Shown piece after piece: positions 1-64,000 of a DNA stretch of 64,000 nucleotides. This DNA is from Arhodomonas aquaeolei DSM 8974 (GTDB lineage Bacteria > Pseudomonadota > Gammaproteobacteria > Nitrococcales > Nitrococcaceae). The notes beneath the pieces were generated by a model, which had not been told where the DNA came from, did not search any database, and saw nothing but the letters and a program-made list of their open reading frames with translations. The position numbers and the translations under genes are program-made. Where the stretch lies: the NCBI RefSeq assembly GCF_000374645.1, contig NZ_KB894804.1:1-64000 (forward strand). The letters are read 5' to 3'. Positions within the stretch are counted from its first letter, which is position 1, and every line of letters starts with the position of its first letter.

Positions 1-680
<680 letters not shown>

Positions 681-784
681 AACACCCAAGCAGTCTGAGA
701 CCAATGCGCATGTCCAAGTGCGCGTGCGACTTCCCGATCAAACGGCCCGCGCGGCCCAAAAAACCGCGCTCAGGCCAACCGGCT

Positions 785-904
785 CGCCTGGCGAATATAG
801 CGAGTGGGAACCACCCGATCCCATACCGAACTCGGAAGTGAAACCACTCCGCGCCGATGATAGTGCCGCCTCGCTGTGGTGCGAAAGTAGGTCATCGCCA
901 GGCT
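785..904 (+). rRNA. rrf: 5S ribosomal RNA
   Basis: A 120-nt 5S rRNA. The 5' GCCTGGCGA arm pairs with the 3' TCGCCAGGC arm to form helix I, and the conserved core CCGAACTCGGAAGTGAAAC lies near 826-844. It follows 23S after a spacer of about 104 nt in which I see no tRNA, and is followed by an intrinsic terminator, so it is the last gene of the rRNA operon. Confidence 0.97.
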
Positions 905-916
905 CTTATCCCTAAA

Positions 917-947
917 CCCCCGGCCATTAATGGCCGGGGGTTTTTTT
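917..947 (+). terminator. rRNA operon intrinsic terminator
   Basis: A perfect palindrome at 917-940 (CCCCCGGCCATT and its complement) is followed directly by seven T residues at 941-947. It lies 12 nt after 5S rRNA, as expected for the end of an rrn operon. Confidence 0.93.
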
Positions 948-1102
948 ATGCAAATTTGTCAGGTGCCGCGGTACGCCGCAGGGGCCCCTCGGCCCCGGAT
1001 ACTGCCCCGCGGCCGGCGTAATTGGTTTACCCCGGCTCGTACGGGATGGGGGCAGCCAGGTGTGCGCGCCTCCCTTGGCAGAGGTAAATCAGGTACAGTG
1101 AC

Positions 1103-1131
1103 GGCCTGTCTTCAACGGCCACGGACAGGCC
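1103..1131 (+). repeat. Inverted repeat in the ssb 5' region
   Basis: GGCCTGTC (1103-1110) and GACAGGCC (1124-1131) form an 8-bp inverted repeat with a 13-nt loop, ending 30 nt before the ssb start codon. It could be an RNA hairpin or an operator. The CTGT/ACAG ends resemble a LexA box, but their 15-nt spacing is wrong for LexA (CTGT-N8-ACAG). Confidence 0.5.
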
Positions 1132-1161
1132 ATCACGTCGGAAATTCGCGGAGAGGGAATA

Positions 1162-1632
1162 ATGGCAAGCGGCTCGGTCAACAAGGTCATCCTGATCGGC
1201 AATCTTGGGGCGGATCCGGAGGTGCGTTACGCGCCCTCGGGCAGCGCGGTCACCAACATCCGGGTCGCGACCACCGAGCAGTGGCGGGATCGCCAGAGCG
1301 GCGATCGCCAGGAGCGCACGGACTGGCACCGCGTCGTGTTCTTCAACCGCCTGGCAGAGATCGCCGGGGAGTACCTGCGCAAGGGCTCTAAGGTCTACAT
1401 CGAGGGCCAGCTCCAGACCCGCAAATGGCAGGGGCAGGACGGTCAGGACCGCTACACCACGGAGGTGGTGGCGCGCGAGATGCAGATGCTCGATACCCGT
1501 ACCACCGGTGGTGGCGGCGGCGGAGGCGGCCCGCGGCCCGAGCCCCAGGGCGGTGACGGGGGCTACGGTGGCGGCGGCGGCCGTCAGCCGGAGCCGCCGC
1601 AGGACGATTTCGACGACGACATCCCGTTCTGA
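1162..1632 (+). CDS. ssb: Single-stranded DNA-binding protein SSB
   Basis: Binds and protects single-stranded DNA in replication, repair and recombination, and recruits partner proteins through its tail. At 156 residues it has the usual length. An N-terminal OB fold covers about residues 5-110 and includes [18 protein letters not shown] Gly/Pro-rich flexible linker occupies about 114-147, and the chain ends in the acidic tip DFDDDIPF, the docking peptide for SSB-interacting proteins. The ATG start is preceded by GGAGAGGGA. It is the first gene after the rRNA terminator and is followed by smc 130 nt downstream, so a separate transcript is likely. An inverted repeat lies in its leader. Confidence 0.97.
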
Positions 1633-1762
1633 CACCGCGAGTGACGGCGAGGACGGACCTGCCGGGCGAGTGCGTCCCGGCAGGCAGCGCATGGTGGTCT
1701 GATGCCCCCGCCACCCGGGGGGGCAGGCCAACGGCGGTACCCGCGCTTGCTGGGAACGCGTA

Positions 1763-4700
1763 ATGCGGCTGGCGAAGATCAAGCTCTCCGGCTTCAAGTC
1801 GTTCGTGGACCCCACCACGGTGACGCTTCCCGGCGATCTCGTGGCGATCGTCGGGCCGAACGGCTGCGGCAAATCCAACATCATCGATGCCGTGCGCTGG
1901 GTCATGGGCGAGAGCTCGGCCAAGCACCTGCGCGGCGAGTCGATGGCGGACGTCATCTTCAATGGTTCCGGCAGCCGTAAGCCGGTGGGTGCCGCCTCGA
2001 TCGAGCTCGTCTTCGACAACAGCGACGGCACCATCACCGGGCAGTACGCCGGCTACAACGAGATCGCGGTGCGCCGCCAGGTGAACCGCGACGGCCAGTC
2101 CGCGTACTACCTCAACGGCACACGCTGCCGCCGGCGCGACATCACCGACATCTTCCTTGGCACCGGTCTCGGGCCGCGCAGCTACTCGATCATCGAGCAG
2201 GGCATGATCTCGCGGGTGATCGAGGCGCGCCCCGAGGAGCTGCGCCGCTACCTCGAGGAGGCGGCGGGCATCAGCCTGTACAAGGAGCGCCGGCGTGAGA
2301 CCGAGCGGCGCATCCGCGACACCCTGGAGAACCTGGAGCGGCTCGAGGACGTTCGCGACGAGGTCGCGCGCCAGCTCGAGAAGCTCAAGCGCCAGGCCGA
2401 CACCGCCGAGCGTTACAAGGGCCTGCGGGCCGAGCAGCGCCAGCGCCAGGCGGAGCTGCACGTCCTGCGCCTGCAGGGTCTGGAGGCCGAGCGCGAGCGC
2501 CTGGAAGGCGAGCTGCGGCGCCGCGACACCGAGGTCGAGGCCGCGGTCGCCGAGCAGCGCCGGCTCGAGCGCGAGACCGAGAGCGTGCGCGCACGCCACG
2601 CCGAGGACAGCGACCGCCTCAACGAGATCCAGGCCGAGTACTACGGTGTTGGCTCCGAGATCACCCGCCTCGAGCAGCGCATGAAGCACCAGCGTGAGAT
2701 GCGTGAGGCACGCCGCGCGGAGGAGGCGCGTACCCGTGAGGCGCTGGATGAGCACCGGGCCAGCCTGGAGCAGGACGGCGAGAAGCTGCGCCTGGCCGAG
2801 GAGCGCGTCGCCGAGCTGGAGCCGGAACACGAGGCCCTTGCCGAGGCCGAGGCCGGTGCCGACGAGGGCGTGCAGCAGGCCCAGCAGGCACTGGAGGACT
2901 GGCGCGAGCGATGGGAGCGCTTCAACGAGGACGCCCAGCAGCCGGCGCGTACCGCCGAAGTCGAGCGTGCCCGTATCGAGCAGCTCGAACGTCAGGGTGA
3001 GGAGCGGATCCGTCAGCGAGAGCGCCTCGCCCAGGCGATCGAGTCCCTGGACGAGGCCCTGGCCCGCGAGTCGGACGAGGCCGGCGCGGAGCGTCTGGAG
3101 GCCCTGGAGGAGCGCCTGGAGGGCCTGCGCGAGCGCCTGGACGAACGCGACGAGGCCCTGACGGCACTCGAGGACGAGGCCACCGAGCTGGACGAGTCCC
3201 TGGAAGGGACCCGGGAAGAGCGCCACCGTACCGCGGCACGGCTCACCTCCCTGGAGACCCTGCAGGAGGCCGCCCTCGGCGAGGGCGAGGCGGCGGGGCG
3301 CTGGCTTGCCGCGCAGGGCCTGGACGACGGCGAGCGGCTGGCCCGCCGCCTCGACGTCGAGCCGGGCTGGGAGCGGGCCGTGGAGGCGGTCCTCGGGGCC
3401 CACCTGCAGGCGGTCCTGGTCACGGATCCCGGGCGCTACGTGGCCGCCCTAGCGGCCCTGGAGGGTGACGAGATCGTGCTCCAGCGGCCCGCGGACGGGG
3501 TGCCGGATGGGGCATCGCCCGGCGACGGGCTTGCGCGGCGGGTAAGCGCCCCGTGGCCGGTGGCGGGGCTCTTCGCGGGGGTCCATACCGCCGAGGATGT
3601 GGATGCCGCACTGGCCCGAGCCCCCGACCTCGCGCCCGGCGAGGAGATCGTCACGCCGGACGGCACCCGTTTCGGACCGGACTGGGTGCACGCCCGCGGC
3701 GAGGCCCGTGACGACACCGGCGTGCTGGCACGGGAGCGCGACCTCTCGGAGACGCGGGAGGCGCTTGAGACGCTGGATGCCCGGCTCGCCGAACAGGAGG
3801 CCCGCCGCGGCGAGCTGCGTGAGCGCATCGCCGATCTCACCGAACGACGGGACGACGACCGCGATGCCCTCCACGAGGCCGAACGCGAGCGCGCCAGCCT
3901 GCAGGCGCAGGTGGACAACCAGCGGGCCCAGCAGCAGGAGCGCGGGGAGCGCCGCCGCGCCCGCCAGGCGGAGCTCGAGGACCTTGCCGAGGCCATCGAG
4001 GAGATCAATGCGGACGTCCGTGCCGCTCGCGAGCGCCAAGCCGAGGCGCTGGATCGCAGTGAGGCCCTGGACGAGACCCGGGAGCGGCTCAACGAGGAGA
4101 AGCTCGGTCTGCAGGACCAGCTGGATGCGGCGCGCGAACGCCTGGCCGACGTGCGCTCGCGCCGGCACGACGTGGCACTGCGCCTGGAGAGCGCGACCAC
4201 GGCCAGACAGTCCCTGGCGGAGTCCGTCTCGCGCCAGAAGGCCCAGTGCGAACGCCTCGAGGCGCGGCTCGCGGAGCTCGCAGCAGCGGACGACGAGCCC
4301 GCCGAGGTCGACGACGAGGCCGCCGAGGCCGAACGCCAGCGCCTGCTGGAGCGTCGCCAGTCCGTGGAACACGAGCTCGGCGAGGCCCGCACCCGCCTGG
4401 GTGACGCGGAGGAACGGCTGCGCGATCTCGAGACCCGCCGCGGCGAGGCCGAGCGCTCGGTCACCGAGCTGCGCGAGGGCACGGAGTCCGCGCGTTACCG
4501 CAGCTACGAGCTCAAGATCCGCATTCAGACCCAGGCCGAGCAGCTCGCGGAGATGGAGGTGGATCGCGCCGAGACCGCCACGGCGCTGCCGGAGGACGCC
4601 GACGAGCAGCGCTGGGAGGCGGAGCTGGAGCGCCTGGATGAGCGCATCCGCCGCCTGGGGCCGATCAACCTGGCGGCGATCGACGAGTACCGCGAGCTCG

Positions 4701-5284
4701 AATCCCGCAAGGGCTACCTCGACAGCCAGTACGAGGACCTCAACGAGGCCCTGGAAACCTTGCAGTCCGCGATCCGGCGCATCGACCGGGAGACGCGCCA
4801 GCGTTTCAAGGAGACCTTCGAGAAGGTCAACGAGGGCATGCAGCGTCTCTTTCCCCGGCTTTTCGGCGGCGGCAGCGGCTACCTGGAACTCACGGGCGAG
4901 GATCTGCTCGAAACCGGTGTGGCGATCATGGCGCGCCCGCCGGGCAAGCGGGTGAGCAACATCCACCTGCTCTCCGGCGGCGAAAAGGCGCTCACGGCAG
5001 TGGCCCTGGTGTTCGCCATCTTCGAGCTCAACCCGGCGCCGTTCTGCATGCTCGACGAGGTGGACGCACCGCTGGACGAGGCCAACGTCGGGCGTTTCTG
5101 CGACATGCTCCAGGCCCTGTCGGACCGGGTGCAGTTTATCGTCATCACCCACAACAAGGTGACCATGGCCGCGGCCAGCCACCTTGCCGGCGTGACCATG
5201 AACGAGCCCGGAGTCTCCCGGCTGGTGGCCGTGGATATGGAGGCGGCGACCGCGCTGGTGGACACCCCGGGGGACGGGGCTTGA
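1763..5284 (+). CDS. smc: Chromosome segregation ATPase SMC
   Basis: Structural-maintenance-of-chromosomes ATPase that compacts and segregates DNA, normally with ScpA and ScpB (not in this window). At 1173 residues it is full length. The Walker A motif GPNGCGKS is at residues 32-39. Two long Glu/Arg/Ala-rich coiled-coil arms flank a hinge at roughly 505-645. The ABC signature LLSGGEKAL is near 1070 and Walker B with D-loop FCMLDEVDAPLD is near 1093-1104. It has SMC architecture rather than MukB, which argues against an enteric host. The smc-zipA-ligA order is common in pseudomonads and relatives. The coiled-coil composition produces long spurious antisense frames that should not be annotated. 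Confidence 0.97.
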   Translation: MRLAKIKLSGFKSFVDPTTVTLPGDLVAIVGPNGCGKSNIIDAVRWVMGESSAKHLRGESMADVIFNGSGSRKPVGAASIELVFDNSDGTITGQYAGYNEIAVRRQVNRDGQSAYYLNGTRCRRRDITDIFLGTGLGPRSYSIIEQGMISRVIEARPEELRRYLEEAAGISLYKERRRETERRIRDTLENLERLEDVRDEVARQLEKLKRQADTAERYKGLRAEQRQRQAELHVLRLQGLEAERERLEGELRRRDTEVEAAVAEQRRLERETESVRARHAEDSDRLNEIQAEYYGVGSEITRLEQRMKHQREMREARRAEEARTREALDEHRASLEQDGEKLRLAEERVAELEPEHEALAEAEAGADEGVQQAQQALEDWRERWERFNEDAQQPARTAEVERARIEQLERQGEERIRQRERLAQAIESLDEALARESDEAGAERLEALEERLEGLRERLDERDEALTALEDEATELDESLEGTREERHRTAARLTSLETLQEAALGEGEAAGRWLAAQGLDDGERLARRLDVEPGWERAVEAVLGAHLQAVLVTDPGRYVAALAALEGDEIVLQRPADGVPDGASPGDGLARRVSAPWPVAGLFAGVHTAEDVDAALARAPDLAPGEEIVTPDGTRFGPDWVHARGEARDDTGVLARERDLSETREALETLDARLAEQEARRGELRERIADLTERRDDDRDALHEAERERASLQAQVDNQRAQQQERGERRRARQAELEDLAEAIEEINADVRAARERQAEALDRSEALDETRERLNEEKLGLQDQLDAARERLADVRSRRHDVALRLESATTARQSLAESVSRQKAQCERLEARLAELAAADDEPAEVDDEAAEAERQRLLERRQSVEHELGEARTRLGDAEERLRDLETRRGEAERSVTELREGTESARYRSYELKIRIQTQAEQLAEMEVDRAETATALPEDADEQRWEAELERLDERIRRLGPINLAAIDEYRELESRKGYLDSQYEDLNEALETLQSAIRRIDRETRQRFKETFEKVNEGMQRLFPRLFGGGSGYLELTGEDLLETGVAIMARPPGKRVSNIHLLSGGEKALTAVALVFAIFELNPAPFCMLDEVDAPLDEANVGRFCDMLQALSDRVQFIVITHNKVTMAAASHLAGVTMNEPGVSRLVAVDMEAATALVDTPGDGA

Positions 5285-5368
5285 GCTTCATGCACGCGCC
5301 ATGCAGGCTGTTCCGAGCATGGCGAGCGCCCTCGGCCATGGCATCCAGGTGAGCGATCGGACGGGAAG

Positions 5369-8528
<3,160 letters not shown>

Positions 8529-8544
8529 GAGGCGGGTGGCCGGC

Positions 8545-8838
8545 TCAGCTGTCCTCGCCGAAGCGCTCGGCGATCAGGGCCTCCAGCGCCTCCATTGCCT
8601 GCGCCGCGTCGCTGCCCTCGGCCTCGATGAGGATGCAGCTGCCCTGGGCGGCGGCGAGCATCATCATGCCCATGATGCTCTTGCCGTTGACCGTGCGTTC
8701 GTCGCGGGTGACCTGGATGTCGGCGTCGTAGTGCCCCGCGGTACTCACGAACCGGGCGGCCGCGCGGGCATGCAGGCCGAGGCGGTTGACGATCTCCACC
8801 TCGCGGCGGATCCGGGTCGGTTCAGCGGTGTCGCTCAT
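8545..8838 (-). CDS. ptsH: HPr-family phosphocarrier protein (PtsH/NPr type)
   Basis: Small phosphocarrier that passes phosphate from a PEP-dependent enzyme I to EIIA proteins. At 97 residues, the active-site His23 sits in NRLGLHARAA (His15 of E. coli HPr). The regulatory serine Ser54 lies in VNGKSIMG (Ser46 equivalent), which is the target of HPr kinase where that enzyme is active. It is the last gene of the minus-strand operon and overlaps the EIIA gene by 17 nt. No ptsI or sugar permease gene is adjacent, so this is more likely a regulatory PTS than a sugar-uptake PTS. The enzyme I partner must be encoded elsewhere. Confidence 0.95.
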   Translation of the reverse strand: MSDTAEPTRIRREVEIVNRLGLHARAAARFVSTAGHYDADIQVTRDERTVNGKSIMGMMMLAAAQGSCILIEAEGSDAAQAMEALEALIAERFGEDS

Positions 8839-9250
8839 GGTGCCTGTCTTGCTCCGCGGGGGTGGGTTCGACGAGCAGCACGCCGTCGCGACCGCCGGTG
8901 TAGGCCTTGTCCCTAAGGGCCGCCAGCGGCAGGTCCGGATAGTTGAGCACGCGCAGGAGCATCGGCAGGTTCAGCCCCGAAACCACCGCCGTACCCATGC
9001 GCTCACCCAGGCGCACCGCCACGTTGCTGGGGGTCGCGCCGAAGGCGTCGGTGAGGATGAGCACGCCGTCGCCGCTGTCGAGGCGGGTGAGCAGCTCGGT
9101 GCCCCGGTGGACCATCGCTTCGGGGCTGCTGTCCTGGGGGACGTTGAGGTGCGCCGTCTCCAGCGGGCACGCGCCGAGGATGGTGCGCGCGGTGTTGAGC
9201 AGCTCCTGGCCCACACGGTTGTGCGTGATGATCAGCAGCCCGACACTCAT
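8822..9250 (-). CDS. PTS EIIA component, mannose (EIIA-Man) family
   Basis: Predicted phosphate acceptor of the mannose-type EIIA fold. At 142 residues, it starts MSVGLLIITHNRVG with the phosphorylatable His10 in the same place as in E. coli EIIA-Man. The ATG at 9250 is chosen because it overlaps the rapZ stop in an ATGA junction and begins the conserved first strand; an open frame extends upstream without homology. There is no fused IIB domain and no IIC or IID gene nearby, so it is a stand-alone EIIA. This arrangement, next to rapZ, hprK and ptsH, is found in many proteobacteria that use the PTS for regulation. Its regulatory target cannot be read from the sequence. Confidence 0.92.
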   Translation of the reverse strand: MSVGLLIITHNRVGQELLNTARTILGACPLETAHLNVPQDSSPEAMVHRGTELLTRLDSGDGVLILTDAFGATPSNVAVRLGERMGTAVVSGLNLPMLLRVLNYPDLPLAALRDKAYTGGRDGVLLVEPTPAEQDRHHERHR

Positions 9251-10107
9251 GGCAGCTCCCGGTGACGGACGTTGACCTGCCCGAGGCGGCCGCGGAAGTC
9301 CCCGCACAGCCGCTCGGCGAGATAGACGGAGCGGTGCTGTCCCCCGGTGCAGCCGATGGCGATGGTCAGGTAGCTGCGGTTCTCCTGCTGGAAGCGCGGA
9401 ATCCATTCGGCGAGGAAATCCCGCACCTGGGTGTGGAAGGCGGTGACCGTCTCCTGCGCCTCGAGGAATGCCGCCACCGGCTCGTCGCGTCCGGTGAGCG
9501 GGCGCAGCTCGGCGTTCCAGTGGGGATTCGGCAGGCAGCGCGCGTCGAAGACGAAGTCCGCATCCGGCGGCAGGCCGTGCTTGTAGCCGAAGGACTCGAA
9601 CATCAGCGAGAGGGTGTAGGGGGCCCGGACCAGGCGGGCCCGGACCAGGTCACGCAACTCGTGGACGGTGGTGCGCGTGGTGTCGATGGTCAGGTCCGCG
9701 CGCTCGAGCAGCGGCTCGAGCAGCTCGCGCTCGCGATGGATGGCCTCGTCCAGGGAGGTGTCCTCGCCGCTCAGCGGGTGTCGCCGGCGGGTCTCGCTGA
9801 AGCGCTTGAGCAGGGTGTCGCGCTCGGCGTCGAGGAAGAGGATCTCGCAGTTGATGCCGCTGGCGCGCAGCTGATCCAGTATCGCCGGGATGCGTGCCAG
9901 GTCCGATGGGCGGTTGCGCGCGTCCACGCCCACGGCGTAGCGGTCGTTGCCGGGCTCGTCCCCGGCAACGGCGGTAATGTGGCGGCCAAAGGCCTCCAGC
10001 AGGTCCACCGGCAGGTTGTCGATACAGTAGAATCCGGTGTCTTCCAGCGTGCTCAGTGCCACGCTCTTGCCCGATCCGGACAGCCCGCTAATGATGACGA
10101 GCCGCAT
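9247..10107 (-). CDS. rapZ: RNase adapter protein RapZ (P-loop ATPase family)
   Basis: Homologue of RapZ, which in E. coli binds the small RNA GlmZ and directs RNase E to it, controlling glucosamine-6-phosphate synthase. At 286 residues, the Walker A motif GLSGSGKS is at residues 8-15. The VFDARCLPNPHW region is near the middle, and the conserved C-terminal block containing IAIGCTGGQHRSVYLAERL is intact. It overlaps hprK by 20 nt and EIIA by 4 nt, so the genes are probably translationally coupled. Amino-sugar control would fit the many murein and LPS genes nearby, but that role in this organism is inference. Confidence 0.96.
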   Translation of the reverse strand: MRLVIISGLSGSGKSVALSTLEDTGFYCIDNLPVDLLEAFGRHITAVAGDEPGNDRYAVGVDARNRPSDLARIPAILDQLRASGINCEILFLDAERDTLLKRFSETRRRHPLSGEDTSLDEAIHRERELLEPLLERADLTIDTTRTTVHELRDLVRARLVRAPYTLSLMFESFGYKHGLPPDADFVFDARCLPNPHWNAELRPLTGRDEPVAAFLEAQETVTAFHTQVRDFLAEWIPRFQQENRSYLTIAIGCTGGQHRSVYLAERLCGDFRGRLGQVNVRHRELP

Positions 10108-10873
10108 TCAGTCGGTCCTCCGCGCTCGCTTGGCCGTGCGTAATGCCGCCGGCCTGACGGCACTCGCGTACCGCTGCCTCGATGAGCAGGGCGGTCATGG
10201 GGCCCGGGGCCAGGGTCAGCCGGGGCAGGGGGCGTCCGAGCAGTCCGCCGGTGGCCCAGCCCCCGGTCAGCGGGTCCGCACTCGCCCCGGGCGCGAGTAC
10301 CACTTCCAGGACCACCGGGGCACGCCGTGCCAGCGCCGCATCCCCGAAGTGCTCGTCCACCCGGATCACGCCGAGGCCGCGTACGGCGAGCCGTCCGCGG
10401 GGGCCCTCGTCGGGGGCGCGGCCCTCGGGGGTGGCGCTGGCGGCGGCGAGTGTCACCAGGTCGTCGGCCACCAGGGCGTGCCCGCGATCGAGCAGGGCCA
10501 GTGCCGTGTGGCTCTTGCCCGTGCCCTCGGCCCCCCTGAGCAGGACCCCGTGACCATGGATGCGAACCAGGGTGCCGGGGACTCCGGGGCGCCCGGCAAG
10601 GCGGACGAGGGCGCGATCGATTCGCCAGGCCAGGGCCTCGTCGTCCGCCTCCAGTGTCATCCAGGGCGTGCCGTCGGCCGGCGCGGCGTCGGCGGACTCG
10701 CAGACGATCAGGCAGGCGCCGTCCGCGTCGGTGGTGCCACGGCGTACCGGGGCGTCGCCACCGAGCCAGCGCGGTGCATCCACGGGTAGCTCGACGGTCT
10801 CGCCGCCGCCGTGCGCCGCGGCCCCGAGCGCCCGTGCCAGGGCGGTGCGGGGGATGCGCAGCCGAGGCGTCAT
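10088..10873 (-). CDS. hprK: HPr kinase/phosphorylase homologue, divergent
   Basis: Related to bifunctional HprK/P, which phosphorylates the regulatory serine of HPr. At 261 residues it is shorter than the usual 310 or so, mainly through a reduced N-terminal domain. A P-loop GAEGTGKS is at 114-121, followed by the HprK-specific block LLDRGHALVADDLV (Asp137-Asp138) and RGLGVIRV, close to the family signature RGLGIIDV. Two positions differ from the family: the catalytic-region HGV is PGT here (Pro99 instead of His), and the residue after GKS is His122 instead of Glu. It may be kinase-only, altered or inactive. It lies between ptsN (ATGA overlap) and rapZ (20-nt overlap). Confidence 0.85.
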   Translation of the reverse strand: MTPRLRIPRTALARALGAAAHGGGETVELPVDAPRWLGGDAPVRRGTTDADGACLIVCESADAAPADGTPWMTLEADDEALAWRIDRALVRLAGRPGVPGTLVRIHGHGVLLRGAEGTGKSHTALALLDRGHALVADDLVTLAAASATPEGRAPDEGPRGRLAVRGLGVIRVDEHFGDAALARRAPVVLEVVLAPGASADPLTGGWATGGLLGRPLPRLTLAPGPMTALLIEAAVRECRQAGGITHGQASAEDRLNAARHH

Positions 10874-11340
10874 GCCGGCGCGCCGTCCACCAGCCGTTGT
10901 GACACCTGCTCGTAGAGGGAACGGTCGGTGCCGCTGGCACGGAGATGCTCGCAGAAGGCCGTGTCACTGAACATCTCCGCCAGCGTGGCGAGGATGCGCA
11001 GATGCTCGTCGGTGGACTCTTCCGGCACGAGCAGCGCGAAGAGCAGATCCACCGGCTGACGGTCGACGGCGTCGAAATCCACGCCCGTGTCGAGGTTGAG
11101 CACCGCCGCCACAGGGGCATCCAGGCCCGGCAGCCGGGCATGTGGCAGGGCGACGCCCCGGCCCAGACCGGTGCTGCCGAGCCGCTCGCGTCCGATCAGG
11201 CTCTCGAAGATGCTGCGGGTGTCCGGACCGGTCGCATCCTCGTTGAGCAGTTCCGAGAGCAGCTCCAGGCTGCGCTTCTTGCTGGTGGCATGCGCCCCGT
11301 AGCGAACCCGCTCGGGGGAGAGCAGTGCTGCAATGTTCAT
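10870..11340 (-). CDS. ptsN: Nitrogen PTS EIIA component PtsN
   Basis: EIIA-Ntr, the output protein of the nitrogen-related PTS, which in other proteobacteria regulates potassium transport, sigma-54-dependent functions and stress responses according to its phosphorylation state. At 156 residues it is a single EIIA domain of the fructose/mannitol family, with phosphorylatable His67 in VALPHAR preceded by the typical RERLGSTGLG. It lies 138 nt downstream of hpf and overlaps hprK by 4 nt. The hpf-ptsN-rapZ order matches E. coli, with hprK and EIIA-Man added. Confidence 0.96.
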   Translation of the reverse strand: MNIAALLSPERVRYGAHATSKKRSLELLSELLNEDATGPDTRSIFESLIGRERLGSTGLGRGVALPHARLPGLDAPVAAVLNLDTGVDFDAVDRQPVDLLFALLVPEESTDEHLRILATLAEMFSDTAFCEHLRASGTDRSLYEQVSQRLVDGAPA

Positions 11341-11478
11341 GGTGCCCCGGCCCTGAACTGGCGTTGTCCGGCACGTCGGCGGCGGTACGGGCCCGAGGCA
11401 CCTCCCTGCGCCCGGTCTGGCAGGCCCGCCGCCGGCGTGGTCACTGGTCTGCCGGCCACCCCGGCCGGCAACGATGGA

Positions 11479-11805
11479 TCATTCCTCGAGGGCCTGGCTC
11501 ACCGGCCCCTCGTTACGGCGATGATCCGCGCGTTTCTCCTTGTGTTTGACCACCTGGCGATCGAGTTTATCCGTGAGTGCATCGATGGCGGCGTACATGT
11601 CCTCATCGGTGGCGTCGGCGAACAAGCGGGCGCCGCTCAGGACAAGGGTGGCTTCCGCCTTGTGGGTCAGCTTCTCGACCGTGAGGATGACATGCACATC
11701 GACGACGTTGTCGAAGTGACGCTCGAGTTTCTGGAACTTCTCGTTGACGTAGTCGCGCAGCGAGTCGGTCACTTCGATGTGGTGGCCGGTGATGTCGATC
11801 TGCAT
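11479..11805 (-). CDS. hpf: Ribosome hibernation promoting factor, short form
   Basis: Binds the small ribosomal subunit and inactivates ribosomes in stationary phase or starvation. At 108 residues it is the short HPF/RaiA type, without the C-terminal dimerisation extension of long HPF. It starts MQIDITGHHIEVTDSLRDYV and retains the conserved basic helix with DKLDRQVVKHKEK. The ATG at 11805 is chosen because it begins the family homology and has a strong GGAGG ribosome binding site 4-8 nt upstream; an upstream open frame lies in rpoN antisense sequence. It follows rpoN closely, as in E. coli. Confidence 0.96.
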   Translation of the reverse strand: MQIDITGHHIEVTDSLRDYVNEKFQKLERHFDNVVDVHVILTVEKLTHKAEATLVLSGARLFADATDEDMYAAIDALTDKLDRQVVKHKEKRADHRRNEGPVSQALEE

Positions 11806-11824
11806 AGAGCCTCCTTTGTGGTTC

Positions 11825-13300
11825 TCAGGCGAGGCGCTTTCGGTCCGTCGAGGACGCGATCGCCATGGCCTCGCGATATTTCGCCACGGTGCGGCGGGCG
11901 ACGTGTATCCCCTCGTCCTGCAGGATGGTGGCGATGCGGCTGTCACTGAGCGGGCGGCGCGGGTCCTCGCCGGCGATCAGGCGGCGGATACGCGCCCGTA
12001 TCGCGGTGGCGGAGCACTCGCCGCCGTCGGCGGTCTGCACGTGCGAGGAGAAGAAGTACTTGAACTCGAAGGTCCCGCGCGGGGTGTGCATGTACTTGCG
12101 GTTGGTGATCCGCGAGATGGTGGATTCGTGCATCTCCACGGCCTCGGCGACCTCGCGCAGCACCAGCGGCTGCATGAACTCCTCGCCGCGTTCGAGGAAG
12201 TCGTGCTGGTGGTCGACAATGAAATGGGCCACGCGCAGGAGGGTGTCGTTGCGCGAACGCAGGCTCTTGATCAGCCAGCGCGCTTCCTGGAGGTGCTCGC
12301 GCATCAGGCTGTTCTCGCGGCTGCGGTCGGCGCGGCGGACCATGGCCGCATAGTCGGCGTTGATGCGGACACGGGGAAAGGCATCCGGGTTGATCTCCAC
12401 CTGCCAGCGCCCGTCCTCGCGGCGGACGAAGACGTCGGGGATGACGTATTCCGTATTGTTGCTACCGTAGCGCAGGCCCGGGTGGGGGTCGAGCCCCCGG
12501 ATCAGCTCGATGATGCCGCCCAGGGCCTCGTCGTCGAGCTGCATGCGGCGCTTGATCTGGGCGAGCTGCCGGTTGACCAGCAGATCCAGGTGCTCGTCGA
12601 GCAGCAACCGTGCCTGCGCGAGCCACGGGGTGTCCTCCGGCAGCTGCTCGAGCTGCAGGGCCAGGCATTCCCGGGGGTCACGCGCGGCCACGCCCACGGG
12701 GTCGAGTCGCTGCACCTCGCCGAGCACCTCGAGGAATTCCTCGTGGCCCACCGCCCAGTCCCCGGGCAGGGCCGCGAGAATGTCGGCCTCGTCGGTGTTC
12801 AGGTAGCCGTCGTCGCTGACCGCGTCGATGATCGCCTCGGCGATGGCGAATGCGCGGGGGGTGAATTCGCCGAGCTGGATCTGCCAGATCAGGTGCTCGC
12901 GCAGGCTCTCGCTGGCGGCGGCCAGGCGGGAGACCGGATCGTAGTCATCGTCCTCGCCGCTGCCGCGGCTCCAGGCCGTGGTGCCGTCGTAGATGTCGTC
13001 CCAGCTGCCGTCCACCGGCAGGTCGTCGCCCAGGCGCGTATCCTCGGTGTCCGTCGTTTCGGCGGCCGGCTCGCCGTCCGCCTGCCCGGCGCTGTCCCCG
13101 GTGCCGGCGTCCCGCAGGGCCTCTTCGGTGGTGGCCGCCTCGTGCTCGTCCTCGGTCTCGAGCATGAGGTTGGAGTCGAGCGCTTCCTGGATCTCGGCAC
13201 GCAGCTCCAGCGTCGGCAGCTGCAGCAGGCGGATCGCCTGCTGCAGCTGGGGTGTCATTGTCAGCTGCTGACCGAGTCGGAGCTGGAGCGTCTGTTTCAT
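11825..13300 (-). CDS. rpoN: RNA polymerase sigma-54 factor RpoN
   Basis: Alternative sigma factor for promoters with -24/-12 elements that need AAA+ activators. At 491 residues, region I begins MKQTLQLRLGQQLTMTPQLQ, with the Gln/Leu-rich activator-interaction segment. Region II (about 50-115) is strongly acidic. The core-binding and helix-turn-helix domains follow, and the RpoN box ARRTVAKYR starts near residue 468. The start at 13300 is set by the conserved N-terminus; the open frame extends 18 codons further upstream without homology. It lies between lptB and hpf, the standard position in gammaproteobacteria. Confidence 0.97.
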   Translation of the reverse strand: MKQTLQLRLGQQLTMTPQLQQAIRLLQLPTLELRAEIQEALDSNLMLETEDEHEAATTEEALRDAGTGDSAGQADGEPAAETTDTEDTRLGDDLPVDGSWDDIYDGTTAWSRGSGEDDDYDPVSRLAAASESLREHLIWQIQLGEFTPRAFAIAEAIIDAVSDDGYLNTDEADILAALPGDWAVGHEEFLEVLGEVQRLDPVGVAARDPRECLALQLEQLPEDTPWLAQARLLLDEHLDLLVNRQLAQIKRRMQLDDEALGGIIELIRGLDPHPGLRYGSNNTEYVIPDVFVRREDGRWQVEINPDAFPRVRINADYAAMVRRADRSRENSLMREHLQEARWLIKSLRSRNDTLLRVAHFIVDHQHDFLERGEEFMQPLVLREVAEAVEMHESTISRITNRKYMHTPRGTFEFKYFFSSHVQTADGGECSATAIRARIRRLIAGEDPRRPLSDSRIATILQDEGIHVARRTVAKYREAMAIASSTDRKRLA

Positions 13301-13396
13301 GGGTCGTTCGTCAGCTCTCCGCTGGCCGGGCGGCCCGCGCCCGCTTGCCGCCATCGTAATGCAACAGGCAGCGGCCTTGCACCTGAGCGCGGGCGG

Positions 13397-14137
13397 TCAC
13401 AGCCGGAAATCCTCGCCCAGATAGACGCGCTTGACCTGCTCGTCGGCGAGCACCGTCTGGGCGTCGCCCTCGGCAATCACCTCGCCGGCATTGAGGATGT
13501 AGGCGCGGTCGACGATGCCCAGGGTCTCGCGCACGTTGTGATCGGTGATCAGCACGCCGATACCGCGCTCGGCCAGGTGGCGGATGATCTGGCGGATGTC
13601 GTGCACGGAGATCGGGTCAACCCCGGCGAATGGCTCGTCGAGCAGTATCACGCGGGGGCGGGCCGCCAGCGCCCGGGCGATCTCCACCCGGCGGCGCTCG
13701 CCGCCGGAGAGGCTGATACCGGGCTGATCGCGGAGGTGGCCGACGCTGAACTCCTCGAGCAGCTCCTCCATCTCGTCGTGGCGCTGGCCGCGGTCGAGAT
13801 CGCGGCGCAGCTCGAGCACCCCGAGGAGATTGTCAGCCACGGAGAGCTTGCGGAAGATCGACGCCTCCTGGGGCAGGTAACCCAGGCCGAGCCGGGCCCG
13901 GCGGTGCATGGGCAGCCGGCCGATCTCGCGACCGTCCAGGCGGATCTGTCCGGCATCGGGACGGATAAGGCCGACGATCATGTAAAAGCAGGTGGTCTTG
14001 CCCGCGCCGTTGGGCCCGAGCAGGCCCACGATCTCGCCGGGGGCGACCGCGAGTGCGGCGTCGCTGACCACGCTGCGCCGTCGATAGCGCTTGATCAGGC
14101 CGGTGGCCTCGAGGCGTCCCGTCTCCCCCATGCTCAC
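13397..14137 (-). CDS. lptB: LPS export ABC transporter ATPase LptB
   Basis: Cytoplasmic ATPase that powers LPS extraction from the inner membrane with LptF and LptG (not in this window). At 246 residues, Walker A GPNGAGKT is at 41-48, with the ABC signature LSGGERRR, Walker [13 protein letters not shown], and the switch histidine in LITDHNVRE. The start could be GTG at 14137, which makes a GTGA overlap with the lptA stop, or ATG at 14131; I chose the former because such overlaps are common in this window. It is cotranscribed with lptC and lptA and followed by rpoN. Confidence 0.96.
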
Positions 14138-14664
14138 TGCCCGTCGCCGCTGTTGTTGCCGCTGTCGTCCTTTTTGGGGAAGAGCGTGACCTGAACGCGC
14201 TGGTCCTTGCTGCTGTCCGCTTTCACCTGGTCGGCGGCAATGTCGTAGTTGACTGTCTCGCCGCGAAACTCGTCGCGCCCGCGGGTGAGCGTGGCACCGC
14301 CGGAGAGCTCGATGCGCTCCGGCGGCCCGGAGTAGTAGGTCATCGTCGGCGCCTCGGCGTCCACCGGCGTCTCGCGCTGCGGCGACTCGTCGTGGAAGGT
14401 CGCGGGTTCACCCTCGACCTCGATCCGGTCCAGGGTGTCGCCGTCGCCGCGGTAGACCCGCAGGACATCGCCCGTGATGCGCATCTGGCCGCGGGTGACG
14501 ACGACGTTGCCGGTGTAGGTGCTTACACCGCGCACGTTGTCGAGCTCGCCGGTGTCGGCGCTCAGGTGCAGTGGCTGCTTGCTGCTGTCCTGCTGGGCGA
14601 GGGCGCAGCCGGCCACGGCGAGCAGGCAGGCCGCGAGCAGGCGAATCAGGCTATTCGGTCGCAT
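14134..14664 (-). CDS. lptA: LPS transport periplasmic protein LptA
   Basis: Forms the periplasmic bridge that carries LPS between LptC and LptD. At 176 residues, a signal peptide covers about 1-23, followed by the OstA-type beta-jellyroll beginning [12 protein letters not shown] and a Lys/Asp/Asn-rich tail. The signal region contains VAGC (17-20), which fits a lipobox, but also ALA-Q (21-24), which fits ordinary signal peptidase I cleavage. LptA is normally soluble, so the second reading is more likely. It overlaps lptC by 14 nt and lptB by 4 nt. Confidence 0.93.
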
Positions 14665-15220
14665 AGGTCCCCCTGACTTTGGCGAGGAGTCTCACTTGTT
14701 GTCGGTCCATCCAGGCCCGCGCGCCGACACCGGTCATCTCGCTCGCGGGGGTGCGCAGTGTCACCGCCGCGTCGGTCTCCGCATAGTCCCGGGCAGGCTC
14801 CAGGGTGAGGGTGTCGGTGAGCAGGGTGAGTGGGTCCGGCGCCTCGCGGTGGAGCTCGACATCGCCGTTGAGCACGATGCGGCGCTCGTGATCGCCGATG
14901 GGCGTTGCCTCCGCGCGCCGGGCGCGGCCGTGCCACGGCCGCCCGTTGCGGCGCCCCTGCCAGCGCGGCTGCTGCATCTCCCAGCGATCGGCGCCGGGGA
15001 AGTAGGCGGCGCGCTGCGCACGGAGCTCGTCGCTGGGGTTGCCGTCCGCGTCGGTGGCGACGATGCGGACCTCGGTGGCGTAATAGCGGGCCTCGGGTTC
15101 GCGTACCGGCGGTGCCGTGCCGGTGCCGCCGTCGTCGCGGCCGCCGAAGGAGAACCACGCCAAGGCCACCAGCAGCGCGGTGACGACCAGCGGGAATGTC
15201 CGGCGGCTACGCTCGCGCAT
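14651..15220 (-). CDS. lptC: LPS export protein LptC
   Basis: Bitopic inner-membrane protein that receives LPS from LptBFG and passes it to LptA. At 189 residues, one N-terminal membrane segment (about 9-26, TFPLVVTALLVALAWFSFG) is followed by a periplasmic domain of the LptC/OstA type, with ARYYATEVRIVATDADGNP near its beginning. Sequence similarity across this family is low, so the call leans on length, topology and position between kdsC and lptA. It overlaps both neighbours (14 nt with each), suggesting coupled translation. Confidence 0.9.
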   Translation of the reverse strand: MRERSRRTFPLVVTALLVALAWFSFGGRDDGGTGTAPPVREPEARYYATEVRIVATDADGNPSDELRAQRAAYFPGADRWEMQQPRWQGRRNGRPWHGRARRAEATPIGDHERRIVLNGDVELHREAPDPLTLLTDTLTLEPARDYAETDAAVTLRTPASEMTGVGARAWMDRQQVRLLAKVRGTYATE

Positions 15221-15770
15221 CGTCGCTCAGCCATGGCCGGAGGGCACCGCGCGCACCGAGGAGCAGCTCGCAGACCTCGCGGACGGCGCCGTCCCCGCCG
15301 CCGCGCCGGGTGACCCAGTGGGCGATGGCGCACACCGCAGGGTGGGCATTGGCGACGGCCACCGCGAGCCCGGCGGTGCGCATGGGGGCAAGGTCCACCA
15401 GGTCGTCGCCGACGAAGGCGCATGATTCCGTGGCCAGGCCGAGCGCATCCGCCAGCCCCGCGAGAGCGGTGGCCTTGTCGCGCACGCCCTGGTGGACGTG
15501 CTCGATGCGCAGCTCACGGGCCCGGGCCTCGACCGCGCCGGAGCGCCGGGCGGTGACAATGGCCACCGCGATGCCCGCTTCCCGGAGCATGGCGATGCCC
15601 TTGCCGTCGTGGATGTTGAAGCGCTTGAAGGGTTCGCCGTCGCCGCTGATGTAGACGCCGCCGTCGGTGAGTACGCCGTCCACGTCCAGTGCGAGCGCCC
15701 CGATACGCGCGGCGCGCTCGGCCACCGCCGCCGGTGGCGTGCCGCAGTAGGCGTGCTCGAAGGCGTCCAC
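15207..15770 (-). CDS. kdsC: 3-deoxy-D-manno-octulosonate 8-phosphate phosphatase KdsC
   Basis: HAD-family phosphatase that releases Kdo from Kdo-8-phosphate for the LPS inner core. At 187 residues it is typical. The HAD motif I DVDGVLTDG gives the nucleophile and acid/base aspartates. A KRFNIHDGKGI block and the motif III/IV segment CAFVGDDLVDLAPM are also present. The start is GTG at 15770, adjoining the kdsD TAG stop with a one-base overlap. It is followed by lptC with a 14-nt overlap. Kdo synthesis and LPS export are thus in one operon. Confidence 0.95.
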   Translation of the reverse strand: MDAFEHAYCGTPPAAVAERAARIGALALDVDGVLTDGGVYISGDGEPFKRFNIHDGKGIAMLREAGIAVAIVTARRSGAVEARARELRIEHVHQGVRDKATALAGLADALGLATESCAFVGDDLVDLAPMRTAGLAVAVANAHPAVCAIAHWVTRRGGGDGAVREVCELLLGARGALRPWLSDDARA

Positions 15771-16765
15771 TACACCACCCCCGCGCGCAGCAGGTCGTGC
15801 ATGTTCAGCGCCCCGACGATGTGGCGTTGCTCGTCGACCACGGGCAGCGCGTTGATACCGTGATTCTCCATCAGGGCAAGGGCTTCAGCGGCGAGGCGGT
15901 CCCGGCTGATGGTCCGCCCGCCGCGGGTCATCACCCTGTCCACCGGGGTGCGATGGACGTCCACCTCGTGGTCGAGGGCACGGCGCAGGTCGCCGTCGGT
16001 GAACACGCCGAGCAGGTGATCCTCGGCGTCGACCACCGCGGTCATGCCCAGGCCCTTGTTGGTCATCTCCACCAGGGCCTCGCCGAGCGGGGTCCCCGCC
16101 TGGACCCGGGGTATGCGCTCGCCGCCGTGCATGATGTCCTCGATGCGCAGCAGCAGCCGCCGTCCCAGTCGGCCGCCGGGGTGGGAGCGCGCGAAGTCCT
16201 CGCGGGTGAACCCTCGCGCCTCCAGCAGTGCCACCGCCAGGGCATCGCCCATGGCGAGCGCGGCGGTGGTGCTCGCGGTGGGGGCGAGGCCCAGCGGGCA
16301 GGCCTCCTCGGCCACACTGACGTCCAGGTGTACGCTCGCCGAGCGGGCCATGGTGGACTCCGGGCGGCCGGTGAGGGCGATCAGCGGCACCGACAGGCGC
16401 TTGATCAGCGGCAGGATGGTGGTGATCTCGTCGGTCTCGCCGGAGTTGGACAGGGCCAGCACGACGTCCCGCGGGGTGATCATGCCGAGGTCGCCATGGC
16501 TGGCCTCGCCCGGGTGGACGAAGAACGCGGGCGTTCCCGTGCTTGCTAGGGTGGCGGCGATCTTGCCGCCGACGTGGCCGGACTTGCCCATGCCCAGGAC
16601 CACCACCCGCCCCTCGCACGCCAGCATGTACCGGCACGCGCGGGCGAATTCGGCGTCGATGCGTGAGGCGAGGGCGCGGACTGCCTCGGTTTCCACCTCG
16701 ATGACCGCTTGGCCAAGGCTGCAGAGGTTCGCGTCCTCGTCCCGGGGGAGCTGTCTCTCGCTCAT
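15770..16765 (-). CDS. kdsD: D-arabinose 5-phosphate isomerase KdsD
   Basis: Interconverts ribulose 5-phosphate and arabinose 5-phosphate, the first step towards Kdo. At 331 residues it has an N-terminal SIS domain (about 30-180) with GMGKSGHVGGKIAATLASTG and ALSNSGETDEI, then two CBS domains, ending at INALPVVDEQRHIVGALNMHDLL. The ATG at 16765 (MSERQLPRDED) is preferred over one 14 codons upstream because the upstream extension would run into the yrbG end. It follows yrbG by 4 nt and abuts kdsC. Confidence 0.95.
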   Translation of the reverse strand: MSERQLPRDEDANLCSLGQAVIEVETEAVRALASRIDAEFARACRYMLACEGRVVVLGMGKSGHVGGKIAATLASTGTPAFFVHPGEASHGDLGMITPRDVVLALSNSGETDEITTILPLIKRLSVPLIALTGRPESTMARSASVHLDVSVAEEACPLGLAPTASTTAALAMGDALAVALLEARGFTREDFARSHPGGRLGRRLLLRIEDIMHGGERIPRVQAGTPLGEALVEMTNKGLGMTAVVDAEDHLLGVFTDGDLRRALDHEVDVHRTPVDRVMTRGGRTISRDRLAAEALALMENHGINALPVVDEQRHIVGALNMHDLLRAGVV

Positions 16766-16769
16766 GCTG

Positions 16770-17735
16770 CTATGTCTCACACACGTAGAGTAACGCCTGA
16801 TATCCAATATACGCTGCCAGCAGCAGCGCGCCCTCGATGCGGTTGATCCGCCCGTGACCGTAGCGGCTGAACGCCATCACCGCGAACACCAGCGTTATGC
16901 CGGCCATCACCGGGATGTCCCGGTACAGGGTCGCCGGGTCGCTGTCCAGCGGGTTGATGGCCCCGGCGACGCCCATCACGCCCAGCAGGTTGAACATGTT
17001 GGAGCCGATGACGTTGCCAATGGCGATGTCGTGCTCGCCCTTGCGTGCGCTGGCAAAGCTCGCGGCGAGCTCTGGCAGACTGGTGCCGAGGGCGACGATG
17101 GTCAGGCCGATGACCAGGTCGCTCACGCCGAGGGCCTCGGCAATGCTGACCGCCGCCCAGACCAGCGCGCGGGAGCTGGCGAGCAGTACCACGAGGCCGA
17201 TGATCAGCCACAGGACGCTGGTGCCCAGGGGCTGGTCCGTCGGGATCTCGCTCTCGAACTCGGTGCTCAGCGGGTCCGGCTCCTCGCCGTTGCGGCCCTG
17301 TATCCCCATCCAGGCGAGCAGGGCCCCCATGCCGGCGAGCAGGAGCAGTCCCTCCCACCGTTCGAGCCGTCCGCCGAGCAGGAACAGAAAGGCGATGGCC
17401 ATGATCGCGAACAGCATCGGGATCTCGCGGCGCAGCAGCCGCGAGCGGACCTGCAGGGGGACCATCAGCGCCGTGGCGCCGAGGATCAGCCCGACGTTGG
17501 TGATGTTCGAGCCGAGCGCGTTGCCAACCGCCAGCCCGGGGTTGCCCTGCCAGGCGGCGATCGCCGAGACCAGCATCTCCGGCGCCGAGGTGCCGATGCC
17601 GACAATGGTCAGCCCGATGATCAGCGTCGGTATGCCCAGGTGCCGCGCGGTGCCGGAGGCACCGATGACGAAGCGGTCGGCGCTCCAGGTGAGGGCGATG
17701 AAGCCGACGACGATGGTGAGCAGGGCTGGCAGCAT
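16770..17735 (-). CDS. yrbG: Calcium/sodium antiporter family protein YrbG
   Basis: Predicted inner-membrane cation/Ca2+ exchanger of the CaCA family. At 321 residues there are about ten hydrophobic segments in two repeats. Each repeat has the family alpha motif: GTSAPEMLVS with GNALGSNITN in the first half, and GTSLPELAAS with GNVIGSNMFN in the second. The start at 17735 (MLPALLTIVVG) is the first ATG at the beginning of the hydrophobic region; the frame extends upstream into the mla promoter region. It is the first gene of the kds-lpt-rpoN operon, as in E. coli. The transported ion is not proven by sequence. Confidence 0.93.
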   Translation of the reverse strand: MLPALLTIVVGFIALTWSADRFVIGASGTARHLGIPTLIIGLTIVGIGTSAPEMLVSAIAAWQGNPGLAVGNALGSNITNVGLILGATALMVPLQVRSRLLRREIPMLFAIMAIAFLFLLGGRLERWEGLLLLAGMGALLAWMGIQGRNGEEPDPLSTEFESEIPTDQPLGTSVLWLIIGLVVLLASSRALVWAAVSIAEALGVSDLVIGLTIVALGTSLPELAASFASARKGEHDIAIGNVIGSNMFNLLGVMGVAGAINPLDSDPATLYRDIPVMAGITLVFAVMAFSRYGHGRINRIEGALLLAAYIGYQALLYVCET

Positions 17736-17773
17736 GGGCGGTGTCGTCCCGGTTCGGGTGTTCAAAGCCGGCC

Positions 17774-17802
17774 ATGATACGGCCCGGCTCCCGCGTGGGC
17801 CA
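17774..17802 (-). promoter_or_regulatory. Possible promoter of the yrbG-kds-lpt operon
   Basis: On the minus strand, TGGCCC (17802-17797) and TATCAT (17779-17774) are separated by 17 nt and would place the start point about 30 nt before the yrbG ATG. The -35 element matches the sigma-70 consensus at only 3 of 6 positions, so this is weak. Confidence 0.32.
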
Positions 17803-17825
17803 GTATGCCCGGGTGGTGGGGCGTG

Positions 17826-17854
17826 TTGACTGGTTCGCGAGGGTGGCTGATACT
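17826..17854 (+). promoter_or_regulatory. Sigma-70-type promoter of the mla operon
   Basis: TTGACT (17826-17831, 5/6 match) and GATACT (17849-17854, 4/6 match) are separated by exactly 17 nt, about 60 nt upstream of the mlaF ATG, in the divergent region shared with yrbG. Confidence 0.65.
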
Positions 17855-17914
17855 GCCCGCCGCTTGCCACGCCGGGCGCCGCATTCCGGCCAGCCCCTTC
17901 CGGGAAGGATTCTG

Positions 17915-18742
17915 ATGGGTACTGATACCGCCCCGGCCGAGGAGCCGCTCATCGAGATCCGGGACCTCCATTTCGCACGCGGCGAGCGTGCGATCTTCAG
18001 CGGTGTGGACATCACCGTCTACCGCGGTGAGGTGACCGCCATCATGGGCCCCAGCGGCACGGGCAAGACCACGCTGCTGCGGCTCATCGGCGGCCAGCTG
18101 CGCCCGGACGCGGGCGAGATCCGGGTCGCCGGCGAGCGTGTGGACCGCCTCTCGCGCCGCGCCCTCTACCGGCTGCGCCGGCGCATGGGCATGCTCTTCC
18201 AGGCCGGCGCGCTGTTCACCGATCTCACCTGCTACGAGAACGTCGCCTTCCCGCTGCGCGAGCACACGAGGCTGTCCGAGGCGCTGATCCACCAGCTCGT
18301 GCTGCTCAAGCTCGAGGCGGTCGGCCTGCGCGGCGCCCGTCATCTCTATCCGGCCGAACTTTCCGGCGGCATGGCGCGGCGCGTGGCACTCGCGCGGGCG
18401 ATCGCCCTCGACCCGGAGCTGGTGATGTACGACGAACCCTTCTCCGGCCAGGACCCGATCTCCATGGGCGTGCTGGTGAAGCTGATCCGCGAACTCAATG
18501 ATGCCCTGGGGCTCAGCAGCGTGGTGGTCTCCCACGACGTCGCAGAGACGGCCGCCATCGCCGACCGCATCCATGTCATCGCCGATGGCGAGGTGATCGC
18601 CTCGGGTTCGCCCGAGGCGCTGCGCGACACGGACTCGCCGTGGGTGCGCCAGTTCATGGATGCGCGGCCCGATGGTCCCGTGCCTTTCCACTATCCCGCA
18701 CCGTCGCTGGCCGCCGAGACCCTCGGCGGGGAGGCGCCGTGA
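17915..18742 (+). CDS. mlaF: Phospholipid ABC transporter ATPase MlaF
   Basis: ATPase of the MlaFEDB complex that moves phospholipids between the inner and outer membranes to keep outer-leaflet asymmetry. At 275 residues, Walker A GPSGTGKT is at 45-52, with signature LSGGMARR and Walker B VMYDEPFSGQDP. The ATG at 17915 is chosen because GGGAAGGA precedes it by 5 nt and the ATPase homology begins just after; the frame runs upstream through the promoter. It is the first gene of mlaFEDCB and divergent from yrbG. Its end overlaps mlaE by 4 nt. Confidence 0.96.
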   Translation: MGTDTAPAEEPLIEIRDLHFARGERAIFSGVDITVYRGEVTAIMGPSGTGKTTLLRLIGGQLRPDAGEIRVAGERVDRLSRRALYRLRRRMGMLFQAGALFTDLTCYENVAFPLREHTRLSEALIHQLVLLKLEAVGLRGARHLYPAELSGGMARRVALARAIALDPELVMYDEPFSGQDPISMGVLVKLIRELNDALGLSSVVVSHDVAETAAIADRIHVIADGEVIASGSPEALRDTDSPWVRQFMDARPDGPVPFHYPAPSLAAETLGGEAP

Positions 18743-19515
18743 TCCGCTGGCTGCAGGGCCTTGGGGCCTGGACCCTCGCGCGCATGGCCCGGCTTGGCCG
18801 GGCCTCGCTTTTCCTGCTGCGGGTGCTCGCGGGGCTGCCCGGGCTGCTCGCGCGCTTCCGCCTGCTCGTCCACCAGCTCTACTCGGTGGGCGTGCTCTCG
18901 CTGGTCATCATCGTCGTCTCCGGCATCTTCGTGGGTATGGTGCTGGGGCTTCAGGGACACAACACCCTGGTGGACTTCGGGGCCGAGGACTCCCTCGGCA
19001 CCCTCGTGGCGCTGTCGCTGACCCGCGAGCTCGGGCCGGTGGTCACCGCGCTGCTGTTCGCCGGGCGCGCGGGCTCGGCGCTGACCGCCGAGATCGGCCT
19101 GATGAAGGCGACGGAGCAGCTCTCCAGCATGGAGATGATGGCCGTCGATCCCCATCGCCGCGTGGTCGCGCCGCGGCTCGCGGCCGGTGTGATCGCGATG
19201 CCGCTGCTCTCGGCCATCTTCACGCTGCTCGGCATCCTGTCGGCCTACGTCGTGGGCACCGAGCTGCTCGGCGTGGACGCCGGGGCCTACTGGTCGCAGA
19301 TGCAGGCCAATGTCTCGTTCTACGACGACATCGCCAGTGGCATCATCAAGAGCCTGGTATTCGGCGTCGTGGCGAGCTGGATCGCCGTTTTCGAGGGCTT
19401 CGACTGCATGCCCACGTCGGAGGGCGTCAGCCGGGCCACGACCCACACGGTGGTGAATACCTCGCTGGCCGTGCTGGGGCTCGATTTCATTCTCACCGCC
19501 CTCATGTTCGACTAG
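18739..19515 (+). CDS. mlaE: Phospholipid ABC transporter permease MlaE
   Basis: Membrane permease of the Mla system. At 258 residues there are five or so hydrophobic segments. The family-conserved block GMVLGLQGHNTLVDFG is followed by LTRELGPVVTALLFAGRAGSALTAEIG, the coupling-helix region of MlaE/YrbE proteins. The start is GTG at 18739, overlapping the mlaF TGA (GTGA); the open frame extends upstream inside mlaF without homology. It is followed by mlaD after 28 nt. Confidence 0.96.
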   Translation: MIRWLQGLGAWTLARMARLGRASLFLLRVLAGLPGLLARFRLLVHQLYSVGVLSLVIIVVSGIFVGMVLGLQGHNTLVDFGAEDSLGTLVALSLTRELGPVVTALLFAGRAGSALTAEIGLMKATEQLSSMEMMAVDPHRRVVAPRLAAGVIAMPLLSAIFTLLGILSAYVVGTELLGVDAGAYWSQMQANVSFYDDIASGIIKSLVFGVVASWIAVFEGFDCMPTSEGVSRATTHTVVNTSLAVLGLDFILTALMFD

Positions 19516-19543
19516 GGCGGCCTATTTCCGGGTTTGGGGCATC

Positions 19544-20041
19544 ATGGATAAGACACGCGCCATAGAGATCGCAGTGGGGCTGTTCGTGGTCGCCGGCCTG
19601 GCGGCGCTGACGGTGCTCGCCATGCGGGTGAGCAATATCACGGCGTTCCAGACCACCGAGGGCTACACGGTGATCGGCCACTTCCGCAACGTCGGCGGTC
19701 TGCGCGAGGGCGCGCCGGTGAAGATGGGCGGGGTGCAGGTGGGCCGGGTGAGCGGCATCAGCCTGGACACCGACACCTACGAGGCGCGTGTCGAGCTGAC
19801 CATCGATTCGCGGTTCGACGACCTGCCCATGGATACCAGTGCGAGCGTTCTGACCTCGGGGCTGCTCGGTGAGCAGTACGTGGGGCTGGAGGCGGGTGGC
19901 ATGCCCACCGCGCTGCAGCCCGGCGACGAGCTGATGCTCACCCAGTCGGCGATCGTGCTGGAGAAGATCATCGGGCAGTTCCTTTACAATAAGGCGTCCG
20001 GCTCGGACTCGGGCTCGGATGGCGGCACGGAGGGTAAGTGA
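19544..20041 (+). CDS. mlaD: Mla transport periplasmic MCE protein MlaD
   Basis: Membrane-anchored MCE-domain protein that forms the hexameric periplasmic ring of the Mla transporter. At 165 residues, one N-terminal membrane anchor covers about 8-27 (IAVGLFVVAGLAALTVLAM). The MCE domain runs from about 38 to 118 with VGGLREGAPVKMGGVQVG. A short C-terminal helix and a Ser/Gly/Asp tail follow. The ATG is 28 nt after mlaE. The TGA stop overlaps the mlaC ATG by one base. Confidence 0.96.
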   Translation: MDKTRAIEIAVGLFVVAGLAALTVLAMRVSNITAFQTTEGYTVIGHFRNVGGLREGAPVKMGGVQVGRVSGISLDTDTYEARVELTIDSRFDDLPMDTSASVLTSGLLGEQYVGLEAGGMPTALQPGDELMLTQSAIVLEKIIGQFLYNKASGSDSGSDGGTEGK

Positions 20042-20664
20042 TGTTGCGACGGTTATGCCTGACACTCGCGCTGCTTCCGGTCGTGCTCGCACCGGCTCTG
20101 GCCGGTGCGGCGCAGCAGTCCCCGCAGGATCTGGTCAAGGACACCACCCACGAGGTGCTCGCTGCGCTGGAGGCGCACAAGCAGGAGATCAAGGGTGATC
20201 CCGGTGCGGTCTACCGCTTCGTCTCGGACCTGGTGTTGCCGCGCTTCGACTTCCAGCTGATGAGTCGGTTCGTGCTCGGTCGCCACTGGAACGACGCCTC
20301 CGCCGAGCAGCGCGCGCGTTTCGTCGAGGAGTTCAAGGGCCTGCTGATCCGCACCTACGGCACCTCGCTGTCGGAGTACAGCAACGAAAAGGTGAAGTTC
20401 CCGCCCATGAACGCGGATACTTCGCGCGGGCGGGTGACCGTGCCCACCGAGATCGTGCGCAGCGACGGTCCGCCGGTCCCCGTGAACTACAGCCTCTACA
20501 AGAACGACAGCGGGGAATGGAAGGTCTTCGACGTGGTCATCGAGGGTGTGAGCCTGGTCCAGAACTACCGCAGCAGCTTCGGCGACGAGGTCAGCCGCAA
20601 CGGGCTGGACGCGCTCATCAAACGCCTCGCCGAACGCAATGCCGAGCGGGGGGTGCCGGGGTGA
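20041..20664 (+). CDS. mlaC: Mla periplasmic lipid-binding protein MlaC
   Basis: Soluble periplasmic shuttle that carries phospholipid between the outer-membrane MlaA complex and MlaFEDB. At 207 residues, a signal peptide covers about 1-22 (cleavage near AGA-AQQ). A mixed alpha/beta Ttg2-type domain follows, including YRFVSDLVLPRFDFQLMSR and WKVFDVVIEGVSLVQNYR. The ATG at 20041 shares its A with the mlaD stop; a GTG one codon earlier is possible but less likely. It is followed by mlaB with a GTGA overlap. Confidence 0.95.
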   Translation: MLRRLCLTLALLPVVLAPALAGAAQQSPQDLVKDTTHEVLAALEAHKQEIKGDPGAVYRFVSDLVLPRFDFQLMSRFVLGRHWNDASAEQRARFVEEFKGLLIRTYGTSLSEYSNEKVKFPPMNADTSRGRVTVPTEIVRSDGPPVPVNYSLYKNDSGEWKVFDVVIEGVSLVQNYRSSFGDEVSRNGLDALIKRLAERNAERGVPG

Positions 20665-20981
20665 GTTCGGCGTCGCTGAGTAGCGACGACGCCGGGGTGT
20701 GCCGCGTCAGCGGTGCCCTCGGCTTCGACACGGTGACGCAGCTGCCGGCCTCGTTGCCCGGGGATGGGGACGTGGTCGCGGACCTCTCCGCCGTGGAGCG
20801 CGTCGACAGTGCGGGCCTCGCGCTGCTCCTGGAATGGGTGCGCACCGCGCGGGCCCGGGGCCGGAGTGTCGTCTTCCAGGGTGTTCCGGGGCAGCTCAGC
20901 GCGATCGCCCGGGTGAGCGGGGTGGATGAGATCCTGGCATTGGATCAGAATACGCCGTCCGATACCGGTGGGCGGGCCTGA
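20661..20981 (+). CDS. mlaB: STAS-domain protein MlaB
   Basis: Small cytoplasmic STAS-domain subunit that supports assembly and activity of the Mla ATPase. At 106 residues, the STAS core contains VVADLSAVERVDSAGLALLLEW, with the conserved DSAGLALL turn that contacts the ATPase. The start is GTG at 20661, overlapping the mlaC stop (GTGA). An in-frame extension upstream is shadow sequence of mlaC. It is followed by ibaG after 47 nt. Confidence 0.92.
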   Translation: MSSASLSSDDAGVCRVSGALGFDTVTQLPASLPGDGDVVADLSAVERVDSAGLALLLEWVRTARARGRSVVFQGVPGQLSAIARVSGVDEILALDQNTPSDTGGRA

Positions 20982-21028
20982 GCGGTCCGTAACCGGCAAT
21001 CGCACCGCAGAGCAAACGAGCGAGCATC

Positions 21029-21271
21029 ATGGATTCCGAACGCATTCGCGAGATCATCGAGGCCGGCCTGACCGATGCCACCGTGCAGGTGGATGGGGAC
21101 GGCGTGCATTTCCGGGCGCTGATCGTGAGCCCCGATTTCGAGGGGGTGCCACGGATCCGACAGCATCGGATGGTCAACGAGCTGCTGCGCGATCATATCG
21201 ACAGCGAGGCGCTGCATGCGATCTCGCTGGTGACCCGGACGCCCGGACAGCACGACGCGTCCAATGGCTGA
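21029..21271 (+). CDS. ibaG: BolA-family protein IbaG
   Basis: BolA-like protein that typically pairs with monothiol glutaredoxins in iron-sulfur handling. At 80 residues it covers the BolA domain, with the class-specific RQHRMVNELLRDHIDSEALHAISLVTRTP. It lies between mlaB and murA, the standard place of ibaG (yrbA) in gammaproteobacteria. Its biochemical role here is inferred from the family. Confidence 0.93.
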   Translation: MDSERIREIIEAGLTDATVQVDGDGVHFRALIVSPDFEGVPRIRQHRMVNELLRDHIDSEALHAISLVTRTPGQHDASNG

Positions 21272-22591
<1,320 letters not shown>

Positions 22592-22618
22592 GGCCCGCGG
22601 CCGATCAACCGGACGGTT

Positions 22619-23260
22619 ATGCACGACCAAGACATGCTGACCATCGCGCTCTCCAAGGGGCGCATCCTCGAGGAGACCCTGCCGCTGCTTGCGGCGGCAG
22701 GCATTGAGCCGGCGGAGGACCCGGAGGCCAGCCGCCGGCTGGTGCTGCCCACCAACGATCCGGCGGTGCGCCTGGTCGTTGTCCGCGCCACCGATGTGCC
22801 GACCTATGTCGAGTACGGCGGCGCGGACCTCGGGGTGGCGGGCAAGGATGTGCTCCTGGAATACGGCGGCCAGGGGCTCTACGAGCCGCTGGACCTGGGC
22901 ATCGCCCGTTGCCGGCTGATGGTGGCGGGGCGTCCGGGCAACGAGGCCTTGCGCCGGCCCCGGGTCGCCACCAAGTTCGTGAATATCACCCGGCGGTACT
23001 TTGCCGATCGCGGGCGTCAGGCGGAGCTGATCAAGCTCTACGGCTCCATGGAGCTGGCGCCGCTGGTGGGGTTGGCGGATCTCATCGTCGACCTCGTCGA
23101 TACGGGCAACACCCTGCGTGCCAACGGCCTTGAGCCGCTGGAACCGATCGCCGACATCAGCTCGCGCCTGGTGGTCAACAAGGCCTCGATGAAGATGAAG
23201 TACCGCCGGATCCGGCCGCTGATCGAGGATCTCCGCCGCGCGGTGACCACCGCGGCGTGA
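22619..23260 (+). CDS. hisG: ATP phosphoribosyltransferase catalytic subunit HisG, short form
   Basis: First enzyme of histidine synthesis, joining ATP and PRPP. At 213 residues it is the short form, which lacks the C-terminal regulatory domain and normally needs HisZ as regulatory partner (not in this window). Motifs include [10 protein letters not shown] at the N-terminus and [18 protein letters not shown] at the PRPP site. The annotated ATG at 22619 gives [14 protein letters not shown]; the ATG five codons later is also possible. It is followed by hisD after 58 nt. Confidence 0.95.
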
Positions 23261-23318
23261 GCCCGGGCGGCGTCCAGCAGCGAACACCCGCCCTGACCGG
23301 GCAAGGAGCCATCTGCCG

Positions 23319-24617
23319 ATGCTTGAGATCACGCGCCTGAGCACTACCCAGCCCGACTTCTGGTCGAGCCTGGGCGCCCTCACGGAGTGGAACGACGGCG
23401 CGACCGCCCGGGTGGAGGAGGCCGTCGCCGAGATCCTCGCCCGCGTGGCGGCGGAGGGGGACGCGGCGCTGCTCGACTACAGCGCGCGTTTCGACCGCCT
23501 GAGCGTGGACAGCGTGGCCGCGCTGGAGGTGGGCCGGGTCGCGCAGGATCAGGCCCTGGCGTCGCTGCCCGGGGCCCAGCGCGAGGCGCTGGAGACCGCG
23601 GCCGAGCGTATCCGCGACTATCATCGCCGCCAGCTTGCCGAGTCCTGGGACTACGAGGACGGTCAGGGCAACCGCCTGGGACAGCAGGTGACGCCGCTGG
23701 GGCGCGTGGGTGTCTATGTGCCCGGCGGCAAGGCGGCCTATCCCTCGTCCGTGCTCATGAATACCCTGCCGGCCAAGGTCGCCGGCGTGGACGAGGTGAT
23801 CATGGTCGTGCCGGCGCCGGACGGCGTGGTCAATCCGCTGGTGCTCGCCGCGGCACGCATCGCGGGCGTGGACCGGGTCTTCCGTCTCGGCGGGGCGCAT
23901 GCGGTGGCGGCGCTCGCCTACGGTACGGACACCATCCCGGCGGTGGACAAGATCGTCGGTCCCGGCAACGCCTACGTCGCGGAGGCCAAGCGCCGCGTTT
24001 TCGGGCGGGTGGGCATCGACATGGTCGCCGGTCCGTCCGAGATCATGGTGATCTGCGATGGCCAGACCGAGGCCGACTGGATCGCCATGGATCTGTTCTC
24101 CCAGGCCGAGCACGACGAGGACGCCCGGGCGATCCTGGTCTGTCCGGACCCGCTGTTCCTCGATCAGGTGCAGGCGTCGATGGAGCGGCTGCTCCCGGAG
24201 ATGGAGCGCTCGGAGATCATCCGCGCGGCCCTGTCTGCCCGCGGCGCGCTCATCTACGTGCGCGACCTCGCCGAGGCGGCGGCGGTCGCCAACCACGTTG
24301 CCCCGGAGCACCTAGAGCTCTCGGTGGTGGAACCGCGGCGCATGGCCGCGGGTATCCGTCACGCCGGAGCGGTCTTCCTGGGGCGCTACACGCCGGAGGC
24401 GGTGGGCGATTACTGCGCCGGCCCGAATCACGTGCTGCCGACCTCGCGCACCGCGCGCTTTGCCTCGCCGCTCGGCGTATACGACTTCCAGAAGCGCACC
24501 AGCCTGATCGAGTGCTCCGAGGCCGGCGGGGCCGCGCTCGGCCGGGTGGCCAGCGAGCTCGCACGCGGTGAGGGGCTCACCGCTCACGCCCGCTCCGCAG
24601 AGATGCGCGGCGAGTAG
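23319..24617 (+). CDS. hisD: Histidinol dehydrogenase HisD
   Basis: Zinc enzyme that oxidises L-histidinol to L-histidine with NAD+ in the last two steps of histidine synthesis. At 432 residues it is standard. Conserved blocks are [50 protein letters not shown] and the ligand segment APEHLEL, followed by [13 protein letters not shown]. Its ATG has CAAGGAG upstream. It is the last gene of the murA-hisG-hisD run and converges with the DegS-like protease gene. Confidence 0.97.
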
Positions 24618-24624
24618 GTCCGGC

Positions 24625-24648
24625 GGCGGGGCGCGTTCAGCCCCCGCC
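24625..24648. terminator. Possible bidirectional hairpin between hisD and degS
   Basis: GGCGGGG (24625-24631) pairs with CCCCGCC (24642-24648) over a 10-nt loop between two convergent genes. Part of it lies inside the 3' end of the protease gene and there is no T tract on either strand, so termination is only a possibility. Confidence 0.3.
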
Positions 24649-25785
24649 CGTCGGGCGCCGGCCGATGGTCACGCGCCGGTTGAAGCGCCCGTCCCGGCCG
24701 ATCCCGGCGACAACGGCCTCGCTGCCCGGGCTCAGTCCGCTGATACGGTTGAGCAGCTGGGTCGGTCCGTCCACCGGGTGTTCATCGATGGAGAGGATGA
24801 CGTCCCCGGGCTGGATGCCGGCCTCGTGCGCAGGGCCGCCGCGGAGCACCCCGGCAATCAGTACCCCGCCGACGTCCGGCAGTGACAGCGTATCCGCCAG
24901 CGGCGGCGTCATCGGCTGGACCTGCACGCCGATCCAGCCGCGGGTGACATGCCCCTGTTCAATGAGCTCGCGCATCACGCCGCGGGCGAGGCTCACCGGG
25001 ATGGCGAAGCCGATGCCCATGGAACCGCCGGAGCGGCTGTAGATCGCGGTGTTGATCCCCACCAGCTCGCCTGCGGCGTTGATCAGTGCGCCGCCGGAGT
25101 TGCCCGGGTTGATTGCCGCGTCGGTCTGTATGAAGTTCTCGAAGGTCGCCAGCCCCAGGTGGTCCCGGCCGGTGGCGCTGACGATCCCCTGGGTCACGGT
25201 CTGGCCGACTCCGAACGGGTTGCCCACGGCGAGGACGATGTCGCCCACCCGCAGCGCCGTCGAGTCACCGAAGGTGGCGTGGGGGAGTTCTCCGAGGCCG
25301 ACGTCGAGTACGGCGAGATCGGTGTCCGGGTCGCTGCCCACCACCTCGGCGGTTGCCGCGCGTCCGTCGCTGAGCAGGACCTCGATGGCGTCGGCGTCGC
25401 GGACCACATGCTCATTGGTCAGCACGTAGCCGTCGGGGCTGACGATGACGCCGGAGCCCAGCGAGCGCTCCGGGCGCTGTTCCTTGGGGGCGCCGAAGAA
25501 CCGCCGCAGCTGCGGGTCGTCGAAGAACGGGTGGTGGCGCTGCTCTGGTGCGCGGGTGGTATAGACGTTGACGACTGCGGGTGCGGCGCGCTCCACGGCG
25601 TCGGCGTATGACGCCGGGCGCGGCGGCGTGGGCGCGGAGCCGTCCGCCGACGGGGCCTCGCTGACCCGCACGACCGGTGCCGGCGGTGTGAACACCTCGG
25701 GGGCGAGCCATACCGCCGCCAGCGCGGCGAGGACGCCGACGACGACGTAGCGTAGTACGAAGCGGCCGATGCGGCTGCCTGGCAT
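24637..25785 (-). CDS. degS: DegS/AlgW-type periplasmic serine protease
   Basis: Membrane-anchored HtrA-family protease; DegS and AlgW cleave the anti-sigma factor RseA/MucA in the envelope-stress pathway. At 382 residues, an N-terminal membrane anchor covers about 9-28, a trypsin-like domain carries the catalytic triad (His in TNEHVV, Asp in DTDLAVLDV, Ser in NPGNSGGAL), and a single C-terminal PDZ domain follows (about 285-370). One PDZ rather than two, plus the anchor, favour DegS/AlgW over DegP/DegQ. The loop HPFFDDPQLRRFFG is longer than in E. coli DegS. The start at 25785 has an AGGAG site 8-12 nt upstream. No rpoE or rseA is nearby. Confidence 0.9.
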   Translation of the reverse strand: MPGSRIGRFVLRYVVVGVLAALAAVWLAPEVFTPPAPVVRVSEAPSADGSAPTPPRPASYADAVERAAPAVVNVYTTRAPEQRHHPFFDDPQLRRFFGAPKEQRPERSLGSGVIVSPDGYVLTNEHVVRDADAIEVLLSDGRAATAEVVGSDPDTDLAVLDVGLGELPHATFGDSTALRVGDIVLAVGNPFGVGQTVTQGIVSATGRDHLGLATFENFIQTDAAINPGNSGGALINAAGELVGINTAIYSRSGGSMGIGFAIPVSLARGVMRELIEQGHVTRGWIGVQVQPMTPPLADTLSLPDVGGVLIAGVLRGGPAHEAGIQPGDVILSIDEHPVDGPTQLLNRISGLSPGSEAVVAGIGRDGRFNRRVTIGRRPTGGG

Positions 25786-25858
25786 AGCGATATCTCCTGG
25801 TGTGCCCGGACCCGGCAGCCGCGCTACCATGGCCGTCTGCGCGGTGACGGGAGGCATT

Positions 25859-26614
25859 ATGGTACAGATTCCGGAGCTCGTTCGTTACTGTGACGAGCTG
25901 CTCGCGAGCGCGGATTTCCGTGACTATGCACCCAACGGGCTGCAAGTCGAGGGCACCCGGCCGGTGCGCCGCCTCGTCTCGGCGGTCACGGCCACGCGGG
26001 ACGTGATCGAGGAGGCCGAGGCCGCCGGCGCGGACGCGCTACTGGTGCATCACGGCTATTTCTGGAAGGGGGAGCCGGCGGCGCTGACCGGAATGAAGGG
26101 GGAGCGGGTGCGCCGGCTGATGACCGCGGGTATCTCGCTGCTCGCCTATCACCTGCCGCTGGATGCCCACGGCGAGCTCGGCAACAATGCCTGTCTCGGC
26201 GAGCGTCTCGGCCTGCAGGTCGAGTCGGTACAGCCGGCCGGCGGCGTGCCGGGGCTGCTCTGGTTCGGCACACCCGCGGAAGCGGGGCCCGAAGCGCTCG
26301 CCTCCCGTATCGAGACCGTCACCGGGCGCGCGCCCCTTCAGGTGGGGGCGGGACCCGGGCAGCTGCGGCGGGTGGCCTGGTGCACCGGTGCGGCCCAGGG
26401 CTTCCTGGGCGAGGCCGTCGCCCACGGCGCGGACGCCTTCATCAGCGGGGAGGTCTCGGAGCGGACCACCCACGAGGCCCGTGAGCTGGGTATCCACTAT
26501 TTCGCCGCCGGTCACCACGCCACCGAGCGCTACGGCGTGCAGGCCCTGGGTGCCCGTCTCGCGGACGTGTTCGGCCTCGAACATCGCTATATCGAGGACG
26601 ACAACCCCGTCTGA
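25859..26614 (+). CDS. ybgI: Nif3-like dinuclear metal centre protein (YbgI family)
   Basis: Member of the NIF3/DUF34 family, whose members bind two metal ions; GTP cyclohydrolase-like and damage-control roles have been proposed, but no function is settled. At 251 residues, metal-binding motifs are visible as LLVHHGYFWKG, YHLPLDAHGELGNN and, near the C-terminus, AAGHHATERYG. The ATG at 25859 (MVQIPELVRYCDELL) is preceded by GGGAGG. It is divergent from the protease gene and followed by the petA promoter region, so it is probably transcribed alone. Confidence 0.9.
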   Translation: MVQIPELVRYCDELLASADFRDYAPNGLQVEGTRPVRRLVSAVTATRDVIEEAEAAGADALLVHHGYFWKGEPAALTGMKGERVRRLMTAGISLLAYHLPLDAHGELGNNACLGERLGLQVESVQPAGGVPGLLWFGTPAEAGPEALASRIETVTGRAPLQVGAGPGQLRRVAWCTGAAQGFLGEAVAHGADAFISGEVSERTTHEARELGIHYFAAGHHATERYGVQALGARLADVFGLEHRYIEDDNPV

Positions 26615-26692
26615 ACAGCCAGCGGGGGATCTGGAAAGAACCATAAGAATCTGTATAAAAAGGGAAAAAACAACAACCTTTGGCCTTTTCGC

Positions 26693-26721
26693 TTGACGCT
26701 TCGCGGTCGATATTGGATCCT
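26693..26721 (+). promoter_or_regulatory. Possible promoter of petABC
   Basis: TTGACG (26693-26698) is followed after 17 nt by GATCCT (26716-26721), a poor -10 element, about 100 nt before petA. An A-rich run at 26630-26675, rare in this GC-rich window, lies just upstream and could act as an UP element. The exact -10 is uncertain. Confidence 0.42.
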
Positions 26722-26820
26722 AAGGCGCCTTCGATGGGGCGATTGTAGCCGAGCGCCGCGTTTGCGCAGACCGCGGCGTCGCTGGATCTCCAGCCTTAAC
26801 CCAACGTCAGGGGGACGTGC

Positions 26821-27417
26821 ATGAATCAGGATGGCGCGGATAGGAGCAGACGCCGCTTCCTCACCGGCGCTGTAACCGTCGTGGGCGGTGCGGGCGTCGT
26901 GGCGACGGCTGTCCCGTTTCTGTCCTACTGGCAACCCAGCGCGCGGGCCAGGGCCGCTGGAGCGCCGGTGGAGGTGGACATCAGCAAGCTCAGGGCCGGG
27001 CAGCGCATATCCGTTGTCTGGCGGGGCAAACCAATCTGGGTATACCGGCGCAGCGAGGCCGCGGTCGATGAGCTGCCGCAGCTCAACGAGCGGTTGAGCG
27101 ATCCGCAGTCCAAGGTGCCTTCCCAGCAGCCGCCGTACGCGCAGAACATCACCCGGTCGATACGCCCGGAGATCGGGGTCCTCATCCCCATCTGCACCCA
27201 TCTCGGCTGTATCCCGCTGTACCGCCCGGAGGAGGGTAGCGTCGAGGCTTCCTGGCCCGGCGGCTTCTTCTGTCCGTGCCACGGCTCGAAGTACGACCTC
27301 GCCGGGCGCGTTTATTCGGGCATGCCGGCACCGCTGAACCTCCAGGTGCCGCCGTACTGGTATCCCGCGGAGAATAAGCTGATCGTCGGTGAGCATCAGG
27401 ATGGGGGGGCAGCTTGA
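26821..27417 (+). CDS. petA: Ubiquinol-cytochrome c reductase Rieske iron-sulfur subunit
   Basis: Rieske [2Fe-2S] protein of the cytochrome bc1 complex, passing electrons from quinol to cytochrome c1. At 198 residues, an N-terminal twin-arginine signal SRRRFLTGA precedes a membrane anchor (about 17-38). The cluster-binding motifs are CTHLGC (Cys125, His127, Cys130) and CPCHG (Cys151, Cys153, His154). The Tat motif implies folded export across the inner membrane. It is the first gene of petABC, and its TGA shares one base with the petB ATG. Confidence 0.97.
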
Positions 27418-28667
27418 TGAGTGAAGGCACGAAGACGACGGGGTTCGTGGGCTGGATCGATCGGCGTTTCCCCCTGACCCAGCTCTGGGAAGACCACCTG
27501 TCGAAGTACTACGCGCCGAAGAACTTCAACATCTGGTACTACTTCGGCTCGCTGGCACTGCTGGTGCTGGTCAACCAGATCCTCACCGGTATCTGGCTGA
27601 CCATGAACTACAACCCGAGCGCGGAGGGCGCCTTCGACTCCGTGCTCTACATCATGCGCGACGTGCAGTGGGGCTGGCTTATCCGCTACATGCACTCCAC
27701 GGGGGCCTCGGCCTTCTTCGTGGTCGTGTACCTGCACATGTTCCGCGCGTTGCTCTACGGCTCGTACAAGAAGCCGCGCGAGCTGCTGTGGATCTTCGGC
27801 ATGCTGATCTACGTGGCGCTCATGGCGGAGGCCTTCATGGGCTACCTGCTGCCCTGGGGCCAGATGTCCTACTGGGGCGCACAGGTGATCACTTCCCTGT
27901 TCGGCGCGATCCCGGGCGTAGGCGACGCGTTGATGACCTGGATCCGGGGTGACTTCAACATCTCCGGCGTCACGCTGAACCGTTTCTTTGCGCTTCATGT
28001 GATCGCACTGCCGCTGGTGCTGGTCTTCCTGGTGGTTGCGCACATCCTCGCGCTGCACGAGGTGGGCTCGAACAACCCGGACGGGGTCGACATCAAGAAG
28101 AACAAGGACGCCAACGGCGTGCCGAAGGACGGTATTCCCTTCCATCCGTACTACACCGTCAAGGACCTCTTCGGTGTGGGCGTGTTCCTGTTCTTCTTCG
28201 CCGCCGTGGTGTTCTTCATGCCGTCGTTCGGCGGGCTGTTCCTCGAGCCGCCGAACTTCCAGCCGGCGGACCCGCTTCAGACCCCCGCGCATATCGCGCC
28301 GGTGTGGTACTTCACCGCCTTCTACTCGATCCTGCGCGCGGTGCCGGACAAGCTCATGGGCGTCATCGCGATGGGCACGGCGATCTTCCTCCTGTTCGTG
28401 CTGCCGTGGATCGACCGCGGGCCGGTGCGTTCGATCCGCTACCGTGGGTTCAGCTACAAGGTCGCTCTGGCGCTGTTCGCCGTCGCCTTCGTGGTGCTGA
28501 GCTACCTCGGGCTGCAGTCCCCGTCGATGATGATCATGGGGCTGTCCGTGAAGGGGTGGGCACGAATCGGCGGGGTCATGTACTTCGCGTTCTTCGTGTT
28601 CCTGTGGGTCTACACGTTCTTCGGTTTGGAGAAGACCAAGCCGGTGCCGGCAAGGGTGAAGCACTAA
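27417..28667 (+). CDS. petB: Cytochrome b of the bc1 complex
   Basis: Membrane core of the bc1 complex, carrying hemes bL and bH and the Qo and Qi quinone sites. At 416 residues there are eight or so membrane helices. Heme-ligand histidines lie in RYMHSTGASAFFVVVYLHMFR-type and NRFFALHVIALP/VAHILALH segments. The Qo motif reads PVWY, a variant of the PEWY of alphaproteobacteria and mitochondria that is known from beta- and gammaproteobacteria. The ATG at 27417 is preferred over the preceding TTG. The TAA stop shares one base with the petC ATG. Confidence 0.97.
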   Translation: MSEGTKTTGFVGWIDRRFPLTQLWEDHLSKYYAPKNFNIWYYFGSLALLVLVNQILTGIWLTMNYNPSAEGAFDSVLYIMRDVQWGWLIRYMHSTGASAFFVVVYLHMFRALLYGSYKKPRELLWIFGMLIYVALMAEAFMGYLLPWGQMSYWGAQVITSLFGAIPGVGDALMTWIRGDFNISGVTLNRFFALHVIALPLVLVFLVVAHILALHEVGSNNPDGVDIKKNKDANGVPKDGIPFHPYYTVKDLFGVGVFLFFFAAVVFFMPSFGGLFLEPPNFQPADPLQTPAHIAPVWYFTAFYSILRAVPDKLMGVIAMGTAIFLLFVLPWIDRGPVRSIRYRGFSYKVALALFAVAFVVLSYLGLQSPSMMIMGLSVKGWARIGGVMYFAFFVFLWVYTFFGLEKTKPVPARVKH

Positions 28668-29398
28668 TGAGAAAGTTTGCCGTGGCACTGCTGATCGCGC
28701 TGCTGCCGGGGATCGCTCTCGGCGCGGAAGGCGGGCAGCACCTGATGAACCCCGATGTCGACGTCTCCAACACGGCATCGCTGCAGCGCGGGGCGAAGTA
28801 CTTCGCGAACTACTGCATGGGCTGTCATTCCCTGAAGTACCTGCGCTACAGCCGCATGGCCGAGGACCTGAACATCCCCGAGGACGTGGTCGAGAAGACC
28901 ATGATCTGGGACGGCGGGCAGGTGCACTCGAAGATGATGAGTGCGATGGCCAGCGATGACGGCAAGAACTGGTTCGGCGCCGCGCCGCCGGACCTCTCGC
29001 TGACCGTGCGTGCGCGGGGTGCGGACTGGGTATACACCTATCTCAACACCTTCTACCGTGATCCCGAGTCGGATACCGGGGTTAACAACCTGACCCTGCC
29101 CGGGGCGTCCATGCCGCACGTGCTGTGGCAGCTGCAGGGCATGCCGGAGCCGGTTTACGGCGAGGGCAGCGGTGGTTCGCTGCACGTCAAGGAGGTCGAG
29201 GTCCCCGAGGGGGCCGGGCTGCTCAGCGAGGAGGAATATCACCAGGTCACCCGTGACATCACGAATTTCCTCGCCTATGCGGCGGAGCCCGTGCAGGCTG
29301 AGCGGGAGCGGCTCGGCGTCTGGGTCCTGCTGTTCATCGCGGTGTTCACCGCACTCGCCTACCTGCTCAAGCGCGAGTTCTGGAAGGACGTGCATTGA
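28667..29398 (+). CDS. petC: Cytochrome c1 of the bc1 complex
   Basis: Periplasmic c-type cytochrome that accepts electrons from the Rieske protein. At 243 residues, a signal peptide (about 1-19, ending LGA-EG) is followed by the heme-binding motif CMGCH near residue 50. A methionine in a GASMPHVLW segment is the likely sixth ligand. A C-terminal membrane anchor (about 219-237) precedes KREFWKDVH. The length and single anchor are typical of bacterial cytochrome c1. It is coupled to petB by a TAATG overlap and followed by sspA after 41 nt. Confidence 0.97.
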   Translation: MRKFAVALLIALLPGIALGAEGGQHLMNPDVDVSNTASLQRGAKYFANYCMGCHSLKYLRYSRMAEDLNIPEDVVEKTMIWDGGQVHSKMMSAMASDDGKNWFGAAPPDLSLTVRARGADWVYTYLNTFYRDPESDTGVNNLTLPGASMPHVLWQLQGMPEPVYGEGSGGSLHVKEVEVPEGAGLLSEEEYHQVTRDITNFLAYAAEPVQAERERLGVWVLLFIAVFTALAYLLKREFWKDVH

Positions 29399-29439
29399 TT
29401 ATGGCTGGTGTGGCATGCGTGCCGGCCTGGGAGCGCTAG

Positions 29440-30072
29440 ATGGCAGCGGTTAGTCGACGCTCGGTGATGACGCTCTTCTCGGGGCCGACGTGTATCTACA
29501 GCCACCGGATCCGTCTGGTGCTCGCCGAAAAGGGCATCTCGGTGGAGATCGTCGATGTCGAGCCCGGGGCGCCGATCCCCGAGGACCTCGCGGATCTCAA
29601 TCCGTACGGGGAGGCGCCGACCCTGGTGGACCGTGATCTCGTGCTCTACGACACGAAGGTGATCGCGGAATACCTCGACGAGCGTTTCCCCCATCCGCCG
29701 CTGATGCCCGTGGACCCGGTTTCGCGGGCGAAGGCGCGGCTCGTGATCTCGCGGATCGAGCGTGACTGGGTGCAGAGCCTGGATGCGCTCGACGAGCTCA
29801 CCGGGAAGGACGCGGAGAAGGGCCGCAAGGCCCTGGCCGAAAGCCTCGTCGCCAGCGACGAGGTCTTTGGCTCAGGCCTGCCGTTCTTCCTCAGCGAGGA
29901 GCTGTCGATGATGGACTGCGTCCTCGCGCCGCTGCTCTGGCGACTTCACCACTACGGGGTGGAGATTCCGGCGAGTGCGGAACACATCCAAGCCTACGCC
30001 AAGCGCCTGTTCGGCCGCGAGGCGTTTCAGAAGAGCCTGAGCGACGCCGAGCGGGCCATGCAGGCCGTTTAG
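29440..30072 (+). CDS. sspA: Stringent starvation protein A
   Basis: GST-fold protein that binds RNA polymerase and modulates transcription in stationary phase and stress. At 210 residues, an N-terminal thioredoxin-like domain contains MTLFSGPTCIYSHRIRLVLAEKG. The family residues NPYGEAPTLVDRDLVLYDTKVIAEYLDERFPHPPLMP follow in pieces, and a helical C-terminal domain completes the fold. It lies directly after petABC and before sspB, the same order as in Pseudomonas. Confidence 0.95.
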   Translation: MAAVSRRSVMTLFSGPTCIYSHRIRLVLAEKGISVEIVDVEPGAPIPEDLADLNPYGEAPTLVDRDLVLYDTKVIAEYLDERFPHPPLMPVDPVSRAKARLVISRIERDWVQSLDALDELTGKDAEKGRKALAESLVASDEVFGSGLPFFLSEELSMMDCVLAPLLWRLHHYGVEIPASAEHIQAYAKRLFGREAFQKSLSDAERAMQAV

Positions 30073-30095
30073 CCGACTGCGACCGACGAGGGCTC

Positions 30096-30515
30096 ATGAC
30101 CCCGAAACGACCGTATCTTGTCCGCGCACTCTACGAGTGGATAGCGGACAATGGCCTGACTCCCTATCTCCTCGTGGACACCAGCGTGCCGGGTATCGAG
30201 GCACCGCTGGAGTATGCGGACAAGGGCAAGCTTGTGCTCAATGTCGCGCCCCGGGCGGTCCGCGGGCTCGATCTCGGTAACGAGTGGATCAGCTTCAATG
30301 CCCGCTTCGGTGGTGCTCCGCGGGACGTATTCCTGCCGGTGTCCGCGGTCCTGGCGATCTACGCCCGCGAGAACGGCCAGGGCATGCTCTTCGGTGAAGA
30401 GGACGAAGGCGGTGACGATCACGATCCGCCGCCGGATGGCGGCGGCGACGGCGACGGTAGCGGCACCGGTGGGGACGGCGGCGGCCGCAAGCCCCAGCTG
30501 CGCGTCGTGAAGTAG
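30096..30515 (+). CDS. sspB: ClpXP protease adaptor SspB
   Basis: Delivers ssrA-tagged peptides and other substrates to ClpXP. At 139 residues, a folded substrate-binding domain (about 1-105) begins TPKRPYLVRALYEWIADNGLTPYLLVD (shown in pieces elsewhere in the family as RPYLLRA...YEW). A flexible Asp/Gly-rich linker follows (about 106-130), and the C-terminal ClpX-binding motif is KPQLRVVK. The acid and glycine linker is more extreme than in E. coli. It is followed by a strong GC hairpin and converges with diaA. Confidence 0.94.
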   Translation: MTPKRPYLVRALYEWIADNGLTPYLLVDTSVPGIEAPLEYADKGKLVLNVAPRAVRGLDLGNEWISFNARFGGAPRDVFLPVSAVLAIYARENGQGMLFGEEDEGGDDHDPPPDGGGDGDGSGTGGDGGGRKPQLRVVK

Positions 30516-30525
30516 TGATCCCGCA

Positions 30526-30555
30526 GCGCCGCCGGCCCCGGCGGCGCTTCCTTCC
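30526..30555 (+). terminator. Terminator-like hairpin after sspB
   Basis: GCGCCGCCGG (30526-30535) and CCGGCGGCGC (30538-30547) form a perfect 10-bp stem, followed by the pyrimidine-rich TTCCTTCC. It lies 11 nt after the sspB stop and would end the petABC-sspAB transcript. Confidence 0.6.
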
Positions 30556-30558
30556 CGT

Positions 30559-33499
<2,941 letters not shown>

Positions 33500-33627
33500 T
33501 GTGCGGGTGTCCTGGGGTTGTGCCGCGCGGCACGGATCCCTCGCCCCGTGCCGGCGCAATGGTTAGACTGCGCCTGGCGGCGGCCGCCGCCGGTCGCCTG
33601 TATGAGTATCCGCAGGGTGGAATCAGC

Positions 33628-34470
33628 GTGTCAAATAACCCCGGACGGCTGTTCGTCGTCGCCACGCCCATCGGCAACCTCGAGGACATCAGCGCCCGTG
33701 CGGTAGCGGTTCTCGGTGGGGTGGGACGTATCGCCGCCGAGGATACCCGTCATACCGCCGCGCTGCTCAGTCATCTTGGTATACGCCGTCCGCTGCTCAG
33801 CCTCCACGAGCACAACGAGGCCGTCCGGGTGGAACGGGTGGTCGCGGCCCTGGCCGCGGGCGAGGACGTGGCGTTGGTCAGCGATGCCGGCACCCCGCTG
33901 ATCAGCGACCCGGGTTACCGCCTGGTGCGCGAGCTGCGTCACCAGGGCTACGCGGTCACGCCGGTGCCGGGGGCGTGCAGTGTGATTGCGGCGCTGTCGG
34001 TCGCCGGTCTGCCCAGTGACCGTTTCGTCTACGAGGGGTTCCTGCCGGCGAAGGCGCAGCAGCGTGCCCGGCGCCTCCAGGCTTTGGCCGCGGAGGCGCG
34101 CACCGTGGTGATGCTGGAGTCCGGCCACCGTATCGCGGCGTCGCTGGAGGCGATGGCGGCGTCGTTCGGCGGCGACAGGGAGGCCTGCCTGGCGCGGGAG
34201 CTCACCAAGCGCTTCGAGACGGTCCGGCTCGCCACCCTGGATGAGCTGGCCGCGTGGGTCGCGGCGGACGCGAACCAGCGGCGTGGCGAGTTCGTGCTCA
34301 TGGTCCGCGGTGTCGAGGCTCAGGCCGTTGCGGACACCGTGACGGTGGATGCGCTGATCGATGAGCTCGCGGGGGAGATGCCGCCGCGCCGGGCGGCACG
34401 GCTGCTCGCCCGGCTTACCGGTGGGAGTGCCAATACATTCTATCGGCGCCTCGCCCGGGAGGACGGGTGA
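33628..34470 (+). CDS. rsmI: 16S rRNA 2'-O-ribose methyltransferase RsmI
   Basis: Methylates the 2'-hydroxyl of C1402 in 16S rRNA. At 280 residues it is a tetrapyrrole-methylase-fold protein with LFVVATPIGNLEDISARA, AEDTRHTAALLSHLGI and ALVSDAGTPLISDPGYRLV. The start is GTG at 33628 with GGGTGGA 7-13 nt upstream. An ATG at 33559 in frame would add 23 non-conserved residues. It is divergent from lpoA and directly followed by RNase P RNA, whose likely promoter overlaps its 3' end. Confidence 0.96.
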   Translation: MSNNPGRLFVVATPIGNLEDISARAVAVLGGVGRIAAEDTRHTAALLSHLGIRRPLLSLHEHNEAVRVERVVAALAAGEDVALVSDAGTPLISDPGYRLVRELRHQGYAVTPVPGACSVIAALSVAGLPSDRFVYEGFLPAKAQQRARRLQALAAEARTVVMLESGHRIAASLEAMAASFGGDREACLARELTKRFETVRLATLDELAAWVAADANQRRGEFVLMVRGVEAQAVADTVTVDALIDELAGEMPPRRAARLLARLTGGSANTFYRRLAREDG

Positions 34471-34473
34471 ATC

Positions 34474-34482
34474 TGGTATCCT
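34474..34482 (+). promoter_or_regulatory. Extended -10 promoter of rnpB
   Basis: TG-G-TATCCT (TG at 34474-34475, -10 hexamer at 34477-34482) ends 6 nt before the 5' end of RNase P RNA deduced from helix P1. No good -35 hexamer is seen, which fits an extended -10 promoter. It starts 4 nt after the rsmI stop codon. Confidence 0.5.
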
Positions 34483-34488
34483 TGCGCC

Positions 34489-34839
34489 GGGGAGTCGGCC
34501 GGATGGTCGCTGCGTCTTCGACGTGGAGGAAAGTCCGGGCTCCACAGGGCAGGGTGCCAGGTAACGCCTGGGCGGCGTGAGCCGACGGAAAGTGCCACAG
34601 AAAATACACCGCCGATGGCCCCGTGCGGGGCACAGGTAAGGGTGAAAAGGTGCGGTAAGAGCGCACCGCGCGGGTGGCAACATGCCGCGGCACGGTAAAC
34701 CCCACCCGGAGCAAGACCAAATAGGGGGGCGTACGTGTGGCCCGCACGGCTCCCGGGTAGGTCGCTTGAGGTGTGCGGTGACGCACATCCCAGAGGAATG
34801 ATCGTCCCCGACAGAACCCGGCTTACAGGCCGGCTCCCC
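34489..34839 (+). ncRNA. rnpB: RNase P RNA component (class A)
   Basis: Catalytic RNA that matures tRNA 5' ends. At about 351 nt, the ends are set by helix P1, where GGGGAGTCGGCC (34489-34500) pairs perfectly, with one G-U pair, with GGCCGGCTCCCC (34828-34839). The universal core GAGGAAAGTCCGGGCTCCAC lies near 34526-34545, and ACAGAACCCGGCTTA (34811-34825) supplies the 3' conserved strand. Location between rsmI and mraZ matches Pseudomonas. Open frames through it are spurious. Confidence 0.97.
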
Positions 34840-35079
34840 ACTTTTCCCCCGCATGACGGTGCTTCCGGGGTGTCCCCGGAGGTATCGGCGTTGCGGTCGT
34901 GGCCTTCTTTTTCCTGCTATTCCGCGGCACTCCGTCGAACACTTTAGTGTCGACTCTCCTTTTCGTTCCTAGTGGCATGTTTCAGCGCCGGTTTTCGGTG
35001 CTTCCCGACCGTCTGTCGTGCGCCCTGTGGCTTCTTTCGTAAGTTCCTGAGTGGAAGGGAAAAACGCGCCCGTCGCTCC
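34840..35079 (+). other. Spacer between rnpB and the dcw promoter
   Basis: About 240 nt without a convincing gene. It holds two hairpins: TCCGGGG/CCCCGGA (34864-34880, 3-nt loop) and GTCG-A-ACACT/AGTGT-CGAC (34934-34954). The second is followed by TCTCCTTTTCG and could terminate rnpB transcription. Base composition is less GC-rich than in the coding regions, with several short T runs. Confidence 0.5.
34934..34965 (+). terminator. Possible rnpB terminator
   Basis: A 9-bp interrupted stem (GTCG/CGAC and ACACT/AGTGT with a 2-nt loop) is followed by TCTCCTTTT, about 95 nt after the rnpB 3' end. The T tract is interrupted, so the assignment is tentative. Confidence 0.35.
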
Positions 35080-35108
35080 TTGACGGTGCGATAGGGGGTG
35101 CCTATAGT
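35080..35108 (+). promoter_or_regulatory. Sigma-70 promoter of the dcw cluster (Pmra)
   Basis: TTGACG (35080-35085, 5/6) and TATAGT (35103-35108, 5/6) are separated by 17 nt. This places the start point near 35115, about 55 nt before mraZ and directly upstream of the MraZ-box-like repeats. It is one of the best promoter matches in the window. Confidence 0.78.
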
Positions 35109-35118
35109 GTGTCGCTAA

Positions 35119-35144
35119 GTGGGAGAAAGTGGTGGGAAATGGAA
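35119..35144 (+). promoter_or_regulatory. MraZ-box-like direct repeats
   Basis: TGGGA (35120-35124), TGGTG (35130-35134) and TGGAA (35140-35144) recur with 5-nt spacers, the 10-bp period of the TGGGN-N5 MraZ operators known from E. coli. Only the first is a perfect copy. A further TGGGA at 35133-35137 is out of phase. Their place just after the promoter suggests autorepression by MraZ. Confidence 0.62.
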
Positions 35145-35169
35145 CTCCCGGGCCGAAAAGGGGTAGCGA

Positions 35170-35622
35170 GTGTTTCGCGGTGTCGCCCATATCAATCTTG
35201 ATGCGAAGGGCCGGATGGCGTTCCCCAGCCGTTACCGCGAGCGGCTGCAGTCCCTTTGTGACGGTGAGCTGGTACTGACCGTGGACCGCGATCACTGTCT
35301 GCTCGTCTACCCGATGCCCGAGTGGGAGACCATCGAACGCAAGCTTGTGGAGCTCCCCGCGCTCAACCGCACCGCACGCCGGCTGCAGCGGCTGCTCATC
35401 GGCCATGCCACGGACTGTCAGCTGGACGGCAACGGCCGAATCCTGGTGCCGCCGCCGCTGCGCGAGTTCGCCGGGCTCGATAAGCGGACCGTGCTGATCG
35501 GCCAGGGCAACAAGTTCGAGCTCTGGGACGAGGATGAATGGCTGCGCCGTCGTGACGAATGGCTCGCCGAGGCCTCCGAGGAGGAGGATCTGCCCGAGGA
35601 ACTGGAGGCCCTGTCGCTGTGA
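35170..35622 (+). CDS. mraZ: Transcriptional regulator MraZ
   Basis: DNA-binding regulator of the division and cell wall cluster, in E. coli an autorepressor that binds upstream of its own gene. At 150 residues, two tandem SpoVT/AbrB-like domains begin [16 protein letters not shown] and [18 protein letters not shown], the two DNA-contacting repeats. The start is GTG at 35170 with only a weak GGGG upstream. It is the first gene of the dcw cluster and has MraZ-box-like repeats in its leader. Its stop overlaps the rsmH GTG. Confidence 0.96.
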
Positions 35623-36572
35623 CCGCCGAGGCAACCCCCCGTGACGACGCACACCGCCCGGTGTTGCGGGACGCCGCCGTCGAGGCGATGGCGGTGCGGG
35701 GGGACGGCACCTATATCGACGCGACCTTCGGGCGCGGCGGGCACAGTGCCGAGCTGCTCGCGCGACTTGGCCCGGGGGGGCGGCTGTGGCTGCTGGACCA
35801 GGACCCGGCCGCGATCGAGGCCGCGCGCACCCGCTTCGGTGACGACCCGCGCTGCAGGATCCGCCACACCTCGTTCGCGCGGCTTGCCGAGCTTGCCGAC
35901 GAGGAGGGTCTGGGGGGCGCGGTGGACGGTCTGCTGCTGGACCTCGGGGTGTCCTCGCCCCAGCTCGATGAGCCGGAGCGGGGGTTCAGTTTCCAGCACG
36001 ACGGCCCGCTGGACATGCGAATGAACACCGGGGCCGGGCCGACCGCCCGGGAGTGGCTGATGGAGGCGCCGGAACGCGAGATCGTTCGCGTGCTGCGCGA
36101 GTACGGCGAGGAGCGTTTCGCCCGGCGTATCGCCGCGACGATCGTGCGCCATCGCGACGCGGGGACGCTGCCGGCGCGCACCGCCGCCTTCGCCGAGCTG
36201 GTGGGGGCGGCGGTGCCGCGCCATGAACGCCACAAGCACCCGGCGACACGCACATTCCAGGCTCTGCGTATCGCGGTCAACGACGAGCTCGGTGCCCTGG
36301 ATGCTGGCTTGGCTGCCGTCCGCCGGCTCCTGGCCCCGGGAGGCCGGCTGGTGGTGATCAGTTTCCATTCGCTGGAGGATCGGCGGGTCAAGCGTTTCAT
36401 CCGCGACGCCAGCCGGGTGGGTGAGCTCCCCCCGGGGGTCGCCCAGGCGCCGCCGGAGCTCGAGCCGTGGCTGCGCCGCATCGGCCGGGCGGTCCGTGCC
36501 GACGAGGCCGAGCTCGGTGACAACCGCCGCGCACGCAGCGCGGTGATGCGTTGTGCGGAGCGCTTGCCGTGA
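35619..36572 (+). CDS. rsmH: 16S rRNA m4C1402 methyltransferase RsmH
   Basis: SAM-dependent N4-methyltransferase acting on C1402 of 16S rRNA, the same base ribose-methylated by RsmI encoded 1.2 kb upstream. At 317 residues, the SAM motif [14 protein letters not shown] is followed by [20 protein letters not shown] and, near the C-terminus, [17 protein letters not shown]. The start is GTG at 35619, overlapping mraZ (GTGA); an extension within mraZ is not conserved. It is followed by ftsL with another GTGA overlap. Confidence 0.96.
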
Positions 36573-36862
36573 GGTCGGGCTGGGCGATCGGTGTGCTGAT
36601 CCTGGCGGTGGCCGCGAGCGCGGTGGCGGTGGTGTACAGCACCCACGAGAGCCGCAAGGCGTTCGTGGCGCTGCAGGAGCTGCAGCGCGAGCGCGACACG
36701 CTGAACGTCGAATGGGGTCGGCTGCGCATCGAACAGGGCACCGTGGCGACTCACGGGCGTATCGAGCGCATCGCCCGCGAACGCCTCGGCATGCGGATGC
36801 CGGAGCGCGACGACATCGTCATTATCCGCGCGACGCGCGTGGCCGGGGAGGCAACGCATTGA
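36569..36862 (+). CDS. ftsL: Cell division protein FtsL
   Basis: Small bitopic divisome protein that works with FtsB and FtsQ. At 97 residues, a short cytoplasmic tail, one membrane segment (about 5-22, [19 protein letters not shown]) and a periplasmic leucine-zipper-like coiled coil follow (about 30-75, with [18 protein letters not shown]). The start is GTG at 36569, overlapping the rsmH stop. Sequence is weakly conserved in this family, so position between rsmH and ftsI is important evidence. Its stop overlaps the TTG start of ftsI. Confidence 0.92.
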
Positions 36863-38595
36863 GCGGTACGCCGCACAGGACAGACAGCACACGCGGCTCC
36901 GGGCGCTGGCGGCTCGTTGCCGTCGCCGGTGTGCTGGGTCTGCTCGCCTTCGTGCTGGTGGCGCGGGCGGTGGAGATCCAGGTGGTCGAGCGTGCCTTCC
37001 TCGAGGGGCAGGGGCATGCCCGCCATGTGCGTGTGAATACCGTGCCGGCGCACCGCGGCATGATCACCGACCGCTTCGGCGAGCCGTTGGCGATCAGCTC
37101 GCCGGTGGATTCGGTCTGGGCCGATCCCTCCGCGCTGTTGCCTGCCGTGGACCGCCTCGACGAGCTCGCCAGGCCACTCGGCCTCGATCCCGCGAAGCTG
37201 CGCCGGCGCCTGGAGGCGGAGGCGCAGCGTGGCCGCGAGTTCGTCTACATCCGCCGGCACATTCCGCCGGCGCTCGGCGAGCAGGTCATGGATCTGCGCA
37301 TCCCGGGGGTCTCGCTGCGGCGCGAGTACCAGCGTTTTTACCCCACCGGCGAGGTTAGCGGTCACGTGCTCGGTTTCACCGACATCGACGACCGCGGCCA
37401 GACCGGCCTGGAGCGGGCGTACGATTCCTGGCTGTCGGGTCAGTCCGGAGCCAAGCGGGTCATGCGTGACCGCCTCGGGCGCGTGATCGAGGACATCGAG
37501 CAGCTGCGTGAGCCCGAGCCCGGCAAGGACCTGGCCCTGAGTCTGGACCGCCGCCTGCAGTACATCGCCTACCGCTCTCTGAAGTCGACAGTGCAGCGCT
37601 TCCAGGCCAGGAGCGGCTCGATCGTGGTGCTCGATGCGCGCAGCGGCGAAGTGCTCGCCATGGCCAGTCAGCCGGGCTTCAACCCCAACGACCGCAGCCA
37701 GCTGCGTGGGCCCCTCTACCGCAATCGTGCGGTCACCGACGTGGTGGAACCGGGCTCCACGATGAAGCCGTTCGCCGTCGCCGCCGCGCTGGAGACGGGC
37801 AAGTTCGAGCCGGGCACGCCCATCAATGCCGATCCCGGCTGGATGATGGTGGGCGGCAACACGGTGCAGGACGTCCACAACTATGGCGCCATCGACGTCG
37901 CCACGGTCCTCCAGAAATCCAGCAACGTTGGTGTCACCAAGATTGCCCTGTCGCTTGAGCGCGGCCGCATCTGGCGGATGGTCGACGCCGCCGGTTTCGG
38001 GCGTTCCACCGCCAGCGGCTATCCCGGCGAGGCCGGGGGCCACCTCGCACCGGTGCCACCGGACAGCCATTTCGAGCGGGCGACGCTTGCCTTCGGTTAC
38101 GGCCTGTCGGCGACGCCGCTGCAGATCGCCCACGCCTACACGGCCTTCGCCAACGACGGGCGGATGCCGATGATCTCGTTCCTGCGCGGCGGCTCCCAGG
38201 AGCCGGCGAAGCGGGTGATGAGCGAGAAGACCGCGGACAGCGTCCTGCACATGCTCGAGGGGGTGGTCACGCCCGAGGGTACCGCCGAGCGCGCCGACAT
38301 CAGCGGCTACCGGGTTGCGGGCAAGACCGGCACCTCCAAGCAGGCGGTGGCCGGAGGCTATTCCGACGACGACTACCTCGCGCTGTTCGCCGGCATCGTC
38401 CCGGCGAGCGATCCACGCTTCGTGTGCGTCGTGGTGGTGCGCGAGCCCAAGGGCGACAGCTACTACGGTGGTACCGTCTCCGCTCCGGTGTTCCGCGAGG
38501 TCATGTCCCAGGCGCTGCGGCTGTACAACATTCCGCCGGACGAGGACGGCGGCCTCGGGCCGCTGATGATCGCGGGAGGGCGCGGCCATGACTGA
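36859..38595 (+). CDS. ftsI: Septal peptidoglycan transpeptidase FtsI (PBP3)
   Basis: Class B penicillin-binding protein that cross-links septal murein with FtsW. At 578 residues, an N-terminal membrane anchor (about 14-35) and pedestal domain with APAHRGMITDRFGEPLA-type sequence precede the transpeptidase domain. Its motifs are STMK (Ser300), SSN (354-356) and KTG (489-491). The start is apparently TTG at 36859 in a TTGA overlap with ftsL; no other start near the conserved N-terminus is available before the membrane segment. It overlaps murE by 8 nt. Confidence 0.96.
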   Translation: MSGTPHRTDSTRGSGRWRLVAVAGVLGLLAFVLVARAVEIQVVERAFLEGQGHARHVRVNTVPAHRGMITDRFGEPLAISSPVDSVWADPSALLPAVDRLDELARPLGLDPAKLRRRLEAEAQRGREFVYIRRHIPPALGEQVMDLRIPGVSLRREYQRFYPTGEVSGHVLGFTDIDDRGQTGLERAYDSWLSGQSGAKRVMRDRLGRVIEDIEQLREPEPGKDLALSLDRRLQYIAYRSLKSTVQRFQARSGSIVVLDARSGEVLAMASQPGFNPNDRSQLRGPLYRNRAVTDVVEPGSTMKPFAVAAALETGKFEPGTPINADPGWMMVGGNTVQDVHNYGAIDVATVLQKSSNVGVTKIALSLERGRIWRMVDAAGFGRSTASGYPGEAGGHLAPVPPDSHFERATLAFGYGLSATPLQIAHAYTAFANDGRMPMISFLRGGSQEPAKRVMSEKTADSVLHMLEGVVTPEGTAERADISGYRVAGKTGTSKQAVAGGYSDDDYLALFAGIVPASDPRFVCVVVVREPKGDSYYGGTVSAPVFREVMSQALRLYNIPPDEDGGLGPLMIAGGRGHD

Positions 38596-40087
38596 GCGGC
38601 GCCTGGACGGACTGCTCGCGCCCCTGGGGATCGACGCCCCGGCGCTCGCGCTGACTGACCTCGCCCTGGATAGCCGCGAGGTGGCTGAAGGCGGCGTGTT
38701 CCTCGCGGTGCGGGGCGCCGGCGGGCATGGCCTCGCGCACCTGGAGGACGCGCTGGCGCGCAAGCCCGCGGCGGTGCTGTGGGACCCGGAGGGCGCGCCG
38801 GACGCCTACGCCGTGCTGGAGCGCTGCGAACGGGCCGGGGTGGCCGCGGTCGCGGTGCCGGGGCTGGGTGACCGGGTCGGCGAGCTGGCGGCGCGGTTCT
38901 TCGGTGATCCCGGTCGGCGGTTGCGCCTGGTGGGAGTGACCGGTACCGACGGCAAGACCTCCACCACCCAGTTTGTCGCCGCTGCCCTGGACCGGGCCGG
39001 TCACCCCTGGGCGAGCATCGGCACGCTCGGCTGGGGCCGGCCTGGTGCACTGCGGGAGACGCGCCATACCACGCCGGATGTGGTGGGTCTGCAGCGCCGC
39101 CTCGCCGCGCTCGTCGACGACGGGGTCGAGGGGGTCGCCATGGAGGTCTCCTCCCATGCCCTTGACCAGGACCGTACGCAGGGCCTCGATTTCGAGGTGG
39201 CGGTGCTCACCAATCTGAGCCGTGACCATCTCGACTATCACGGCAGCGACGCGGCCTATGCCGCTGCCAAGGCGCGGCTGTTCCTGGACACGGAGCCGGC
39301 GGCCGCCGTGCTCAACCTCGACGATGCCTTCGGCCGGGATATGGCGGCGCGTACCGGGGCGGCGGTGATCGGTTACAGCCTCGCTGATGCGCCTGGCGCC
39401 CGAATCCGGGCCCGCGGGGTGCATGCCGGTGACGAGGGGCTGGCGTTCACCCTGGATATCGACGGCGATGCCGTCGACGTGGCGGTCCCGGTCTTCGGGC
39501 TGTTCAACGTCGCCAATCTCCTGGCCACGGCCGGGGTGCTGCTGGCCCTGGGCGAACCTGCCGGATCGATCGCTGCGACGCTCGCCGCCTGCCGGCCGGT
39601 CCCGGGCCGCATGCAGGCGCTCGGCGGCGGTGACCGGCCGCTGGTCATCGTCGACTACGCCCACACCCCCGCGGCGCTGGAGGCCGCCCTCGCCGCCTCC
39701 CGGCAGCACTGCGCGGGGGCGCTGTGGTGCGTGTTCGGCTGCGGCGGTGACCGGGATACCGGCAAGCGTGCGCCGATGGGCCGGGCGGCAGCCGGTCTCG
39801 CCGACCACGTGATCCTCACCAGCGACAATCCCCGGGGCGAGCCCCCGGAGTCGATCATAGACGCGATCCGGGCCGGTTTGCCGGCCCCGGACGCGGCCCG
39901 GGCCATCCCGGACCGTGGCGAGGCCATCCGCACGGCGGTGGTCGGTGCACACGCCGGCGACGTCGTGCTGGTGGCCGGCAAGGGGCACGAGGCCTACCAG
40001 ATCGTGGGTGATGAGGTACGTGCCTTCAGCGACCGCGAGGCGGTCGAGGCGGCGCTGGCCGCCGGGGAGGGCCCATGGAGCCGGTGA
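38588..40087 (+). CDS. murE: UDP-MurNAc-L-Ala-D-Glu:meso-diaminopimelate ligase MurE
   Basis: Adds the third residue of the peptidoglycan stem peptide. At 499 residues, it is a Mur ligase with the ATP-binding motif GTDGKTS near residue 118. The sequence DNPR at 413-416 is the specificity motif for meso-diaminopimelate, so the wall is the DAP type expected of Gram-negative bacteria. It overlaps ftsI by 8 nt and murF by 13 nt. Confidence 0.97.
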   Translation: MTERRLDGLLAPLGIDAPALALTDLALDSREVAEGGVFLAVRGAGGHGLAHLEDALARKPAAVLWDPEGAPDAYAVLERCERAGVAAVAVPGLGDRVGELAARFFGDPGRRLRLVGVTGTDGKTSTTQFVAAALDRAGHPWASIGTLGWGRPGALRETRHTTPDVVGLQRRLAALVDDGVEGVAMEVSSHALDQDRTQGLDFEVAVLTNLSRDHLDYHGSDAAYAAAKARLFLDTEPAAAVLNLDDAFGRDMAARTGAAVIGYSLADAPGARIRARGVHAGDEGLAFTLDIDGDAVDVAVPVFGLFNVANLLATAGVLLALGEPAGSIAATLAACRPVPGRMQALGGGDRPLVIVDYAHTPAALEAALAASRQHCAGALWCVFGCGGDRDTGKRAPMGRAAAGLADHVILTSDNPRGEPPESIIDAIRAGLPAPDAARAIPDRGEAIRTAVVGAHAGDVVLVAGKGHEAYQIVGDEVRAFSDREAVEAALAAGEGPWSR

Positions 40088-41430
40088 AGCTCTCGCAGCT
40101 CGTGGTGGCCCTCGGTGAGGGGCGCCACCGCGGCGCCGACGCCATCGTCACCGGCGTGGTCATCGATTCCCGCATCGCCGGCGAGGGCACGCTGTTCGTG
40201 GCGCTGCCGGGGCGCCACGTCGACGGCCACGATTTCATCGCTTCTGCCCGGGCCGCGGGCGCCGCCGCCGCGCTGGTGGCCCGGGTGGTGGACGACCCGC
40301 TGCCGCAGTGGGTGGTCGAGGATCCGGCCGCCACGCTGGCGCGCCTCGGTGCCCGGGTGCGGGCCCAGGCGCCGGCGACCGTGATCGGTGTGACCGGCTC
40401 CAACGGCAAGACCACGGTCAAGGAGATGATCGCCGCGATCCTCTCGCAGGGGGCGGAGACGCTCGCCACCCGCGGCAACCTCAACAACGACCTGGGCGTG
40501 CCGCTGACGCTGTGCCGGCTCAACGCCGGGCACCGCTACGCGGTGATCGAGATGGGGGCCAATGCCCCCGGGGACATCGCCCGGCTGGCGGCGCTCGCCG
40601 CGCCGGACGTGGGGGTGGTGACCAATGCCGGGCCGGCGCACCTGTCGGGGTTCGGAGACATCGCCGGCGTGGCCCGGGCAAAGGGTGAACTGTTTGCCGG
40701 GATCGCGCGTGACGGGGTTGCGGTGATCAATGCCGACGACGATTATGCGCCGCTTTGGCGGCAACTGGCGGACGGACGACGCAGCGTGATGTTCGGAACT
40801 CGAGGGGATGCTGACATTCGTGCCACCGCGGAGGCGGACGGCACCACGATCCTGGTCCTGCCTGGCGGCGAGCACCTGCGGGTGCGCCTGCCGCTGCCCG
40901 GTGCGCACAACCGGCTCAACGCGGCGGCGGCGGCCGCGACCGCGCTCGCCGCCGGCGCCTCGCCGGCCTGGATCGTGCCGGGGCTCGAGCGCATGGCGTC
41001 GGTGCCGGGGCGCTGGAGCGAGGAGGTCCTGCAGGGCGGTGTGATCCTCATTGACGACAGCTACAACGCCAACCCCCGGTCGCTGGGCGCCGCGGTCGAG
41101 GTGCTCGCGCAGACACCGCCGGCCTGGGTGGTGCTCGGCGACATGGGCGAGCTCGGCGAGTCGGCCGGGCGGCTGCACGCCGAGGCCGGCGAAGCCATGC
41201 GCCGGGCGGGTATCGAGCGGGTGTTCGCCCTCGGGCCGCTGGCCGCGGAGGCCGCGGCGGCGTTCGGCGAGGGCGGCGGGTCCTTCGATGACGTCGCTGC
41301 GCTGGTCGACACCATGGCCCGCGACTGGCGCGCCGGCGTGCGTGTGCTCGTGAAGGGGTCGCGCTCCGCGGCGATGGAGCGCGTCTGCGAGGCGCTGAGG
41401 CAGCGCTACGGCATCGCAGGGGGGGCGTGA
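40075..41430 (+). CDS. murF: UDP-MurNAc-tripeptide:D-Ala-D-Ala ligase MurF
   Basis: Adds D-Ala-D-Ala to complete the cytoplasmic pentapeptide precursor. At 451 residues it has three domains. The ATP loop [12 protein letters not shown] is near 107-118, and the family blocks [12 protein letters not shown] and [13 protein letters not shown] are present. The ATG at 40075 lies within the end of murE (13-nt overlap). It is followed directly by mraY. Confidence 0.97.
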
Positions 41431-41432
41431 CC

Positions 41433-42515
41433 ATGCTGCTGGCACTGGCGAACTGGCTCGAGGGCTTCTACAGCGGCTTCAACGTGTTCCAGTACCTCAC
41501 GTTCAGGGCCATCCTCGGCACGCTCACCGCGCTCGGTATTGCGCTGCTCGTCGGCCCGGTCCTGATCCGCCGTCTGGTGCGTTACCAGATCGGGCAGTAC
41601 GTCCGCGAGGACGGCCCCCAGACCCATCTCTCCAAGGCAGGCACACCCACCATGGGCGGTGCGCTGATCCTGGTGGGGATCGCCGTGGCCACGGTGCTGT
41701 GGAGCGACCTCACCAACCGCTTCGTGTGGATGGTACTGCTGGTCACCCTGGCGTTCGGCGTCATCGGCGGCGCCGACGACTGGCTCAAGCTCACCCGCGG
41801 CAGCAGCCACGGCCTGTCCGCCCGGGCGAAGTACCTGGCGCAGTCCGCGGTCGGCCTGGTGGCCGCGCTGGTGCTGTTCACCAGCGCGCAGACGCCGGTG
41901 GAGACCTCGCTGATCGTGCCCTTCTTCAAGAGCGTCGTGCTGCCGCTGGGCTGGCTGTTTCTGCCGCTGGCGTATTTCGTGATCGTGGGCAGCTCCAATG
42001 CGGTCAACCTCACCGATGGCCTCGACGGCCTCGCGATCCTGCCCAGCGTGCTCGTGGGCGGCGCACTGGGCGTTTTCGCCTACGCCACCGGCCATGCCAA
42101 CTTCGCCACCTACCTCGGCATCCCGTTCATCCACGGCGTCGGCGAGGTCGTGGTGTTCTGCGGTGCCCTGGTGGGGGCGGGGCTGGGCTTTCTCTGGTTC
42201 AACACGTACCCGGCGCAGGTGTTCATGGGCGACGTCGGCGCGCTTGCGCTGGGGGCGGCCCTGGGCACCATCGCGGTGGTCGTCCGCCAGGAGCTGGTGC
42301 TGTTCATCATGGGCGGCGTGTTCGTCGTCGAGACGGTCTCGGTGATGCTGCAGGTGGCCTCGTACCGGCTTACCGGGCGGAGGATCTTCCGCATGGCGCC
42401 GTTGCATCACCACTTCGAGCTCAAGGGCTGGCCGGAGCCGCGGGTCATCGTGCGGTTCTGGATCATCACGGTCGTGCTCGTGCTCATCGGTCTGGCAACA
42501 CTGAAGCTGCGCTGA
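41433..42515 (+). CDS. mraY: Phospho-MurNAc-pentapeptide translocase MraY
   Basis: Transfers phospho-MurNAc-pentapeptide to undecaprenyl phosphate, making lipid I in the inner membrane. At 360 residues, the same length as E. coli MraY, it has ten or so membrane helices. Conserved segments include YYSGFNVF-type [15 protein letters not shown], the DDW motif in GGADDWLKL, the [13 protein letters not shown] loop and the HHHFE motif ([11 protein letters not shown]). The ATG at 41433 aligns residue for residue with the E. coli N-terminus; a GTG two codons upstream overlaps the murF stop and cannot be excluded. Confidence 0.97.
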
Positions 42516-43858
42516 TGATGGCAATAAAGGACCACAACCCGGAGAACGCGCGCCGCGCGACGGTGGTCGGCCTCGGCGAGACCGGCTACGCCTGTGCGCG
42601 CCATCTCCGGCGCCAGGGCTGGCGGGTGGCGGTAACGGATACACGTGCCGAGCCGCCGTATGCGGCCCGGCTGCGTGACGAGCACCCGGAGATCATCCAG
42701 GCCGTCGGTGACCTCGATGCCGCGCTGCTGCGGGGGGGCGACACCGTGGTCCTGAGCCCCGGGGTCGATCCCAGGGTGCCGGCGATCGCCGCTGCCCGGG
42801 CCGCCGGCGTGGAGGTGATCGGCGAGATCGAGCTGTTCGCCCGCGCGGCCGAGGCCCCGGTGATCGCTGTCACCGGTTCCAACGGCAAGAGCACGGTAAC
42901 CACGCTCGTCGCCGCGATGATCCAGGAGGCGGGGCTGAATGCCGCGGCGGGCGGAAACCTGGGGCCTGCGGCGCTGGCACTGCTCGAGCGTCCGGTCCCG
43001 AACTATTACGTCCTCGAGCTCTCCAGTTTCCAGCTCGAGACCGTCACCAGCCTGGCGCCGGCGGCATCGGTGGTACTCAACGTCAGCGCCGATCACATGG
43101 ACCGCTACGACGGGCTGGGCGACTACGCGGCCACCAAGGCGCGGATCTACGAGCGCGCGGCGACCGCCGTGATCAACCGCGACGATCGGGTGGTCGCCGC
43201 CATGGCCCACGGTCCGCACTCCGTGGGCTTTACCACGGGGCGGCCGCAGGGCTGTGACTGGGGGATTGCCGACGGCCGTTTCACCCGCGGCCACAGCCCG
43301 TGCGCACCGGTGGAGGCGCTGGCGCTGCCGGGCACGCACAACCGTGCCAACGCCCTGGCCGCGCTGGCGCTGGGTGACGCCATCGGCCTGGCCTGGGCGG
43401 CGATGGCCCGCGCCCTGTCGCGTTACCGCGGGCTGCCGCACCGCATGGCGCACATCGCCCACGTGGCCGGTCGTGACTACTACGACGATTCCAAGGGCAC
43501 CAATGTCGGTGCCACGGTCTCCGCCGTCTCCGGGATCGCGCAGCCGCTGGTGCTCATCGCCGGCGGTCAGGGGAAGGACCAGGATTTCGCACCGCTGGCG
43601 GCGGCCCTGCGCGGCCGGGTTCGCGCTGCGGTGCTCATCGGCACCGATGCGGCGGCGATCGCGGCGGTGCTGGCGGATGTCTGCCCCGTGGAGACCGCGG
43701 TGGATATGGACGGGGCCGTGCACCGGGCGGCGGCACTGAGCCGTCCCGGGGACGCGGTGGTCCTGAGCCCGGCGTGCGCCAGCCAGGACATGTTCACGGA
43801 CTATGCCGAGCGCGGACGTGCGTTCCAGGCGTGCGTGGAGGGGCTGAGCCATGATTGA
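42515..43858 (+). CDS. murD: UDP-MurNAc-L-alanine:D-glutamate ligase MurD
   Basis: Adds D-glutamate to UDP-MurNAc-L-Ala. At 447 residues, an N-terminal Rossmann-like domain begins ATVVGLGETGYACARHL. The ATP loop TGSNGKSTVTTL is near 119, then NVSADHMDRY, HNRANALAAL and the C-terminal DDSKGTNVGAT follow. The ATG at 42515 overlaps the mraY TGA by one base, with a second ATG in the next codon. It overlaps ftsW by 8 nt. Confidence 0.96.
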   Translation: MMAIKDHNPENARRATVVGLGETGYACARHLRRQGWRVAVTDTRAEPPYAARLRDEHPEIIQAVGDLDAALLRGGDTVVLSPGVDPRVPAIAAARAAGVEVIGEIELFARAAEAPVIAVTGSNGKSTVTTLVAAMIQEAGLNAAAGGNLGPAALALLERPVPNYYVLELSSFQLETVTSLAPAASVVLNVSADHMDRYDGLGDYAATKARIYERAATAVINRDDRVVAAMAHGPHSVGFTTGRPQGCDWGIADGRFTRGHSPCAPVEALALPGTHNRANALAALALGDAIGLAWAAMARALSRYRGLPHRMAHIAHVAGRDYYDDSKGTNVGATVSAVSGIAQPLVLIAGGQGKDQDFAPLAAALRGRVRAAVLIGTDAAAIAAVLADVCPVETAVDMDGAVHRAAALSRPGDAVVLSPACASQDMFTDYAERGRAFQACVEGLSHD

Positions 43859-45041
43859 GCGCGCCCTGGCCCGATTCACGCCGCAGGGGCGGGATATCCC
43901 GGCCGCGCTGGACTGGCCGCTGGTGGCGACGGTGGGGGTGCTGCTGGTTTTCGGTCTGGTCATGGTCGCCTCGGCATCCATGGCCGTGGCCGAGCGCGAG
44001 ACCGGGGCCGCCCTCTCGCTGTTCTATCGCCAGGGGTTCTTTACCGTCATGGGGGTGATCGTCGTCACCCTCGGGCTGATGCTGGTCCGCACCACCGACC
44101 TGGAGGCGGCCGGACCGGGGCTGCTCGGCGTGAGCCTGCTGCTGCTGGTCGTCGTGCTGCTGCCCGGGGTCGGCCGCGAGGTCAACGGCGCGGTGCGCTG
44201 GCTGCCCCTCGGTGTGGTCAACCTGCAGGTCTCCGAAGTCGCCAAGCTCGGGGTGCTGATCTATCTCGCCGGCTATGTGGTACGCCGGGGCGAGGCACTG
44301 CGCACACGCTTCAGCGGATTCCTGGTGCCGGTGGCGATCCTGGCGCTGGTGGCGGGCCTGCTGCTCATGGAGCCGGATTTCGGCGGCGCCGCGGTGATCC
44401 TCGCCACCGGTGCGGTGGTGCTGTTCCTGGGCGGGGCGCCGCTGTCCCGCATGCTGCTGCTGGCCGCCCTGGGCGTCATTGCCGCGGCCGGGCTGATCGT
44501 CAGCTCGCCGTACCGCTGGGAGCGACTGACCGGCTTTCTCAACCCCTGGGCGGACCCGTTCGACAGCGGTTTCCAGCTCACCCAGGCGCTCATCGCGGTG
44601 GGCCGCGGCGGCTGGTTCGGGGTGGGGCTCGGCAACAGCGTGCAGAAGCTGTTCTATCTGCCCGAGGCGCACACGGACTTCCTCTTCTCCGTGCTCGCCG
44701 AGGAGCTCGGCGTCCTCGGCGTGACGGCGGTGGTGGCGCTGTTCACGTTCATGGTCTGGCGCATCCTGCGCATCGGCGTGGCTGCGTTCAACGAGGGCCG
44801 GCCGTTCGGCGCGTACGTATGCTGGGGCGTCGGCTTCTGGCTGGGGGCGCAGGCGTTCATCAACATGGGCGTGAACCTCGGCCTGCTGCCGACCAAGGGC
44901 CTGACCCTGCCGCTGATGAGCTATGGCGGGAGCAGCCTGGTCGTCACCCTCGCCGCTGTGGGGCTCGTGCTCCGGGTCGACTGGGAGCGTCGGGCCGCGG
45001 CGGCCGCGGCCACGGACGAGCCGGGGAGGGTCGCGGCATGA
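43851..45041 (+). CDS. ftsW: Septal peptidoglycan glycosyltransferase FtsW
   Basis: SEDS-family polymerase that makes septal glycan strands with FtsI. At 396 residues there are ten or so membrane segments. Conserved SEDS features include REVNGAVRWLPLG, LLMEPDFGGAAV and, near the C-terminus, GLLPTKGLTLPLMSYGGSS. The ATG at 43851 overlaps murD by 8 nt; its stop forms an ATGA junction with murG. Confidence 0.96.
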   Translation: MIERALARFTPQGRDIPAALDWPLVATVGVLLVFGLVMVASASMAVAERETGAALSLFYRQGFFTVMGVIVVTLGLMLVRTTDLEAAGPGLLGVSLLLLVVVLLPGVGREVNGAVRWLPLGVVNLQVSEVAKLGVLIYLAGYVVRRGEALRTRFSGFLVPVAILALVAGLLLMEPDFGGAAVILATGAVVLFLGGAPLSRMLLLAALGVIAAAGLIVSSPYRWERLTGFLNPWADPFDSGFQLTQALIAVGRGGWFGVGLGNSVQKLFYLPEAHTDFLFSVLAEELGVLGVTAVVALFTFMVWRILRIGVAAFNEGRPFGAYVCWGVGFWLGAQAFINMGVNLGLLPTKGLTLPLMSYGGSSLVVTLAAVGLVLRVDWERRAAAAAATDEPGRVAA

Positions 45042-46114
45042 CGGCGCCCGTGATCATCACCGCCGGCGGTACCGGCGGCCACGTGTTCCCGGCCCTGGCG
45101 GTGGCGGAGGCCTTGCGCGAGGCGGATGTTCTGGTGGTGTGGATGGGCACGCCCCACGGGCTGGAGGCGCGGGTGGCCGGCAATGCTGGCATCCCCTTCG
45201 AGCCGGTGACCGTGCGCGCGCTGCGCGGCCGCGGCCTGCGGGACACGCTGACCGCGCCATGGATGCTCCTGCGGGCGCTGCTCCAGGCGCTCGCCGCGGT
45301 GCGGCGGCGCTCGCCGCGCGCGGTACTCGGCATGGGCGGCTATGCCAGCGGGCCGGGGGCGATCGCCGCCTGGCTCCTGCGCCGGCCGCTGATCATCCAT
45401 GAGCAGAACGCCGTCGCCGGCATGACCAACCAGCGCCTCGCCCGGATGGCGGCGCAGGTGCTCACCGGTTTCGACCGTCCGTTCCCGGGGGCGCCGGCAG
45501 CGCGCTTCGTGGGCAACCCGGTACGCGCCGCGGTCGCCGCGGTGGCGCCGCCGCAGGAGCGTCTCGCCGGCCGCGAGGGACCGGTGCGGGTGCTGGTGCT
45601 CGGCGGCAGCCTCGGTGCCCGGGCCCTCAACGAGACCGTGCCCCGCGTGCTTGCGGGCCTGCCGGGCGGGGTGCGCCCTGAGGTCCGGCACCAGGCCGGC
45701 GAACGCACCCTCGCGGTCGCCCGCCAGGCCTACGAGCAGGCGGAAGTGGACGCCGAGGTCATGCCGTTCATCGAGGACATGGCCGCCGCCTACGCCTGGG
45801 CGGACCTGGTGATCTGCCGCGCCGGTGCGCTCACGGTCGCGGAGCTCGCTGCGGCGGGCTGCGCGGCGGTGCTGGTGCCGTATCCGTACGCGGTGGACGA
45901 CCACCAGGCGGCGAATGCGGCGTTCCTGGTGGACGCGGGGGCGGCCTTCATGCTGCGCGAGCCGGAGCTCGCGCGGGGGGCGCTGGAGCGGGTGCTCTCG
46001 GAACTGCTTGGCGACCGCGATCGTCTTCGCGCCATGGCCGTCCGGGCCCGGGAGAAGGGCCGGCCGGATGCGGCGCGCGCGGTGGCGGATGTCTGTCTGG
46101 AGGTAGGGGCATGA
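45038..46114 (+). CDS. murG: Lipid II synthase MurG (GlcNAc transferase)
   Basis: Adds GlcNAc to lipid I on the inner face of the cytoplasmic membrane. At 358 residues it is a GT-B glycosyltransferase. The N-terminal [20 protein letters not shown] is the G-loop, with HEQNAVAG and GNPVR in the middle and the UDP-GlcNAc site [15 protein letters not shown] in the C-terminal domain. The ATG at 45038 overlaps the ftsW stop. It is followed by murC with an ATGA overlap. Confidence 0.97.
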
Positions 46115-47559
46115 GCGATATGCCGCAGGGTGCCATGGACCCGAACGCGCCGGGCGCGATGGGCCGGGTGCGACACCTGCATTTCGTGGGTATCGGTGGC
46201 GCCGGTATGGGCGGCATCGCCGAGGTGCTGTGCAACCTCGGCTATACGGTCACCGGCTCGGATCTGCGCGAGAATGCGATCACGCGCCGGCTGGCCGGTC
46301 TCGGGGTGACGGTCTACATCGGTCACGACGCCGGTCACGTCGCCGCCGCGGACGCGGTGGTGATCAGCTCCGCGGTGGGCGAGGACAACCCGGAGGTGCA
46401 GGCGGCGCGGCGCCGTCGGCTGCCGGTGGTGCCCCGCGCGGAGATGCTCGCGGAGCTGATGCGTTTCCGCTTCGGGATCGCGGTTGCCGGCACCCACGGC
46501 AAGACCACGACCACCAGCCTGGTGGCGAGCATCCTCGCCGAGGGTGGCCAGGACCCGACCTTCGTCATCGGTGGCCGGCTCAACAGCGCGGCCAGTCACG
46601 CCCGTCTCGGCGCCGGGCGCTACCTGGTGGCGGAGGCGGACGAGAGCGACGCCTCGTTCCTCTACCTCAAGCCGATGATCGCGGCGGTGACCAATGTCGA
46701 CGCCGACCATCTCGGCACCTACGAGGGCGATTTCCAGCGCCTGCGCGGGACGTTCCTGGAGTTCCTGCACCACCTGCCCTTCTACGGACTGGCGGTGATG
46801 TGCATCGACGACCCGCAGGTGCGCGAGCTCGTGGACCGGGTGACCTGCCCGGTACGGACCTACGGCTTCGCCGAGGACGCCGACGTGCGCGCCACCGATA
46901 TCCGTCAGGACGGCATCGCCACGCGCTTCACGGTCACCGTGGAGGACGGCGAGCCCTTCGAGGTTACGCTCAACCTGCCCGGCCGGCATAACGCCCAGAA
47001 CGCGCTGGCGGCGATCGCCATCGCCGCCGAGCTGGAGATCCCGCAGGAGGCGATGCAGCGGGCGCTGGCGCACTTCCAGGGCATCGGCCGGCGTTTCCAG
47101 GTCTACGGTGAGCTGGCGCTGCCCGGCGGCCGCGCGCTGCTGGTGGACGACTATGCCCATCACCCGCGGGAGATCGCCGCGGTGATCCACGCGGTGCGTG
47201 AGGGCTGGCCCGGGCGGCGACTGGTGGTGGCGTTCCAGCCGCACCGCTACAGCCGCACCCAGGAGCTGTTCGACGAGTTCGCGCGGGCGCTCTCGGAGGC
47301 GGACGCGCTGCTGATCAGCGAGGTCTACGCCGCCGGCGAGGCGCCGCTGCCCGGTGTCGACGGCGCCTCGCTGTGCCGGGCCGTGCGTGCCCGGGGCCAG
47401 GTGAATCCGGTGTTCGCCGCGGATGTCGAGGAGCTGGGTGCGCTGGTCCCGGACGTGGTCCGGGACGGCGACCTGCTGATCACCCTGGGCGCGGGCAGCA
47501 TCGGCGGCGTCGCGCCGGCGCTGGTCGCCCGGTTCGGTGACGGGGAGGAGCGCGCATGA
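46111..47559 (+). CDS. murC: UDP-MurNAc:L-alanine ligase MurC
   Basis: Adds the first amino acid to UDP-MurNAc. At 482 residues, the N-terminal domain begins [19 protein letters not shown]. The ATP loop [12 protein letters not shown] is near residue 128, and later motifs include [20 protein letters not shown] and [10 protein letters not shown]. The first 17 residues ([17 protein letters not shown]) are an unconserved extension. It is followed by murB with an ATGA overlap. Confidence 0.97.
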
Positions 47560-48449
47560 CCCGCACGGCCGGCCAGCTCCTGCACGACGAGCCCATGGCC
47601 CGGCATACCTCGTGGCGGGTCGGGGGGCCGGCGGAGTGGCTCTACCGCCCGGCGGATGCGGACGACCTGTGCCGTTTCCTCGCCGCGCTGCCGGCGGACA
47701 CGCCGGTGCACTGGGTGGGGCTCGGCAGCAACCTGCTGGTCCGCGACGGAGGGCTGCCGGGTGTCGTCATCCAGGCCGGCCGCGGGCTGGCGGGGCTGGA
47801 TGTGGAGGCCTCCGGCGAGGTAACGGCCGGGGCCGGGGTGCCCTGTGCCAAGCTCGCCCGGGCCTGCGGGCGGGCAGGGCTGGTGGGTGCGGAGTTCTTT
47901 GCGGGCATCCCGGGGATGCTCGGTGGCGCGCTGACCATGAATGCCGGGGCGTGGGGCGGCGAGACCTGGGCCCACGTGCTCGAGGTCGAGACCGTCGACC
48001 ACGCCGGCGGGCGGCGCTGGCGGGCGTGCTCGGAGTTCGAGATCGGATACCGCAGTGTGGCCGGTCCGACGGGCGAGTGGTTCCTGGGGGCGCGTCTCGC
48101 ATTCGCCCCGGGGGGCGACAACGCCGCGCTCGCCGATCGGGTGCGCGAGCTTCTCGCCGAGCGCGCGGCGCGCCAACCCATGGGGCAGGCGAGCTGCGGC
48201 TCGGTGTTCCGCAACCCGCCCGGGGATCACGCCGCGCGGCTGATCGAGGCGGCGGGCCTGAAGGGCCATGCCATCGGCGGTGCGCGGGTCAGCGACAAAC
48301 ACGCGAACTTCATCATCAACACCGGCGAGGCCACCGCGGCGGACATAGAAACGCTGATCGGTCATGTCGCCGCGTGCGTGCGCGAGCGCTTCGGTGTCTC
48401 GCTGCAGCCGGAGGTACGCATCATCGGGGAGGAGGCGCGTCATGACTGA
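47556..48449 (+). CDS. murB: UDP-N-acetylenolpyruvoylglucosamine reductase MurB
   Basis: FAD enzyme that reduces the MurA product to UDP-MurNAc. At 297 residues it is the short type II form, without the extra fold of E. coli MurB. Motifs include [26 protein letters not shown] and [19 protein letters not shown], then [24 protein letters not shown]. Unlike E. coli, this cluster carries murB between murC and ddl. It overlaps ddl by 8 nt. Confidence 0.96.
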
Positions 48450-49383
48450 GCATACGTGGCAGAGCGCCGCCGATGCGGGCCGGGTGGCCGTGCTCATGGG
48501 CGGCTGGTCCGCCGAGCGCGATATCTCGCTCAAGAGTGGGGCGGCGATCCTGGAGGCGCTGCGCGGCCGCGGCGTCGATGCCCATGCCTTCGACCCGCGC
48601 GACCGGGCACTGCCGGACCTGCTCGGCTTCGACCGCGCCCTGGTCGCGCTGCACGGGCGCGGCGGCGAGGACGGTGCCATTCAGGGCGCCCTCGAGACCC
48701 TGGGCATCCCCTACACGGGTAGTGGGGTGCTCGGCTCGGCGGTGGCGATGGACAAGCTGCGCACCAAGCTCATCTGGCGCGGCCTGGACCTGGCGACGCC
48801 GCCGTTCCGCATGCTCGGCCACGCCACCGACTGGGACGGCGTGGTCGACGAGCTGGGCCTGCCGCTGATGGTCAAGCCGGCGAACGAGGGCTCGAGCCTG
48901 GGCATGTCCCGGGTGGGCGAGCGCGACGGTCTGGAGGCGGCCTGGATCCGGGCCGCGGACTACGACACCGCGGTGTTCGCCGAGCGCTGGATCACCGGCG
49001 AGGAATACACCGTCGCGGTCCTCGACGGCGAGTGCCTGCCGGCGATCCGTATCGAGTCGGCCCGCGGGTTCTACGACTTCGACGCCAAGTATGTCGCCGA
49101 GGATACCCGCATGCACTGCCCCTGCGGTCTGCCGGCGGACACCGAGCGGGCCCTGGGCGAACTGGCGCTGTCCGCCTTCGAGGCGACGGGAGCCGAAGGC
49201 TGGGGGCGCGTGGACCTGATGCGCGACGGCGACGGGCGGTTCTGGCTGCTCGAGGTCAACACCGTGCCGGGCATGACCGACCACTCCCTGGTACCCGCGG
49301 CGGCGCGGGTGGCCGGGCTGGACATGGGTGAGCTGGTCTGGCGGATCCTTGCCACCAGCCGCGCGAGGGGCGGGGAGCGATGA
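48442..49383 (+). CDS. ddl: D-alanine:D-alanine ligase Ddl
   Basis: Makes the D-Ala-D-Ala dipeptide used by MurF. At 313 residues it is an ATP-grasp enzyme. Features are VAVLMGGWSAERDISLKSG at the N-terminus, LHGRGGEDGAIQGALE, PLMVKPANEGSSLG, and the metal-binding LLEVNTVPGMTDHSLVP near the C-terminus. The ATG at 48442 (MTEHTWQSA) starts just inside the murB end. It overlaps ftsQ by 4 nt. Confidence 0.97.
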   Translation: MTEHTWQSAADAGRVAVLMGGWSAERDISLKSGAAILEALRGRGVDAHAFDPRDRALPDLLGFDRALVALHGRGGEDGAIQGALETLGIPYTGSGVLGSAVAMDKLRTKLIWRGLDLATPPFRMLGHATDWDGVVDELGLPLMVKPANEGSSLGMSRVGERDGLEAAWIRAADYDTAVFAERWITGEEYTVAVLDGECLPAIRIESARGFYDFDAKYVAEDTRMHCPCGLPADTERALGELALSAFEATGAEGWGRVDLMRDGDGRFWLLEVNTVPGMTDHSLVPAAARVAGLDMGELVWRILATSRARGGER

Positions 49384-50165
49384 GCGCGGTCATGGGCATG
49401 AACGGGCCGGTCGGCGTCGACGGCGGCGCCGGCCGGCGGCGGACACCGACGCGATGGCTCGTCGGTGCGGTGCTGGCCGTGATGGTCGCCGCCGGCGCGT
49501 CGCTGTTCTGGTCGCACCTGCGCCGCAGTGACCCGTTTCCCGTCCAGGCGGTGCGTCTGGAGGGCGACCTGGCCCACGTGGCGGACGCGGACCTGCGTGC
49601 CGCCGTGGCGCCGCACCTGGGTGACGGTCTGCTGTTCGTGGACCTGGACGCCATCCGCGACGCGGTAACCGCCCTGCCGTGGGTCGCCAGCGCCGCGGTC
49701 TGGCGGGTCTGGCCCACCGGGCTGCGGATCCGCGTGCAGGAGCACGAGCCCATCGCCGCCTGGGGCGAGCGTGGCGTGCTCTCCGCCAAGGGCGAGCGTT
49801 TCACTCCGCCGCAGCGTCCCGAGGGACTGCCGCAGCTCGGCGGGCCGGCGGGTAGCGCGTCGCTGGTGTGGGCGCGCTTCGAGCAGCTGCGCGAGGCCCT
49901 GGGCGAGCTGGGCCGGCCGGTGGCCCTGACCCTGGACAAGCGCCGCGCCTGGGTCGCGCGGCTGGACAACGGCATGCGCCTGCGTTTCGGGCGGGACGAC
50001 TTCGACGAGCGCCTGCAGCGGCTGCTCGCAGCGTGGCCGGCGGTGCAACGCCGCGCCGGTGACCGCGCCATTGCCGCCGTGGATCTGCGCTACCCGAACG
50101 GCCTGGCGGTGGAATGGGGACCGCCGGCCTCGGAACCGACAACCGGAGGGGATTCCAAGCGATGA
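49380..50165 (+). CDS. ftsQ: Cell division protein FtsQ
   Basis: Bitopic divisome scaffold linking early and late division proteins. At 261 residues, a cytoplasmic tail of about 25 residues is followed by one membrane segment (about 23-45, WLVGAVLAVMVAAGASLFW). A POTRA domain follows (about 50-120, starting PVQAVRLEGDLAHV), with LPWVASAAVWRVWPTGLRIRVQEHEPIAAW, and then the FtsQ C-terminal domain. The ATG forms an ATGA overlap with ddl and the stop overlaps ftsA. Confidence 0.95.
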   Translation: MSAVMGMNGPVGVDGGAGRRRTPTRWLVGAVLAVMVAAGASLFWSHLRRSDPFPVQAVRLEGDLAHVADADLRAAVAPHLGDGLLFVDLDAIRDAVTALPWVASAAVWRVWPTGLRIRVQEHEPIAAWGERGVLSAKGERFTPPQRPEGLPQLGGPAGSASLVWARFEQLREALGELGRPVALTLDKRRAWVARLDNGMRLRFGRDDFDERLQRLLAAWPAVQRRAGDRAIAAVDLRYPNGLAVEWGPPASEPTTGGDSKR

Positions 50166-51409
50166 GTCGCAAGCAGGACAGCAATCTGCTGGTGGGCCTG
50201 GACGTGGGCACCTCGAAGGTGGTCGCCATCGTCGGTGCGCTCAAGGATACCGGCGAGCTGGAGGTCGTGGGCATCGGCTCGCATCCCTCGCGGGGGATGA
50301 AGAAGGGCGTGGTGGTCAACATCGAGTCCACCGTGCAGTCCATCCAGCGCGCGGTGGAGGAGGCCGAGCTGATGGCCGGCTGCGAGATCCACTCGGTCTA
50401 CGCCGGCATCGCGGGCTCCCACGTGCGCTCCCTGAACTCCCACGGGATCGTCGCCATCCGGGATCGCGAGGTCTCCCAGGGGGACGTGGACCGCGTCATC
50501 GACGCTGCCCGCGCGGTCGCCATCCCGGCGGACCAGCGCATCATCCATATCCTGCCCCAGGAATTCATCATCGACAGCCAGGAGGGCATCCGTGAGCCCG
50601 TGGGCATGTCCGGGGTGCGCCTGGAGGCGAAGGTGCACATGGTCACGGGCGCGGTCAGCGCGGCGCAGAACATCGTCAAGTGCGTGCGCCGCTGCGGGCT
50701 GGACGTCGACGACATCATCCTCGAGCAGCTCGCCTCCGCGCAGGCGGTTCTCACCGAGGACGAGAAGGAGCTCGGCGTGTGCCTGGTGGACATCGGCGGC
50801 GGCACCACCGACATCGCGGTATTCACCGAGGGCGCGATCCGGCACACCGCCGTTATCCCCATCGCCGGCGACCAGGTCACCAACGACATCGCCGTGGCGC
50901 TGCGTACCCCCACGCAGCACGCCGAGGAGATCAAGGTGAAGTACGCCTGCGCGCTCTCCCAGCTCGCGAGTCCGGAGGAGACCATAGAGGTCCCCTCGGT
51001 GGGCGACCGGCCCCCGAGGCGGCTCTCGCGCCAGACCCTCGCGGAGGTGATCGAACCCCGCTACGAGGAGCTGATGACGCTGGTGCAGAACGAGTTGCGG
51101 CGCAGCGGCTTCGAGGACCTCATGGCCGCGGGCGTCGTGCTCACGGGCGGGAGCTCGAAGATGGAGGGCGCCGTGGAGCTCGCCGAGGAAGTCTTCCACA
51201 TGCCGGTGCGCCTGGGTCTGCCCCAGGGTGTCACCGGTCTCACCGACGTCGTGCGCAATCCCATCCACGCGACAGGAACGGGGTTGCTGCTTTTCGGCAG
51301 CCGGCAGCGCCACGCCGGGCATGGACTCCCCGCCGACGAGACGGCGGAGGGTGGCGCATTCAACCAGCTTTGGACGCGCATGAAGGGGTGGTTCCAGGGG
51401 AATCTTTGA
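50162..51409 (+). CDS. ftsA: Cell division protein FtsA
   Basis: Actin-like ATPase that anchors FtsZ to the membrane. At 415 residues, the nucleotide-binding segments are LLVGLDVGTSKVVAIVG, VCLVDIGGGTTDIAVF and VVLTGGSSKMEG. The C-terminal amphipathic membrane-targeting helix is FNQLWTRMKGWFQGNL. The region between RQRHAGHG and GGAFN is a short variable linker. The ATG at 50162 overlaps the ftsQ stop. It is followed by ftsZ after 59 nt. Confidence 0.97.
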   Translation: MSRKQDSNLLVGLDVGTSKVVAIVGALKDTGELEVVGIGSHPSRGMKKGVVVNIESTVQSIQRAVEEAELMAGCEIHSVYAGIAGSHVRSLNSHGIVAIRDREVSQGDVDRVIDAARAVAIPADQRIIHILPQEFIIDSQEGIREPVGMSGVRLEAKVHMVTGAVSAAQNIVKCVRRCGLDVDDIILEQLASAQAVLTEDEKELGVCLVDIGGGTTDIAVFTEGAIRHTAVIPIAGDQVTNDIAVALRTPTQHAEEIKVKYACALSQLASPEETIEVPSVGDRPPRRLSRQTLAEVIEPRYEELMTLVQNELRRSGFEDLMAAGVVLTGGSSKMEGAVELAEEVFHMPVRLGLPQGVTGLTDVVRNPIHATGTGLLLFGSRQRHAGHGLPADETAEGGAFNQLWTRMKGWFQGNL

Positions 51410-51468
51410 CGAGGCACGGGTAGAGCAGAACAACAGCTGAAACGCTGCGAATGGAAAGGAGACGCGAC

Positions 51469-52623
51469 ATGAAATTCGAGCTCATGGATTCGTTCAGCCA
51501 GAACGCCGTAATCAAGGTGATCGGTGTCGGCGGCGGTGGCGGCAACGCCGTCCAGCACATGGTGTCCGCCGACGTCGAGGGCGTGGACTTCATCTGCGCC
51601 AACACCGACGCCCAGGCACTGCGCAACACCTCCGCGAAGACCACGCTCCAGCTCGGGGCGAACATCACCAAGGGCCTCGGCGCCGGCGCCGACCCGACGG
51701 TGGGCCGCGAGGCCGCGATGGAGGACCGCGACCGCATCGCCGAGGTCCTTGACGGGGCCGACATGGTCTTCATTACCGCCGGCATGGGTGGTGGCACCGG
51801 CACCGGGGCGGCGCCGGTGGTCGCCGAGGTCGCCAAGGAGATGAACATCCTCACGGTCGCCGTGGTGACCAAGCCGTTCCCCTTCGAGGGCGGCAAGCGT
51901 CTGGGCGTCGCGCAGGAGGGCATCAAGGAGCTCGGCCGCCAGGTCGACTCGCTGATCACCATCCCCAACGAGAAGCTGCTCTCGGTGCTGGGCAAGGAGC
52001 TGACGCTGCTTAACGCCTTCAAATCCGCGAACGACGTGCTTCTCGGTGCGGTCAAGGGCATCGCCGAGCTGATCACCCGCCCCGGGCTGATCAACGTCGA
52101 CTTCGCCGACGTGCGCACGATCATGTCCGAGATGGGCATGGCCGTGATGGGCTCGGGCTACGCCTCCGGGGAAGGCCGTGCACGCGAGGCCGCGGAGCGG
52201 GCCATCGCTTCGCCACTGCTCGAGGACACCAACATCTCCGGCGCCCGGGGCATTCTGGTCAACGTCACCGCCGGCATGGATCTGTCCATCGGCGAGTTCG
52301 AGGAGGTCGGCAACACGGTCAAGGAGTTCTCCTCCGACGACGCGACGGTGGTCGTGGGCACCGTCATCGACCCGGAGCTCGAGAACGAACTGCGCGTGAC
52401 GGTGGTTGCCACCGGCCTCGGTGCCGGCCAGCCCGCCGCCGAGACGCCGGCGGAGGCGCCCCGCACGGTCGCGCGGTCTTCGACCGGCGAGGTGGACTAC
52501 CAGCAGCTCGATCGTCCGACGGTGATTCGCAAGAAGGCGGCCAATGACCGGCCGTCGGGCCAGGACGAGGGCGACATGGACTATCTCGACATCCCGGCCT
52601 TCCTGCGCCGCCAGGCGGACTAG
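51469..52623 (+). CDS. ftsZ: Cell division GTPase FtsZ
   Basis: Tubulin-like GTPase that forms the Z ring. At 384 residues, the GTP-binding signature GGGTGTG is at 107-113 and the catalytic T7 loop lies in the [11 protein letters not shown] segment. A short acidic linker precedes the conserved C-terminal peptide [12 protein letters not shown], the binding site for ZipA and FtsA. The ATG at 51469 is chosen over an ATG six codons upstream because AAAGGAG lies 9-15 nt before it. It is followed by a 10-bp GC hairpin and lpxC. Confidence 0.98.
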
Positions 52624-52671
52624 GCGGCGGGCCGGCTCGAATTGTCCTGAGTGTCGTCTCTCCGAGCGCTT

Positions 52672-52697
52672 GGCCGGGTCCCCTTGCGGACCCGGCC
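52672..52697 (+). repeat. Hairpin between ftsZ and lpxC
   Basis: GGCCGGGTCC (52672-52681) and GGACCCGGCC (52688-52697) form a perfect 10-bp stem with a 6-nt loop in the 243-nt gap. It is followed by CGTTCTGGGGG, not a T tract, so it is not a standard terminator; partial attenuation or RNA stabilisation is possible. Confidence 0.6.
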
Positions 52698-52738
52698 CGT
52701 TCTGGGGGAAGAGAACGAAACTCGTTCCCTTCCAGGTG

Positions 52739-52744
52739 TACAAT
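52739..52744 (+). promoter_or_regulatory. Possible -10 element for lpxC
   Basis: TACAAT (52739-52744, 5/6 match) lies in a local AT-rich stretch about 120 nt before the lpxC ATG. No clear -35 hexamer at 16-18 nt spacing is seen. An own promoter for lpxC would be reasonable, since it is separated from ftsZ by a hairpin. Confidence 0.35.
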
Positions 52745-52866
52745 TATGGACCGGTCTGTTAAATTAGCGTGATTATGTGTCTGCGTAATGTATCGGGCCG
52801 CATCTGCGTACGCGCCGGCACGGATGTCCCTCTCCACCGCGGCGCCACCGGGGGAAGCTCAAGCGA

Positions 52867-53778
52867 ATGATCCGCCAGCGAACGCTCAAGAACAGCATCC
52901 GTGCCACGGGTGTCGGCCTGCACACGGGCGAGAAGGTCTATCTCACGCTGCGACCGGCCGCACCGGATACCGGCATCGTGTTCCGCCGTGTCGATTTCGA
53001 TGAGCCCGTGGAGGTTCGCGCCCACCCGGAAAACGTCGGCGACACCCAGCTTTCCACGTGCCTGATCCAAGACGGTGTGCGTATCTCCACCGTGGAGCAT
53101 CTCCTCTCGGCCCTGGCGGGCCTCGGGATCGACAACGCCTATGTCGATCTCTCCGCCCCCGAGGTGCCGATCATGGACGGCAGCGCCGGCCCGTTCGTGT
53201 TCCTGATCCGCTCCGCGGGCGTGCAGGAGCAGAATGCCGCCAAGCGGTTCATCCGGATCAAGCGCCCCGTTCGCATCGAGGAAGGGGACAAGTGGGTCGC
53301 CTTCGAGCCGTTCGACGGCTTCAAGGTGGGCTTCACCCTGGAGTTCGATCACCCCATCTTCAGCGACGGTCTCCAGCGCGCGGAGTTCGATTTCTCCTCG
53401 ACCTCCTTCGTCAAGGAGGTGAGTCGCGCGCGGACCTTCGGCTTCATGCGGGACATCGAGTACCTGCAGCAGAACAATCTCGCGCTTGGCGGTAGCCTCG
53501 ACAATGCGATCGTGGTGGACGACTATCGCGTACTCAATGAGGACGGGCTTCGTTACGCCGATGAGTTCGTCAAGCACAAGATCCTCGACGCCATCGGCGA
53601 TCTCTACCTCCTCGGCCATAGCCTGGTCGGCTCCTTCACCGGTTACAAGTCCGGCCACGCACTGAACAACCGCCTGCTCCGGCGTCTGCTCCAGGAGGCG
53701 GATGCCTGGGAGGCCGTGACCTTCGACGAGGTCGAGGACGCCCCGATCTCCTTCGATCAGCCCGTCCCCGTGGGCTGA
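52867..53778 (+). CDS. lpxC: UDP-3-O-acyl-GlcNAc deacetylase LpxC
   Basis: Zinc deacetylase for the committed step of lipid A synthesis. At 303 residues, the zinc ligands are His78 (in [12 protein letters not shown]), His237 and Asp241 (in [10 protein letters not shown]). The catalytic His is in SGHALNN near residue 264. The ATG at 52867 gives [19 protein letters not shown], the normal N-terminus. It is the last gene of the cluster and is closed by an intrinsic terminator. Confidence 0.97.
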
Positions 53779-53820
53779 GGCCGCAGGGCGGGCGCCTGCC
53801 GCCGCCCTTCGCGGACCCGA

Positions 53821-53849
53821 CCCCCGGTATCGTCCGGGGGTTTTGTTTT
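53821..53849 (+). terminator. Intrinsic terminator after lpxC
   Basis: CCCCCGG (53821-53827) pairs with CCGGGGG (53834-53840) over a 6-nt loop, followed by TTTTGTTTT. It lies 43 nt after the lpxC stop and marks the end of the dcw-lpxC block. Confidence 0.88.
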
Positions 53850-53903
53850 TCCGGCCCCTGTCATATCCGCACCCGACGGCGCCGCGTGTGCCATCATTGG
53901 GGC

Positions 53904-55262
53904 ATGAAAGCCTGTCGTCGTACAGCCCTGATCGCAATGGTCCTCACCGTGCTCGCCCTTGCGGCAGCCGGGCGTGCGGCGGCGTCCACTGTCTGGGAGT
54001 TGTCGGTCGAGGGGCCGATCGGGCCGGTCACCTCCGCCTACGTGGACGAGGAGATAACGGCCGCGGACGAGGCCGGCGTCGAGGCGGTCATCCTGCGCCT
54101 GGACACGCCCGGCGGGCTGGACCAGGCCATGCGCGGGATCGTGCAGAGGATCCTCGCCGCGCGCACGCCGGTCGTTGCCTGGGTCGCCCCTGCCGGGGCC
54201 CGCGCGGCCAGCGCGGGGACCTATATCCTCTATGCCTCCCATGTCGCCGCGATGGCCCCGGCGACGAACCTCGGGGCAGCGACCCCGGTGCGTCTCGGTG
54301 GCGGCGGTGCCACGCCCTCGGGTGACGAGGGCGGGAGCGGCGACGGGGATGCGCTGCACCGGAAGATGGTGAACGACGCCGTCGCCTACATCCGCGGCCT
54401 GGCGGAGCTGCGCGGGCGTAACGGCGACTGGGCGGAGAAGGCGGTGCGCGAGGGTGCCAGCCTGGAGGCCGGCGCCGCCCGCGAGGCCGGGGTGGTCGAG
54501 CTCCTCGCCGGCAACCGCGACGAGCTCCTCGCCACCCTGGACGGCCGGCGCGTGGAGACCGCCGCCGGCGAGCGGACGCTGCACACCCGTGGCGCCACGG
54601 TCGTGGACCGCAGCCCGGACTGGCGGACCCGGCTGCTGGCGGCTATCGCCCATCCCAATTTCGCCTATATCCTCATGCTCATCGGCATCTACGGGCTGAT
54701 CTTCGAGCTCGCCAACCCCGGCGCGGTGGTGCCCGGCGTGATCGGCGGCATCGCGCTGCTGCTGGCGCTGTACGCGCTGCAGGTGCTGCCGGTGAGCTAT
54801 GCCGGGCTCGGGCTGATCCTGCTCGGGGTCGGTCTCATGCTCGCGGAGGCATTCGCGCCTTCGTTCGGAATCCTCGGCCTGGGCGGCGCGGTGGCGTTCG
54901 TCGCCGGTTCCTTGATGTTATTCGACACGGAGGCGCCGGGATTTCGGTTATCGTTGGCGCTGGTGGTCGGTGTGGCCCTGGGTAGCGCGATACTGCTGTT
55001 CGCGACCGGTACGCTCGCGGCGCGGGCGTACCGCCGCCCGGTGGTCTCCGGGCAGCAGCAGCTCGTTGGCGCCCGCGGGCGGGTTGTCAGCGGCTTCCCC
55101 GGGGCGGGTCACGTCCGCGTGTTCGGCGAGCTCTGGCGGGCCGACTGCGACACGCCGATGACCGCCGGCGCGCCGGTGCGCGTGGTTGCCGTCGACGGAC
55201 TGCGCCTGCACGTGGAGCCGGCCGATTCCACAGCCGAGTCAGCAGACAGCGAGGATCTATGA
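53904..55262 (+). CDS. NfeD-type membrane serine protease with OB-fold tail
   Basis: Long NfeD (NfeD1b-type) protein: a ClpP-like periplasmic serine protease fused to membrane helices and an OB-fold domain, thought to act on membrane proteins with a stomatin/slipin partner. At 452 residues, a signal peptide (about 1-25) is followed by a protease domain with Ser103 in AASAGTYIL and Lys154 in LHRKMVND as the likely Ser-Lys dyad. Several membrane helices cover about 245-375, and the NfeD OB domain starts near QQQLVGARGRV. No slipin gene is adjacent. The start at 53904 begins the signal peptide. It overlaps pdxH by 4 nt. Confidence 0.9.
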   Translation: MKACRRTALIAMVLTVLALAAAGRAAASTVWELSVEGPIGPVTSAYVDEEITAADEAGVEAVILRLDTPGGLDQAMRGIVQRILAARTPVVAWVAPAGARAASAGTYILYASHVAAMAPATNLGAATPVRLGGGGATPSGDEGGSGDGDALHRKMVNDAVAYIRGLAELRGRNGDWAEKAVREGASLEAGAAREAGVVELLAGNRDELLATLDGRRVETAAGERTLHTRGATVVDRSPDWRTRLLAAIAHPNFAYILMLIGIYGLIFELANPGAVVPGVIGGIALLLALYALQVLPVSYAGLGLILLGVGLMLAEAFAPSFGILGLGGAVAFVAGSLMLFDTEAPGFRLSLALVVGVALGSAILLFATGTLAARAYRRPVVSGQQQLVGARGRVVSGFPGAGHVRVFGELWRADCDTPMTAGAPVRVVAVDGLRLHVEPADSTAESADSEDL

Positions 55263-55852
55263 GCGATAAGACCTTTGAGCGGGCGCTGGCCCAGTTCCGG
55301 GAGTGGTTCGACCGGGCGCGGGCCCACGAGGCCGTGGGCGAGCCTACGGCGATGACCCTGGCCACCGCGGGTGCGGACGGGCGGCCCTCGGCGCGTATCG
55401 TGCTGCTCAAGCAGGTGGATGAGGACGGCTTCGTGTTCTACACCAACACGCGCTCGCGCAAGGGCCGGCAGCTCGCCGAGAATCCGGTCGCAGCGCTGAC
55501 CTTCTTCTGGCAGCCGTTACTCGCGCAGGTGCTCGTGGAGGGGCCGGTCAAGCCCGTCACGGACGCCGAGGCGGACGCCTACTTCGCGTCACGCCCGCGG
55601 CTCAGCCAGATCGGGGCCTGGGCGTCCCACCAGTCGGAGCCGCTGACTACCCGTGCCGAGCTCGACGAACGTGTCCGCCACTATGAGGAGCGCTATCCCG
55701 ACGGGGAAGTGCCGCGGCCGCCGCACTGGAGCGGCTACCGCCTGGTTCCGGAGATGATCGAGTTCTGGTCCGGGCGCAACGGCCGGCTACATCACCGCGA
55801 GCGCTTCTGGTGCGAGGACAGCGCCTGGCACCATACCTTGCTCAACCCCTGA
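55259..55852 (+). CDS. pdxH: Pyridoxamine 5'-phosphate oxidase PdxH
   Basis: FMN enzyme that makes pyridoxal 5'-phosphate from the pyridoxine or pyridoxamine phosphate forms. At 197 residues, FMN-binding segments include ARIVLLKQVDEDGFVFYTNTRSRKG and, near the C-terminus, EFWSGRNGRLHHRERF, typical of the family. It is about 15-20 residues shorter at the N-terminus than E. coli PdxH, a variable region. The ATG overlaps the NfeD-type gene stop (ATGA). It converges with the 417-residue unknown gene, with 9 nt between stops. Confidence 0.95.
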   Translation: MSDKTFERALAQFREWFDRARAHEAVGEPTAMTLATAGADGRPSARIVLLKQVDEDGFVFYTNTRSRKGRQLAENPVAALTFFWQPLLAQVLVEGPVKPVTDAEADAYFASRPRLSQIGAWASHQSEPLTTRAELDERVRHYEERYPDGEVPRPPHWSGYRLVPEMIEFWSGRNGRLHHRERFWCEDSAWHHTLLNP

Positions 55853-55861
55853 CCCGCCCGC

Positions 55862-57115
55862 TCAGGCGCTGCCCTGGTAATCGAGCCAGGGCATGAGCTG
55901 CGGCGGCTCGCCGCCGGTGACCGCCGTGGCCGGCTGCTCCACGTGGAAGCCCGCGCCGAGGGCCTCGGCGCGTTCCCGCCAGTGGGCCTGGATCGCCGGC
56001 ACCGCCTCGGGCGCCATCGGGTAGTCGTTACCCAGATAGGCGATGGCGCCGTCATCGCGCTGGGCGAGCACCGTGTAGGCGAAGGGCCCGACGCCGGGCA
56101 GGCGCTGCTCGGTGAGCGTGATCGCCGTGGCGTTCCCGAAGGCCGGGTCCCCGTCGCGGGGCTCGCGGCGCTGTGTGGTATCCGCCAGCGAGGCCTGATC
56201 CGCAACGGTGATGGCCATCTCCGCATTATCACTGAACACCCCCGGACGCGGGAGCGTCGGGGTCACCTCGACGCCGTGGGCCGTCAGTCCGGCGGTGTAC
56301 TGACGCTGGCGCCGCAGCCAGTCGTCGTAGCCGGCAGGGTCGTCGCTGCCCATGTGCCGGGCCCACTCGTCCAGGGTGAGGAACGGTGTCCATGCACGGC
56401 CGTGGAGGCCGAGAAAGGTATTACCCTCTTCCGTATGTATCGCCACCGGCTCGTCCGGGCGGTAGAGCGCGCCTTCCAGCAGGGCCCACAGTGATCCGAA
56501 CCCGGCGTGCTCGAGCTGGACCTTGAGCAGGGCGCTGAGGTCGTGAAAGCTCGCGTAGGCGAGGTTGACCGGCTCCAGGCCGAACTGCTGGCGCACGACC
56601 TGGTCCGTGGCCAGGGCCGGCGCGCCACGCTCGAGCAGCCGCTCCTCGACCACCTGCCGCACGGTATCGAGTGTCGGGCCCGGCGCGACCAGCGCAAAGG
56701 GCAGGGCGAGCATCGGGCCGGCGCCCGGGCTGCGGCGCGGCGCCACTGCCGGCAGCGGAAAGCGCCCGCCGGCGCAGCCCAGGCTCAGCCGGTGCGGGGT
56801 GAACGGCGCGCCGCGCAGACTGCCGCGGTAGACCTCCAGCAGGGCCTCGGTCATGGGCAGGCCGGGCTGGAGCAGCTCGGTGAGGTCGTACAGGCCGCCG
56901 GCGATGATGAGCCCGGCCTCGGTCACGGTCTCGCCGAGAATGCGGTGGAGGTCGGCGGCGACGGCCTGGCCGAGGACCTCGGCGGCGTCCCGGCTGAGCG
57001 GCTCCGGGGGGCGGGCACCGCGGGCGACGACCTCCGGATCGAGTTCGATGGTGAGCACGGCGGGGGTCGCGGACAGGGCGGCTTGCATGATCTGGCGTAT
57101 CTCCGTGATCGGCAT
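55862..57115 (-). CDS. Unrecognised conserved-looking protein, 417 residues
   Basis: I do not recognise the family. The codon pattern and composition match the neighbouring real genes, and no competing frame is convincing. The protein has no signal peptide or clear membrane segment. It is rich in Ala, Leu, Pro and Glu and contains one cysteine (in SLGCAGGRFPLP). Motif-like stretches are AGLIIAGGLYDLTELL, EEGNTFLGLHGRAWTPFLTLDEWARHM and the acidic-aromatic C-terminal end QLMPWLDYQG. It is probably cytoplasmic. It is transcribed alone on the minus strand, convergent with pdxH and divergent from the hns region, whose 5' part carries an 11-bp direct repeat. Confidence 0.75.
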   Translation of the reverse strand: MPITEIRQIMQAALSATPAVLTIELDPEVVARGARPPEPLSRDAAEVLGQAVAADLHRILGETVTEAGLIIAGGLYDLTELLQPGLPMTEALLEVYRGSLRGAPFTPHRLSLGCAGGRFPLPAVAPRRSPGAGPMLALPFALVAPGPTLDTVRQVVEERLLERGAPALATDQVVRQQFGLEPVNLAYASFHDLSALLKVQLEHAGFGSLWALLEGALYRPDEPVAIHTEEGNTFLGLHGRAWTPFLTLDEWARHMGSDDPAGYDDWLRRQRQYTAGLTAHGVEVTPTLPRPGVFSDNAEMAITVADQASLADTTQRREPRDGDPAFGNATAITLTEQRLPGVGPFAYTVLAQRDDGAIAYLGNDYPMAPEAVPAIQAHWRERAEALGAGFHVEQPATAVTGGEPPQLMPWLDYQGSA

Positions 57116-57168
57116 CTGGGCGGTGGTCGGGGTCAGGCGTAACGGCGCGGCCCCGAATCAGCGGCACC

Positions 57169-57232
57169 CATTATGCCCGCCTGCGCGTGCCGAATTAAGC
57201 CGTATCCTGCGTGGACCGCGGCATTATGCCCG
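57169..57232. repeat. 11-bp direct repeat CATTATGCCCG
   Basis: CATTATGCCCG occurs at 57169-57179 and 57222-57232, 53 bp apart, about five helical turns. On the minus strand each copy supplies CATAAT, a 5/6 match to a -10 hexamer, so the copies could be tandem promoters or operator half-sites for the 417-residue gene. Confidence 0.55.
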
Positions 57233-57314
57233 GGGCGTTTCGTCCTTTTTCGTCTAATTGATGGAAATCAGGGCGTCGGAATTCAAGGACGTGAACAATC
57301 TCAAAAAATTACAA

Positions 57315-57343
57315 TTGTCTCCCGCCTCTGTCTGCGATTTAAT
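57315..57343 (+). promoter_or_regulatory. Sigma-70-type promoter of hns
   Basis: TTGTCT (57315-57320, 4/6) and TTTAAT (57338-57343, 5/6) with 17-nt spacing, within an AT-rich stretch. The curved, AT-rich context is what H-NS itself binds, so autoregulation is plausible. Confidence 0.58.
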
Positions 57344-57525
57344 AATATGCGATCATGGATTGATCGGATCGTGAAACCGGCACTTCACTCGATCGTTTAA
57401 CGGGGAGTATGGGGTGTTGCCGCCACGGTCATATTTCGTCACCCCCGGATACCGCCGGCCGGTTATCGCGTGGGGAGGCGAATTTTTCGAACACACTGGC
57501 TGGTTATTGCAGAGGAAAGAACAAA

Positions 57526-57861
57526 ATGGCGGATCTGGATCTCTCGAAGTACGACTCCCAGCAGCTTCGCGAGCTGAAAAAGGACATCGACAAGGCGCTG
57601 GAGTCCCGTCGCCGTGACGACGCGAAAAAGGCGCAGCAGGAGCTGAAGCAGGTGGCCGAGCGCTATGGCTTCAATCTCAACGAGCTGGTGGCCGGGCAGG
57701 GCACCAAGCAGACGCGCCGCCGCAGTGGCGGCAAGGCGCCGGCCCAGTTCCGCCATCCCGAGGACGAGACCAAGACCTGGTCCGGTCGCGGCCGTAAGCC
57801 GGTCTGGGTCAAGGAATGGGAGGCCGCGGGCCGCTCACTCGAGGATCTGCGGATCAAGTGA
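57526..57861 (+). CDS. hns: H-NS family nucleoid-associated protein
   Basis: DNA-binding protein that coats AT-rich DNA and silences transcription. At 111 residues, an N-terminal oligomerisation helix region (about 8-55, LRELKKDIDKALESRRRDD) and a short basic linker are followed by the C-terminal DNA-binding domain. The signature there is KTWSGRGRKPVWVKEW, with the H-NS hook motif (usually GRGRxPxW). The ATG at 57526 has AGAGGAAAG upstream, and the frame extends upstream without homology. It sits alone behind an AT-rich leader. The sequence resembles H-NS/HvrA types of beta- and gammaproteobacteria more than MvaT. Confidence 0.94.
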   Translation: MADLDLSKYDSQQLRELKKDIDKALESRRRDDAKKAQQELKQVAERYGFNLNELVAGQGTKQTRRRSGGKAPAQFRHPEDETKTWSGRGRKPVWVKEWEAAGRSLEDLRIK

Positions 57862-57869
57862 TCCGCCGC

Positions 57870-57898
57870 GGTGTGGTGCGGCCGGGCCGCACCACACC
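57870..57898. terminator. Bidirectional hairpin between hns and pncB
   Basis: GGTGTGGTGCGGC (57870-57882) and GCCGCACCACACC (57886-57898) form a perfect 13-bp stem with a 3-nt loop between convergent genes. Neither strand has a T tract after it, so it is a GC-rich, possibly Rho-assisted or RNA-end-protecting structure rather than a textbook terminator. Confidence 0.6.
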
Positions 57899-57923
57899 GG
57901 CCCTCCGGCATGGCGCGGGATGC

Positions 57924-59249
57924 CTAGGTCCGCGCCGCCAGCCGTTGCAGGGCCGGGCTGACCGTTACCGGGGATTCCCCCGGCGCGGCCAGCGCGCCAG
58001 CGCCCGGAGGCAGCAGGCCGTGTTGCTCGCGGGTGCGTGCCCGTGCCGCCTCCAGTCCATTTTCCGCACCGCCGTCCAGGCGCTCTCCGTTTCGCATCAC
58101 CGGCACCAGCAGCGGCTCACCCTCGTAGCCCTCGTCCGCCAGTGCAATGACGTCGCCGGCGAATCGGCCGCCGTCGTCGTACCGGCGGTAGACCTGCTTG
58201 AGGCCGGGGAGGTCCGTCTTGCCCTCGGAATGCTTGGCGCGCGCCCGCTCGCCGAAGTGGTGGAGCTTGTAGGCGGAGTCGAGGAAGGGCTCGTCGGCGG
58301 AGGTGTCGACCTTGGAGCCGACACCGAAGCCGTCCACCGGTGCGCCGCTGGCCACGATCGCGGCGATGCGCTCCTCGTCCAGGCCGCCGCTGACCAGGAT
58401 CAGGGTGTCGGTGAGGCCGCCGTCGTCGAGGATCCGGCGCACCGTGCGGGCGTGGGCGCTCAGGTCGCCGCTGTCGATGCGCACGCCCTGGACACGGATA
58501 CCGCTGTCGGCGAGCCGGTGCCCGAGAGCGACGGCCTTGTGCGCCCCCTCGGCGACGTCGAAGGTGTCGATGAGCAGGACGACGTTGTCCGGGTGACTGC
58601 GGGCGAAGCGCTCGAAGGCGGTCGCCTCGTCATCGTGGGCGAGCACGAACGAGTGCGCCATGGTGCCGGTCACCGGGATCCCGTAGGCGGCCCCGGCGAG
58701 GGTGGTGGCGGTGGCACCGAAGCCTGCTAGATAGCAGGCCCGGGCCGCCCACATACCGGCCTCGCCGCCGTGGGCGCGGCGCAGACCGAAGTCCACCACG
58801 CGCCGGCCGCCGGCGGCCTCGACACAGCGAAGCGCCTTGGTGGCGATGAGTGTCTGGAAGTGGACGATGTTCATCAGGCGCGACTCGACCAGCTGCGCCT
58901 CGGGTAGCGGGGCGATGATCTGCACCAGCGGCTCCTCGGGGTAGCAGATCGTCCCCTCCGGCATTGCGCGGACCTCGCCGGTGAAACGCAGGTCCGCGAG
59001 CCGGCGGATGAACGCCGCGCTGAACAGGCCGCTGTCGTCGAGCCATGCGAGTTCGCGTTCGTCGAAGCGCAGGCCCTCGAGCCACGTCAGTGTCTGCTCC
59101 AGGCCCGCCGCGAGGAAGCAGCCGCGCCGGGGCGAGCGCCGCAGGAACAGCTCGAAGACGGCGGGCTGCGTCATGCCGTGCTCGTAGTACGTCTGCAGCA
59201 TCGTCAGCTCGTAGAGGTCGGTGAGCAGCGGCGAACGCTCCAGTTCCAT
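57924..59249 (-). CDS. pncB: Nicotinate phosphoribosyltransferase
   Basis: Converts nicotinate and PRPP into nicotinate mononucleotide for NAD salvage. At 441 residues it is of the bacterial form with PLLTDLYELTMLQTYYEHG at the N-terminus. FELFLRRSPRRGCFLAAGLEQ, the region around GLRRAHGGEAGMWAARACYLAGFGAT, and RIDSGDLSAHARTVR follow. The ATG at 59249 has GGAGG 7-11 nt upstream; a TTG one codon earlier is in frame. It lies 34 nt downstream of the yadH gene on the same strand, so it may be cotranscribed with the exporter genes. Confidence 0.94.
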   Translation of the reverse strand: MELERSPLLTDLYELTMLQTYYEHGMTQPAVFELFLRRSPRRGCFLAAGLEQTLTWLEGLRFDERELAWLDDSGLFSAAFIRRLADLRFTGEVRAMPEGTICYPEEPLVQIIAPLPEAQLVESRLMNIVHFQTLIATKALRCVEAAGGRRVVDFGLRRAHGGEAGMWAARACYLAGFGATATTLAGAAYGIPVTGTMAHSFVLAHDDEATAFERFARSHPDNVVLLIDTFDVAEGAHKAVALGHRLADSGIRVQGVRIDSGDLSAHARTVRRILDDGGLTDTLILVSGGLDEERIAAIVASGAPVDGFGVGSKVDTSADEPFLDSAYKLHHFGERARAKHSEGKTDLPGLKQVYRRYDDGGRFAGDVIALADEGYEGEPLLVPVMRNGERLDGGAENGLEAARARTREQHGLLPPGAGALAAPGESPVTVSPALQRLAART

Positions 59250-59283
59250 CAATGTCCTCCCAAACAGCGTGGCCCGCCGGGAC

Positions 59284-60066
59284 TCAGGTCCGCAGCCCCA
59301 CGCCGCGGTTCAGCAGATAGAGGCTGAATGCGGTGAGGCCGACGATGAACAGGATGATGATGCCATACGCGGTCCCGATCGGGATGTCCGAGGTGCCGAG
59401 AATCCCGTAGCGGAAGGCGTTGACCATGTAGAGGATCGGGTTCACCAGCGATACCCCGTGCCAGAAGTCCGGCAGCAGCTGGATCGAATAGAAGACACCG
59501 CCGAGATAGGTCAGGGGCGTGAGAACGAAGGTGGGCACGATGGATATGTCGTCGAACTTGCGCGCGAACACGGCGTTGATGAAGCCGCCCAGCGAGAACA
59601 GCACAGCGGTGAGAAAGACCACCGAGCCGGTGATCCAGACATTGTGTACGCTGAGATCTGCGAAGCCGGTGGCGATGAAGGTCACAATCAGCCCGGTGAG
59701 CAGGCCGCGGCCGACACCGCCGGCGAGGTAGCCGATCAGGATGGTGTAGTTCGGCGTAGGCGAAACGAGGATCTCCTCGATGTGTTTCTGGAATTTCGCG
59801 CCGAAGAACGAGGAAACCACGTTGGAATAGCTGTTCGTGATCACCGACATCATGATGATGCCGGGGGCAATGAACTGCATGTAGGAATAGCCCGCCATCG
59901 GTCCGACGCGGGAGCCGATGAGGTTGCCGAAGATCACGAAGTACAGCGACATGGTGATCGCCGGCGGCACCAGGGTCTGCACCCAGATGCGCAGGTAACG
60001 GGTGGTTTCCTTGTGGGCGATGGTCGCCAGTGCGACCAGGGTCTGTTGAAGGTAGGCGGGTTGCAC
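59284..60066 (-). CDS. yadH: ABC-2 type exporter permease (YadH-like)
   Basis: Membrane permease of an ABC-2 exporter paired with the upstream ATPase; the substrate is unknown. At 260 residues there are six predicted membrane segments. The pre-segment HKETTRYLRIWVQTLVPPAITMSLYFVIFG and the conserved GAKFQKHIEEILVSPTPN coupling region match YadH-type proteins. The start is GTG at 60066 with GGGGGAG upstream. Only 11 nt separate it from the ATPase gene. Both precede pncB, and the pair has no periplasmic or adaptor component nearby. Confidence 0.92.
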   Translation of the reverse strand: MQPAYLQQTLVALATIAHKETTRYLRIWVQTLVPPAITMSLYFVIFGNLIGSRVGPMAGYSYMQFIAPGIIMMSVITNSYSNVVSSFFGAKFQKHIEEILVSPTPNYTILIGYLAGGVGRGLLTGLIVTFIATGFADLSVHNVWITGSVVFLTAVLFSLGGFINAVFARKFDDISIVPTFVLTPLTYLGGVFYSIQLLPDFWHGVSLVNPILYMVNAFRYGILGTSDIPIGTAYGIIILFIVGLTAFSLYLLNRGVGLRT

Positions 60067-60077
60067 GCGATCTCCCC

Positions 60078-61028
60078 CTAGCGGTTCGCCGGCGCGGCGG
60101 CGCCGGACTCCTCGGGTGCATTGCGTTCGAGCATGCGCACGAACAGCTCCTCGAGGCGGTTGGCCTTGTTCTTGAGACTCACCACACCGACGCCGGCGGC
60201 GTCCAGGGCGCGGAACAGCGGGTTGAGCCCCTGCTCTACGTGGACCTCCACCTCCAGGGTGCCGTCGTCGAGCGGCAACACACGGTAGCCCTCGATGCTC
60301 GGTACCTGCTCGATCGGGCAGTCGATGTCGAGGATGTAGCTCTGCGTGGACAGCCGGCGCAGCAGCGCGCGCACGTTGGTGTTCTCGATGATGCGCCCGT
60401 CATCGATGATCGCGATGTTGCGGCACAGCGACTCCGCCTCCTCGAGGTAGTGGGTCGTGAGCACGATGGTGGTGCCCTCGCTGTTGATCTTGCGCAGAAA
60501 CTCCCACATCGAGCGGCGCAGCTCGATATCCACGCCCGCGGTGGGCTCGTCGAGGATCAGCACCTGCGGCTCGTGGATCAGCGCGCGGGCGATCATCAGG
60601 CGCCGCTTCATGCCGCCTGACAGGGTCCGCGAGACCACGTTGCGCCGGCCCCACAGGCCGAGCTCGCGCAGGTAGCGCCCGGCGCGTTCACGCGCCACCT
60701 TCCGCGGAATACCGTAGTAGCCGGCCTGGTTGAGCACGATCTGGCTGACGGTCTCGAAGTGATTGAAATTGAACTCCTGGGGCACGAGGCCGATATTGGT
60801 CTTCGCCCCCCAGGGGTCGCGGTCGATGGCGTGGCCGAAGACCTCCACCTCGCCGCTGGTCTTGCGTACCAGCGAGCTGATGATGCCGATGATGGTCGAT
60901 TTGCCGGCGCCGTTGGGGCCGAGCAGGCCGAAGAAGTCGCCGGGCTCGACGTCGAGGTTGACGTCGCGCAGCGCGACCACGCCGCCGGCATAGGTCTTGT
61001 TGAGCTGACGCAGCGATAGCGCCTTCAT
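60078..61028 (-). CDS. yadG: ABC exporter ATPase (YadG-like)
   Basis: ATPase partner of the adjacent YadH-like permease. At 316 residues, Walker A GPNGAGKS is at 37-44, with Q-loop VPQEFNFNHF, signature LSGGMKRR, Walker B VLILDEPTAGVD and switch histidine in LTTHYLEEAE. A C-terminal extension of about 80 residues is typical of YadG/DrrA-like ATPases. It is the first gene of the yadG-yadH(-pncB) group and is divergent from carA. Its substrate cannot be told from sequence. Confidence 0.93.
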   Translation of the reverse strand: MKALSLRQLNKTYAGGVVALRDVNLDVEPGDFFGLLGPNGAGKSTIIGIISSLVRKTSGEVEVFGHAIDRDPWGAKTNIGLVPQEFNFNHFETVSQIVLNQAGYYGIPRKVARERAGRYLRELGLWGRRNVVSRTLSGGMKRRLMIARALIHEPQVLILDEPTAGVDIELRRSMWEFLRKINSEGTTIVLTTHYLEEAESLCRNIAIIDDGRIIENTNVRALLRRLSTQSYILDIDCPIEQVPSIEGYRVLPLDDGTLEVEVHVEQGLNPLFRALDAAGVGVVSLKNKANRLEELFVRMLERNAPEESGAAAPANR

Positions 61029-61193
61029 GCGTGATGTCCCGGGGTCGAGATGAGTGGGTTTCGGGTGCGGGGCATGGGCATCACCGCACGGACGTGGCGG
61101 ACGCCCGCGGGGAATGCCAATGAGCGGCGATCATACGGCATTCGACCGGTAGAAGGCTACTTGCCCGCCCCGGGAAGCGGGCGGCCGGCAGGA

Positions 61194-61222
61194 TGGACAC
61201 CTCGGCGGTGTCCCCGTAAAAT
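61194..61222 (+). promoter_or_regulatory. Sigma-70 promoter of carAB
   Basis: TGGACA (61194-61199, 5/6) and TAAAAT (61217-61222, 5/6) with exactly 17 nt between them; the start point would be near 61229, about 97 nt before the carA start codon. Confidence 0.75.
61195..61213 (+). promoter_or_regulatory. Palindromic operator candidate inside the carAB promoter
   Basis: GGACACC (61195-61201) and GGTGTCC (61207-61213) are perfect complements around a 5-nt centre. The palindrome overlaps the -35 hexamer and fills most of the spacer, an ideal place for a dimeric repressor. It does not match the ArgR or PurR consensus I know. Confidence 0.55.
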
Positions 61223-61250
61223 TACGGCGTTACACTCCGAATCGGCGCTA

Positions 61251-61283
61251 ATGCCAAACCTGTGCCAACGGGAGGCGATCTGA
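61251..61283 (+). other. Possible leader peptide ORF before carA
   Basis: A 10-codon frame, MPNLCQREAI, starts about 22 nt after the predicted transcription start. Its stop codon (61281-61283) lies in the loop of the downstream hairpin. No clear ribosome binding site is seen and there is no run of pyrimidine- or arginine-related codons (one Arg), so translation is uncertain. Confidence 0.35.
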
Positions 61284-61304
61284 CGGCGGATCCCTCCCGT
61301 TTTT
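61268..61304 (+). terminator. Terminator/attenuator-like hairpin in the carA leader
   Basis: ACGGGAGG (61268-61275) pairs with CCTCCCGT (61293-61300), extended by GATC/GATC (61277-61280 with 61289-61292) around an 8-nt loop, and is followed by TTTTT at 61300-61304. It sits between the promoter and carA, 22 nt before the start codon, so it would attenuate carAB rather than end another gene. Confidence 0.68.
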
Positions 61305-61325
61305 GCGAGCAGTGGAGGATCCCCC

Positions 61326-62477
61326 TTGAACACGCCTGCCATTCTGGCACTGGAGGACGGATCGGTCTTCGAGGGAGAGGCGATCGGCGCGGACGGTGAG
61401 ACCGTCGGCGAGGTCTGCTTCAACACCGCGATGTCCGGTTACCAGGAGATCTGCACGGATCCGTCGTACAGCCGCCAGCTCGTGACCCTGACCTATCCGC
61501 ACATCGGCAACACGGGCACGACCCCGCTGGACGAGGAGGCCGACGGTGTTCAGCTCGCCGGGCTGATCATCCGTGACCTGCCGCCGCGGGTGAGCAACTG
61601 GCGCTCCCGCGAGGACCTGCCGGCCTACCTCGCGCGACAGGGGATCGTCGCGATCGCCGGTGTGGATACCCGCCGCCTGACGCGGCTGCTCCGCGAGAAG
61701 GGCGCGCAGAACGGCTGCATCATCACCGGCGATGCCGATCACGAGACGGCGGTGACCCGTGCACGGGGCTTCCCCGGTCTCAAGGGCATGGATCTCGCGC
61801 GCGAGGTCTCGGCGGCCCGGCCCTACGAGTGGCGCCTCGGCACCTGGTCGCTGGACGACGGCGAGGTGGAGGTCAGCCCCCGTGGCGACGACGAGCTCTC
61901 CTGGCACGTCGTCGCCTATGATTTCGGCATCAAGCGCAACATCCTGCGGCTGCTGGTCGACTACGGCTGCCGCGTTACGGTGGTGCCGGCGACCACGCCG
62001 GCCGCCGAGGTCATGGCGATGGCGCCGGACGGGGTGTTCCTGTCCAACGGGCCCGGTGACCCGGAGCCCTGTGATTATGCCATCGAGGCGACCCGGGCGT
62101 TCCTGGATGCCGGCGTGCCGGTGTTCGGCATCTGCCTGGGCCATCAGATCCTGGGCCTTGCCGTGGGCGCGCGCTCGGAGAAGATGAAGTTCGGCCATCA
62201 CGGCGCGAACCACCCGGTCCTCGACGTCGATACGGGCCGGGTCATGATCTCCAGCCAGAACCACGGTTTTGCCATCGACGAGACCACGCTGCCGGCGAAC
62301 GTGCGCGTCACCCATCGCTCGCTGTTCGACGAGACCCTGCAGGGGATCGAGCTGAGTGACCGGCCCGCGTTCAGCTTCCAGGGCCACCCCGAGGCGAGTC
62401 CCGGGCCCCGTGACGTGGCACCGCTGTTCCAGCACTTCGTGGACCTCATTCGCGCCTATCGCGGCGAGACCGCCTGA
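61326..62477 (+). CDS. carA: Carbamoyl-phosphate synthase small subunit CarA
   Basis: Glutaminase subunit that feeds ammonia to CarB for carbamoyl phosphate, used in arginine and pyrimidine synthesis. At 383 residues, an N-terminal domain contains [25 protein letters not shown]. The class I amidotransferase domain has Cys270 in FGICLGHQ, and His354 and Glu356 in [11 protein letters not shown], one position off the E. coli numbering. The start is TTG at 61326 with GGAGG 8-12 nt upstream; no ATG fits. It is followed by carB after 30 nt. Its leader has a promoter with an embedded palindrome and an attenuator-like hairpin. Confidence 0.97.
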
Positions 62478-62507
62478 GGCGGCCCGCCGGCACAGCAGAG
62501 AGCGACG

Positions 62508-64000
62508 ATGCCCAAGCGTACCGATATCCAGAGCATCCTTATCCTCGGCGCCGGCCCGATCGTGATCGGCCAGGCCTGCGAGTTCGACTACTCCGGCGCG
62601 CAGGCGTGCAAGGCCCTGCGCGAGGAGGGTTACCGGGTCATCCTGGTGAACTCCAATCCGGCGACCATCATGACCGATCCCGAGATGGCCGATCGTGTCT
62701 ACATCGAGCCGGTGAACTGGCGAACCGTCGAGCGGATCATCGAGCAGGAGCGCCCGGACGCGGTGCTGCCCACCATGGGCGGGCAGACCGCGCTGAACTG
62801 CGCCCTCGACCTCGACCGCTACGGCGTGCTCGAGCGTCACGGCGTGGAGATGATCGGCGCCACCAAGTCCGCCATCGACAAGGCCGAGGACCGGGAGGCC
62901 TTCCGCGCCGCGATGGAGAACATCGGCCTGGCCACGGCCACCGCGCGCATCGCCCACAGCATGGAGGAGGCGCTGGAGGTGCAGGCGGAGATCGGCTTCC
63001 CGACGATCATCCGGCCCTCGTTCACCCTCGGCGGCTCCGGGGGCGGCATCGCCTACAACAAGGAGGAGTTCGTCGACATCTGCGAGCGCGGCCTCGACCT
63101 CTCGCCCACCAACGAGCTGCTCATCGAGGAGTCGGTTCTGGGGTGGAAGGAGTTCGAGATGGAGGTCGTCCGCGACAAGGCGGATAACTGCATCATCGTC
63201 TGCGCGATCGAGAACGTCGATCCCATGGGCGTGCACACCGGCGACTCCATCACCGTGGCGCCGGCGCAGACGCTCACGGACAAGGAGTACCAGATCATGC
63301 GCGACGCCTCGCTGGCGGTGCTGCGCGAGATCGGCGTCGAGACCGGTGGCTCCAACGTGCAGTTCGCCATCGACCCGGAGACCGGGCGCATGGTGGTCAT
63401 CGAGATGAACCCGCGGGTGTCGCGTTCCTCCGCGCTGGCCTCCAAGGCCACCGGCTTCCCGATCGCCAAGGTCGCGGCCAAGCTCGCGGTGGGGTATACC
63501 CTCGACGAGCTGCGCAACGAGATCACCGGCGGCCGGACGCCGGCCTCGTTCGAGCCGAGCATCGACTACGTGGTCACCAAGATCCCGCGGTTCACGTTCG
63601 AGAAGTTCATCCGGACCAAGCCGGTGCTCACCACCCAGATGAAGTCGGTGGGCGAGGTCATGGCCATCGGCCGGACCTTCCAGGAATCGCTGCAGAAGGC
63701 GATGCGCGGCCTGGAGAACGGCCTGGAGGGGCTCGACCCGCGCATCGAGGCGGGCCGCGACGACGCCGCCCAGCGCATTACCCAGGAGCTGCGCCTGCCC
63801 GGGCCCGAGCGCATGCTCTGGCTCGCCGACGCCTTCCGCGCCGGCTTCGAGCTGGAGGCGGTCTACCAGCACACCTGGGTGGATCGCTGGTTCCTGGCCC
63901 AGCTCGAGGAGCTGATGGCCTGGGAGGGGCATATCGCCGAGCAGGGCGCCGACGCCCTCGATGCCCGGCGGCTGTTCCAGCTCAAGCGCCGAGGTTTCTC
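62508..64000 (+). CDS. carB: Carbamoyl-phosphate synthase large subunit CarB (partial, 3' end outside window)
   Basis: Synthetase subunit that makes carbamoyl phosphate from bicarbonate, ammonia and two ATP. About 497 of the usual 1070 or so residues are present; the frame stays open to the window edge. It starts [21 protein letters not shown], and the first ATP-grasp (carboxy-phosphate) domain is visible with [55 protein letters not shown] and [20 protein letters not shown]. The oligomerisation domain begins near 400. The ATG at 62508 lies 30 nt after carA, so the two are cotranscribed. Confidence 0.98.

Follow-up and report, generated by a model that had tools for sequence, protein, structure and literature searches.

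Residue roles in HPr kinase/phosphorylase (HprK/P) are known mainly from the Firmicutes enzymes. As far as the available text of PMC9399212 describes, Asp179 acts as a proton acceptor/donor, Glu204 is a Mg ligand, and Arg245 is a trans-acting residue on a loop that reaches the active site of the neighbouring subunit (residue numbers 140, 163, 204, 245 and the like follow L. casei/E. faecalis HprK/P numbering throughout). The enzymes from L. casei (1kkl/1kkm) and S. xylosus (1ko7) have the catalytic-domain fold, the P-loop, the Asp178-Asp179 pair and the HPr partner in common with the protein examined here. In the latter, however, His140, Glu163, Glu204 and Arg245 are replaced, the K3 loop is shorter and devoid of Arg, and the N-terminal part is reduced.

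Among proteobacterial enzymes, the HprK from Xanthomonas campestris, gammaproteobacterial like ours, is given as a demonstrated kinase in vitro in the accessible part of PMC6916182. The short HprK from the alphaproteobacterium Brucella melitensis is reported, in the portion of PMC2937029 available, to be active as a kinase with barely detectable phosphorylase activity, the C-terminal conserved region being absent. According to the text available from PMC13104625, hprK is absent from most proteobacteria outside the alpha class. Within the accessible text of the open-licence literature, we found no description of an HprK variant such as the one below.

An HprK homologue in a conserved PTS gene run

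The window, by which we mean the whole stretch of 64,000 nucleotides analysed, carries on its minus strand a conserved run of genes in the order ptsN-hprK-rapZ-EIIAMan-HPr. The hprK-like gene (10088..10873) is intact, with a single open frame of 261 codons. Its start codon overlaps the stop codon of ptsN (EIIA-Ntr; 10870..11340) by 4 bases, and its end overlaps the start of rapZ (9247..10107) by 20. The gene for a mannose-family EIIA (8822..9250) starts at an internal Met of the 8822-9406 open reading frame, the domain beginning at residue 56 of that frame. In five genomes of genus g3 (L104, L109, L111, L113, L115), a phmmer search with the window EIIA as query (E 1e-5) detected no EIIA-Man homologue in the vicinity of hprK. 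The gene for HPr (8545..8838), the only HPr match in the genome, had been described as neighbouring hprK; it belongs to the same run, but is the third gene downstream and not adjacent.

The hprK product scored 88 bits against PF07475 (Hpr_kinase_C), well above the cut-off of 33.3. On the other hand, it stayed below the cut-offs of the HprK/P equivalog TIGR00679 (96 bits, cut-off 240), of NF003883 for HPr kinase/phosphorylase-related proteins (70.5 bits, cut-off 252) and of TIGR04352 and TIGR04355 for HprK-related kinases A and B (12.4 and 15.4 bits, cut-off 200). Across 150 genomes of the phylum, no protein reached the NF003883 cut-off. We identify the 261-residue protein as the HprK orthologue of this conserved PTS gene run. 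HprK, HPr and a GAF-bearing EI are each represented once in the genome, which also encodes a second PEP-utilising enzyme and gave no match to PTS_EIIC (PF02378), the one EIIC family searched. Judging from this gene content, its PTS would be a regulatory one.

An AF2 model of the protein (mean pLDDT 83) superposed on L. casei HprK/P with a VIA Z of 22, gave a Foldseek E of 1.9e-16 against 1kkm, and fitted the gammaproteobacterial HprK from Coxiella (3tqf) with an rmsd of 2.4 over 146 residues. The N-terminal domain had been called reduced. The N-terminal part (residues 1-92; 10598..10873) does fall short of that of E. faecalis HprK/P, with some 92 residues where the latter has 134 (available text of PMC9399212), but its placement is insecure: VIA pairs it with 1ko7 from residue 1, with an rmsd of 12.3 over both domains, so that the alignment is weak here. 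The Brucella enzyme differs in having no N-domain, according to the part of PMC2937029 available. Extensions of 89-162 residues before the kinase domain were present in eight other family f1 genomes outside genus g2 (L104-L107, L109, L111, L113, L115), whereas none exceeded 39 residues in genus g2 or in the f2-f5 genomes measured (L103, L108, L110, L112, L114, L116-L122 and the f2-f5 loci), lengths being counted from the first usable start codon and compared as lengths, not as homology.

Active-site residues

The three motifs pointed out in the preliminary description are all in place: the P-loop (114-GAEGTGKS-121; 10511..10534), the block 130-RGHALVADD-138 and RGLGVI at residues 165-170. Lys161, Ser162, Asp178 and Asp179 thus correspond to Lys120, Ser121, Asp137 and Asp138, the last two encoded at 10460..10465. 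The two substitutions proposed there also held. Pro99 (10577..10579) stands at the His140 position in the sequence alignment, and the range ends of the structural alignment agree; the model range 94..261 begins opposite residue 135 of 1kkl chain B, which, from range ends only, puts residue 99 on 140 if the stretch between is gap-free. His122 (10508..10510), following GKS, pairs with Glu163 in the sequence alignment. Neither alignment, when inspected, revealed a canonical His or Glu that misplacement had concealed, which rules out misalignment as the origin of the missing residues.

Further losses had escaped the preliminary description. Glu204 is replaced by Ala163 (10385..10387) and Arg245 by Pro201 (10271..10273), with no Arg within six residues of the Arg245 column. 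The K3 loop (266-271), which is linked to phosphorylase activity, has a two-residue gap at 266-267. Pro225 (10199..10201) occupies the Arg271 position or the one beside it, and Met226 that of Asn272; the gap makes these pairings less sure, yet the loop contains no Arg at all.

Three histidines, His106, His108 and His122, lie near the lost positions in the sequence, and two Halothiobacillus HprKs have the same His after GKS. Taken at face value, these residues might replace the missing ones in an ordinary bifunctional HprK/P. We consider this very improbable, as the loop associated with phosphorylase activity, K3, has lost residues, and the three histidines are not conserved in relatives.

Distribution of the losses

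The HprK family was present in 71 of 95 genomes searched, and 70 domains were aligned, 48 from the order of the window genome and the other 22 from elsewhere in the class (G061, with a match split over contigs, was omitted). Lys161, Asp178 and Asp179 were kept in all 70 domains and Ser162 in 69. His140 was missing in 47 of the 48 domains of the order, where Pro (40), Ala (3), Ser (3) or Thr (1) took its place, compared with 0 of 22 in the rest of the class. Its loss is therefore not unique to the window genome. Pro at position 140 also occurred in 4 of 28 further genomes of the class (families f112 and f117); some other bacteria have Gln or Tyr there.

Glu204 and Arg245 were distributed differently. 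Both were kept in 14 of 14 domains of families f2 and f3 despite the missing His140, and in 0 of 34 of families f1, f4 and f5. Each was kept in 18 of the 22 domains outside the order. As judged from the alignment, His140 is lost across the order, and Glu204 together with Arg245 in part of it. A hand-picked set of 20 short HprKs, taken from the phylum but from outside the class and presumed alphaproteobacterial, retained Glu204 and Arg245 in 20/20 and His140 in 16/20, position 163 again being variable. On sequence grounds, the window protein is a genuine, soundly aligned variant within a known family, common to a clade and partly recurrent elsewhere, and is among its most stripped cases.

Several single observations were made alongside. 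His after GKS was found in Halothiobacillus L018 and L006, and L018 matches the window letter for letter at GKSHTALALLDRGHALVADD yet keeps His140; these matches came through patterns containing that His, so that no frequency can be inferred from them. Family f100 (L299, L300, L307) has GKG for GKS in the P-loop, losing the Mg ligand Ser162 and keeping Glu204. HprK scored above the cut-off in at least 174 of 281 class genomes, with the best 12 or fewer candidates scored in each and a class that may include beta groups; this contrasts with the general absence outside the alpha class stated in PMC13104625.

Joint loss of Glu204 and Arg245

In a first set of 118 domains, 73 had both Glu204 and Arg245, 44 had neither and one had a mismatch. 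This count omits aL284, in which Lys161 is replaced by Arg and Asp179 by Glu, and includes 29 x rows drawn by patterns of the window protein, a biased sample. One of them, xL017, was scored as lacking His140 since its His preceded the trimmed stretch, so that 21 rows, not 22, lose His140 but keep the other two residues. A second set of 28 genomes, picked for low HprK scores, gave 8 with both, 13 with neither (counting a broken gene in G107) and 7 mismatches (Fisher p 0.016). The G107 gene looks broken, its match (L320, L324) being divided between two frames in pieces that overlap. With 7 mismatches in 28, strict coupling of the two residues had to be given up for mere association, and the alignments indicate that they tend to disappear together.

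In three of the mismatches (G148, G243, G317), an Arg was found one or two residues off the Arg245 column. Family f5 has an Arg four residues downstream of this column in 10/10, and most members of genus g2 have one a few residues upstream; by position, the shifted Arg may substitute in f5 and g2. Parsimony on a poorly resolved tree required 10 changes for Glu204 and 11 for Arg245. Three independent pairs were located on starred branches, both residues changing alike, too few for significance.

The 20 short HprKs, presumed to belong to the class in which Brucella HprK is a demonstrated kinase, indicate that loss of both residues is not explained by phosphorylase loss alone; it may mean loss of phosphotransfer. 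This is the main argument for a close rival to the kinase reading discussed below, namely that the protein binds ATP (or Pi/PPi) and HPr without phosphate transfer, regulating the PTS by ATP-dependent sequestration of HPr. The absence of the Mg ligand Glu204, the trans-subunit Arg245 and His140, all three together, points in the same direction. We regard such a pseudo-enzyme as a real, if minority, possibility.

The HPr partner

The target serine of the window HPr is present as Ser54 in NGKSIMG, as stated in the preliminary description, and His23 is kept too. The serine had been taken there as support for a live HprK target, and this did not survive a control, in which Ser46 was also found in 37 of 38 genomes without HprK. 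Retention of Ser46 was thus ruled out as evidence of HprK action.

The residue three positions before the serine behaved differently. It was Asp in 19 and Ser in 3 of the 38 HprK-less genomes, compared with Asp in 0 and Asn in 95 of 97 HprK-bearing ones, stripped enzymes included and genomes counted with kinship ignored (Fisher p about 5e-13, by genome and uncorrected for kinship). The 97 comprise 48 genomes of the order, the window included, 21 from the rest of the class (21 of 22, G085 lacking HPr at a contig end) and 28 with divergent HprKs added later; Asp was absent from each (0/48, 0/21, 0/28). By family, Asp occurred in 13 of 24 HprK-less families in a hand-compiled family table. The window HPr reads Asn51-Gly-Lys-Ser54.

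HprK-less HPr proteins were taken from 38 of the 41 HprK-less genomes that have an HPr (8/8 and 30/33), one copy each (two genomes have three), and of the 86 HprK-less genomes of the class survey that lay outside the first group, 80 were submitted to the analysis. HprK-less status rests partly on the best 12 or fewer candidates scored per genome, and a missed hprK would weaken, not create, the association. More than one type of HPr is represented in the HprK-less set, fused and sugar-PTS-like forms among them, and the set differs elsewhere too (Gly49 in 16/38 versus 65/69 HprK-bearing genomes), so that part of the Asn/Asp contrast may reflect HPr type. In the HprK-less HPr proteins (L173-L180, L215-L244), Asp at this position could mark relaxed constraint or provide a substitute acidic group close to the serine.

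Two genomes within the order, G031 and G040 (99% and 94% complete), had no hprK match, ptsN being followed directly by rapZ, and their residues at -3 were Asp and Ser. A match to EIIA-Man was also not found in G031 (L184; G040 is L185), and the two PTS genes may have gone together there.

Asn at -3 is, on these comparisons, better support for an ongoing HprK-HPr relation than the serine itself. Since HprK, stripped or not, accompanies a constrained Ser46 surface, HprK and HPr probably still meet. The constraint on the HPr flank would follow from docking too, which suits a protein that binds HPr without phosphorylating it and counts against the kinase reading.

Selection on hprK

The 44 domains without Glu204 and Arg245 share a mean pairwise identity of 36%, and Lys161, Asp178, Asp179 and Gly209 were kept in every one of them. 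Apart from the two positions that define the group, Gly207 alone dropped from at least 85% to under 70%, a single drop that argues for a specific change and not for general decay. In a pure binder, Asp179 would be expected to drift, and its retention in 44/44 speaks against the pseudo-enzyme.

In 12 close pairs of relatives, 10 of them without Glu204/Arg245 and none including the window gene, dN/dS of the hprK domain was 0.15-0.67, exceeding that of ptsN (measured in 11 pairs) and rapZ in every pair measured. Values below 1 yet above those of the two flanking genes suggest that hprK is under purifying but relaxed selection. The faster evolution, and the loss of hprK from two genomes of the order, could be taken to mean that the gene is on its way out, relaxed and without present function. 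We consider this improbable, given that dN/dS was below 1 in 12/12 pairs, Lys161 and both Asp residues are invariant, and the partner HPr is constrained. In addition, the window frame is intact, and among the 71 genomes with the HprK family a stop inside the match was found in one (G048) and a split match in one (G061).

Discussion

Our results point to an HprK of a regulatory PTS, and the explanation we prefer, at nearly an even chance, is that it has turned into a phosphorylase-deficient, one-way HPr(Ser) kinase. The ATP site, the retained Asp179 and the constrained target surface favour a kinase. The K3 loop, being defective, speaks against phosphorylase action; Brucella HprK likewise is a kinase that scarcely dephosphorylates. 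The protein would bind Mg-ATP in the P-loop, and Asp138 would activate Ser54 of HPr. With Ser54 phosphorylated, fewer phosphoryl groups would pass from EI-Ntr via HPr to EIIA-Ntr and EIIA-Man. Phosphorolysis would be weak or absent, and resetting HPr would need another phosphatase or dilution. Against a kinase, the two kept Asp residues could serve metal-ATP binding alone.

The short Brucella HprK, as presented in the available text of PMC2937029, resembles the window protein in its likely poor phosphorylase activity, its regulatory PTS and the variable residue after GKS. The short alpha-type HprKs compared here differ in the retention of Glu204, Arg245 and mostly His140.

The preliminary description had offered a kinase without phosphorylase, or else a sensor or binding protein. 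Both readings stay live, with more catalytic positions altered than it listed. Its two named changes turned out to be the weaker part of the case, because almost every domain of the order lacks His140, even where Glu204 and Arg245 are kept, and position 163 varies elsewhere; the serine lends no support. Taken together, the sequence comparisons suggest that the gene is not dead and that its product probably acts either as a one-way kinase or as a regulator that binds in an ATP-dependent manner.

A broader proposal, which we put forward as speculative, is that HprK repeatedly became an ATP-binding, HPr-docking protein without Glu204 and Arg245. This would constitute a recurrent second state of the family, whether as a pseudo-kinase or as a kinase whose metal site is reduced, in which the HPr Ser46 surface would still be under selection. 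Relatives in which the Mg ligand and the trans-acting Arg are gone together, but the ATP site and the constraint on HPr persist, would reveal which chemistry serves kinase, phosphorylase or docking. Asn at -3 of HPr Ser46, unlike the serine, may be a simple sequence sign of HprK control.
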